Assembly: GCA_023700925.1 (NCBI GenBank)
Contig: JAMPXZ010000003.1
Coordinates: forward strand, 1-42,066
Source of the DNA: Oligoflexia bacterium
GTDB taxonomy: Bacteria > Bdellovibrionota > UBA1018
DNA length: 42,066 nucleotides
Direction: 5' to 3'
The stretch's first letter is position 1, and each line of letters opens with the position of its first letter. The position numbers and the translations under genes are program-made. Shown piece after piece: positions 1-42,066 of this stretch. Under the pieces are notes generated by a model that saw nothing but the letters and a program-made list of their open reading frames with translations, was not told where the DNA came from and did not search any database.

Positions 1-2
1 CG

Positions 3-782
3 GTTCGCGCCCGGGTCATCGTCAAGTCCGAGGGCGTCTGGGCTGCCGACGGACTGCTTCAGGCGTTGGCTCGTCATCCCCTGGCCGAGCTCAATGATCA
101 GCGGATCACGGTCCGCTCCCGCGTCAAGGACGGGCAGCAGGTGAAACCGGGACAGGCAATTTGCGAATGGCTCGGGCCCGCCCAGGCCATCCTGGCTTTC
201 GAGCGTCCCTTCCTGAATCTCGCCTCCTATGCCGGCGGGATCGCGACGCTTACGCGCCGGTTCGTCGAGCTAGTGCGCGAGGCCTGTCCGGAACGCACTC
301 CGCGCGTGACCTCGACTCGCAAGACCCTGCCGGGGTATCGCGATATCGCGATTCGCGCGGTGCAGGCGGGCGGAGGGTTCAGCCATCGCATCAGCTTGTC
401 CGGCGGCGTCCTCATCAAGGAAAACCATATCGCCGCGGCCGGCGGGATCGCGCGGGCCATCGAGGGCGCGCGAGCGGTGGCGCCCCATGGCCTCAAAGTC
501 GAAATCGAGGTGCGCGACGAAAAAGAGCTCTCCCAGGCGCTCAAGGCCGGCGCCGATATCGTGATGCTCGACAACTTCACTCCCGAGGAGGTTCGCGCGG
601 CGCTTCGCCTCGTACAGCGATCCTCGCGCCCGCCTCTCATCGAGGTTTCCGGCGGTCTGACTCTTGAGACGATCGCCCGCTACGCGATCCCGGGCGTGGA
701 TGTCCTGTCCGTGGGCTCGCTCACGCACTCGGCGAAGGCGCTCGACCTGTCGCTTCTCCTCGGCAGCGCGCTGAAGGGCTAG
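3..782 (+). CDS. nadC: Quinolinate phosphoribosyltransferase (nicotinate-nucleotide pyrophosphorylase), 5'-truncated by window edge
   Basis: Frame is open to the window edge (VRARVIVKSEGVWAADGLLQALARHPLAEL...). Contains NadC-like FLNLASYAGGIAT, TRKTLPGYR, GGGFSHRISLSGGVLIKENHI, ADIVMLDNF and IEVSGGLTLETI. Confidence 0.93.
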   Translation, partial: VRARVIVKSEGVWAADGLLQALARHPLAELNDQRITVRSRVKDGQQVKPGQAICEWLGPAQAILAFERPFLNLASYAGGIATLTRRFVELVREACPERTPRVTSTRKTLPGYRDIAIRAVQAGGGFSHRISLSGGVLIKENHIAAAGGIARAIEGARAVAPHGLKVEIEVRDEKELSQALKAGADIVMLDNFTPEEVRAALRLVQRSSRPPLIEVSGGLTLETIARYAIPGVDVLSVGSLTHSAKALDLSLLLGSALKG

Positions 783-789
783 CAGGGTG

Positions 790-1575
790 ATGCGCGCGCC
801 CGGCCCGAACGTCGTCGTTGAGGCCTGCGGATCGACGAATGATCTGGCGCGCGAGCTGGGCCTGGGCGGGCACCCGCACGGAACCTGGGTCTCCGCGCGG
901 CGTCAGAGCGAGGGACGCGGACGCCTCGGGCGCGCCTGGGAATCGCACGAAGGCAATCTGTTTCTTTCCCTGGTGTTCCGTTCGAGCGAGAGGCGCCACT
1001 GGAGCTGGATCCCGCTCGCCGCCGCCGTCGGAGTCGCCGAGACGCTGGAGGCCATCGATCCCCGATATTCCGCGCGGGTAAAATGGCCGAACGATCTTTG
1101 CTTTTTCGCCGGCACCGGGCTCGCAAAGCTGGGAGGAATTCTCTGCGAGGCGGTCGGCACCGGTGAGCGCGCCTTTGTCATCGTCGGCATCGGTCTCAAC
1201 TGCGTGAGCGCTCCGAAAGGACTGAGTGTGCCAGCCGTGTCGCTGACGGAGCTGCGACTCGCGGGGAGTGCGGCCGCCGGAGCGGTGCTGGCGGACGAGG
1301 TGAGGGGACCGCTGGTCGAGGGTCTTCATCGTGTTTTCGCCGAGCTCATCGCGCGGGGTCCGGCTGGGATCCGGGCCCGTTACGAGCGCCGGGCGATCTT
1401 CGTAGCTGGCACCGAGATCGAGTGGGGGGAGTCCGCACAGGCCGGGATCGTGAAAGGGCTCGGCGAGGCGGGCGAGCTGCTCGTCGAGGTTCCGCAGCGC
1501 GCGGGTGAGCTCGTCAGGCTTTTTTCCGAGGAAATCAGGGCCGTTCGGAGAGCATCCGGCGGATCTCTTCCTTGA
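790..1575 (+). CDS. birA: Biotin--[acetyl-CoA-carboxylase] ligase
   Basis: GSTNDLAREL, ARRQSEGRGRLGRAWESHEGNLFLSLVF, VKWPNDL and KLGGILCE are typical BirA catalytic-domain motifs. GTG at 787 is an alternative start. Confidence 0.92.
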   Translation: MRAPGPNVVVEACGSTNDLARELGLGGHPHGTWVSARRQSEGRGRLGRAWESHEGNLFLSLVFRSSERRHWSWIPLAAAVGVAETLEAIDPRYSARVKWPNDLCFFAGTGLAKLGGILCEAVGTGERAFVIVGIGLNCVSAPKGLSVPAVSLTELRLAGSAAAGAVLADEVRGPLVEGLHRVFAELIARGPAGIRARYERRAIFVAGTEIEWGESAQAGIVKGLGEAGELLVEVPQRAGELVRLFSEEIRAVRRASGGSLP

Positions 1576-2479
1576 GCAGCTTTTCGGCGAGCTCGGGAAG
1601 CATCTTCTGAATCTCGTTGCGGACCATCGCTTCGATGTCCTGGTTCGCGGGCGGCGCGGCGGGGCGGAGCGGAGTCGTGGCCGCTCTCATCGGGGGCGGC
1701 GCCGGAGCGATCGGAGGCGGCAGCTCGGCCGGCTCTTCAGGAGCTGCGTGATAAGCAGCCGCGGCGGGAGTGGGATTCTCGAGGGAGAAGTTCGAGGTGT
1801 CGGGCGTGAGCATCGCCGGAGGCGGCTTGAGCGATGGCTCCTGGACGCTCCATTCGAAGTCATCCAGGCCGGACATCCGGATCGTCGATTCGGTGAGCTG
1901 GCGAATGTCCGAATCGGGCGAGGTCTGCACCACGGGATCGTCCACGGAGGTGGGAGGCGTGAACGCGGGCTCGGCGAGCATATGATCGTCCGCCGCGGAA
2001 AAGACCGTCGCCGAAATTTTCGGTTCCTTGGTCGGCGCGGACGAGAGGAAATTCGGGCGGCTGATCGGCGCCGTGCGTTCACTCTTGAGCGCCTGCTGCT
2101 GTGACTCGATCTGGGAGAAGACCTTCGTCAGGACGTCGCGAAGATGCGCGGGATCGAAAGGCTTCGTAAGGCGGCCGTGAAACTCGACCTCCGTGACCTG
2201 GTCTTCATCGACCTTTTCGAACGCGCTGGACATGAGCACGAAGCGAACGTCCTGAAGATCGGGATGGTCGTTGGCTTCGCGTTTCAGCTCGAAAGCGGTT
2301 TTGCCGGGAAGGGAGACATCCACGAGAACAACATCCGGCTGAAAAAGCAGGATTTGCTGTATGGCGTCATTGCCGTCGGAGACCGCCTGAATCTCGTAGC
2401 CCTCGTTGGAGAGCGCGAGTCGAATAACTTTCTGGATAGTCAGGCTATCGTCCGCTACCAGGAGCTTTTTGCCAGCCAT
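1535..2479 (-). CDS. CheY-like response regulator with Pro/Ala-rich linker and C-terminal amphipathic helix
   Basis: REC domain (LLVADDSLTIQKVIRLAL..., DVVLVDVSLPG, LTKPFD), then a low-complexity linker and IEAMVRNEIQKMLPELAEKLLKEEIRRML. 3' end overlaps birA by 41 nt. Confidence 0.88.
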   Translation of the reverse strand: MAGKKLLVADDSLTIQKVIRLALSNEGYEIQAVSDGNDAIQQILLFQPDVVLVDVSLPGKTAFELKREANDHPDLQDVRFVLMSSAFEKVDEDQVTEVEFHGRLTKPFDPAHLRDVLTKVFSQIESQQQALKSERTAPISRPNFLSSAPTKEPKISATVFSAADDHMLAEPAFTPPTSVDDPVVQTSPDSDIRQLTESTIRMSGLDDFEWSVQEPSLKPPPAMLTPDTSNFSLENPTPAAAAYHAAPEEPAELPPPIAPAPPPMRAATTPLRPAAPPANQDIEAMVRNEIQKMLPELAEKLLKEEIRRMLSERP

Positions 2480-2653
2480 AAGATAAAGTCAAGTGTGTCA
2501 TTTCCTTCTCGGCCTGTAAAGCTGGTGTGCAAAACACCGGTAATTTTTATGTCCATAAATCGAGATCTTGCGTGGCCGAGGATTTTGCGCGCCGGACCGA
2601 TGAGAGCCATTGCCGGCTGCGAGGATTTTTTCCATCGAGTTCGTGAATTCGGG

Positions 2654-2659
2654 TATACT
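2654..2659 (+). promoter_or_regulatory. -10-like box (TATACT) for the 6S RNA gene
   Basis: TATACT lies about 7 nt upstream of the predicted 5' end of the 6S RNA; the -35 is weak. Confidence 0.5.
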
Positions 2660-2665
2660 GAAAAT

Positions 2666-2828
2666 GCCTCAAGGGTCGGTGAAAATATAGTTGGACCCTA
2701 CAGTCAATGGCCCAGGGGGCTGTCCCTGGCGGTGGTGAGCATGCCTGGCTCGACCAGGAAGCCTAAAGCCGCTATACGGCGCCCACTTCAGATTCTGGGT
2801 TCCAATTGACATCACCGATTCTTGAGGC
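2666..2828 (+). ncRNA. ssrS: 6S RNA
   Basis: The core GGTGGTGAGCATGCCTGGCTCGACCAGGAAGCCTAAAGCCGC parallels the E. coli 6S core GGTTGGTGAGCATGCTCGGTCCGTCCGAGAAGCCTTAAAACTGC. The terminal stem GCCTCAAGggTCGGTGA / TCACCGAttCTTGAGGC closes the RNA and is followed by TTTTTT. Confidence 0.9.
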
Positions 2829-2861
2829 TTTTTTGCGCCCGCCATTCGAGCGGGCAGGAGG

Positions 2862-2889
2862 CCGAAAAAAGGCGCGAAGCGCCTTTTCG
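2862..2889. terminator. Terminator-like hairpin downstream of 6S RNA
   Basis: Palindrome AAAAGGCGC-gaa-GCGCCTTTT with A and T tracts on the two sides, so possibly bidirectional. Confidence 0.6.
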
Positions 2890-2952
2890 CCCGGCAGGAC
2901 AGGATGTCCGGCGCCGCTCCCCCTCTGAAGAAGTCCCGGCCAGTCTTCAAAT

Positions 2953-2982
2953 TTGACAATGGCGCTCGGATAGAAATAAACT
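2953..2982 (+). promoter_or_regulatory. Sigma70-like promoter upstream of the 3058 CDS
   Basis: Perfect -35 TTGACA, 18-nt spacer, -10 TAAACT. Confidence 0.45.
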
Positions 2983-3057
2983 CTCAGCAGAGCGCGGGGT
3001 TGGGGCAAGTCCGCGCTGAAAGTGGGGTCGCGCGCTCGCGCGATGAAAAGGGGCAGT

Positions 3058-3708
3058 ATGGGGACTTTCAAGGATTTGATGCCGGCGCAAAACGGTTGGA
3101 TTCATGAGCTCGCCAGAGCGGAGATTCATCCGGAGGCGGAAAAGCTCCTGCAGCTGGGGCGGAGTTGGGATCCGCAGCAGCTTGTCGAGGAGAGCACCAT
3201 CGAGTTCCTGACGGAGCTTCGCGAGCAGTTCACGGAGTTCGCCCGCGTGTTCAACGGCTACGCTGAAAGCGGGACGCGCTTCCAGGAAGTCAAAGTCTAC
3301 AGCGTCGCGCAGACCGCGGCCGACTTCATGGTGTTTCGCAACCAGATCAAGCTCCTGGTGGCGAATACGGCGCACGGGGTGATCCAGATCTCTTTCGCGC
3401 AGCATGTGCGCGGCGCACTGGCGGTGGACGGCCAGATTCACGGCTACGGGCCGGTGCAGGGCCAGGTCGGCAGCCAGCCGGGCGCGCCGGCCGTGACGCA
3501 GTCGCAGGACCTGCTCGCGCAGGTCGGGCCGTTCCGCGACATCTTCTGGACGTTCCAGGGCGAAAAGGTGAAAGCCGAGCAGGTGGCGAAGTACTATTTC
3601 GCTGAGTTCGCGCGTCTTACCCGCGACACCCGCCGCTCAAAGGCGGGGAACCAGATTCTTCTCGATCAGATCAAAGCTCTCCTCCAGGAGAAGGGGCTTG
3701 ATCTTTAG
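3058..3708 (+). CDS. Conserved hypothetical protein
   Basis: MGTFKDLMPAQNGWIHELARAE...; AAAGGGG Shine-Dalgarno upstream of ATG at 3058. The longer ORF starts at 3022. No family recognised. Confidence 0.7.
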   Translation: MGTFKDLMPAQNGWIHELARAEIHPEAEKLLQLGRSWDPQQLVEESTIEFLTELREQFTEFARVFNGYAESGTRFQEVKVYSVAQTAADFMVFRNQIKLLVANTAHGVIQISFAQHVRGALAVDGQIHGYGPVQGQVGSQPGAPAVTQSQDLLAQVGPFRDIFWTFQGEKVKAEQVAKYYFAEFARLTRDTRRSKAGNQILLDQIKALLQEKGLDL

Positions 3709-4548
3709 CATTCCGTAGCTCTGCGTGGAGTTGAGCGAGTAGTCGAGCTGGGGCAGCTCGTAGTTCGAGGCGGTGCCGCTGGTGAGCCGTTTCGCGGTGA
3801 TGAGTTCGGCCGGGTAGCCGAACCGCCGGGCGAAGAGCCGTGCCCACTCGTAGAGCGTCACCTTGGTCAGTCCGCCGTAGTGCAGGGTCTTGTTGCGGAT
3901 GCCGCTATCGAGAACGCGATCGATGACTTCGGCGAGGCCCTCGATCGGGGCGAAGGAATGCAGCTCGCTGTCGGAAGCCTCGATCCGCTCGCCGCGCGCC
4001 AGTTTCATGCGGAGGCGGTCGAGGAATGTGCGGCTGATGCCGTTGCCGCGCCCGAAGATGGGGCTGGAACGGATGATGACGTAGTTCAACGACTTGCCGC
4101 GGATGAAATTCTCGCCGCCCACCTTGGCTTTGCCAAGCGCGGTTGCGGGCAAGACGGTGTCGCCTTCATGGTAGTTGCCCCGGTTCCCGTCGAAGGTATA
4201 GCAGTTCGACAGGTACACGAACTTGGGCTGGAAGATCTCCGCGACGTTCGAGATCGAGGCCGCGCCCGAGGTGTGAGCCAGCTCCGACTCACGCGCATTC
4301 GCTTCGACCCAGTCGACGTCGTTCGATCCCGCGGCATAGATCACCGCCTCCGGGCGGATGGTGTAGACCATCCGCTTGATGAGGTTCCGGTTACCCAAAT
4401 TCATCGGGAGCAAGGTCACGCCCGGAATCCGCACGGGATGGTTACAGTAGGTCCCGAAGACCTTGTACCGGTCCCGCAGCCGGAGCGCGAGATGCGTACC
4501 GACGAAGCCGCTGCCGCCAACGATGAAGACAGCCTTGGTTTTAGTCAC
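3637..4548 (-). CDS. NAD-dependent epimerase / RmlD-like dTDP-4-dehydrorhamnose reductase family
   Basis: Rossmann motif VFIVGGSGFVGTHLALRL, AAGSNDVDWVEANARES, FVYLSNCYTFDG, YHEGDTVLPATALGKAKVGGE. GTG start with AGGGAG SD. Confidence 0.85.
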   Translation of the reverse strand: MTKTKAVFIVGGSGFVGTHLALRLRDRYKVFGTYCNHPVRIPGVTLLPMNLGNRNLIKRMVYTIRPEAVIYAAGSNDVDWVEANARESELAHTSGAASISNVAEIFQPKFVYLSNCYTFDGNRGNYHEGDTVLPATALGKAKVGGENFIRGKSLNYVIIRSSPIFGRGNGISRTFLDRLRMKLARGERIEASDSELHSFAPIEGLAEVIDRVLDSGIRNKTLHYGGLTKVTLYEWARLFARRFGYPAELITAKRLTSGTASNYELPQLDYSLNSTQSYGMLKIKPLLLEESFDLIEKNLVPRL

Positions 4549-4590
4549 TCCCTAAGAGTGTAGCTCAGGTCCTCCCTGTGGGAAACCGCT

Positions 4591-5424
4591 TTAGCCCAGC
4601 AGCTTGAGAGTCGCCTGATTGGTCGAGTTGGCCTGGCTCAGCACCGAGATACCCGCCTGCATCAGGATGTTGTTCTTGGTCATCTCCGAGACCTCGTTGG
4701 CGAAGTCAGCGTCGCGGATGCGGCTGTTCGCGGCCGAAAGGTTCTCGTCGCTGATCGAGAGGTTGTTCACCGTCGACTGGAGCCGGTTCTGCATGGCGCC
4801 CAGATCGGCGCGGATGCTGTTGACCCGGATCAGGGCGTCGTCGATAACCGAGAGGCTGAGCTGCGAGCCTTGCTTGGTGGCCACGCTTTCGCCGCCGAGC
4901 TTGAGGGCGTCGAGCGTCGCATCCGACCTTTCGCCGTTGTAGACGACGCGGTCGAGGATCGGATTGTTCTGGATGCCGACCTGGATCTCGAAGATCCCGG
5001 CCTTGCCGTTCAAGAGAGGGGTCCCGTTGAACGCGGTCACGTTCGCGATCCGGTCGATTTCCTGCTTGAGCGACTGGAACTCACGGTCCGTGAACTGGCG
5101 TTCGGTGTCCCCGATCGTGTCCGACGCGGCCTGGATCGCCAGCTCGCGCAGGCGGACCAGGATGTTTGAAATCTCATTCAGGCCACCTTCGGAAACCTGG
5201 ATCAGCGACATGCCGTCCGAGGCGTTCCGTTTCGCCTGTCTGATCCCGCGGACCGAAGCCCGAAGGTTCTCGGAAATCGCCAAGCCCGCGGCGTCGTCGC
5301 CCGCGTGATTGATCCGGCTGCCGCTGGCGAGTTTTTCCAGCGTGCGGTCGAGATTCTCCCGAGTGTTGGTCATCTGTCTTTGCGCGTTCAGCGCAGTCGT
5401 ATTGGTCGCGATTCGCAAACCCAT
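4591..5424 (-). CDS. Flagellin (paralogue 1)
   Basis: MGLRIATNTTALNAQRQM...KLASGSRINHAGDDAAGLAISENLRAS and C-terminal NILMQAGISVLSQANSTNQATLKLLG. Confidence 0.97.
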   Translation of the reverse strand: MGLRIATNTTALNAQRQMTNTRENLDRTLEKLASGSRINHAGDDAAGLAISENLRASVRGIRQAKRNASDGMSLIQVSEGGLNEISNILVRLRELAIQAASDTIGDTERQFTDREFQSLKQEIDRIANVTAFNGTPLLNGKAGIFEIQVGIQNNPILDRVVYNGERSDATLDALKLGGESVATKQGSQLSLSVIDDALIRVNSIRADLGAMQNRLQSTVNNLSISDENLSAANSRIRDADFANEVSEMTKNNILMQAGISVLSQANSTNQATLKLLG

Positions 5425-5425
5425 A

Positions 5426-5440
5426 CTAGCCTCCGTTCAT
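5426..5440 (-). CDS. Putative leader mini-ORF (MNGG*) upstream of flagellin 1
   Basis: ATG AAC GGA GGC TAG, preceded by its own GGAGGA at ~8 nt; its codons contain the flagellin SD (GGAGG). Stop is 1 nt before the flagellin ATG. The same arrangement precedes flagellin 2. Confidence 0.4.
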   Translation of the reverse strand: MNGG

Positions 5441-5510
5441 AAGTACCATCCTCCGTGCGGCTCATCCCTTTCCCTAGGGATGACGAGCGTCCTTGCTCTT
5501 GTGTTGTTCG

Positions 5511-5561
5511 GGCGGGCGCGAGGCCCGCCTCCTACCTTCCCGCGCGGGACCATCCCGCGGG
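5511..5561 (-). terminator. Two adjacent GC-rich hairpins in the flagellin 2 / flagellin 1 intergenic gap
   Basis: GGCGGGC-gcgag-GCCCGCC and CCGCGCGGGA-cca-TCCCGCGG. There is no clear U-tract, so termination function is uncertain. Confidence 0.4.
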
Positions 5562-5587
5562 GGAAACCTGTGTCAGTTCTTTCTCCG

Positions 5588-6421
5588 TCAGCCCAGCAGC
5601 TTCAACGCCGCCGAGTTCGTGTTGTTCGCCTGGCTCAGGACCGAGATACCGGCCTGCATCAGGATGTTGTTCTTGGTCATCTCCGAGACCTCCTCGGCCA
5701 TATCCGTATCCCGGATGCGGCTGTTCGCGGAGGAGAGGTTCTCGTCGCTGATCGAGAGGTTGTTCACCGTCGACTGGAGCCGGTTCTGCATGGCGCCCAG
5801 ATCGGCGCGGATGCTGTTGACCCGGATCAGGCCGTCGTCGATCACCGAAAGGCTGAGCTGTGAGCCTTGCTTGGTGGCCACGCTTTCGCCGCCGAGCTTG
5901 AGGGCGTCGAGCGTCGCATCCGACCTTTCGCCGTTGTAGACCACGCGGTCGAGGATCGGATTGTTCTGGATGCCGACCTGGATCTCGAAGACTCCCGCTT
6001 TGCCGTTCAGGAGCGGGATGCCGTTGAACTGGGTGACGTTGGCGATCCGGTCGACTTCCTGCTTCAGCGACTGGAACTCGCGGTCAGCGAACTGTCGCTC
6101 GGTATCCCCGATCGTGTCCGATGCGGCCTGGATGGCCAGCTCGCGGAGTCGGATGAGGATGTTCGAAATCTCGTTCAGGCCGCCTTCGGAAACCTGGATC
6201 AGGGAGACCCCGTCCATCGCGTTGCGCTTGGCTTGCCTGATGCCGCGCACGGAAGCCCGAAGGTTCTCGGAGATCGCCAGTCCCGCGGCGTCGTCGCCCG
6301 CGTGATTGATCCGGCTGCCGCTGGCAAGACGTTCCAACGTCTTGTCGAGATTCTGCCGGGTCTGGGTCATCTGTCTTTGCGCGTTGAGCGCGGTGGTATT
6401 GGTTGCAATTCGCAAACCCAT
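5588..6421 (-). CDS. Flagellin (paralogue 2)
   Basis: Near-identical in length and sequence to the 4591-5424 protein. Canonical flagellin N- and C-termini. Confidence 0.97.
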   Translation of the reverse strand: MGLRIATNTTALNAQRQMTQTRQNLDKTLERLASGSRINHAGDDAAGLAISENLRASVRGIRQAKRNAMDGVSLIQVSEGGLNEISNILIRLRELAIQAASDTIGDTERQFADREFQSLKQEVDRIANVTQFNGIPLLNGKAGVFEIQVGIQNNPILDRVVYNGERSDATLDALKLGGESVATKQGSQLSLSVIDDGLIRVNSIRADLGAMQNRLQSTVNNLSISDENLSSANSRIRDTDMAEEVSEMTKNNILMQAGISVLSQANNTNSAALKLLG

Positions 6422-6422
6422 A

Positions 6423-6437
6423 CTAGCCTCCGTTCAT
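6423..6437 (-). CDS. Putative leader mini-ORF (MNGG*) upstream of flagellin 2
   Basis: ATGAACGGAGGCTAG as at 5426-5440, also with an upstream GGAGGA. Confidence 0.4.
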   Translation of the reverse strand: MNGG

Positions 6438-6761
6438 AAGCGCTGTCCTCCGTGTAGCTCATCCCTTTCCATAGGGATGACGAGCATCCATGCTCAATTT
6501 TGGTGCGTGGCGAGCTCGGCTCTCCGACGCGGTTATGTACTCCTGCTTTTCCTGCCCACGACTTGGCATCTCACACGGTCTTGCGAAGTCCCGCGAATCC
6601 CTTCGCGGGAGCCCACATCTGTCGCTCACGGGCGGTGCCTGGAGTGGGGGAGTTCCCCCTCGATCCGGCTCCTGCTTCGTGAGTCCGAAGCGGCTGGCGC
6701 GCGTTGCTCGCTCGGCGGCCGGGCCGTTTCCGCGGGATTCCCTTTTCAGGGTCGCTGGATC

Positions 6762-6801
6762 GGCCCGCCCGTTCCGCCGTCTTGGCGGTGCGGGGCGGGC
6801 C
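6762..6801 (-). terminator. Long GC-rich hairpin downstream of flagellin 3
   Basis: GGCCCGCCCGttCCGCC-gtctt-GGCGGtgCGGGGCGGGCC near-perfect inverted repeat in the non-coding gap. Confidence 0.45.
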
Positions 6802-6900
6802 TCTCCGGCAATCGGCCTTGTTCAGGCCTTATCCAGGAAACAGCTCAGGCAACGTGCCTTTGCTTCGGGTCAAACTTGGTTCATTCATTCCCCCATCTCA

Positions 6901-7749
6901 TCAACCTGCTCCTTGCCCCAGGAGACCCAGGGCGGCTTTGATCGTACTGTTCGCCTGGCTGAGTACCGACACGCCAGACTGCATCAGGATCTGATTCTTC
7001 GTCAGCTCGGTGGTCTCCTCGGCGATGTCCGCGTCGCGGATGCGGCTGTTGGCGGACGCGAGGTTCTCACGGCTGATCATGATGTTGTTGATCACGGACT
7101 GAAGCCGGTTCTGCATGGCGCCGAACTCGGCTCTCACGGCGGTCACCGAGCCCAGGGCCGTATCGATCGAGGCCAGCGAGTTCTGCGCGCTGAGCTTGTC
7201 GCCGACGCTCGAAAGGTTCAGTCCCAGCGCCACCACGTTGAGGTCGGCCGAGCTCGAGTCGAAGAGGCGGATGCGGTCGACGATCGGGTTGTTGCGGGTC
7301 CCGACCTGGATCTCGAAGGCGCTCGCCTTGCCGTTGAGCAGGGGAACCCGGTTGAATTCGGTGCTTTGCGCGATCCGGTCGATCTCCTCGATCAGCTGCT
7401 GGAACTCGACGTTCATGAACTGGCGTTCCTGCGGACCGACCGTGTCGGAGGCCGCCTGCACGCCCAGCTCGCGCATCCGGATGAGGATGTTGGAAATCTC
7501 GCCCATCGCGCTCTCGGCGACCTGGACGAGCGAGACGCCGTCCTGCGCGTTGCGCTCGGCCTGGCCGAGGCCGCGGATCTGGGAGCGAAGGCTTTCGGAG
7601 ATCGCCAATCCCGCGGCGTCGTCGCCGGCATGGTTGATCCGCGATCCCGAGCTCAATCTTTCGAGGGTTCTGTCGAGGGAGGAACGGGTGCCTCGCAAGT
7701 TTCGTTGCGCGACAAGGGAGGGTACGTTCGTATTGATCCGCAGTCCCAT
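6901..7749 (-). CDS. Flagellin (paralogue 3, divergent)
   Basis: MGLRINTNVPSLVAQRNL...LSSGSRINHAGDDAAGLAISESLRSQ...NQILMQSGVSVLSQANSTIKAALGLLG. Start set at the second in-frame ATG after GGAGG. Confidence 0.96.
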   Translation of the reverse strand: MGLRINTNVPSLVAQRNLRGTRSSLDRTLERLSSGSRINHAGDDAAGLAISESLRSQIRGLGQAERNAQDGVSLVQVAESAMGEISNILIRMRELGVQAASDTVGPQERQFMNVEFQQLIEEIDRIAQSTEFNRVPLLNGKASAFEIQVGTRNNPIVDRIRLFDSSSADLNVVALGLNLSSVGDKLSAQNSLASIDTALGSVTAVRAEFGAMQNRLQSVINNIMISRENLASANSRIRDADIAEETTELTKNQILMQSGVSVLSQANSTIKAALGLLGQGAG

Positions 7750-7869
7750 ACCTTCCTCCATGAAGGTGTTATGGCCAATCCTAGGCCGTATGGGGAACAG
7801 TGCCGTTTTCGGTCCGCTTCCCGGTTCACCTTCTTGGTGATCTGGGTTGCTTCACTGCTTCCAAGTAAC

Positions 7870-7896
7870 GTTTCGGCCGCGCGGAAAATACCTTGA
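7870..7896 (-). promoter_or_regulatory. Sigma28-like promoter for flagellin 3
   Basis: Minus strand TCAA-N15-GCCGAAAC, close to the flagellar sigma28 consensus TAAA-N15-GCCGATAA. Confidence 0.45.
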
Positions 7897-7906
7897 GAGT
7901 TTTTTT

Positions 7907-7960
7907 CGAAAAAAATAGCGCCCCGGAACAGCCCCCCTGTTCAGGGGGCGCTCCGGGGCG
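7907..7960 (-). terminator. Rho-independent terminator after the 7994-8287 gene
   Basis: Minus strand CGCCCCGGAgcGCCCCCTgaacAGGGGGGCtgtTCCGGGGCG followed by CTATTTTTTT. Confidence 0.85.
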
Positions 7961-7993
7961 AAACTGAGCGAATTTTCGCTGGATTATGGCTTC

Positions 7994-8287
7994 TTAGGCA
8001 GCCTCAGCGTAATCCTCCGCATGCCAGTGGTCATAAAGGGTCTTGTTTTTCTCGTCGCGCAGCCATTTGGCCGCATGATCCGGCGGCTCCTGGCCAAGGC
8101 ACTTGTGGGAGAAGGCATGGACGGTCATCGTCTCGCCGGCGACCGACACCTTGTACTCGCCGTTGGGCTGCTTGGCGATCTTGCAGGTCTTGTTCGGATC
8201 GCTTACGAAATAGAGCGTTTGGCCATCCTTCAGGTATCCTTCATGAACCAGCGCGGTCAGATCGAATTTGCTCTTCTTTTTGGACAC
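7994..8287 (-). CDS. Small hypothetical protein, weak resemblance to RAMA-type domain
   Basis: MSKKKSKFDLTALVHEGYLKDGQTLYFVSDPNKTCKIAKQPNGEYKVSVAGETMTVHAFSHKCLGQEPPDHAAKWLR.... Good SD (AGGAGG) and followed by a strong terminator. Confidence 0.75.
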   Translation of the reverse strand: MSKKKSKFDLTALVHEGYLKDGQTLYFVSDPNKTCKIAKQPNGEYKVSVAGETMTVHAFSHKCLGQEPPDHAAKWLRDEKNKTLYDHWHAEDYAEAA

Positions 8288-8375
8288 TCGGTTCCTCCTT
8301 CTTTGGGTTGATTGCCACTACTGATATCGGCAAAATTTGCCGGGAATTATATGCCGGGCGCGTCGAAACCGCCCG

Positions 8376-9248
8376 TCAGGCCGCCCGCTTGTCGCCTTCG
8401 CCCGGCGCGTCGACGGTTTCGGTGGCCTTGGGTTCCTCGAGCGCATTGGTGCTCGTTTCGTTCCAGAGAATTTCCAGGGAAGTCGAGAAACGGTTGACCA
8501 GGTTGTAATAGACGCCATCCGCCGAGAGCACCGTGTTGACGAGGCTCATGCAAACCGAGAGCGCGATCCCGACGATCGACTTGATCATGGCGAGCGAGAT
8601 CTTGACCAGGAAGAGGTCCATGACCTTCTTGCTTTCCTCGATGTTGCCGAGGTCCATGCCGCCGAGGTCGGGCAGGCCCTTGGAGATCCCGAGGAACGTG
8701 CCGAAGATGCCGCCGATAATGAAAAGGCTCGGCAGGATGTTGATCAGCTCGTTGAGCGGCCCGACCGGGAAGATCCCGATCACCTTGTTGAAGACGGGGT
8801 TGTTGTCGAAGCTGGATTTCGCGATGTCGAGCATGCGGGGCGGGAAGCCCTCGCGCTTGAGGTAGCGAATCTGGCGAAGGGTGTCGCGTACCGTGAAGGC
8901 GGCGCCGTCCTGGATCAGGAAAACGCGATCGGTCACCGACGCGACGGCATCGAAGTTACGCCGCTTGAACTTGGCGCGCATCTCGAAGGACTCGTAATAG
9001 GTCTTCTCGAGTAGCGCCTTCGTCATCAGGAAGAAGGACTCGAGGCGCTTGGAGTCCGGACTCCAGAAGAACTTGCGGACCCGCTTCTCGAACTCGAAGC
9101 AGAACTTCAGCTCCGCCTTTGCCGTATAGTAGATGAGAGCCCGGAACAGCACCCCGACGAAGAAGGTCGCGATCATCACCGGCATCAGGATGCCGGCGAT
9201 CCGGTCGATCAGGGTGTTCATGATAAAATGGCTGATAGGGTCTAGCAT
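8376..9248 (-). CDS. MotA/TolQ/ExbB-like proton-channel family inner-membrane protein
   Basis: Hydrophobic N-terminal segment; later LPSLFIIGGIFGTFLGISKGL and FLVKISLAMIKSIVGIALSVCMSLVNTVLS match the MotA/TolQ/ExbB transmembrane core. Confidence 0.75.
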   Translation of the reverse strand: MLDPISHFIMNTLIDRIAGILMPVMIATFFVGVLFRALIYYTAKAELKFCFEFEKRVRKFFWSPDSKRLESFFLMTKALLEKTYYESFEMRAKFKRRNFDAVASVTDRVFLIQDGAAFTVRDTLRQIRYLKREGFPPRMLDIAKSSFDNNPVFNKVIGIFPVGPLNELINILPSLFIIGGIFGTFLGISKGLPDLGGMDLGNIEESKKVMDLFLVKISLAMIKSIVGIALSVCMSLVNTVLSADGVYYNLVNRFSTSLEILWNETSTNALEEPKATETVDAPGEGDKRAA

Positions 9249-9256
9249 GCTTGCTC

Positions 9257-10963
9257 CTATTCATCCCGCAGATTGAATTTGATGATGACGCGTTGGCCTT
9301 TTTTGCAGTCAAAGACCTTGCAATAGTTGCCGTCCCGCACCTGCGCCAGCTCGCGGCCCTTCAGGCGTTCGGTGGCCAGGTAGCTGCGGCCTGAGACCTT
9401 CACGAGCGGCAACAGGTCCTTCTGGTGCTGGAAGCTCATCTTCTTGGTGTCGAAGACGTGCTCGAAGATGGACTTGGCGCGCTGGTAGCTCAGATCCATG
9501 TTGAAGTTGACGGCGGCGCGGTCCGCGGGCGAGAGGCTGTCGGGATCGATGTATTTGTTCTGATAGGTGGGCGAGGCGAAGCCCACGATCTCCACCGAGC
9601 CGATCCGTCCGCTGATTTTCTGGTCCTGGAACAGGCTGTTGGCGTAGATCGGGATCATCCTCTCGAGCGTCGAGCGCATCCCCGTCTTGAGATCCGCGCG
9701 TCCCGTCTCGAAGTACTCGTTGGCGAAGTTGATGGTGACGTCCCCGGTCTTGATATCGACGTCCGCCTCGATCCCTGCCTTGGCGAAGTTGCGCTTGATG
9801 CCCTCGGCGAGGCGGCGCTGCTCGTTCAGCTTGTTCTGACTGGCGACCAGATTCCGCTGGAGGGTGTCGTTGGCCATCTTGAGGGAGTTGAGCGAGTTGT
9901 GGTACTGCCCCTCCATTGACCGGATATTGCCGCGGGTCTTCTCGAGCTCGCCGTTGAGGTTGGCGAGCTGGTCGTTGTATTCCTTGTTGCGCCGCTCGAC
10001 GTCGGCGCGATAGGCGCGCTCCTGGGCCAGCCTCGCTTCGGCGCTGAGCTGGGCCTTGGCGATGCCTTTTTCGAACGCCCCCTTCTCGCGGGCCATGGTT
10101 TCCTCATGCGCGCGCTTGAGCTCCGCGAGAGTGTCGCGATACTTGCCTTCCTTCTGGTTCAGCTCGCCGAGCAGGCGCTCGGTCTCGCGATTCTTCTGCT
10201 CGATCTCGCCCTGCGCCGTCTGGAGCTGGTTGGCGTAACGCGAGTTCTCCGAACGCAAGCCCTGGATCTGGCCCTCGCTCTCCTGACGGAGCTGGGAGAT
10301 GGCCTCCTGGAGCTTTTGCTCCGAATGTTGCTTGCTCTTGTAGACGCGTTTCACCTCGTCGATCTTCGTCGAGAGCTGCGACTCGATCTGCGCGATCGTC
10401 TGGTTGTTGCGCTCGATCTCGCCCTGTTTCTGGGCGATGCTGGCGTTGAGGGTGCCGAGTTCGCGTTCTTTGACCGCGATTTCGGCCTGTTTTTCCTCGA
10501 TCACGACGTCGCGCTTCTTCACGCGCGCCTGAGCGACGAGGTTCGCGCTGATGATATTCTTGACCAGCGCCTGATACTGGTTGAGGTCGCGCTCCTTCTG
10601 TGCCGCGTCCCGCGCTTGGCGCGAAAGATCCTTGCTCTTCTGCTTCGCCTCGTCCTCGAGCAGGTTCAGCTTGCCCATCAGCTCCTGATAGACCTGCACC
10701 TCATCCTCGGTCGCGCCTTCCTGAAGGTAACCGTCCCGAACGGCCTCGTAGGCCTGGATCTGCTTGCGAAGCGCGTCCGCCTCGACTTTGGCGTTCTTCA
10801 TCGCCGTGTGGGAAACGATCATCTGGGCGCCGCTTCGAAGATTCGCGATCACGTACAAGAGGAGGAAGACCACCGACAGCACCAGGAACAGGTCGCTGTA
10901 GGAGGTCCAATGGTTGCCCCCGTGCTCCACCTTGGCTCTGATTTTTTCGTAGTTAAGGTTCAA
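9257..10963 (-). CDS. MotB/OmpA-like protein with long coiled coil
   Basis: N-terminal single TM segment HWTSYSDLFLVLSVVFLLLYVIANL (MotB-like, with Asp), long Glu/Gln/Lys-rich coiled coil, C-terminal OmpA-like domain (YFETGRADLKTGMRSTLERMIPIYAN...VEIVGFASPTYQNKY...DLSYQRAKSIFEHVF). TTG start proposed; the ORF extends to 11044. Confidence 0.78.
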   Translation of the reverse strand: MNLNYEKIRAKVEHGGNHWTSYSDLFLVLSVVFLLLYVIANLRSGAQMIVSHTAMKNAKVEADALRKQIQAYEAVRDGYLQEGATEDEVQVYQELMGKLNLLEDEAKQKSKDLSRQARDAAQKERDLNQYQALVKNIISANLVAQARVKKRDVVIEEKQAEIAVKERELGTLNASIAQKQGEIERNNQTIAQIESQLSTKIDEVKRVYKSKQHSEQKLQEAISQLRQESEGQIQGLRSENSRYANQLQTAQGEIEQKNRETERLLGELNQKEGKYRDTLAELKRAHEETMAREKGAFEKGIAKAQLSAEARLAQERAYRADVERRNKEYNDQLANLNGELEKTRGNIRSMEGQYHNSLNSLKMANDTLQRNLVASQNKLNEQRRLAEGIKRNFAKAGIEADVDIKTGDVTINFANEYFETGRADLKTGMRSTLERMIPIYANSLFQDQKISGRIGSVEIVGFASPTYQNKYIDPDSLSPADRAAVNFNMDLSYQRAKSIFEHVFDTKKMSFQHQKDLLPLVKVSGRSYLATERLKGRELAQVRDGNYCKVFDCKKGQRVIIKFNLRDE

Positions 10964-11088
10964 GGCCGGTTCTCCGTGTCTCTCTGGCGGTATCGTCGGG
11001 TTTCGGGATCGGCTTGAATCTTTTTGGAAAAAGACATGACTCAATATGTCATTAAAGACCCGCGGCAGTTCAGCCGAAATAGGGAGTG

Positions 11089-13167
11089 ATGAAATATCGA
11101 ATAAAGATCCGCGTGATCAAAGAGGGGATGCAACCGCAAAAGTTCTCCATGAACTTGGAGGAGGGCGCCACCTTCACGGTCGGTGACTCCGTGCCGGGCA
11201 TCCAGGGCGAAGTCTGCGTCTTCCGCGTGAGTGACGGATCACTACTGGTGACCAAAGCCGAAAAAGGCTCTGACATCGTCGTGAACGGCATCGAAGGACG
11301 CGAGTTCCGGGTCAAGGTCGGAGACCAGCTCAAGAGCGCGACGACCGCGGTCGAGTTTCTCGATGTTCCGTGGCGCCAGGAAACGCCGGCGGAAACCCAG
11401 TTCATCGACGTCGCCAAGGCGGGCTTGCTGCCGCAGAAGGCGGCGGCTGAGCATCCAGCCGCGCCGGTCGTGGAGAGCGCTGAGGCGCTTGTGCCCGCGG
11501 CGCCTGCGGTGCCCGAGGCGCCCGTGGTGCCCGTGGCCGCCGCGAGCGAAGCGCCGAGCGAAGTGGTGCTGACTCCCCCGGAGACGCCCGTGGCGGTGGA
11601 GCTCGATATTCCGGAAGCGCGGAGAGCCGAAATCCCCGCGCACCGTGGGCGCGAGCGGGGATGGGAAGCCACCGATAGCGGCGTGCCGCGCGATAAAAGT
11701 TGGAGCGATCTCGGAGTTCAGGGCCATTCCTCGATGACCGAGAGCACCCGGCTCTTCCTGAAGAAAACGGAAGATGCCGAGATGGCCCGCAAGGAGCTGT
11801 TCAGTCTCTGCGGTCTCATGTTCCTGGCGCTCGGAGTCGCCGGAGGGGCCGCGCAGATGGGCTCCCCGCTGCTCTGGGGTTCGGCAGGGGTGATGTTCGG
11901 CCTGCTCTTCTCGGCGATCCTGCCGAGGCTGGCGGGGTTTACCGGAAGCACGGCGAGCTTCAGCGCTTACCTCCGCTTCATGACTTACTTCTATTTCGCG
12001 TTGATCCCGTGGGGGTTCGCGTTCCGCCTGCATCCGATTGCCGCGATCGTGGCGTCGGTCTTCGCCTGCGCGGGTTTCACGGCGGCCTTCATGATCCGGT
12101 TCAAGATCAGTTTCGGTCGCTTTTCGGCGGTAGGTGGCGCGGTCTCGCTGTTACCCATCGCGCTCGCGGCAGTCTCCTTGACCGACGGGTTCACGAATCT
12201 GCCGTTCCAGTGGAAAGGCGACGTCGCCCAGGGCTCTTCGTCCGAGGAGCTGGCCGCGCGGCAGCCGGCCTCCGAGTCGGGCGCGGTCGTGCTCGATCCC
12301 GCGGCTCCGGCGCAGGTGCAACCTCAAGCGCAGGCCCCGGCTCCCGTGCAGCCGCAGGCTCAACCGCTGGTTCCGGCGCAAGCTCCGGTCGCTGCCCAGG
12401 CGCCTATCACGGCTGAAGCTCCGGCTCCGCTGAACGCTCAAGCCTCTGTCGCGCCTCCGGTCCAGGCGCCGCTCCAGCCCCAGGGCCAGCTCCTGGCGCA
12501 ACCGGCGTTTCCGCCTCCGGCGCAGCCCGTGGCCCAGGCCCCGGTCCCTGTCCAGCAGGTTCAGGCACCGGCGTATTACGAGCAGACCGCGCGCCGGGGG
12601 GGTGAGGACGTAGGGGATCCCCTGGCCACCGAGCAGTTCTTCAGTGCCGCCAAGAAGGGTAATGTCAGCGTCGTCAAGGCGCTCATCGCAAAGAAGGCGG
12701 TCGATCCGAATTTCACCCTCGACAAGGGCAATACCGTGCTGATGTATGCTGCCGCCAATGGCCATACCCGGCTGGTGAAGTACCTGCTCTCTCAAAGGGT
12801 CAACGTCAATGCCCGCGACCCCAACGGCACCACCGCGCTGATGTGGGCGGTTTACAAGGGCCACACGGAGGTCGTGAACATCCTGCTGAAATCCCGCGCG
12901 GATACTTTCATCCGCCGCGACGACGGTGACCGCGCCATCGATATCGCCAAACGGTGGAAGCGATGGGACATCGCGGACCTTCTCGAAGGAAAGCCGCTGC
13001 GGACGATTGCCAGCAAACCTGCTTCGAGCAAGAAGGCGCCGAGCAAGAGCGGCTACCGGAAGCCCTCGTCCACAAGCAAGGGCGCTGGCAAGACCGCTGG
13101 CAAGACCGTCACAAAGCCGAGATCCGGTGACCGCAAGCACCGCGAAACCTACCGGGCAATTCGCTGA
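11089..13167 (+). CDS. Multidomain membrane protein: N-terminal beta/FHA-like region, TM segments, Pro/Gln/Ala-rich linker, ankyrin repeats, basic tail
   Basis: Ankyrin repeats GNTVLMYAAANGHTRLVKYLLSQRVNVNARDPNGTTALMWAVYKGHTEVVNILLKSRADTFIRRDDGDRAIDIAKRW; several hydrophobic segments around codons 240-370; PQAQAPAPVQPQ linker; SKKAPSKSGYRKPSS tail. Confidence 0.8.
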   Translation: MKYRIKIRVIKEGMQPQKFSMNLEEGATFTVGDSVPGIQGEVCVFRVSDGSLLVTKAEKGSDIVVNGIEGREFRVKVGDQLKSATTAVEFLDVPWRQETPAETQFIDVAKAGLLPQKAAAEHPAAPVVESAEALVPAAPAVPEAPVVPVAAASEAPSEVVLTPPETPVAVELDIPEARRAEIPAHRGRERGWEATDSGVPRDKSWSDLGVQGHSSMTESTRLFLKKTEDAEMARKELFSLCGLMFLALGVAGGAAQMGSPLLWGSAGVMFGLLFSAILPRLAGFTGSTASFSAYLRFMTYFYFALIPWGFAFRLHPIAAIVASVFACAGFTAAFMIRFKISFGRFSAVGGAVSLLPIALAAVSLTDGFTNLPFQWKGDVAQGSSSEELAARQPASESGAVVLDPAAPAQVQPQAQAPAPVQPQAQPLVPAQAPVAAQAPITAEAPAPLNAQASVAPPVQAPLQPQGQLLAQPAFPPPAQPVAQAPVPVQQVQAPAYYEQTARRGGEDVGDPLATEQFFSAAKKGNVSVVKALIAKKAVDPNFTLDKGNTVLMYAAANGHTRLVKYLLSQRVNVNARDPNGTTALMWAVYKGHTEVVNILLKSRADTFIRRDDGDRAIDIAKRWKRWDIADLLEGKPLRTIASKPASSKKAPSKSGYRKPSSTSKGAGKTAGKTVTKPRSGDRKHRETYRAIR

Positions 13168-13189
13168 GGGTTCTGCTACTCTTTGAGGG

Positions 13190-14104
13190 ATGGATTCCCT
13201 CCACTTCGAGCCGATCAGCGGCAAAGAGGCGCACGCCGAGTTCGTCGCATTGCTGAACTCGTGTTTTCCCGTGCCCCGAGGGCATTCTTTTCTCGAGGAC
13301 TTTCCGGTCTGGGGAGTGCTGGAGCCGGATACGCATTTCTACATCGGGGGCTACTCGAGCGGGCGACTCGTCGCGGCTGCCGCGGCGCGGACGGCCGAGC
13401 TGATTACCGAAGGTGCACCGTTGCCGATCGGTTTGATCGGTGCCGTGGCGACGCATTCCAGCTGCCGGGGACGCGGCTTCGCCTCCCAGGCGACCGCTCA
13501 GGTGCTCGATTGGCTCGCGCGCAGGCGGGTCGCGCTCGCCGTGCTTTGGGGCTCCGAACATGAGCTCTATCGCCGGATGGGGTTTGAACTTTGCGGAATT
13601 CAGACGACGCTCCCCCTGTGGCAGCTGCAGCTGCCGTCGGATGCGCCGCGTCCCGGACGGGGCTGGGTTCCGGGACTGTGGGAGCGCTTGAAGCGCCGCG
13701 GCTCGGGACTGCAGTACGGCGAAAAAGACCGTTCCTGGTTGGAAGCTCATGCCAATGTCCAGTGGTACTGGCTTGGGGAGCCCTCGAAGCCCACGGCCTA
13801 TGCGGCGTTAGGCCGTGGAATTGACCTCGGAGGCCTGGTTCACGAGTGGGGAGGGGATCCCGAGGCGCTTCGCAGCCTGCTTAGCGCGGTGAGGGCGGAG
13901 GTCCCCGGGGCCGCCTTATTGGGGTCGCCCCGCTTGTTTGAGAAATTCCGTCTGGTCTGCTCTCCGGGGACGCCCGTCCCTGAGGAGCAGTTTCTCTGCA
14001 TGGCCCGCTTCATGGCTCTTTCCGAAGACCCCGAACGGGTTTATAGCTTGCTCGGTGAGAAGGGCGCCTCGCCTCTGTGGTTTTGGGGTCTCGACGGGGC
14101 CTGA
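13190..14104 (+). CDS. GNAT-family N-acetyltransferase
   Basis: IGLIGAVATHSSCRGRGFASQATAQVLDWLARRRVALAVLWGSEHELYRRMGFELCG matches the GNAT acetyl-CoA binding core. Confidence 0.85.
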   Translation: MDSLHFEPISGKEAHAEFVALLNSCFPVPRGHSFLEDFPVWGVLEPDTHFYIGGYSSGRLVAAAAARTAELITEGAPLPIGLIGAVATHSSCRGRGFASQATAQVLDWLARRRVALAVLWGSEHELYRRMGFELCGIQTTLPLWQLQLPSDAPRPGRGWVPGLWERLKRRGSGLQYGEKDRSWLEAHANVQWYWLGEPSKPTAYAALGRGIDLGGLVHEWGGDPEALRSLLSAVRAEVPGAALLGSPRLFEKFRLVCSPGTPVPEEQFLCMARFMALSEDPERVYSLLGEKGASPLWFWGLDGA

Positions 14105-14154
14105 AATTTCTCTCTTTCAGTGCTCCGAATGACGATAGGCTAAGAGAAGGCCAC

Positions 14155-14976
14155 GTGAAAAGCTATACGTCCAAATTCCTCAAGTCAGTCGCGGTTTTCT
14201 ACCTCGGGTTTCCCGTGTTCTACATCTTCTTGTGCGCGCTGCTCTTCGATGTTCCCGCGAAGAATTGCCTCGGCATTCTCCTGGCGCCCGGCTTTTACAT
14301 CCTGTCGATCTTCGCGATCATCGTGGGATATGCCCTGTGGGAGATGCGCCGCTGGGCCTGGTACGGCTTCATCGTGGCGAACATCCTGATCGCCTACGAG
14401 AATGCCGTGGTCGTGAACGAGTTTGGCGAGACCCACCACAAGGCCCTGGCCTTTGTCGCTTCGGTGCTCCTGCTTTTGCTGGTGAGCCTGCGCGTGAGCA
14501 AGGAGATCCGGGTCCCCTATTTTTTTCCGAAGATCCGCTGGTGGGAAAGCAATCCGCGCTACCGCCTCGCCGCCCCCGCGAAGCTGGTGCGCAAGGACGG
14601 CGTGACCATCGAGGGCCAGATCCTCGATCTGTCGAATACCGGTTGTTTCATCAAGCTGCGGGGTGAGCTCCCGCAGGACGAGGTGGTCGGCCTGTCGTTC
14701 TCGATATTCGGCTGCTCGGTGGACTGCCAGGGCGTGGTCGTGTGGCAGACCCAGAGCACGGTGACCAACCCGAAGGGAATCGGCGTGAAGTTTCTCCCGC
14801 TTTTCAGGCCGCAGCGGCGCGCGCTCCGGCAGATCGTCGAACGCCTGCGCAAGATCGCCCGCCTTTACCGCCGTTCACGTTACCTGCTCAATCAGGACGA
14901 GTTCATGCGGCGGCTGCAGGAGATCGAAACCAAGGGCGCGGTGAAACGCACCCGCATGGGCCTCAAGATCGTATGA
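14155..14976 (+). CDS. Membrane protein with C-terminal PilZ domain
   Basis: Hydrophobic N-terminal half, then NPRYRLAAPAKLVRKDGVTIEGQILDLSNTGCFIKL...GVVVWQTQS...GIGVKFL (PilZ-like D/NxSxxG). GTG start with AGAGAAGG SD. Confidence 0.82.
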   Translation: MKSYTSKFLKSVAVFYLGFPVFYIFLCALLFDVPAKNCLGILLAPGFYILSIFAIIVGYALWEMRRWAWYGFIVANILIAYENAVVVNEFGETHHKALAFVASVLLLLLVSLRVSKEIRVPYFFPKIRWWESNPRYRLAAPAKLVRKDGVTIEGQILDLSNTGCFIKLRGELPQDEVVGLSFSIFGCSVDCQGVVVWQTQSTVTNPKGIGVKFLPLFRPQRRALRQIVERLRKIARLYRRSRYLLNQDEFMRRLQEIETKGAVKRTRMGLKIV

Positions 14977-15419
14977 AGAGCCCAGCCTGGATGCAGGAGG
15001 CGCTCGACCTCGCGCGAAAAGCCGCGGAGGAGGATGAGGTGCCGGTCGGAGCGATCGTCGTTCACGGCGATCGGATCGTCGGTCGTGGGTACAATCGCCG
15101 CGAGACCGATCACAATCCCGTCGCGCATGCCGAGATTCTCGCGATCCAGGAGGCCGCCCGCGCGCTGGGAAGCTGGAGGCTCGAGGGCTGCACGATCTAT
15201 GTGACGCTCGAACCGTGCCCGATGTGCCTGGCGGCGTGCATGCTGTCACGCGTGGAGAAGGTCGTGTACGGCGCGACGGACCCCAAGGGGGGCGCGCTCA
15301 GCCTGGATTACGCGCTGAATGCGGATCCCAGGCTGAATCACCGTTTTCCCGTCGAATATGCGCCGCTGGCGGAGTGCGGCCAGGTGCTGAGCGACTTTTT
15401 CCGCAAAAAACGGGGCTGA
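14973..15419 (+). CDS. tadA: tRNA-specific adenosine deaminase
   Basis: PVAHAEILAIQEAARALGSWRLEGCTIYVTLEPCPMCLAACMLSRVEKVVYGATDPKGGA: HAE and PCxxC zinc-deaminase motifs. ATGA overlap with the upstream stop. Confidence 0.95.
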   Translation: MKSPAWMQEALDLARKAAEEDEVPVGAIVVHGDRIVGRGYNRRETDHNPVAHAEILAIQEAARALGSWRLEGCTIYVTLEPCPMCLAACMLSRVEKVVYGATDPKGGALSLDYALNADPRLNHRFPVEYAPLAECGQVLSDFFRKKRG

Positions 15420-15436
15420 TCGTGTAGGCTTCCGTC

Positions 15437-15889
15437 ATGGCACTGAAACTCCATTTCGCAAGCTTGTCCCTGGGCGCCTCGGTCGATCAGCAGACCGGAA
15501 GCCTGTCCGTCTTCGATGTCCTCGAGGAGATCCGCACGCCGCAGCTCCCGCTGCAGCTGCAGTCGCTCGTGATCTCGCTCTCCCTCGAGAAGACTGACAA
15601 CGAGGCCTTCTCCGGCAAGATGGTGATTCACATCCTCACCCCGGACGGCAAGCAGCAGGCGATCGGGAGCGGCGACATGGAGATACCCGCCGAGCAAAAG
15701 CGAATGAAAGCCGTTTTCCGTTACGGAGGTTTTCCGGTCGGCTTGTATGGCCGGCACCGGCTGGTGCTCTCCTGGCTGAACTCCGGCGGCGCGAAGGTGG
15801 GCGAGGCGCTCCTCGACTTCGACGTCGTGCAGGTGACCCAGGTGGCTCAAGGGGTTCCGCCGGCCGACAAGCCGCCGATGTCCCACTAG
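15437..15889 (+). CDS. Hypothetical protein (possibly DUF6941-like)
   Basis: MALKLHFASLSLGASVDQQTGSLSVFDVLEEIRTPQLPLQLQSLVISLSLEKTD...; family assignment is from recall only. Confidence 0.65.
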   Translation: MALKLHFASLSLGASVDQQTGSLSVFDVLEEIRTPQLPLQLQSLVISLSLEKTDNEAFSGKMVIHILTPDGKQQAIGSGDMEIPAEQKRMKAVFRYGGFPVGLYGRHRLVLSWLNSGGAKVGEALLDFDVVQVTQVAQGVPPADKPPMSH

Positions 15890-16006
15890 TACCGCGGCAA
15901 CTAAGTTTTTTCCGTTTTTGCGGGCGGCTTTTTGGCTGCGTTGGCTTCCTTGTCTCGCTCAAAAATCCTGACAAAAAGTCGGAAAAAATTTAGTTGCCGC
16001 GGTACT
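15888..16006. repeat. 119-bp inverted-repeat element (MITE-like or bidirectional terminator)
   Basis: 27-nt arms AGTACCGCGGCAACTAAGTTTTTTCCG and CGGAAAAAATTTAGTTGCCGCGGTACT, one mismatch, 65-nt centre. Confidence 0.75.
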
Positions 16007-16016
16007 GGCCGCGCGT

Positions 16017-17396
16017 TCAACCGACGACCGAAACGTCCGTCAGCAGGGCGAAATCCGGGCCGTAGTACCCATCGCCCGTGGGGGCATCCGAAGAGAAGTG
16101 CGCGCGCTTGACCGGGCGGTTCGAAAGCCGCGCTCCGCGGAAGTTCTCGCGGAACGAGCCCGAGAGCGATCCGCCCTTGAGGTAGGTCACGCTTTTTTTC
16201 TCATTGTCGAACAGGCGCGCCAGGCGAATCTCGCTGCTGAAGGTGCCGCTGTTGGCGTCGACGAAAAGCCCGGAGAACTGCAGGATTTCGAGCACCTTCG
16301 GTGCCCGGCGGGTCAGCTCCTCGTAGCTCAGGGTTCCGGGGTCGACGACAATGCTGCCGCGAACCGTGGTGGGAACCGCGGAAAGGTAGTCGGCAAAGCG
16401 CTTGTCCGTGGCGGTGGCCACCACGCGGTTGCGATCCACGAGCTTGAACGGAGTCTGAATGAGGCCGTGCTCGGAGAGGGCCGCCGTGTCGGCGCCGTAG
16501 GGCAGCGAAGGATCCAGGGTGATGGTCAGCGGATCGCCCGAGGCGTTCGGCACGAGCTCGTCGCCCGGCTTCACGAAGGGCAGGCCGTGATAGGCGTTCA
16601 TCGAGGAGAGCTGGGTGAGCTGGCTCGAGAACAGCGCGGCCAGGACATCGGCATCCACGATCACGGGGTAGCGTCCCGTCTCGGGCTTGCGCACGTCCAG
16701 GGAGTGCTCGGCGCGGTCAGAGGTCTCATCAAAGAGCTCCTCGACCGGCAGATCGTCGAGGCTCACCGCCCAGCGCGTGTTGAGGTATTCATCTGAATGC
16801 GGCTTGCCGTCCGCGCCCGGGCGCGTGAACGAGTACGCCGCTTCGGAGTAGATCCGGCTCTGCGAGGAGCGGTGGACGAGGCCGTTGCTCAGGTGCAGCT
16901 CGTGGTCATGGATGGACAGGAAGAGCTCGGCGGAGCTGAAGGTCGTCGGACGCCGGCGCGCCACGGCGGCGCCCATCCGGCGGGTGAGCCCCGTCATCAC
17001 CCCCTCGAGATCCTCGGCCATCCGGGCATCGGCGGTCAAGACCTCGGGCAGCTCCTTGGGAATCGCGCCCGGCAGGCTCCAGGCCTGGTGATCGGTCTGG
17101 CGAGCCGCCGCGATCGCGGAGTCGAGCTGTGGCGTGAGCGGGAGCGCGGGAAAGAGCTTCTTGGAAATCTCGCCCTGGCGTCCCGCCTTCGGAAGCCCGA
17201 CGAAGATCTTCGCGCTGATGCTCTGCGATCGGACCTCGCGGTCCTGGTCGGTGATCAGGGCGCCGCCGTCGAGCATGAAGTAACGCTCGCGCCGGTGGAT
17301 ATGCTCCTGCGTGATGATCCAGCCCTTGACCTCCTTGCGGCGGTTGAGCTCGTTCTTGAGGGTGTCGAGGGTCCAGTTCTGCGTCGTGCGTTTCAT
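16017..17396 (-). CDS. TldD/PmbA-family protein, TldE-like (no HExxxH)
   Basis: Paralogous partner immediately downstream of TldD; MKRTTQNWTLDTLKNELNRRKEVKGWIITQEHIHRRERYFMLDGG.... No HExxxH motif seen. Confidence 0.72.
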   Translation of the reverse strand: MKRTTQNWTLDTLKNELNRRKEVKGWIITQEHIHRRERYFMLDGGALITDQDREVRSQSISAKIFVGLPKAGRQGEISKKLFPALPLTPQLDSAIAAARQTDHQAWSLPGAIPKELPEVLTADARMAEDLEGVMTGLTRRMGAAVARRRPTTFSSAELFLSIHDHELHLSNGLVHRSSQSRIYSEAAYSFTRPGADGKPHSDEYLNTRWAVSLDDLPVEELFDETSDRAEHSLDVRKPETGRYPVIVDADVLAALFSSQLTQLSSMNAYHGLPFVKPGDELVPNASGDPLTITLDPSLPYGADTAALSEHGLIQTPFKLVDRNRVVATATDKRFADYLSAVPTTVRGSIVVDPGTLSYEELTRRAPKVLEILQFSGLFVDANSGTFSSEIRLARLFDNEKKSVTYLKGGSLSGSFRENFRGARLSNRPVKRAHFSSDAPTGDGYYGPDFALLTDVSVVG

Positions 17397-17407
17397 CGTG
17401 TGCCTCG

Positions 17408-18994
17408 TTATCCGAGAATGACCTGATCCAGGAGCAGGTAGGGGCCGCCGCAACCGGCGAAGACGAACTCCTTGTGATACTTGCCGCAGCCCCCGGCGTC
17501 GTTGAACGGATGGCGTGAGCGATCCGGCGCGGAGGTCGTGGCGTCGATCTTGGATTTGGCGACGATCGAGTTCAGCACGTCGGGAGTATAGCCGGTGAGC
17601 TGGATATCGCCACCGGCGGGGCCTTTGAAGAGCCGCCCGGTCAGCTTGCCGTCCTTCACTTCTTCGAGAAAGGAGATCCCCACCTGAATCCCCATGCCTT
17701 TGGGGTCTTCCATCCCGCCGGCGGGATGCAGGGCGATGAAGCCGTTCTTCATGCGCGAGAGGAGCTGGTCGAGCGTCTGATCGCCCGGGCTGAAGTAGGT
17801 GTTCGTCTGCCGGGTATAGACGCCGCTTGCCCAGTTCTCACGCTTGCCGTTGGCGGTTCTCGGAACGCCGAGGCGAAGCGAAGACGTAAGGTTCGTCATC
17901 GGAGGGGTCAGGGCGCCGCGGTCGAGCAGCACCTGCTCCTGCGCGAGCCACCCTTCCTCGTCAAAGAAATAGCTGCCCCACGCGGCGTAGGGCTCGCCGG
18001 CCATCTCGTAGATCGCCGGATTATTCAGGATCGTCGCCTGTTCGTTGCCCACCCGTTCACCGGATTTGTGAAGCTCCCACGCTTTGCTCCGGCCGCGGGC
18101 GCAGGTATCGCCCTCCTGGGAGTGGCCGAACGCCTCGTGCGCGAGCACGCCGGTGAGCACGGGTCCGAAGATGACCGGATATTTTCCCGGTGCGAGCCTT
18201 TCGGCTTTCTTGAGGCCCTTGAGGTTCACCAGGAGCGTGCGCAGCTCCTCGGGTTTCACCTCGAGCGTCTCCAGCCCGCCGAGGCCGCCGAGCCTCAGGA
18301 AGGTACGGTCCGATCCCGACATCGTGATCAGGGTGAGCGCGACCCGATAGAGTGCCTGGGACATGTCCGTTTCGCGATCGATGAAGATCGACTGCTCATC
18401 CGAGAAGGACTCGCGCGCGGTAATGAAGGTCAGCTCTTCTTGGGGGAAACCCGCCTCGGCGGCAGTGGCCTTGATGCGGGCGATCAGCTCGTTGAGGCGC
18501 GCGAGCGTCTCGGCGGCGGTGGCGGCTTTCGGATATCTTTGAAAGCGGATTCCGAAATGCACCGGCGTCTCCGCGCTCGTTCCGTTCGGGATCTGAAGGA
18601 GCAGTTCGGGATCGAGCTTCGCGGAGGCGACGCGTTCGCTCCAGCTCACGGCCCGGTAGGGACGCTTGCGCGCGCCCTCGGGGGGGCGGGTGGCCGCGAC
18701 TCGCTCGGCAAAGGACTGGGCGAAAGATCTGAGCGAGGCGGGTTCGAGCTCGTCGGTCGCCTGTTCGAAGAGCGTGTAACCGTCATAAATCCGCAGGACC
18801 GCGCCCTGGCTCACCTGGTCGCTGACCTGGGTCTGCTTGAGGTTGGCCGAGTAGGTCTTGCTCGACTTGCGCTCGAAGTAGATCGATCCGTACCAGTCCG
18901 GTCCGTTTTCGAGGAGCGGGAGGAGCTGCTTGAGCGACTGGCGGAGGTCCCGGAGATCTGCGGAAAAAGGAGCTCTTTTGATTTCCATTCCCAC
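17408..18994 (-). CDS. tldD: TldD-like metalloprotease
   Basis: GVLAHEAFGHSQEGD (HExxxH), RSKAWELHKSGERVGNEQATILNNP, SRHPFNDAGGCGK: TldD/PmbA family. Confidence 0.85.
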   Translation of the reverse strand: MGMEIKRAPFSADLRDLRQSLKQLLPLLENGPDWYGSIYFERKSSKTYSANLKQTQVSDQVSQGAVLRIYDGYTLFEQATDELEPASLRSFAQSFAERVAATRPPEGARKRPYRAVSWSERVASAKLDPELLLQIPNGTSAETPVHFGIRFQRYPKAATAAETLARLNELIARIKATAAEAGFPQEELTFITARESFSDEQSIFIDRETDMSQALYRVALTLITMSGSDRTFLRLGGLGGLETLEVKPEELRTLLVNLKGLKKAERLAPGKYPVIFGPVLTGVLAHEAFGHSQEGDTCARGRSKAWELHKSGERVGNEQATILNNPAIYEMAGEPYAAWGSYFFDEEGWLAQEQVLLDRGALTPPMTNLTSSLRLGVPRTANGKRENWASGVYTRQTNTYFSPGDQTLDQLLSRMKNGFIALHPAGGMEDPKGMGIQVGISFLEEVKDGKLTGRLFKGPAGGDIQLTGYTPDVLNSIVAKSKIDATTSAPDRSRHPFNDAGGCGKYHKEFVFAGCGGPYLLLDQVILG

Positions 18995-19095
18995 CTCTTA
19001 ACCGAACTTCCGCAAAACCGCAAAGGCCCTGGGCCAGCGCGCTCACTCCTGTCTTGAAGGTGTGCGCGGCGCGGTGCTTGTGCTAGTCTTTCGTC

Positions 19096-20373
19096 ATGAC
19101 GAACACCACGCAAAAGCCGACGATCCTCTCGGCCTTCGGAAACCGGCGGACCGCGGCGGTCCTGGCTCTGGGTTTTTCTTCCGGCGTCCCGCTCGCGTTG
19201 ACGGGGGCGACTCTGCAGGCGTGGATGAAGACCGAGAACGTCGATCTCACGGTGATCGGCCTTTTCTCGCTGGTCGGGATTCCCTACACCCTTAAGTTCC
19301 TGTGGGCGCCGCTCATGGACCGGTTCGTTCCGCCGTTTCTCGGCCGGCGACGGGGCTGGATGCTGATCAGTCAGCTTCTGCTCGTCCTCGGCGTGATCGC
19401 GCTCGCGTTCTCGGATCCCGCCCGCTTTCCGGCGCTGACGGCCACGATCTGCCTGGGCGTCGCGTTCTTCAGCTCGAGTCAGGACATCGTCATCGACGCC
19501 TACCGGACCGAGATCCTGGAAAAAGACGAAACCGGTCCGGGTGCCGCGCTCTACATCATGGGCTACCGGATCGCGGTGCTCGTGTCGGGCGCCGTCGCGC
19601 TCATTCTAGCGGATCACATGCCGTGGAAGCTGGTGTATCTCATCATGGCGTGCACGATGGGGGTCGGCATCCTGACCTCGTTCCTTGCGCCGGACCCGAA
19701 GGTGCCGGCCAAGCCGCCCAAGTCCATCGGCGATGCGGTGGTGCTGCCTTTCGTCGAGTTCTTCAAGCGGCGGGGCGCGGTGGAGATTCTGGCTTTCATC
19801 GTTCTCTACAAGCTGGATGTCGTGGTCGCCCAGGCGCTCATGACCCCATTCCTGATGGATCTTGGCTTCACCAAGACCGACATCGGTACCGTGACCAAGG
19901 GCTTCGGTCTTGTGGCGACCATCCTCGGAACGCTCTTCGGCGGCGCCATGCTGGTGAAGCTCGGGATGCTCCGCTCGCTCTGGTTCTTCGGCCTGCTGCA
20001 GGGATTGGCCGGCTTTTCGTTCATGACGTTGGCGCGCCTGGGGCATCACTATCCGATGATGGTGACCGCCATCGCCGTCGAGAACATCTGCAGCGGCATG
20101 GGGACGGCGGCCTTCGCGGCATTCATGATGAGCATCTGCGACAAACGCTACACAGCGACCCAGTATGCGCTTCTGACGAGTCTGATGGCGATCACCCGGG
20201 TCATGGGCTCGGCGCTGACCGGCTACATGGCCAAGGCCTGGGGCTGGGAGCTCTACTATCTCGCCTCGATTCTCGTTGCGATCCCGGGCCTGCTTCTGCT
20301 CCTGCGTTATTCGAAGTGGACCACGGTCGCCGCGGACGGCACCGCCGAGCCCGCGGTCGTCGGAGCGAAATAG
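19096..20373 (+). CDS. ampG: AmpG-like muropeptide MFS permease
   Basis: FSSGVPLALTGATLQAWMKTENVDLTVIGLFSLVGIPYTLKFLWAPLMDRFVPPFLGRRRGWML and SSSQDIVIDAYRTE are characteristic of AmpG. Confidence 0.9.
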   Translation: MTNTTQKPTILSAFGNRRTAAVLALGFSSGVPLALTGATLQAWMKTENVDLTVIGLFSLVGIPYTLKFLWAPLMDRFVPPFLGRRRGWMLISQLLLVLGVIALAFSDPARFPALTATICLGVAFFSSSQDIVIDAYRTEILEKDETGPGAALYIMGYRIAVLVSGAVALILADHMPWKLVYLIMACTMGVGILTSFLAPDPKVPAKPPKSIGDAVVLPFVEFFKRRGAVEILAFIVLYKLDVVVAQALMTPFLMDLGFTKTDIGTVTKGFGLVATILGTLFGGAMLVKLGMLRSLWFFGLLQGLAGFSFMTLARLGHHYPMMVTAIAVENICSGMGTAAFAAFMMSICDKRYTATQYALLTSLMAITRVMGSALTGYMAKAWGWELYYLASILVAIPGLLLLLRYSKWTTVAADGTAEPAVVGAK

Positions 20374-20416
20374 CGTCGCGCGCGCGAACGGTGCGCGCTT
20401 GGCCGCGCCCGGTCGT

Positions 20417-21049
20417 TCAAAAGGGCGCGTTCGGAATCCCGTGCACCGCCAGCGCGCGATCATAGTGCCGGAACGTGCCCCTGGAATCATCGAGCAGGCG
20501 CCGGTCCGGGCAGAGGATCGGCTCATTCGCAAAGTTCAGCTCCTGCACCGGCGTTCCCGTGGGCGGTAGCGCGGTCGCGCGGCATTTCTCGTCGATCTCA
20601 CGCGAAAGCAGCTCGAACCAGCGCCGGTCTTTTTCTTCCGTCAGCTCCAGCTCCGCGACGCCTGCGGGAGCATAGCGATAGAAGCGCGGCACCTCGGCGG
20701 ACCAGAGCATGGGTGGGGAGTACGCCGCCCGCAGCTCGGGCCGGTCATGGGAGCGTTTGCGATGCGCGACGCTCGTATTGAGGTCGACGATTTCGCCGTG
20801 TTCGGTGGCGGCCCAGAAGTGGAAATTCTTCCCCCAGCAGCCCGCCCACAGGATTGAGTGATCTTCGAGAACCTCGATCCAGGCCGCGGGGCCATACATC
20901 ACTTGGGAGCCGATCCCGAGATTTCGGAGGGCGCGTGCGCTTCCCGCCGCCACGAGAAGCGGATAGTCGGCTCGATCACCGGTAAGCCGATCCACGGTCA
21001 GAGAGATGACCCGTGAAACCTGGGCGATGATCGACAGGGGTGTGCTCAT
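20417..21049 (-). CDS. Hypothetical protein, possible transglutaminase-like/papain-like fold
   Basis: GSQVMYGPAAWIEVLEDHSILWAGCWGKNFHFWAATEHGEIVDLN: Cys and His/Asp-containing motif. SD TAGGAGG upstream of ATG. Confidence 0.65.
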   Translation of the reverse strand: MSTPLSIIAQVSRVISLTVDRLTGDRADYPLLVAAGSARALRNLGIGSQVMYGPAAWIEVLEDHSILWAGCWGKNFHFWAATEHGEIVDLNTSVAHRKRSHDRPELRAAYSPPMLWSAEVPRFYRYAPAGVAELELTEEKDRRWFELLSREIDEKCRATALPPTGTPVQELNFANEPILCPDRRLLDDSRGTFRHYDRALAVHGIPNAPF

Positions 21050-21208
21050 GGGTTCCTCCTATCTCATCCCGGGGGAGGATGCTAGGCCGCCCGGGGGATG
21101 AGCCGTTAATGGCCCTAAGAAGTTAAAATTATAGGGCTAAATACAGGACTGAAATGGTCTATTAATTTGACTCATTTGGTCTTTTGCAATATATTGCACA
21201 GCGTTATG

Positions 21209-22405
21209 GGCTCTCCTCTTCGCTGGTTATTGATGGCGGGATTTTCGATGGTGGTCGGCTTGCCGATCCTCTGTGCGGCAGATCCAAAGAGCATCACGGA
21301 AAGCCACCTGATCTCCATTGATCCGAACGAGCCGGGAGGCTGCGCGCGGATTCTGAAGCTCCTTGAGGAAAAGTCGCTCGGGATCTCCGACGGCGCGCGA
21401 AGCGCGATGCTCGAGCAGACCTGCGCGCCTGGGCGCGATCGTGATGCCAGGTTTTCGGTGATCCTGCTGAAGGAAAACGACGATGCCGTCGCGGTCCGTG
21501 AGGCGGAGACCGCGTTGTCCGAAGAGCAGCGCGGCAACATCCGTCGCCTGATGGAAGACGATGACTATCGCCGTGAGCTCATCCGGGACGCCGTTCTCGA
21601 TCGTCCACGAGACGTGAAGTCGACGGAGAGGCCGCTCGACTTCAATCGCGAGTATTTCTCGGGTTTTGTCCGGGATACTTACGGAATCGTCAAAGCGCCT
21701 GCCTCCTGGGACTCCAGGGACTGGGGCAGGGCCGCGCTCCTGCTCGTGGCGTCGGGCGGTATCTACGCCAATGATGAGCGTGTCCGGGACTGGGTCCAGC
21801 GCTCGCGAAACGAGCAGAGTGACCGAATCGCGGGGCTCGCCGAGCCGTTCGGAAAGGAGTTGATCCTGCCCGGTCTCGGCTTGATGTATGTCGCGGGCAA
21901 GTTGACTGACAACGTGCCCGCGGTTCGAACAGCGCTCCTGGGCCTCGAAAGCGCGGCGATCACAACGTTGTTCATAGGTGGCGTGAAGACGCTGGCCGCC
22001 CGGCATCGGCCCTATACCGGTGACGGCGCCGGGGCCTTTGGACGCGACTCCGGGAGCGTGGATTCGCACGCTTCTCTGCCGTCCGGGCACTCGGGCGCGG
22101 CTTTCGCGGTGGCGGCGGTGATGGCCTCGGAGCTGGGCGAGGAGGGCGGGCATGCGTGGGTCGCGCCTGTCGCTTACGGGATCGCAACTCTGACCGCCCT
22201 TTCCCGCATGAACGACGACGAGCACTGGGCATCGGACGTATTCATCGGAGCGGCGATCGGTTACTCGATCGGCAAATGGATCACCTCGCGGCATGCGTCG
22301 AGTCGCGGCGTTTCAGGTTCCGGCAGCAGGTCGGCGGGCTGGCAGGCGTATCCGGTGCTGGACCGCCGCGGAAGAATCAGCCTGATCCTGGAGTACCCGT
22401 TTTGA
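21209..22405 (+). CDS. PAP2-family phosphatase (phosphatidic acid / undecaprenyl-PP phosphatase-like)
   Basis: GVKTLAARHRPYTGDG...SHASLPSGHSGAAFAVAAV...LSRMNDDEHWASDVFIGAAIG: PAP2 signature motifs. Confidence 0.88.
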   Translation, partial: GSPLRWLLMAGFSMVVGLPILCAADPKSITESHLISIDPNEPGGCARILKLLEEKSLGISDGARSAMLEQTCAPGRDRDARFSVILLKENDDAVAVREAETALSEEQRGNIRRLMEDDDYRRELIRDAVLDRPRDVKSTERPLDFNREYFSGFVRDTYGIVKAPASWDSRDWGRAALLLVASGGIYANDERVRDWVQRSRNEQSDRIAGLAEPFGKELILPGLGLMYVAGKLTDNVPAVRTALLGLESAAITTLFIGGVKTLAARHRPYTGDGAGAFGRDSGSVDSHASLPSGHSGAAFAVAAVMASELGEEGGHAWVAPVAYGIATLTALSRMNDDEHWASDVFIGAAIGYSIGKWITSRHASSRGVSGSGSRSAGWQAYPVLDRRGRISLILEYPF

Positions 22406-23823
22406 ATTCACCTCGTGTTTACCGCATTTTTGCGGGTGTTTTGGCGCTGAGTTCCGCGATTCCGGGGGCCGCGTGGGCGACCACCGAGGACTCGCATCTG
22501 CGCGAGCCGCGGCTGCCCTCCTTCGGGCGTTTCAGCTTTCAGGAACGCCGCCGGGGTCTGGAGCCGCGCGAGGCCTTTGAGCGGGCGCGAGCGATTCTGG
22601 AGCATTTTGGCGTCCCGCCCGAAGAGGATACCCAGGCCTCGCTCGCTGACCTCCAGGGAGCGCAGACTTCGTCGGGCCTGGCGCTGGCTTTGCCTTTCCT
22701 TGACCGGGACGGCGCTTTCGCGCGGTACTCGGCGGTGCAGGACGGTGCGCGGTTGTCCGTTTTCCAGGATCCCGGCTCAAGAACGTCTCCTGATTTCACG
22801 GTCACGCTCGCCTCCGAAGGCTCCGCGCCTCCGGTCTCCGTGTTCGTGGAGCGTCTTCGTCTTGCCGCCGCGAGCGCGACGGCCGAGCGCCCGCTGGCGG
22901 GCCTCCGCATCGCGATCGATCCGGGGCACATGGGCGGGGAGCCCTGGGATGAGCGCGCCGGCAAGTTCGTCAAGGATGGCAAAGGCAATCTTCTGAGCGA
23001 AGGCCTGCTCGTGCTTCAGCTCGGGTTGCTGCTCGAACAGGAGCTGACCGCGCTCGGCGCCGAGGTGATGCTCACGCGGCGAGGGCTTACGCCGGTCACG
23101 ACGTTGCCTTACGAGACCTTCGAGCTCAAGCCCTTTGCCGAGGTCGAGCTGCGCGAATCCGTCGATGACGAATGGTTCCAGTCCCTGCTGCCCACCGCGC
23201 AGGCGGGGCCCAGGCTTTTCAGGGCTTTTGCGGCCAACGCAAGCTTCCGCAAGATTTTCTCGGAGCAGATGCGGTGGAAGTACTTTTTCCTGGGTGAGGA
23301 TCTCGACGCGCGCGTCCGGGCCATCCGGGCGTTTGCGCCGGATATCACGCTCGCTCTTCACCTGGATGTCGGTCCGCGCGGCGTCAACGCCACGAAGGTC
23401 TACGTGCCGGGAGGGTTCTTCGCGGACGAGTTCGCGACGCGGGAGCAGCGCCGGGACTTCGCGTGGCATCTGCTCGACGGGCCGGCGTGGCAGGCGTCGG
23501 TGAGCCTGAGCCGGGCGATCGTGAGCCAGATGAGCTTACGCCTCGGCATCCCGATGGAAACAAGTGGCCTGGGTAACTCCGTTCCCGTTGAGCCCGGTGT
23601 TTTCGCGCGAAATCTCGCGGTCCAGCGAAGGATCACCGGCTCGGCGGTCGCGTACCTGGAATGCCTCCATTACTCCGATCCCGCCGAATTCTCGCGACTT
23701 CGCCAGTACACGCGTTCGATGGAGATCGAAGGCCGGCAGTACGGCTACTCCGAGCGTCTGGTTCAGCTCGCCGAAGCCGTGCGTGACGGCGTGGTGAGCT
23801 TCGCGGCGTCTGATCACCGCTGA
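22402..23823 (+). CDS. N-acetylmuramoyl-L-alanine amidase (Amidase_3)
   Basis: LRIAIDPGHMGGEPWDERAGKFVKDG...LSEGLLVLQLGLLLEQELTALGAEVMLTR...LALHLDV; signal-peptide-like N-terminus. TTG start overlaps the PAP2 stop by 4 nt. Confidence 0.85.
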   Translation: MNSPRVYRIFAGVLALSSAIPGAAWATTEDSHLREPRLPSFGRFSFQERRRGLEPREAFERARAILEHFGVPPEEDTQASLADLQGAQTSSGLALALPFLDRDGAFARYSAVQDGARLSVFQDPGSRTSPDFTVTLASEGSAPPVSVFVERLRLAAASATAERPLAGLRIAIDPGHMGGEPWDERAGKFVKDGKGNLLSEGLLVLQLGLLLEQELTALGAEVMLTRRGLTPVTTLPYETFELKPFAEVELRESVDDEWFQSLLPTAQAGPRLFRAFAANASFRKIFSEQMRWKYFFLGEDLDARVRAIRAFAPDITLALHLDVGPRGVNATKVYVPGGFFADEFATREQRRDFAWHLLDGPAWQASVSLSRAIVSQMSLRLGIPMETSGLGNSVPVEPGVFARNLAVQRRITGSAVAYLECLHYSDPAEFSRLRQYTRSMEIEGRQYGYSERLVQLAEAVRDGVVSFAASDHR

Positions 23824-24147
23824 GGTTAGCATCTCCAACTGTCGGAAACTGTCTCCCGTGGTTTGCTGGCCCGGCGCCGGTCCTCTTTCCAGTTGTCGGA
23901 AGGCGTAGCCTCAAGTTTTCCCAGCCGTGGCTGCACTTAGCCCAGGGCTTCCTGATGGTGGATCATTGACTCGACGACAGAGTGCGTGTCGTGCAGTCCA
24001 AATTCCACGGAAGTTTGTTCACGCTGTGTCGCGCCCAGGAAAACTGGCCGGTTACGGGCATCTTGAACCGTACGGAAACTGAAACGGAAACCCCAAACTC
24101 ACACGGTGGCGGCTCCGACGGCCAGCCTGGTGCTCGTACCGGACAAG

Positions 24148-24714
24148 TCAGCTCGAGGGCTTGTCGCCTTCGGAGGGAGCGCTGGAAGGGGCCTGGGAAA
24201 CGGGCGTAATCCTGGGCTTCGGGCCGCCGGAAGAGGGCTGGGGAGCGCGTGCTTCGCGGCGCTGTCCATCGCGATCGCCACGACGGTCGTCGCGACGTCC
24301 ACCGCCGCGCTCACCGCGGTCTCCGCGTCCTCCTTTGCCACGCTTCTTGCCATCGCGGCTTTTGCCGTCCCGTCCTTTGCCGTGACCGGGCTCGGCGCGG
24401 CCACCGGCCCCTTTCTGATGCAGCGGGGGGAAGTATTCGGCGACGTAGAACTTGTCGTCCTTCTGGAAGGCCCTGGGAGGCGCTGTTTCGCCTTCGTTGA
24501 GCGCGAAGACGATGACCCGCTTGAGGTCGTTGAGTTTGGTGCCGACCGCATCGAGGGCCGCCAGCAGGAAGGCGAGCTTGTCGCCTTCGAGTTTGAGGGC
24601 TTCGCCCAAAGCCTGGGGCAGCTCCTCGGGCGTCTTGCCCGCGGCCAGGAGCTCCTGGCGCGTCTGTGTGGCATTCTTGAGGGTAAGGGCGGCAAATTCG
24701 GTGAGGGTTTTCAT
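24148..24714 (-). CDS. Hypothetical protein with C-terminal Arg/Gly/Asp-rich disordered tail
   Basis: MKTLTEFAALTLKNATQTRQELLAAGKTPEELPQAL...KFYVAEYFPPLHQKG then GRDGKSRDGKKRGKGGRGDRGERGGGRRDDRRGDRDGQRR. Confidence 0.7.
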   Translation of the reverse strand: MKTLTEFAALTLKNATQTRQELLAAGKTPEELPQALGEALKLEGDKLAFLLAALDAVGTKLNDLKRVIVFALNEGETAPPRAFQKDDKFYVAEYFPPLHQKGAGGRAEPGHGKGRDGKSRDGKKRGKGGRGDRGERGGGRRDDRRGDRDGQRREARAPQPSSGGPKPRITPVSQAPSSAPSEGDKPSS

Positions 24715-24881
24715 GAGGGGACTGTTAGCACAGGGGGCGCGCACCAGAAATCAAAAAGCCGGGGGTTTCTCGCGTAGCAAATGAAGAAGCTCGGACGGCT
24801 CGAGCACCATGCTGGGGCCCCTTTGGGGTGCGAGCGAGTCAAGCGAGGCCGCAGGCCGAGCGGAGAGCGAGCATTAAAATG

Positions 24882-24917
24882 AAAAAAAAGCCCGGCTGGC
24901 TTTCGCCAACCGGGCTC
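24882..24917 (-). terminator. Rho-independent terminator
   Basis: Minus strand AGCCCGGTTGGC-GAAA-GCCAGCCGGGCTTTTTTTT immediately downstream of the 24942 CDS. Confidence 0.92.
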
Positions 24918-24941
24918 CTGAAGACCTGCGAAAGCAGCCGA

Positions 24942-25784
24942 TCAGAGCAGCTTCGCGCCGACGACGACACTCAGCTGAGCGGCGTCGGCATTGACCGTAT
25001 TGTTCGGATAGATCGTGATGCCTGGGGCGACGTTCACGGTCGGAGTGACGTCAAAGCCCATGCTGAAGTTCACGTCCATGGGATTCCGGTAGCCCCAGCC
25101 TTTGGTGAGGGCATAGCGGCCGTCCAGCTCATAGAGCAGGGTGGCCGACGTCGTCGGATTGAGCTGATAGCTCACGCTCGGCGAGAAGTAGAGGCGCAGC
25201 TTCGAGCGGTCCGCCTTCGCGCCGTTGGCGTACATGTAGAAGGTCTCGAAGGTCGTCGCCGTCAGGGTGAAGCGGCTTTCTGGGATCTTGTAGTCCAGCG
25301 ACTGCGTCGAGCGCAGAGCCGTGAGGATGTGCGCCTTGGAGGAGCCGTTCGAAACGGGTACGTAAGCGCGAAGATCACCGACGAGCGAGGCGTTCTCGGT
25401 TTTGAACAGGCTGTTGTGCGACACGCGCAGCGCGGGATCGTTGATGGTGTAATCCTGTCCACGAACGGGCGAGTAGTCGAAGTTCAGCTGAACGCCGACT
25501 GACGTCGTGCCTGTTGCCTTATAGTTGAGACCGACCTGGTTGATCAGGGTGAGCGGCGACGTGGGATCGGGGGCGCCATCAGCCGTGGGCTGCAGGGAGC
25601 TGGTGGGATGCGCGAGCGAGGGGCCGGCGAGAATGCCGAGGTAGCTCGCGGAGATCCGTTCGCGAAGCGAGGGAGCCACGGCCTTCGCGGTCGCGGTCGT
25701 GGTACTGTTGGTCGGCGTGGTTTCGGCAAAAGCCGAGCCCGCCAACACGGCCGACATCAGAATCAAGGCCTGCAGGTTTTTCAT
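24942..25784 (-). CDS. Secreted / outer-membrane beta-barrel-like protein
   Basis: Signal peptide MKNLQALILMSAVLAGSAFA; alternating beta-strand pattern (LRLYFSPSVSYQLNPTTSATLLYELDGRY...) and a C-terminal beta strand. Confidence 0.75.
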   Translation of the reverse strand: MKNLQALILMSAVLAGSAFAETTPTNSTTTATAKAVAPSLRERISASYLGILAGPSLAHPTSSLQPTADGAPDPTSPLTLINQVGLNYKATGTTSVGVQLNFDYSPVRGQDYTINDPALRVSHNSLFKTENASLVGDLRAYVPVSNGSSKAHILTALRSTQSLDYKIPESRFTLTATTFETFYMYANGAKADRSKLRLYFSPSVSYQLNPTTSATLLYELDGRYALTKGWGYRNPMDVNFSMGFDVTPTVNVAPGITIYPNNTVNADAAQLSVVVGAKLL

Positions 25785-26010
25785 TTCCAAAATCTCCTCG
25801 TTTAGTTTGAGCCCGATCGAGCAAGCCCGTTCGCACCAGATACACAAATGGCAGAGCGCTTCTAGCAAGGGACTTGCCAGTATTTTTCATCCTAAGCCGC
25901 TTGAATTTTGTCAATGACTTCCACGGTTAACTATTTGATAAATCAATAGGTATGTAAAAATTCCCTGTCCAAGTCGTGGTCTCTGTCGAAACTTTTGACA
26001 CCGGAGTCGT

Positions 26011-27843
26011 GTGAATTTTTCCAAGCTCAAACGGGTTCTCCTCGGGCAGCCGCTCTCCAGTCACCTCGCGAGCCATGAGCGCATTCCGAAGTGGAAAGCG
26101 CTCGCCGTGCTTTCGTCGGATGCGCTGTCGTCAGTGGCCTATGCGACCGAGGAAATCCTCATTCCTCTCGCAATCGTAGGCCTGGCCGCGCTGGCGTACT
26201 CCCTCCCGGTTTCCCTGGCGATCGTGGCGTTGATCATTATCGTTACGATCTCTTACCGGCAGACGATTGATGCCTATCCGGGCGGTAGCGGCGCGTATTT
26301 CGTCGTGAAGGAGAACCTTGGGGTCCGGGCGGGCCTGGTGGCCGGGGCTTCGCTCATGATTGACTACACCCTCACGGTTGCCGTCTCGGTAGCCGCCGGA
26401 GTGGAGAACATCGCGTCGGCGGTTCCGTTCTTTCAGGGCCATAAAGAGGTCCTCGGGGCGGCGGTGATCGTGGTGATCATGCTCTTTAATCTTCGGGGGA
26501 CCAAGGAGTCGGCCTCCCTCTTCGCGCTGCCGACCTACCTGTTCCTACTGTCGTTCCTTATCCTCATCGGCGCGGGTGCCTGGAAGCTGCTCGCTGGCGA
26601 GATCCCGCCCGCCGCGCCGCTGATCCATGAGACTTACCCCGCGATTCCGCTCTTTCTCCTGCTTCGGGCTTTTTCCTCGGGCTGCACGGCGCTCACGGGA
26701 ATCGAGGCGATCTCCGATGGCGTCTCGCTCTTTCAGCATCCGGCGCACAAGAACGCCAAGACGACGCTCGTGTGGATGAGCGTGATCCTAGTCGCGCTCT
26801 TTCTCGGGATCACGACGCTCGCCCACGTCTATGGCGTCGTGCCGGCCGAGCAGGAGACCGCCGTCTCGGTCCTCGCGCGCAAGGTCTTCGGTGATACCTT
26901 CCTCTATTACGCCCTTCAGGGCTCGACCGCGTTGATTCTGCTTCTGGCGGCCAATACCGCGTACTCGGATTTTCCGAGGCTGTCGTCGTTTCTGGCGAAG
27001 GATCGCTTCCTGCCCCGCCAGCTCGCGAGTCTTGGCGACCGGCTGGTTTTTTCCAACGGCATCCTCGGCCTCAGCTTGACGGCGATCTTCCTGCTCTTCG
27101 TCTTCCAGGGCGATACGCATCGGTTGATCCCGCTCTATGCGATCGGCGTTTTCCTCTCGTTCACGCTCTCGCAGGCCGGAATGGTCCGCCACCACCTGCG
27201 CAGGCGCGGCCCGCGGTGGCTCGGCTCGTTCTTCTTCAATTTTCTAGGCGCGTTCACGACGCTGGTCGTGCTGGTCGTCGTCGCGACGACCAAGTTCCTG
27301 GCCGGCGCGTGGATCGTGATCCTGCTGATCCCGCTCTGCGTATTCGTGTTTTTGCGGATTCGGGAGCATTACGAGCAGGTCGGGCGCGAGCTGACCTTGA
27401 GCGAGCGCAAGCCGCCGCCGCGGCTCGAAGCGGTCAGGCACGCGGTGATCGTCCCGATCTCCGGCCTGCATCGCGGGGTGATCGATGCGCTTCGCTACGC
27501 GCTCTCGATCTCCCACGACGTGCGCGCGTGCTACGTGGAGCTGGACCCCGAGGCGACGGAACGGGTGAGGGGGCAGTGGAGACTCTGGGCGCCCCAGGTT
27601 CCCTTCATCGTTCTTCCATCGCCTTACCGTTCGGTGATCGAGCCGCTGCTCGAGTACATCGACGATGTGGAAAAAACCACGCCCGGCGAGATGCTTACGG
27701 TCGTGATTCCCGAGTTCGTGACGGCCAAGTGGTGGCAGCAGATGCTGCACAACCAGACCGCGTTCCTGATCCGCGCGGCGCTGATGTTCCGGCGCCGCCG
27801 GGTCGTGACGAGCGTGCGCTACCACCTCAAGGGCGATTGCTGA
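26011..27843 (+). CDS. APC-family transporter, KimA-like potassium importer
   Basis: LLGQPLSSHLASHERIPKWKALAVLSSDALSSVAYATEEILIPL...SYRQTIDAYPGGSGAYFVVKENLGVRAGLVAGASLMIDYTLTVAVSVAAG closely follows the KimA/YdaO sequence pattern. GTG start. Confidence 0.85.
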   Translation: MNFSKLKRVLLGQPLSSHLASHERIPKWKALAVLSSDALSSVAYATEEILIPLAIVGLAALAYSLPVSLAIVALIIIVTISYRQTIDAYPGGSGAYFVVKENLGVRAGLVAGASLMIDYTLTVAVSVAAGVENIASAVPFFQGHKEVLGAAVIVVIMLFNLRGTKESASLFALPTYLFLLSFLILIGAGAWKLLAGEIPPAAPLIHETYPAIPLFLLLRAFSSGCTALTGIEAISDGVSLFQHPAHKNAKTTLVWMSVILVALFLGITTLAHVYGVVPAEQETAVSVLARKVFGDTFLYYALQGSTALILLLAANTAYSDFPRLSSFLAKDRFLPRQLASLGDRLVFSNGILGLSLTAIFLLFVFQGDTHRLIPLYAIGVFLSFTLSQAGMVRHHLRRRGPRWLGSFFFNFLGAFTTLVVLVVVATTKFLAGAWIVILLIPLCVFVFLRIREHYEQVGRELTLSERKPPPRLEAVRHAVIVPISGLHRGVIDALRYALSISHDVRACYVELDPEATERVRGQWRLWAPQVPFIVLPSPYRSVIEPLLEYIDDVEKTTPGEMLTVVIPEFVTAKWWQQMLHNQTAFLIRAALMFRRRRVVTSVRYHLKGDC

Positions 27844-27852
27844 CGCCGCTGA

Positions 27853-28374
27853 TTAGAAGGAGCACTCCTGCCGGAGGATCGTCATCAGGCCCGGGACTGA
27901 CGGGCTTGAGTTCAGGTTGTCCTGCAGCTCGCTTTCCTTGGTGAGGAGGGGGACCTGGGTGGTCTTGCCCTGCTCGTCGCGGGCGTAGCCCATGATGATC
28001 AGATCAGTCATCGAATCGCGCATCCCGACGACGAGACGCGTGGGATACCGGCGAGCCTCGGAGAGCTGCTGCCCGATGAAGCGAAACGCTTCGGGAGCGA
28101 GGCGGGAGTCGCGTTCGCGCGTCGTCCACGGAACGACCGGAATGCCGATGATCGCGCCCACGCCCTTGGCGACCCCATGGCCGAACTCGATGGTCCCGTC
28201 GGAAAGGAGCCGGCAGAGGCTCGAAGCCACGAGGTGATCGCCTTCCAGGGCCCCGGAGACCAGGCGCTGCTCGAAGCGCTCGAGAATCGGATAGCGCTCC
28301 GCCGGAGCATCAGCTCCGAACGCGGGGGGGGAGACCAAGGCGGAAATGAACAACAGGGGGAGTATGAACTTCAT
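27853..28374 (-). CDS. Hypothetical secreted protein
   Basis: Signal peptide MKFILPLLFISALVSPPAFGA; no recognised domain. Confidence 0.65.
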   Translation of the reverse strand: MKFILPLLFISALVSPPAFGADAPAERYPILERFEQRLVSGALEGDHLVASSLCRLLSDGTIEFGHGVAKGVGAIIGIPVVPWTTRERDSRLAPEAFRFIGQQLSEARRYPTRLVVGMRDSMTDLIIMGYARDEQGKTTQVPLLTKESELQDNLNSSPSVPGLMTILRQECSF

Positions 28375-28483
28375 GGGTGCACCGTATATTCGCATTTAAA
28401 TCACGCGTCAAACCACGGGGCCGTGGATCTCAAAGGAGCCGGAATCCGGAACCACTGCGGGCGGACGGGCATACTTCCTCGGA

Positions 28484-29386
28484 TCAGTTCAGAAGCGAGA
28501 TCCGGGTGACGGCAAAGAGCAGGAGGGCGGCGGCGACCGCCTGGATGGGGTCCAGGGGCGTCTGCAGGACGACCGTGTTCACGATCACGGCCGTGATGGG
28601 ATAGAGCAGCTCCACGAAGGTGGCGATGCTCGCGGTGGCGCGGGAGAGCCCTCCGTAGTAGCAGACCATGGCGAGAAGACCGGAGATGAAGCTCAGATAA
28701 GCGAAGCTGAGGACCATGCCTTCGGATTGGACGACCGCGAGGGGAATGCCCTGGCCCGACCGGACCATGAGGACCGCGAGGGTGGCGAGTCCGAAGGTGT
28801 ACCGCCAGAACGTCAGGACGGGCGCGTGACTGCGGTTGAGCAGCGCCTTGCCGGCGACGGTGGACGAGGCCCAGATGGCCGCTGCCCCGAGCGCGAAGAC
28901 GACCCCGCGCGAATGGACATCAAGACCTTTGCGGATGAAGGAGAAATCCAGGGTCGGGAAGCTCAGCACCGTCCCGGCTCCGAGCGCGAGCACTGCCCAG
29001 CCGTAGAAGCCGGCCTTGGGGCGCTCACCGAGGAAGAGCAGCGCGAGCAGCATGACCAGGACCGGCTGGAGCTTCTGAAGCAGGATCGCCACCGACGGAT
29101 TGACGTAACGGAAACTCGCCGTGAACAGCAACGTCGCGCCCGCCGAGGCCCCCGCGCCGATCAGCACGAGGCCGAGCCAGCCGCGGGCCGAAAATTTGAA
29201 GAGTCCCCGGGGCCGTTTGACCCAGGCCCAGAGGAGCAGCGCGATCGTCGCGAAAACGTGCTCGAGAAAGACGATCGAGACGGTGTCGAGCTTCTGGAGC
29301 ATCGGATAGCGGAAAGGGGCGTCCGTCGCCCAGAGGACCGCGGCAAAAGCGATGAGGCCGGGACCGAGAAGCGGATTGGCGCGCAT
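28484..29386 (-). CDS. EamA/DMT-superfamily permease
   Basis: Ten-TM-like hydrophobic pattern with GPGLIAFAAVLWATDAPFRYPML...LQKLQPVLVMLLALLFLGERP and FVELLYPITAVIVNTVVL. Confidence 0.85.
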   Translation of the reverse strand: MRANPLLGPGLIAFAAVLWATDAPFRYPMLQKLDTVSIVFLEHVFATIALLLWAWVKRPRGLFKFSARGWLGLVLIGAGASAGATLLFTASFRYVNPSVAILLQKLQPVLVMLLALLFLGERPKAGFYGWAVLALGAGTVLSFPTLDFSFIRKGLDVHSRGVVFALGAAAIWASSTVAGKALLNRSHAPVLTFWRYTFGLATLAVLMVRSGQGIPLAVVQSEGMVLSFAYLSFISGLLAMVCYYGGLSRATASIATFVELLYPITAVIVNTVVLQTPLDPIQAVAAALLLFAVTRISLLN

Positions 29387-29387
29387 G

Positions 29388-30797
29388 TCAGAGCCCTTCG
29401 CTCGCGGAGGATTCCGCAGCCGGCGCCGCGGTAACCCGGGCGCCCGCGGCCTCCTGCCACCAGCGGTTGAAGGTCTCCGCCGCCTGTTGGGCCATGGCCT
29501 CGCGGGCCGCTTCGCGCTTCATCCCGGCGACGTCATCGAAGAGCGCGGGATCGAAGAGGCCGAAGTGCATGTTGCCGGGCTGGTAGTTCTTGGGCTCCGA
29601 GGCGGTCACGTGCCGGAGCAGGGCGCCGAGCGCGGTGTTCGCGGGGGGCGCCTCATGCGGCAGCCCGGCGAGGCGCTGCGAGACGAAGAGCGCCGCGAGC
29701 AGGCCACCCGCCGCTGACTCGACGTAGCCCTCGACGCCGGTGAGCTGGCCCGCGACGTAGACCGTCGGATGCCCTTTGAGCGAGAGGTCCGAGCGCAGGG
29801 CTTTCGGGCCGCAAAGATAGGTGTTGCGATGGATGGAGCCCAGGCGGAGGAACTCCGCGTTGCGCAGGGCGGGGATCAGGCGAAGCACCCGCGACTGCTC
29901 GCCGAACTTCAGCTTCGTCTGGAAGCCCACGAGATTGTACGCGGTGCGGGCGCGGTTCTCGGGCCTGAGCTGCACGACCGCGTGGGGCCGCGCTCCGGTC
30001 CGCGGATCGGTGAGTCCCACGGGCTTCATCGGGCCGAAGCGCAGGCTTTCTCGGCCCGTAGCGACGATCGCCTCGATGGGCTGGCAGCCCTGGAAGAACT
30101 TCTCCTTCTCGAAGGCGCGGGCGGGTACCTTCTCGGCCGTGAGGAGCGCATCGATGAAGGCGTTGTACTCCGGCTCGCTCATCGGGCAGTTGAGGTAGGC
30201 CTTCTCCTCGCCTTTGTCGTAGCGGTTGGCGAGAAAGGCGTGGCTCTGATCGATGCTCGAGGCGTCGACGATGGGGGCGATGGCGTCGTAGAAGTAAAGG
30301 TCGTCGCTGCCGGTGGCCCTGGCGAGCCACTGGCTCAGGGGTTCGGAGGTGAGCGGGCCCGTGGCGAGGACGGTGATCGCGCCGGCAGGCGGTGCCACGA
30401 TCTCCTCGTTCTGAAGGGTGATGTTCGGATGCGTGCGCAGGGTGCGGGTCACGTGTTCGGCAAAAAGCTCGCGGTCCACCGCCAGCGCCTCTCCGCCGGG
30501 CACGGAGTGGGCTCCCGCCGCGCGGAGCACGAGCGAGCCCATCCGGGTCATCTCGGTTTTGAGCATGCCGGGAGCGGAAACCGGCGAGCGCGACTTGAGC
30601 GAGTTGCTGCAAACGAGCTCGGCGCAGCGATCGGTGGAATGCGCCGGCGTCATCTTCGTCGGGCGCATCTCATGAAGGATGATCCGGACGCCGCGCTCGG
30701 CGAGGAAGTAAGCGGCCTCACTGCCAGCCAGACCGGCGCCGACCACATGAACGGATGGGGCGTCAGTGAGGGTGCGCGAGCTCCGCTGGTTTGACAT
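29388..30797 (-). CDS. trmFO: FADH2-dependent tRNA (uracil-5-)-methyltransferase
   Basis: VHVVGAGLAGSEAAYFLAERGVRIILHEMRPTKMTPAHSTDRCAELVCSNSLKS...GPLTSEPLSQWLA...YFYDAIAPIVDASSID; diagnostic of TrmFO/Gid. Confidence 0.96.
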   Translation of the reverse strand: MSNQRSSRTLTDAPSVHVVGAGLAGSEAAYFLAERGVRIILHEMRPTKMTPAHSTDRCAELVCSNSLKSRSPVSAPGMLKTEMTRMGSLVLRAAGAHSVPGGEALAVDRELFAEHVTRTLRTHPNITLQNEEIVAPPAGAITVLATGPLTSEPLSQWLARATGSDDLYFYDAIAPIVDASSIDQSHAFLANRYDKGEEKAYLNCPMSEPEYNAFIDALLTAEKVPARAFEKEKFFQGCQPIEAIVATGRESLRFGPMKPVGLTDPRTGARPHAVVQLRPENRARTAYNLVGFQTKLKFGEQSRVLRLIPALRNAEFLRLGSIHRNTYLCGPKALRSDLSLKGHPTVYVAGQLTGVEGYVESAAGGLLAALFVSQRLAGLPHEAPPANTALGALLRHVTASEPKNYQPGNMHFGLFDPALFDDVAGMKREAAREAMAQQAAETFNRWWQEAAGARVTAAPAAESSASEGL

Positions 30798-30844
30798 GCT
30801 GCCCCTTTATCATAGTAATCCGGTTCGTTACACTCAAAGAACGT

Positions 30845-31768
30845 ATGTTGCTTGAAGAGGCGATCGGAACCTTCCTTCACCATTTGGCGACCCAACGGTC
30901 CGCAAGCGTGCATACGGTGCGGGCCTATCAGTCCGATCTCGAACACTGGGCGTCCCATCTCAAGGCGCAAGCCGGCATCACCGAGCTGGGTCAGCTCGAA
31001 GAGCGGCTGGAACCGCGCGAGGTCCGCGCTTACCTTGCCGGGCTTCATGATGATCACGAGCGGACGTCGATCTGCCGGCGCCTTTCGGCGATCCGGTCGT
31101 TCCTGAGGTTCGCGCGCGGGCGGGAATGGTTGAGCCGGGACATCGGACGCCTCGTGCCCTCGCCCAAGGCGAAACGGACGTTGCCGCGTTTTCTCAAGGT
31201 CGAGGAGGCGCTGGAGCTGGTGACGGCGCCGGATCTGGCGACCCGGCTCGGGCGCAGGGATCGGGCGCTTTTTGAGGTGCTTTACGGCTGCGGGCTGCGC
31301 GTGAGCGAGGCGGTCGGCCTGAACGTTGCCGATGTGCAGCTCGAGCAGGGGTGGGTGCGGGTGATCGGCAAAGGCGACAAGGAGCGTGCCGTGCCGTTCG
31401 GCTCCCCGGCGCGGGCGGCGCTGGAGGCTTATCTCGCGGATCTCAGCGGGAAGCCCGAGGCCACTGCGCCACTTTTCGTGAATTTTCGCGGAACCCGGCT
31501 CAGCTCCCGGAGCGTGGCCCGGATTCTGGTCAAGCATCTGGTCCGGATCGCCGCGTCCAAGACGCTCTCGCCCCATGGGCTGCGGCACAGCTTCGCGACC
31601 CACCTGCTGGCCGCTGGAGCGGATCTTCGGACGATTCAGGAGCTGCTGGGGCACTCGCGACTCTCCACGACCCAGCGCTACACGCATGTGGACCTCGGGG
31701 CGCTGATGGATGAGTATCGGACCGCTCATCCCTTGAATGGTTCGCAAAAACGCGGGACAAAAGGGTAG
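30845..31768 (+). CDS. XerC/XerD-type tyrosine recombinase
   Basis: Core-binding domain TVRAYQSDLEHW; catalytic motifs YGCGLRVSEAVGL, SPHGLRHSFATHLLAAGADLRTIQELLGHSRLSTTQRYTHV. Confidence 0.93.
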   Translation: MLLEEAIGTFLHHLATQRSASVHTVRAYQSDLEHWASHLKAQAGITELGQLEERLEPREVRAYLAGLHDDHERTSICRRLSAIRSFLRFARGREWLSRDIGRLVPSPKAKRTLPRFLKVEEALELVTAPDLATRLGRRDRALFEVLYGCGLRVSEAVGLNVADVQLEQGWVRVIGKGDKERAVPFGSPARAALEAYLADLSGKPEATAPLFVNFRGTRLSSRSVARILVKHLVRIAASKTLSPHGLRHSFATHLLAAGADLRTIQELLGHSRLSTTQRYTHVDLGALMDEYRTAHPLNGSQKRGTKG

Positions 31769-31832
31769 GATAGGACTGCGAAAATAGTTCGTGCGCGGCA
31801 TGCCGCCGGGCTGTTAAGGGTATTCATCAAGC

Positions 31833-32465
31833 ATGGAAAAGCTCGTCGACTTTCTCCTGAACTTCTACGGACCCACGCCGTACTTCGTCATCTTCGGCAT
31901 CCTGCTGGCCTGCGGGCTCGGCCTGCCGATACCGGAGGACATCACGCTTTTCGCGGCGGGCCTGCTTTCGTATTACGGGCTCACCGACGTCTGGACGATG
32001 ATCATCGTCTGCCTGGTCGGCGTCATGGTGGGCGACAGCCTGATCTTCATGCTGGGCGCGGTTTACGGGCGCAAGCTGACCAAGAAGTGGTTTTTCCACA
32101 AGCTCCTGCCCGATGACCGGCTCGAGCTCGTCAAGAAGCAGTTTCACGATCGCGGAACGAAGCTGATCTTTTTCGCGCGGTTCATGCCGGGCCTGCGGGC
32201 ACCGATCTTCTTTTCGGCGGGGACGCTGCATCTGCCGTATCGGGTCTTTTTCTTTTATGACGGCGGCGCCGCGCTCCTCAGTGTTCCGGCGATCGTCGGG
32301 GCGGTCTACTACTTCGGCGACCAGCTCGATCGGGTCGTGAAGATCATTCAACGGGTGGAGCACGGGATCGTGCTGGTGGTGATCGCTGTCGTGCTGGCGG
32401 TCGCCGCTAAATGGTATCTGGGGCACCGAAAATCAGCTAAGCTGAGGAATGCCGGCTCAGGTTGA
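31833..32465 (+). CDS. DedA-family membrane protein
   Basis: LGLPIPEDITLFAAGLLSYYG...GDSLIFMLGAVYGRKL...RFMPGLRAPIFFSAGTLHLPYRVFFFYDGGAALL. Confidence 0.88.
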   Translation: MEKLVDFLLNFYGPTPYFVIFGILLACGLGLPIPEDITLFAAGLLSYYGLTDVWTMIIVCLVGVMVGDSLIFMLGAVYGRKLTKKWFFHKLLPDDRLELVKKQFHDRGTKLIFFARFMPGLRAPIFFSAGTLHLPYRVFFFYDGGAALLSVPAIVGAVYYFGDQLDRVVKIIQRVEHGIVLVVIAVVLAVAAKWYLGHRKSAKLRNAGSG

Positions 32466-32479
32466 GCGGGCTTACCGAT

Positions 32480-33511
32480 ATGAGAGCGGGCGTCTTTTTC
32501 CTTTTCTGCAGCTTGTTCCTGGTCTCGCCGGCGGGAGCCGAATCCGCGCCGGGCAACCTTCTACGAGAGCCTCCCTTGATCGAGATGCCGGAGCTGAGCT
32601 CCGAGCGCTCCCAGGAGCTCGAGGGGAAATGGTGCCAGGAAATGATCGGCGCCGTCAGGCGCATCGGCTGGAAGATCGATCCCTGCAAGGACGTGAAGTG
32701 GCAGGTGGGGGGCTTTTCGGTCCGGGGCAGGCCGCTCGTCTACGCCGAGTTCGGCGATCCCGAGGCCGAGAATACCACGCTGGTCATCTCGGGAGTGCAC
32801 GGGGATGAGCTCACCCCGCAGTACGTCGGCTTCAAGCTCGTGGAGTGGCTGATCCAGAACCGTTCGGATCTCGGAAAGACCCGCGTCGTCGTCGCGCCCA
32901 TGGTGAATCCCGATGGCTTCCTCGCGAGGCGCCGGACCCGGGTCAACGCCAACGGGGTCGACGTCAACCGCAACTTCGATACGAAGGACTGGAGAGATCG
33001 CGCGCTGAAATCCTGGAAGCGGCGTTATCGCTCCGATCCGCGGCGCTTCCCGGGCTTCAAGCCGGGTTCGGAGCCCGAGACCATTTTTCAGGAGCGGCTG
33101 GTCCAGGCGACCCGTCCGCAGAAGATCCTCTCGATCCATTCTCCGCTGAACTTTCTTGATTACGACGGCCCGACGACGTTGTCGCTGGCGAAGTTCCCGA
33201 AGGAGTACGTCCACGAGTGCCTGCGCCTTCGTTCGCGCCTGAAGGCGATTTCCGGCGGATTTTATCCCGGCTCTCTCGGCAACTTCGCCGGGCAGGAGCT
33301 GGGGATCCCGACGCTGACCTTGGAGCTTCCGACGGCTGATCCGCGCAAGGCCGAGCTGTACTGGAAGCGCTTCAGCCAGGGGATCCGGATCATGATCGAG
33401 TTCTCGATGCCGAAGTATTCGGCGATCCCGCTCGACCCCGCTGAGCGGCGCGCGCCGGCGGTGAAGGCGGCCGAGGGCGTCGGCCCGAGCGGCACGCCCG
33501 GCAGCGGATGA
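32480..33511 (+). CDS. M14-family zinc carboxypeptidase (MpaA-like murein peptide amidase)
   Basis: Signal peptide MRAGVFFLFCSLFLVSPAGA; ISGVHGDELTPQ (HxxE), VNANGVDVNRNFDTKDW, LSIHSPLNFLDYDGP, LTLELPT. Alternative TTG start at 32462 overlaps the DedA stop. Confidence 0.85.
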   Translation: MRAGVFFLFCSLFLVSPAGAESAPGNLLREPPLIEMPELSSERSQELEGKWCQEMIGAVRRIGWKIDPCKDVKWQVGGFSVRGRPLVYAEFGDPEAENTTLVISGVHGDELTPQYVGFKLVEWLIQNRSDLGKTRVVVAPMVNPDGFLARRRTRVNANGVDVNRNFDTKDWRDRALKSWKRRYRSDPRRFPGFKPGSEPETIFQERLVQATRPQKILSIHSPLNFLDYDGPTTLSLAKFPKEYVHECLRLRSRLKAISGGFYPGSLGNFAGQELGIPTLTLELPTADPRKAELYWKRFSQGIRIMIEFSMPKYSAIPLDPAERRAPAVKAAEGVGPSGTPGSG

Positions 33512-34653
33512 GCGAAGCGGTTCCCGTCCTCGAGCCCGGCTGCGTGGCCGACTGTCCGGGGTGCAAGTTCCGCGCGCTTAACGCCGGCGAAAGCGATGCA
33601 CGCAAGCAGGACTGGCTCTTGAATCGCCTGGCTCCCTGGGCGGATCGCGTCGGAGCGCTGCGGGCGTCGCCTATCCGATGGGGCTATCGCGAACGCGCCA
33701 CCCTGCGAGCGGAGTGGGCCGGCGACTCCTGGAAGCTCGGGCTGCGGGTGACCAGCCGCGAGGATCCCAAGGGGACGGTGATCGCGATTCCCGAGTGTCC
33801 GGTTCATTCGCCGCGGATTCGCGCGCTGATGGAGCTTCTTTCGCGGAGCCTGCCCGGGCCGGAGCGGCTGCCGCTCGTCTTTGTTTCGGTTTCGGGTTCG
33901 CTCCTGACCCTGGTGGTGAAAGCCAGGGAGGCAGAGCTTGATTTGGCCGCGCTGGGCTTTGGCGAGGCCGGCGCGACGGGCTTGGCAAAGCTGGGCGTTA
34001 CCGGCGTCTTCGTGAACTTCAGCCCCGCGGCGGGGCAACGCGTGTTCTCCAGCCGCGGTTGGCGGCAGCTTTGGGGTGAGCCGCGAGGGCGTCTTGAGCT
34101 CGGCGCCTTGGGCGCGTTTGAGTACGGGCCGGACAGCTTTCAGCAGCTGATTCCGTCCCTTTTCCTGCGGGCAATGGAGGAAGCGCGGGCGTTTCTCGCG
34201 CCGGCTCCGACGGATGCGGTGATCGACCTTTGCTCGGGTCTCGGGGTGTCGCTTCGCCTGTGGAAGCAAAGCGGCGCGCGGACCTTGGGCGTGGAGCTGG
34301 GCGGAGAGGCCGCGGGGCTTGCCGAGCGCAATGCGGGAGCGGGAAGCTGCTTGCGCGGGCGCTGCTCGGAGCGGCTTCCGCAGCTGGACCAGTGGCTGCA
34401 GGAGCGAGAAGGGGCGGGCCGGGTCCTGCTCTTTGCCAACCCGCCGAGGCTCGGGCTCGAGCCCGAGGTGAGGCGCTGGATCGCCGAGCGGGCGAGGCCC
34501 GCGCGGCTTGCCTACCTCTCGTGCAGCGCCGGAACGCTGAGCCGGGATCTATCGGATCTCGAAAAGGCGGGATATGCTGTGCGCAGGATCACCCCGTATG
34601 ACTTCTTTCCTCAGACCCATCATGTCGAAACTCTCGCGCTCCTGGAGCATTAA
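33508..34653 (+). CDS. TrmA/RlmD-like class I SAM-dependent RNA (uracil-5-)-methyltransferase
   Basis: CVADCPGCKFRA (Cys cluster), VIDLCSGLGVSLRL, FANPPRLGLEPEVRRWI, YLSCSAGTLSRDL, PYDFFPQTHHVETLALL. Confidence 0.82.
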   Translation: MSEAVPVLEPGCVADCPGCKFRALNAGESDARKQDWLLNRLAPWADRVGALRASPIRWGYRERATLRAEWAGDSWKLGLRVTSREDPKGTVIAIPECPVHSPRIRALMELLSRSLPGPERLPLVFVSVSGSLLTLVVKAREAELDLAALGFGEAGATGLAKLGVTGVFVNFSPAAGQRVFSSRGWRQLWGEPRGRLELGALGAFEYGPDSFQQLIPSLFLRAMEEARAFLAPAPTDAVIDLCSGLGVSLRLWKQSGARTLGVELGGEAAGLAERNAGAGSCLRGRCSERLPQLDQWLQEREGAGRVLLFANPPRLGLEPEVRRWIAERARPARLAYLSCSAGTLSRDLSDLEKAGYAVRRITPYDFFPQTHHVETLALLEH

Positions 34654-36142
34654 TCCGATCTGGGCCATGCCCGCGGTTTTTCTCGCGGTTCTTCTCCTGC
34701 ACGGCGGGCTGATCGGCCTGACCGACGACGAAGCGTACTACTGGGTTCTCGCCCAGAACCCCTCGCTCGGCTATGCGTACCATCCGCCCGGCGTGGCCTG
34801 GCTCATCGCCGCTTCAGAGGCGCTCCTCGGCTGGGCGTTCGGCGCGCACTCCGAGGCGCTCGTGCGGTTGCCGGGGCTCCTTTGCATGGCGCTGACGCTC
34901 GGGCTCGGGATGAAATGGATGGAGCTGGCGGGCGCCCCGCGGGAGCGCTTGGGCCGTGGCGCCTGGGTTTGCCTCTCTTTCGCCGGGGTTTTCGCGCTTT
35001 CGTGGATGATGGTGCCGGACCTTCCGCTTTTTCTCGGCTGGACCGCGCTTTTCGTCTCGGTTTGGTATTTTTCCTTCGTTCGTGCCGCCGGCTGGCTCGG
35101 GCCCCTGATGGCGCTCGCGATGGCGCTCACGGTGCTGTCGAAGTATTCGGGCGTGCTGGCGTGGGCGTCGGCGGTGGCCTGTCTTTTCGCCTGGGCCCCC
35201 AAGGCGCGGCGCTGGCGGGCGATCGGGTGGGTGAGCGCGGGGCTTCTCGTAGGAGTGCTGCCCACGCTGATCTGGAATGCTCGGCACGAGTGGAGCTCGA
35301 TTCTCTGGCAGCTCCGCGATCGCCACGGGCACGCGGAGCTCTCGTGGGGTCGCTACGCGCGCTTCTGGTCGGTTGAGCTTTTCGCCACGGGACCTGCCGC
35401 CGTGGTGTTCGCGGGCGCGCTGCTCTACCGGGCGTTTCGAAAGGGCGCGGAAGGCCGGGTCTATCGTTTCGTGGCGCTGTGGATGCTCCCGGCCGCGGCG
35501 GTCTTCTGCGTGCAGCCGCTTTGGGCCGAGTTCAAGCCGCACTGGGCGTTCATCGTGTGGTGGCCCGCCGTGCTGGTTCTCGGGTGGGAGTGGGCCTCGG
35601 GCGCTCGCGGCGCCTCGCGCTGGGCGCTGGGTCAGGCGATCTATGGGACGGTTCTCGGCGCGGTGGTCCTCGTGAGCTGCCATCTGCCGCTCGGCAGCTG
35701 GGCGCTGGAACGGTTCGTGGGGCGCGAGTTCGATCCGCGTATGGACGTGACCAACGATCTGTATGGCTGGGACGAGCTCGAGGGTTTCATCGCGGAACGC
35801 TTCGGGGCGGCGACTCTGGCAATGCCGGTGGTCGGCGCGCGCTACCAGACGGCCTCGCAGGCGGCGTTCGCGCTGCGTTCGCATCGCCGCGCCACGCTTC
35901 TTCCCTTGGATCTCAAGGCGCGCGATGAGTGGCCGGACCTGGGCGTGTCGGCCGGACTGGGGCCCGATTGGCCGAAGCTCACGCGGCCGGTGCTTTTCGT
36001 GACGGACAATCGTTATGATGGCGCGCCGGGATTCCCCGAGGCGGCATGCCAGAAGCTCGGGCGTCTGGAAAAGAGGAGGCTCCGCTATCCGGCTAAGTGG
36101 ATCGAGGTCTGGAAGTGCGAGCCTGCAGCCGCGCAGCCTTGA
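34598..36142 (+). CDS. ArnT/PMT-like (GT39/GT83-type) membrane glycosyltransferase
   Basis: DDEAYYWVLAQNPSLGYAYHPPGVAWLIAASEALLG: DE motif of ArnT-like GTs, multi-TM. ATG 34622 also possible. Confidence 0.8.
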   Translation: MTSFLRPIMSKLSRSWSINPIWAMPAVFLAVLLLHGGLIGLTDDEAYYWVLAQNPSLGYAYHPPGVAWLIAASEALLGWAFGAHSEALVRLPGLLCMALTLGLGMKWMELAGAPRERLGRGAWVCLSFAGVFALSWMMVPDLPLFLGWTALFVSVWYFSFVRAAGWLGPLMALAMALTVLSKYSGVLAWASAVACLFAWAPKARRWRAIGWVSAGLLVGVLPTLIWNARHEWSSILWQLRDRHGHAELSWGRYARFWSVELFATGPAAVVFAGALLYRAFRKGAEGRVYRFVALWMLPAAAVFCVQPLWAEFKPHWAFIVWWPAVLVLGWEWASGARGASRWALGQAIYGTVLGAVVLVSCHLPLGSWALERFVGREFDPRMDVTNDLYGWDELEGFIAERFGAATLAMPVVGARYQTASQAAFALRSHRRATLLPLDLKARDEWPDLGVSAGLGPDWPKLTRPVLFVTDNRYDGAPGFPEAACQKLGRLEKRRLRYPAKWIEVWKCEPAAAQP

Positions 36143-36494
36143 GCCAGCCGAGGAACTCCTCGTCGAGCTCGCTCGCGCTCGCGATGAGCACCCGGTGCGT
36201 GATCCATTTCGGGCTGCCGGTGACGGGGCGAAGCCTTTCGGATTTGGCGAACGCTTTTGCAAGGCCGAGGCGGATTTCCAGGCCTTTTTGAGTGATTCGG
36301 ATCGCCCCCATGGTCGCTCGGGCTCCGTCCGGATAGCCGATGGCGATCGCGCCTTTGACGGGGAAGAAGTCCACGCCGGGAACGGCGCTCGAGCGCGCCA
36401 GCAGGCGACGGTACAAGGTGAGCCATTTCGCTTTTCTTCCGGAGAAGAGCGCGGCGAGAGCGTTCGTTTGCGAGGCGGTCAGTAGCTTACTCAC
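36093..36494 (-). CDS. Hypothetical protein (DUF5655-like)
   Basis: MSKLLTASQTNALAALFSGRKAKWLTLYRRLLARSSAVPGVDFFPVKGAIAIGYP...SPKWITHRVLIASASELDEEFLGWLKAA; family name from recall. Confidence 0.65.
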   Translation of the reverse strand: MSKLLTASQTNALAALFSGRKAKWLTLYRRLLARSSAVPGVDFFPVKGAIAIGYPDGARATMGAIRITQKGLEIRLGLAKAFAKSERLRPVTGSPKWITHRVLIASASELDEEFLGWLKAARLQARTSRPRST

Positions 36495-36539
36495 GGTTGC
36501 GTTCCGCGTTCCATTTTAGCACCCACAGCCCCGAGCGTG

Positions 36540-37580
36540 TCACGGATAATTCGGAAGTCGCTCTTCGGTCTTGGCGGGTACGACCTGAACCAGGTCCGTC
36601 CGGACCCAGGCGGTCTTCGAGTCGGCGATGACCTTGAACCAGCGGTCGTTCCAGTCGGCGACGATCAGCCGCTGCCCGGGCTCCGCATAACCGATGGTGG
36701 GGTAGAGGGAGCCTGGTCCGGAATGCATGTCCACGCTTTTGCCTTTGCTTTGGACGACGAGAAGCGAGGGCAGGGCGTCGTTCGCGGACTGCGTGGGTGC
36801 TTCGCCCTGTTTCTGTGACGGCGCTGCGGCCGGGTCCCCGGCGGCGGGCTCACGCATCGGCGCCATGGCGTTGTGCCGGACCTGGTCGCTCATCTCGGAG
36901 GCGAGCGACGGGGCGGCGACCACCTCGCTCAGGCGCGAGGAGGCGGGGCGGATGTTGGATTCTGCCGGGGCGATCGCGTTCGCGGCGACCGAGGTCGCGC
37001 GATCCCAGAGGGCGCGGCCCTGGAGGTACAGGTAGATGCCCGAGGCGATCGTGGCTACCGCGGCAAGACTGATCGCGACCGAAAGCGTCTTCGCCCGCAC
37101 GGAGCGGGCGGGTGTTACCGGAAGCTCGGGCAGCGGCGACGGCAAAGGCGGCACGGCCTGCTGCGAGCCGGGCAGAGGCAGGTGGGGCGCGGTCATCTGG
37201 GGCGGCAGCGGGGGCATCGCGAGGTTGGGCATCGCGAGGTTGGGCATCGCGAGGTTGGGCATCGCGAGGTTGGGCGAATGCGCGGGGTTCTGCGTTGTCG
37301 TCGCTGGGCGGATCACGGGCCTTTGCTGGGCGTTCTGGCGAAGTCGCGCGAGATTCTGCGCGGCATCCTCGCTGAGCATCGAGACGGGATCTTCCGTCCC
37401 TTCGGGCAGAATGATGTGTTCACCCGCGGGCGCGCGATCCACCTTCACGAGGTTGACCTCCGCTCGGCGGATGAGCGCGAAACCCCCGCATTTGTAACAG
37501 CGGGAGAAGGACCATCCGGCCCCGAGTTTATCGTCCGAAACAGCAAGGCTAATGCCGCAATGAGGACAGTTCCAGCGCAT
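36540..37580 (-). CDS. Zinc-ribbon / single-TM / SH3b-domain protein
   Basis: N-terminal MRWNCPHCGISL...CYKCGGFALIRRAEV (CxxC...CxxC), TM TLSVAISLAAVATIASGIYLYL, C-terminal bacterial SH3-like SVDMHSGPGSLYPTIGYAEPGQRLIVADWNDRWFKVIADSKTAWVRTDLV. Confidence 0.78.
   Translation of the reverse strand: MRWNCPHCGISLAVSDDKLGAGWSFSRCYKCGGFALIRRAEVNLVKVDRAPAGEHIILPEGTEDPVSMLSEDAAQNLARLRQNAQQRPVIRPATTTQNPAHSPNLAMPNLAMPNLAMPNLAMPPLPPQMTAPHLPLPGSQQAVPPLPSPLPELPVTPARSVRAKTLSVAISLAAVATIASGIYLYLQGRALWDRATSVAANAIAPAESNIRPASSRLSEVVAAPSLASEMSDQVRHNAMAPMREPAAGDPAAAPSQKQGEAPTQSANDALPSLLVVQSKGKSVDMHSGPGSLYPTIGYAEPGQRLIVADWNDRWFKVIADSKTAWVRTDLVQVVPAKTEERLPNYP
37214..37273. repeat. Tandem repeat, 4 x 15 bp (GCATCGCGAGGTTGG)
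   Basis: Four perfect copies encoding (NLAMP)4 on the minus strand inside the 36540-37580 CDS. Confidence 0.97.
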
Positions 37581-37743
37581 GGTACAGGTCTCCTATGATC
37601 AGGTTCACAAGCGCGGGGGGCGCCGTCAATGGGCAGGAATTGCTGGGCTTTGCTGGGCAGGATGTGCCGGTTGAAATGGAGGCCGGTTGCCAGTAGCCTA
37701 TTCCATGAGTCTTACAGTCATAACCTTGTCTAAGGAGCTGGCG

Positions 37744-38505
37744 ATGAAATCGATACTGGGCATTTTCCTGTCTCTCTCAATGGCGGCCTTTGCTCAGGCG
37801 GCCGAAGCCGAGAAGCCGCAGATCATCGATGTGCAGGCAAAATCAGGACAAGTCGTGGAGCTGCACCGGGGCAAGCCCTTCGTGCTCAAGTTTCCGAAGC
37901 AATTCGCCAACCAGCTCGTTGACGTCAAGGCCAGCAGCTACCCGGTCATGATCCTGCGCTCCGAGATTCCCAAGGATGCCTTTCTTCCCAATTATTTTTC
38001 CTGCATCGGTTACCAGGCGGCGATCGATCCCAAGGATCCCGAAATCGTCATTTCCAATGGAAATCCTGCCGATGACAGCGGCATCAGCTTTTCCTGGCAT
38101 CAGCTGGATCGCAAGGGGCAGGTGAAGACGAAACTCGTTCCACGAGGCATCGACTCCGCCAGTGAGACGGAGCTCTACCTTACGGTCTCGTTGCAGAAGA
38201 AGTCGAAACAGATTCGTTACGATCTTTACGAATCCATGAGGAAGGACGAGCGCCGAGCCCAAATCGGCTGGCGTTCGGATATCAAGATCCATGAAGGCGG
38301 AAAGAGCCGGGAAAACGACATGCGTTGCACGGTTCCCGAATTTTCCGTGCGGGTGAGACTCGTGGACGCCGAGAGCGTTCGCGCCGCCGGAGACAGCGCG
38401 GTCACTCAGGCGCGGGAAAAGACGCTGCCGCCCGCGGAGGGTGTCCGGGAGAGTGTCCCGGCAACGGGTTCTGTCGGGGAGCCTGCTGTCGGCGCGGCTC
38501 AGTGA
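37744..38505 (+). CDS. Hypothetical secreted protein
   Basis: AAGGAG SD; signal peptide MKSILGIFLSLSMAAFAQAAEA; no recognised domain. Confidence 0.7.
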   Translation: MKSILGIFLSLSMAAFAQAAEAEKPQIIDVQAKSGQVVELHRGKPFVLKFPKQFANQLVDVKASSYPVMILRSEIPKDAFLPNYFSCIGYQAAIDPKDPEIVISNGNPADDSGISFSWHQLDRKGQVKTKLVPRGIDSASETELYLTVSLQKKSKQIRYDLYESMRKDERRAQIGWRSDIKIHEGGKSRENDMRCTVPEFSVRVRLVDAESVRAAGDSAVTQAREKTLPPAEGVRESVPATGSVGEPAVGAAQ

Positions 38506-39062
38506 GGGCGGTCGGATATTTCGGAGCGCTCGTGGTCGGCGCTTCTGACTTGAAACTTTTCGCCTAAGCAGGTGGCATCCTGCCATTTGGGCCAGTAACC
38601 GTATTGCCCGCAGGACGACAGAAGTCCGTCAGGCGAAAACGCAAAGCAGTAGTATTGGTGTGACGCCGGTTCCGAAATGGAACTCAGCTCCAAGCACTTT
38701 TGGGTCAATTCCTCGAATGGGTCTCCGGACTCCGGCTTCCTGACACTCTTGTGTTGCTTGCTGTCGACCCACTCCTCCGAGGAGATCAGTTTTCCCCGCT
38801 GATACAAGTGCGCGCTTCCATGAGCGGCGCCTTCCAAAGGATGATAGGAGGACTCAAGGATGAAGCTCTTGCTGCTCGACTTCAGGTAACGCCAAACGGA
38901 GGTTGAGTCCTGGATTCTCCTCTGCGCGATCTTCAAGCAAGAGCTTGTTTTGCAATGCAATGACGTCGGTTCGATCCTCTCCGGGTTCCTTAGGTCATGA
39001 TAAAGGGCGCACCCAGGCAAGAGGATCAATGAAAAGAGAGATGCGATCTTTGCCGGCTTCAT
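38499..39062 (-). CDS. Putative lipoprotein
   Basis: MKPAKIASLFSLILLPGCALYHD with lipobox LPGC. Confidence 0.7.
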   Translation of the reverse strand: MKPAKIASLFSLILLPGCALYHDLRNPERIEPTSLHCKTSSCLKIAQRRIQDSTSVWRYLKSSSKSFILESSYHPLEGAAHGSAHLYQRGKLISSEEWVDSKQHKSVRKPESGDPFEELTQKCLELSSISEPASHQYYCFAFSPDGLLSSCGQYGYWPKWQDATCLGEKFQVRSADHERSEISDRPH

Positions 39063-39131
39063 GAGCCTTAGCCTGCCAGCGGGAGCGACCCGTGTCCACT
39101 ACGCACTTATCCCGGATGCTATCTTCAGTAA

Positions 39132-39542
39132 TCAGGGCTCTTCAGTACAGTCGCGACCGCCGGTCGTCGTGGCCGAGCTGTTGTCGCAGATCATGAAATC
39201 AGTGGCCAGAGTCTTTCGATCTTTACGGTCTCGAATCGTGAGCTCCTGCACGAAGCTGAGCTGGGTGATCTCGCGGCAGGAGTTTTCGGTGAAAAGGTGA
39301 AGGACTTTTCGCTCGCCAGCGGAGATGACCTCCACCTGCGCGGAATCGCCTGCCGAATCCCAGAGCTCCAGGTCGGCAAGCCTGATGAGTGAGGAATATT
39401 CCTTGCCATGGACGGAGGCGACCCGTCCCCCTGCCTTGATTCGGATGGTTCCTGCCGCGTTGGAGCAGTCAAAGGAATAACTGCCGGCCAGCGCCGCGGA
39501 AGAGATTAAGAGAATGGCTCCAGATAGTGCCGCGATTTTCAT
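39132..39542 (-). CDS. Hypothetical secreted protein
   Basis: Signal peptide MKIAALSGAILLISSAALAGS; four Cys residues in the mature part. Confidence 0.6.
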   Translation of the reverse strand: MKIAALSGAILLISSAALAGSYSFDCSNAAGTIRIKAGGRVASVHGKEYSSLIRLADLELWDSAGDSAQVEVISAGERKVLHLFTENSCREITQLSFVQELTIRDRKDRKTLATDFMICDNSSATTTGGRDCTEEP

Positions 39543-39577
39543 GCGGCGGGCATTTGCAGGGAGCGTGCCCGGTCGTT

Positions 39578-39931
39578 TCAATGAGGAATCTGTCTCGGAG
39601 TGACGGGCGACGCTGTAAAACTTTTTGACAGTCGTAGGAAGTCTAGTGCGAGTTTTGTGTTAGCGCGAGGGCGGTGTCGCCTTGCCTTGGCCCACGTCAA
39701 TAAGGTCATAGGCGTTCCAGTTTTGATGAAGCCGACTTCCAGCAGGTCTTTGAGGAGCGTGACTCGGACTTGAAGCCTAATCGTGGCATCGGGGGAGAGC
39801 GTTCCGGCGCTGATCCAGCAAAACGCTAGACGTCGAATTTCATGCCTTTCCTTGAACTGCGCGCCAGCGGAATCGAGTAGCCATTTTGCGTTCACCGAGT
39901 AAGGCAGATCGATCAGAAGAGCTTGGAGCAC
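39578..39931 (-). pseudogene. Possible gene remnant / hypothetical ORF
   Basis: Protein-like ORF (MLQALLIDLPYSVNAKWLLDSAGAQFKERHEIRRLAFCW...) whose frame remains open upstream to a TAG near 40013 without a good start. Confidence 0.3.
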
Positions 39932-40256
39932 TTGCTGCGTGGCTTTGGGCGTTTCTGGATATGGCAGGCCGGCCCCGGGCAGACCCTTCGTGGCTGATCG
40001 CCTCGGGCCCTAAGCCCTGGTTCGCCACTTCCTTCCAAAGAAAACCAGCTTCTCCAGTCTCTCTCAGTCACGCCTGAACAGGATCGAAGACCTGCTCAAT
40101 CATCGCCCAAGAAAATGTCTCGGATATTTGACTCCTTGGGAGGTTCATTTTAAGAAGCCTCCCAAGATCTCCAATATCTCAGCGTTGCACTTGTCATCTA
40201 AATCCGCCCTTAATAATATGCTTGTAATACCATTGCCCCGATGATATTCGAAGAAC

Positions 40257-40871
40257 GTGAGCCGCAAAAGACAAGAACATCAACTCACGCTTCCCGGACT
40301 GACAAAACGAACGCGTATCCTCGCGCACGGGGGCGACCTCACTCAGGGCAAGCGCAAAACGGCGCGCCCCTTTGACCGCAAGCAGGCGCTTCACGTGGTG
40401 CTGCGCTCGAGCAAGGCCCGCGGCGAGCGCTCATTGCTGCATCCCCGGCACTGCAATCACGTCCGCGCGCTCACTGAGCGGCTTGCGAAACGCTGGGGAA
40501 TCGCGGTGTATCGCTACGCGAACGTGGGGAATCACCTGCACCTGCTTGTCCGCGCGCGGTCCCGCGCCGCCTGGCAGGGCTTTATCCGTGAGCTCTCCGG
40601 CGGAATCGCGATGCTCGTGACGGGCGCACGCAAAGGCCAGGGGCTGCCGCGTGAAAAGGCGGAGCTGCCGCGCGGGTTCTGGGATCATCTGGTTTTCAGC
40701 CGAATCGTGTCGTACGGTCGCGATTTCGCGGGCGTCGCCAGGTATGTTTGCACGAACCTTTGGGAAGGCGCGGGGGTTCCGGTGAGAAAATACCTCGCGC
40801 GTGGGTACCGGGTTCTGGAGATCTCGGAAGATGGAGCGTTTCTGCTTGAGCAGCGCGCGGGGCCGGCTTAG
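40257..40871 (+). mobile_element. REP-associated tyrosine transposase-like (Y1/HUH) protein
   Basis: HVVLRSSKARGERSLLHPRHCNHVRALTERLAKRWGIAVYRYANVGNHLHLLVRARSR (HxH motif) and VARYVCTNLWEGAG (candidate catalytic Tyr, YVxxN). GTG start. Confidence 0.82.
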
Positions 40872-41944
40872 CCGTCACTTTTCATTGGCTGCAAAGGAGC
40901 GGGGACGGAGATACGGGGTGCCGCAGCGGGTGGTGTCTTGGCAGGAACGGCTGAAGAGGAGGCCGCGGCGACGGGCGCAGGAGCGGCCGGGATAGAAGCC
41001 GTTGGCGGGGCTTGAGTCGCGACTGTGGAAGCAGGCGCGGTAGCGGCGGCGGCAGTCTCAGTAGTGGCGGCGGGAGCAGTAGGCGTAGCAGCACCGCTGG
41101 CGGCAGCCGTAGCAGAACCTGCGGCAGGCGGACTAGCACTAAGCGGACTAGCACCACCAGCCTCAGCGGCAGGCGCGCGGTGCGCGGCGTTGTCGGGGAA
41201 GGGGATGAAATCCACTTGCGGCTCCAGGATGCGGATGACGACGCGGCGGTTCTGGGCGAGGGCGTACTCGTCGAGCGTGCCGGCGGGCGTGCGATTCTGG
41301 ACGAGGGGACGCGTGTCACCGTAGCCGATCGCGGTGAGGCGGTCGGAGTGGAAGTTCTTGGCGAGGAACATTCGCACCACCCGCGCCGCGCGGGCGCCGG
41401 AGAGCTCCCAGTTTGAGGGGAAGGTGCCACCGAGGATGGGTCGACTGTCGGTGTGGCCTTCGACGACGATGCGGTACGCCTTCTTCTCGGCGGTCTGGCG
41501 GCTGAAGATCGAATCGATCAGGCGCTCGAGGACCACGCGCCCCTGGGGCCGGACGTCAGCGCTCAGGGTGTCGAAGAAGACTGTCGATTGAAATGCGACG
41601 GTGACGCCGAGGGCGTCCGAGAGCACGGTGGCTTCCTTGTCGATGCCGTTCTCGTTGAGCACGGCGGTGAGGAACTTGCCGAGCTCGGTCGTCGCGGGAC
41701 CGTTGTACTCGATGCCGAAGGACTTGGCCATCGCCTCCTTGACCTTCTCGAACTTGTTGTCGTCGAGCTTGGCCATGCTGAAGAGCATGATGAAAAAGCC
41801 GCAAAGCAGCGTCATCATGTCAGCATAGGAGATTAGCCAGTTCCCCTCGTCATGCGCCTCGGGGCCGTGCTTGGGCTCCTCCTTGGAGCGCCGGTGCTGC
41901 TCCTCGATGCGCTTCGCTTCTTTGAGGAACTTCCTTACGGACAT
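40868..41944 (-). CDS. motB: Flagellar motor protein MotB with Pro/Ala/Thr-rich C-terminal tail
   Basis: EGNWLISYADMMTLLCGFFIMLFSMAKLD plus OmpA-like domain (IVVEGHTDSRPILGGTFPSNWELSGARAARVVRMFL...AIGYGDTRPL...NRRVVIRI). Confidence 0.93.
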   Translation of the reverse strand: MSVRKFLKEAKRIEEQHRRSKEEPKHGPEAHDEGNWLISYADMMTLLCGFFIMLFSMAKLDDNKFEKVKEAMAKSFGIEYNGPATTELGKFLTAVLNENGIDKEATVLSDALGVTVAFQSTVFFDTLSADVRPQGRVVLERLIDSIFSRQTAEKKAYRIVVEGHTDSRPILGGTFPSNWELSGARAARVVRMFLAKNFHSDRLTAIGYGDTRPLVQNRTPAGTLDEYALAQNRRVVIRILEPQVDFIPFPDNAAHRAPAAEAGGASPLSASPPAAGSATAAASGAATPTAPAATTETAAAATAPASTVATQAPPTASIPAAPAPVAAASSSAVPAKTPPAAAPRISVPAPLQPMKSDG

Positions 41945-41956
41945 CCCGGGTTACCT

Positions 41957-42066
41957 CTAGGCGGCCTTGTTCTTGACGACGCGATCCTTCGGCAAGAGAT
42001 ACGAGTTCAGTCCCTCGCGCAGCGAGATCGGGTTCACCTGTGACTTGAGCATGATGGCGCCCTCGA
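41957..42066 (-). CDS. motA: MotA C-terminus, truncated by window edge
   Basis: Minus-strand translation EGAIMLKSQVNPISLREGLNSYLLPKDRVVKNKAA*, MotA-like C-terminus directly upstream of motB. Confidence 0.75.
   Translation of the reverse strand, partial: EGAIMLKSQVNPISLREGLNSYLLPKDRVVKNKAA

Follow-up and report, generated by a model that had tools for sequence, protein, structure and literature searches.

Ion-driven motors built on a 5:2 plan power flagella and gliding, take part in nutrient uptake and phage defence and help to maintain the outer membrane; every family added to the class reveals a further way to couple an ion gradient to work. The ZorAB pair of Zorya and the flagellar stator MotAB are analogues for an arrangement in which a pentamer of A subunits surrounds a B dimer and passes ions (PMC11890865; PMC9389320). 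Here we profile a B-A gene pair from the window, by which we mean the whole 42,066-nt stretch of DNA analysed (Table 1), together with its relatives in the same phylum. The pair represents a distinct and apparently undescribed family of Bdellovibrio-type bacteria: no description was found in the open-access papers searched, in line with the suggestion of the first-pass annotation of this DNA that the motor might be undescribed. With moderate confidence, we favour a signal-gated, ion-driven envelope motor belonging to a separate, chromosomal, ZorAB-related family, with regulated envelope work as its most likely role; it is probably not a system of phage defence.

Table 1. Coordinates of the B-A module and adjacent features in the window
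Feature	Position	Strand	Evidence or detail
Intrinsic terminator 3' of the 97-aa gene	7919-7960	minus	Hairpin of -42 kcal/mol, z = -4.9, followed by a U run
97-aa protein, adjacent, judged outside the module	7994-8287	minus	Distribution among relatives
ZorA/TolQ-like A subunit with three TM helices (290 aa)	8376-9248	minus	Profile, fold, tree
Conserved putative ion-channel core of A (TM2-TM3, residues 166-245)	8514-8753	minus	Alignment, ZorA profile match
B subunit, MotB/ZorB-like	9257-10963	minus	568 aa, TTG start
OmpA-like head of B, mixed alpha/beta in the model	9260-9775	minus	Profile, alignment, AlphaFold2
Rod of B, predicted to be helical and periplasmic (residues ~45-396)	9776-10831	minus	AlphaFold2, low to medium confidence
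Codon of Asp24 in the B TM helix, predicted ion-carrying residue	10892-10894	minus	Alignment
Divergent neighbour whose product combines a degenerate FHA-like N-domain with several TM helices and with ankyrin repeats	11086-13167	plus	Neighbourhood census, profile comparison

The B and A genes and their surroundings

The B subunit carries 'HWTSYSDLFLVLSVVFLLLYVIANL' (Asp24) in its single transmembrane (TM) helix, which is preceded by positively charged residues. This Asp is equivalent to D24 of ZorB, a residue required for defence (PMC11890865); it is invariant across the 15 aligned B proteins (15/15), and a TM Asp is present in 58 of the approximately 60 B proteins with a readable N-terminus. 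AlphaFold2 places helices at residues 20-79, 86-211, 215-303 and 308-396 (about 350 helical residues), after which the head follows. If straight, the predicted rod would extend to about 52 nm at 0.15 nm per residue, an upper limit given the breaks between helices (at about 80-85, 212-214 and 304-307) and the low-to-medium confidence of the N-terminal half of the model. Rod length is strongly variable among relatives of B, and one locus (L049, 10248-15560) encodes a B of roughly 1,750 residues, most of which are predicted to form rod; as a straight helix this would far exceed the width of the periplasm.

The head of B contains an NxxLSxxRA motif and an invariant CxxxxC pair (C548 and C553), the latter found near the C-terminus in all 67 of the B heads compared. 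There are no cysteines in the canonical ZorB control, and none in the matching region of the short B at locus L147. With respect to the residues through which ZorB binds peptidoglycan (a GHxD/S motif and an Arg), Ser464 and Arg495 are kept and the His is replaced by Phe462, a substitution found in most of the clade that includes the FHA-partnered loci, whereas the cNMP clade retains His. Peptidoglycan binding by the head is thus plausible from NxxLSxxRA and Ser464, but uncertain, because the His required in ZorB is the residue replaced. In a separate observation, one family member (L046, 7947-8801 and downstream) encodes a B with Ala in place of the TM Asp, without a rod and without a partner; it may be a natural variant in which motor function has perhaps been lost.

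The A gene starts 8 bp after the B stop codon. Its product contains GGIFGTFLGI and is modelled as helical with good confidence (mean pLDDT 84), with three hydrophobic segments; the chain ends about 50 residues past TM3, with a low-confidence final 18 residues and no long tail of the ZorA type. Invariant residues are R36, P173, G180, G183, T184, F185, G187, L192, F213, M221, S224, G227, I228, S231, N238 and W262, among which P173, G183-T184, S224, S231 and N238 lie in the putative channel core. Both features of the motor superfamily are therefore found, namely a MotA/TolQ/ExbB-type A and a single-TM, Asp-bearing B, and the first-pass annotation, which had described B as a single TM with Asp, a coiled coil of ~300 residues and then an OmpA-like domain, and had proposed testing for the conserved Asp, agrees with these results.

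Its account of the surroundings fared less evenly. The strong terminator that it proposed is supported by the hairpin in Table 1; a simple pattern scan returned no terminator on the minus strand, and a promoter scan returned no promoter. The 97-aa gene, which it had counted in the operon, we reject as a member of the module: this gene occurs in 47 of 58 relatives, many of them motor-less, is mostly found on other contigs, and lies about 3 kb or less from flagellin in at least 17 genomes of the same family (e.g. G003:C12, G015:C83, G020:C51, G025:C3 and G028:C6). It is flagellin-linked, and its place downstream of the motor operon in this genus is incidental. Its product has a weak match to the RAMA domain (E = 0.0017). 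Three tandem flagellin genes, two of them very similar in sequence, occupy 4591-7761 (minus strand). The 'true motAB' assigned to 40868-42066 comprises a complete MotB, but only the last 35 or so codons of motA (41945-42066, minus strand), the rest lying beyond the contig end. Finally, the inventory was right for B and A but missed the divergent gene beyond B, a conserved neighbour in the subclade to which the window belongs.

Kinship to ZorAB, distribution and gene neighbours

Several lines of comparison converge on ZorAB. In PADLOC searches B matched ZorB1 at 1e-23 and A matched ZorA1 at 1e-5, and the A and B of a second genome (G169) gave 6e-12 and 7e-30. Against solved structures, the A-family profile yielded significant matches only to ZorA proteins (best 2.2e-7), mainly over the two channel helices, and the B profile matched ZorB best (2.9e-8). 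A fold search with the A model returned ZorA first (8qyk, prob 1.00, TM 0.45, with E = 2.5e-3, above 0.001), then TolQ/ExbB, and with the B model ZorB was the sole significant match (8vvn_A, 1.1e-6). Single-sequence Pfam scores fell below cut-off, both for A with MotA_ExbB (PF01618; 15.5 vs 22.9 bits) and for B with MotB_plug (14.7 vs 24); ExbD/TolR (PF02472) gave no match to B in Pfam or PADLOC, where MotB_plug was weak and ZorB strong. Together, the profile and fold matches indicate that the initial assignment of A to the MotA/TolQ/ExbB fold class is right, and that ZorAB is the nearest described relative of the pair.

That kinship stops well short of identity. Scores with the NCBIfam ZorA and ZorB models are far under cut-off (24.8 bits where 100 are required, and 28.8 where 400 are), none of 231 genomes of the phylum passes the ZorA2 cut-off, and PADLOC found no match to the Zorya effectors ZorC, ZorD or ZorE in the neighbours tested. 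As a control, a viral contig (L154, 3902-7571) encodes a canonical Zorya II-like system, with a tailed ZorA, then ZorB, then ZorE, scoring 346 (ZorA2), 249 and 247 bits; the window A scores only 13 bits for ZorA2. The control is also under the strict NCBIfam cut-offs, yet scores roughly tenfold higher than the window pair, so that the contrast in score carries more weight than the cut-off itself.

A tree of 73 A-type proteins places the family in one clade (62 rows, 99/99) apart from the tailed ZorA-like proteins. Proteins from the same genome that we labelled MotA-, TolQ-, ExbB- or AglR-like by their sequence lie across a further supported split from both; there are several long branches among the references, and joins of that kind could be spurious. 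The family clade divides into a cNMP-partner clade (17 rows, 100/100) and a 44-row clade (99/97), the latter comprising FHA-partner loci and the window's subclade of eight (100/98). The proposal of a second, non-flagellar module resembling an ion motor is borne out by these matches to ZorAB and by the separation of A from MotA; of the likenesses drawn to ZorAB and AglRQS, the former stands as closest by profile and fold, while the AglR-like protein falls across the supported split.

The search for relatives covered one phylum, in which the A profile detected family members in 122 of 235 good-quality genomes. No match to the pair was found in plasmid and phage records, and the sole relative found on a viral contig is the Zorya II pair with ZorE described above. 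One genome (G169, a single contig of 3,782,950 bp), which from its length we take to be that of B. bacteriovorus HD100, carries a three-gene B-A-FHA operon at 1,107,724-1,112,616, and nearly all genomes of its genus have the motor. The motor is absent from G062 (2,657,893 bp) and G064 (3,435,933 + 1,973 bp), which by size are presumably P. exovorus JSS and H. marinus SJ, both predators, and is present in two flagellin-negative genomes (G252 and G254); its presence thus tracks neither predation strictly nor flagella. Two other genomes (G133 and G144; L116-L121) hold three copies each, from different subclades and in some cases without a recognised partner. The genome of the window also encodes a second, different, tail-less ZorAB-like pair (L153, contig C187, about 13860-14087), conserved in the genus, whose A is 282-287 aa long; in a sister genome (L147) a 231-aa OmpA-type B follows.

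We compared 67 loci, which were picked for spread from many families and are not independent; at 66 of them the gene right before A is B. The gene downstream encodes an FHA/coiled-coil/TM protein at 35 of these loci, and a cNMP-binding protein of about 150 aa at a further 16 (in one case on the other strand); at seven, no partner is recognised beside B-A, and the degenerate-looking L046 is one more such locus. As the partner models derive from sequences at these very loci, detection of partners is partly by construction, although this does not hold for their positions. The FHA partner carries a TM helix and reaches into the periplasm at one end, and its phospho-threonine signature is intact in 30 of the 37 FHA-model matches checked. 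In the window's subclade, a divergent FHA-like/TM/ankyrin gene with one to several TM helices adjoins B-A at all eight loci. Pfam reports no FHA domain in the window's copy. When profiles are compared, a moderate FHA-like match emerges, at 84.5% probability and with E = 7e-6 for one comparison; the phosphothreonine-binding signature has been lost. This conserved neighbourhood is suggestive of a functional link between partner and motor.

Proposed mechanism and competing explanations

By homology with ZorAB and MotAB, five A subunits would form an ion channel around the TM helices of two B subunits, and Asp24 would carry the ion past a polar ring of conserved Thr and Ser from TM2-TM3 of A. The rod and OmpA-like head of B could then link the inner membrane to peptidoglycan or the outer membrane and pass on force or torque: were the head held by the wall, A would turn, whereas a head bound to a mobile partner would let B transmit force. 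The neighbour, be it the FHA, cNMP-binding or FHA-like/TM/ankyrin protein, may gate the motor, perhaps through direct contact, or be its target. It is the separate FHA protein, and not A, that bears long cytoplasmic coiled coils here, so this partner may substitute for the tail of ZorA.

An unlikely though possible alternative is that the complex is a sensor and not an engine, with the rod and head detecting strain in peptidoglycan or the envelope, the A/B channel opening in response, and the FHA or cNMP partner producing a cytoplasmic signal. ZorAB itself has been proposed to sense wall disturbance (PMC11890865), signalling-type partners adjoin B-A at 51 of 67 loci, and the membrane-spanning FHA protein with its periplasmic end would suit such a role. 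Nevertheless, the pair retains Asp24 and the polar residues of the channel just as force-generating relatives do, and a passive sensor has no obvious need of them.

We think it rather unlikely that the pair serves as a motor for gliding or predation, with the rod coupled to outer-membrane or surface structures to move cells or open prey. The family is kept in the genome of a presumed model predator (G169), and in nearly all of that genus, where it is paired with readers of signals, but it is missing from G062 and G064, the presumed genomes of the predators named above. Many family members are, moreover, environmental genomes without a known lifestyle. The gliding motor of Bdellovibrio is stated to be unidentified (PMC13104615), and the present work supplies a concrete set of B. 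bacteriovorus genes; the Myxococcus gliding complex pairs a TolQR-like motor with the FHA/TM protein GltG (PMC3169522); however, agl-type genes are already candidates for gliding (PMC3169522).

A reduced Zorya-like anti-phage system, the reading to which ZorA and ZorB as closest relatives might first point, is quite improbable, and a defence role, one of those raised in the first-pass annotation, is not favoured. The pair lacks ZorC, ZorD and ZorE, the ZorA tail and the ZorA-first gene order, and has conserved signalling partners in place of nucleases or other effectors; it is chromosomal, with no copies in plasmid or phage records, and both the phylum-wide ZorA2 search and the gulf between 13 bits and the 346 bits (with ZorE) of the canonical control argue against it. 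A ZorB-like match alone should not, we caution, be annotated as phage defence. That the pair is an accessory flagellar stator or flagellin-linked device is very improbable indeed: the 42-kb window also holds flagellin genes and motB, and the flagellin-linked 97-aa gene sits between the motor and the flagellins, but this adjacency of motor and flagellins was observed in one genus alone, the motor is retained by flagellin-negative genomes, and A is outside the MotA side of the tree.

We therefore return to a signal-gated envelope motor as the preferred reading. More speculatively, and only as a tentative extension, the family might constitute a third branch of 5:2 motors beside the flagellar/Tol-Exb and Zorya branches, in which a B dimer forms a periplasmic shaft of hundreds to about 1,500 residues under the control of a phosphorylation or cyclic-nucleotide switch, and which in Bdellovibrio could power surface movement or prey handling, unrecognised until now.

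Comparison with described motors

Among described systems, GldLM/PorLM of Bacteroidota gliding and type 9 secretion also bear a long periplasmic extension on the B-type subunit, but GldM is not known to have an OmpA-like head, unlike B here, and GldLM was not matched among the solved structures found with the A and B profiles. The MotAB/PomAB stators share an Asp-bearing B helix, an OmpA-like head and a predicted ion-driven A pentamer with the window pair; they differ in that the window A is under the MotA_ExbB cut-off and apart from MotA in the tree, and its motor persists in flagellin-negative genomes. AglRQS with GltG, the core of Myxococcus gliding, is likewise a TolQ-like motor genetically tied to an FHA/TM protein, although AglQ and AglS are B subunits of the ExbD/TolR type, GltG ends in a TonB-like domain, and the A proteins fall on opposite sides of the tree.

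Zorya ZorAB remains closest, as the best profile and fold match for both subunits, with a W-x-x-Y-x-D-L motif in B, an OmpA-like head and a TM2-TM3 core in common. The window module departs from it in having an A without a cytoplasmic tail, the order B-A, a B with a long rod and CxxxxC, and an FHA, cNMP or FHA-like/ankyrin partner in place of ZorC/D/E, and in being chromosomal and widespread in the phylum. As initially noted, the rod belongs to B rather than A: the long lever would be periplasmic here, where that of ZorA is cytoplasmic.
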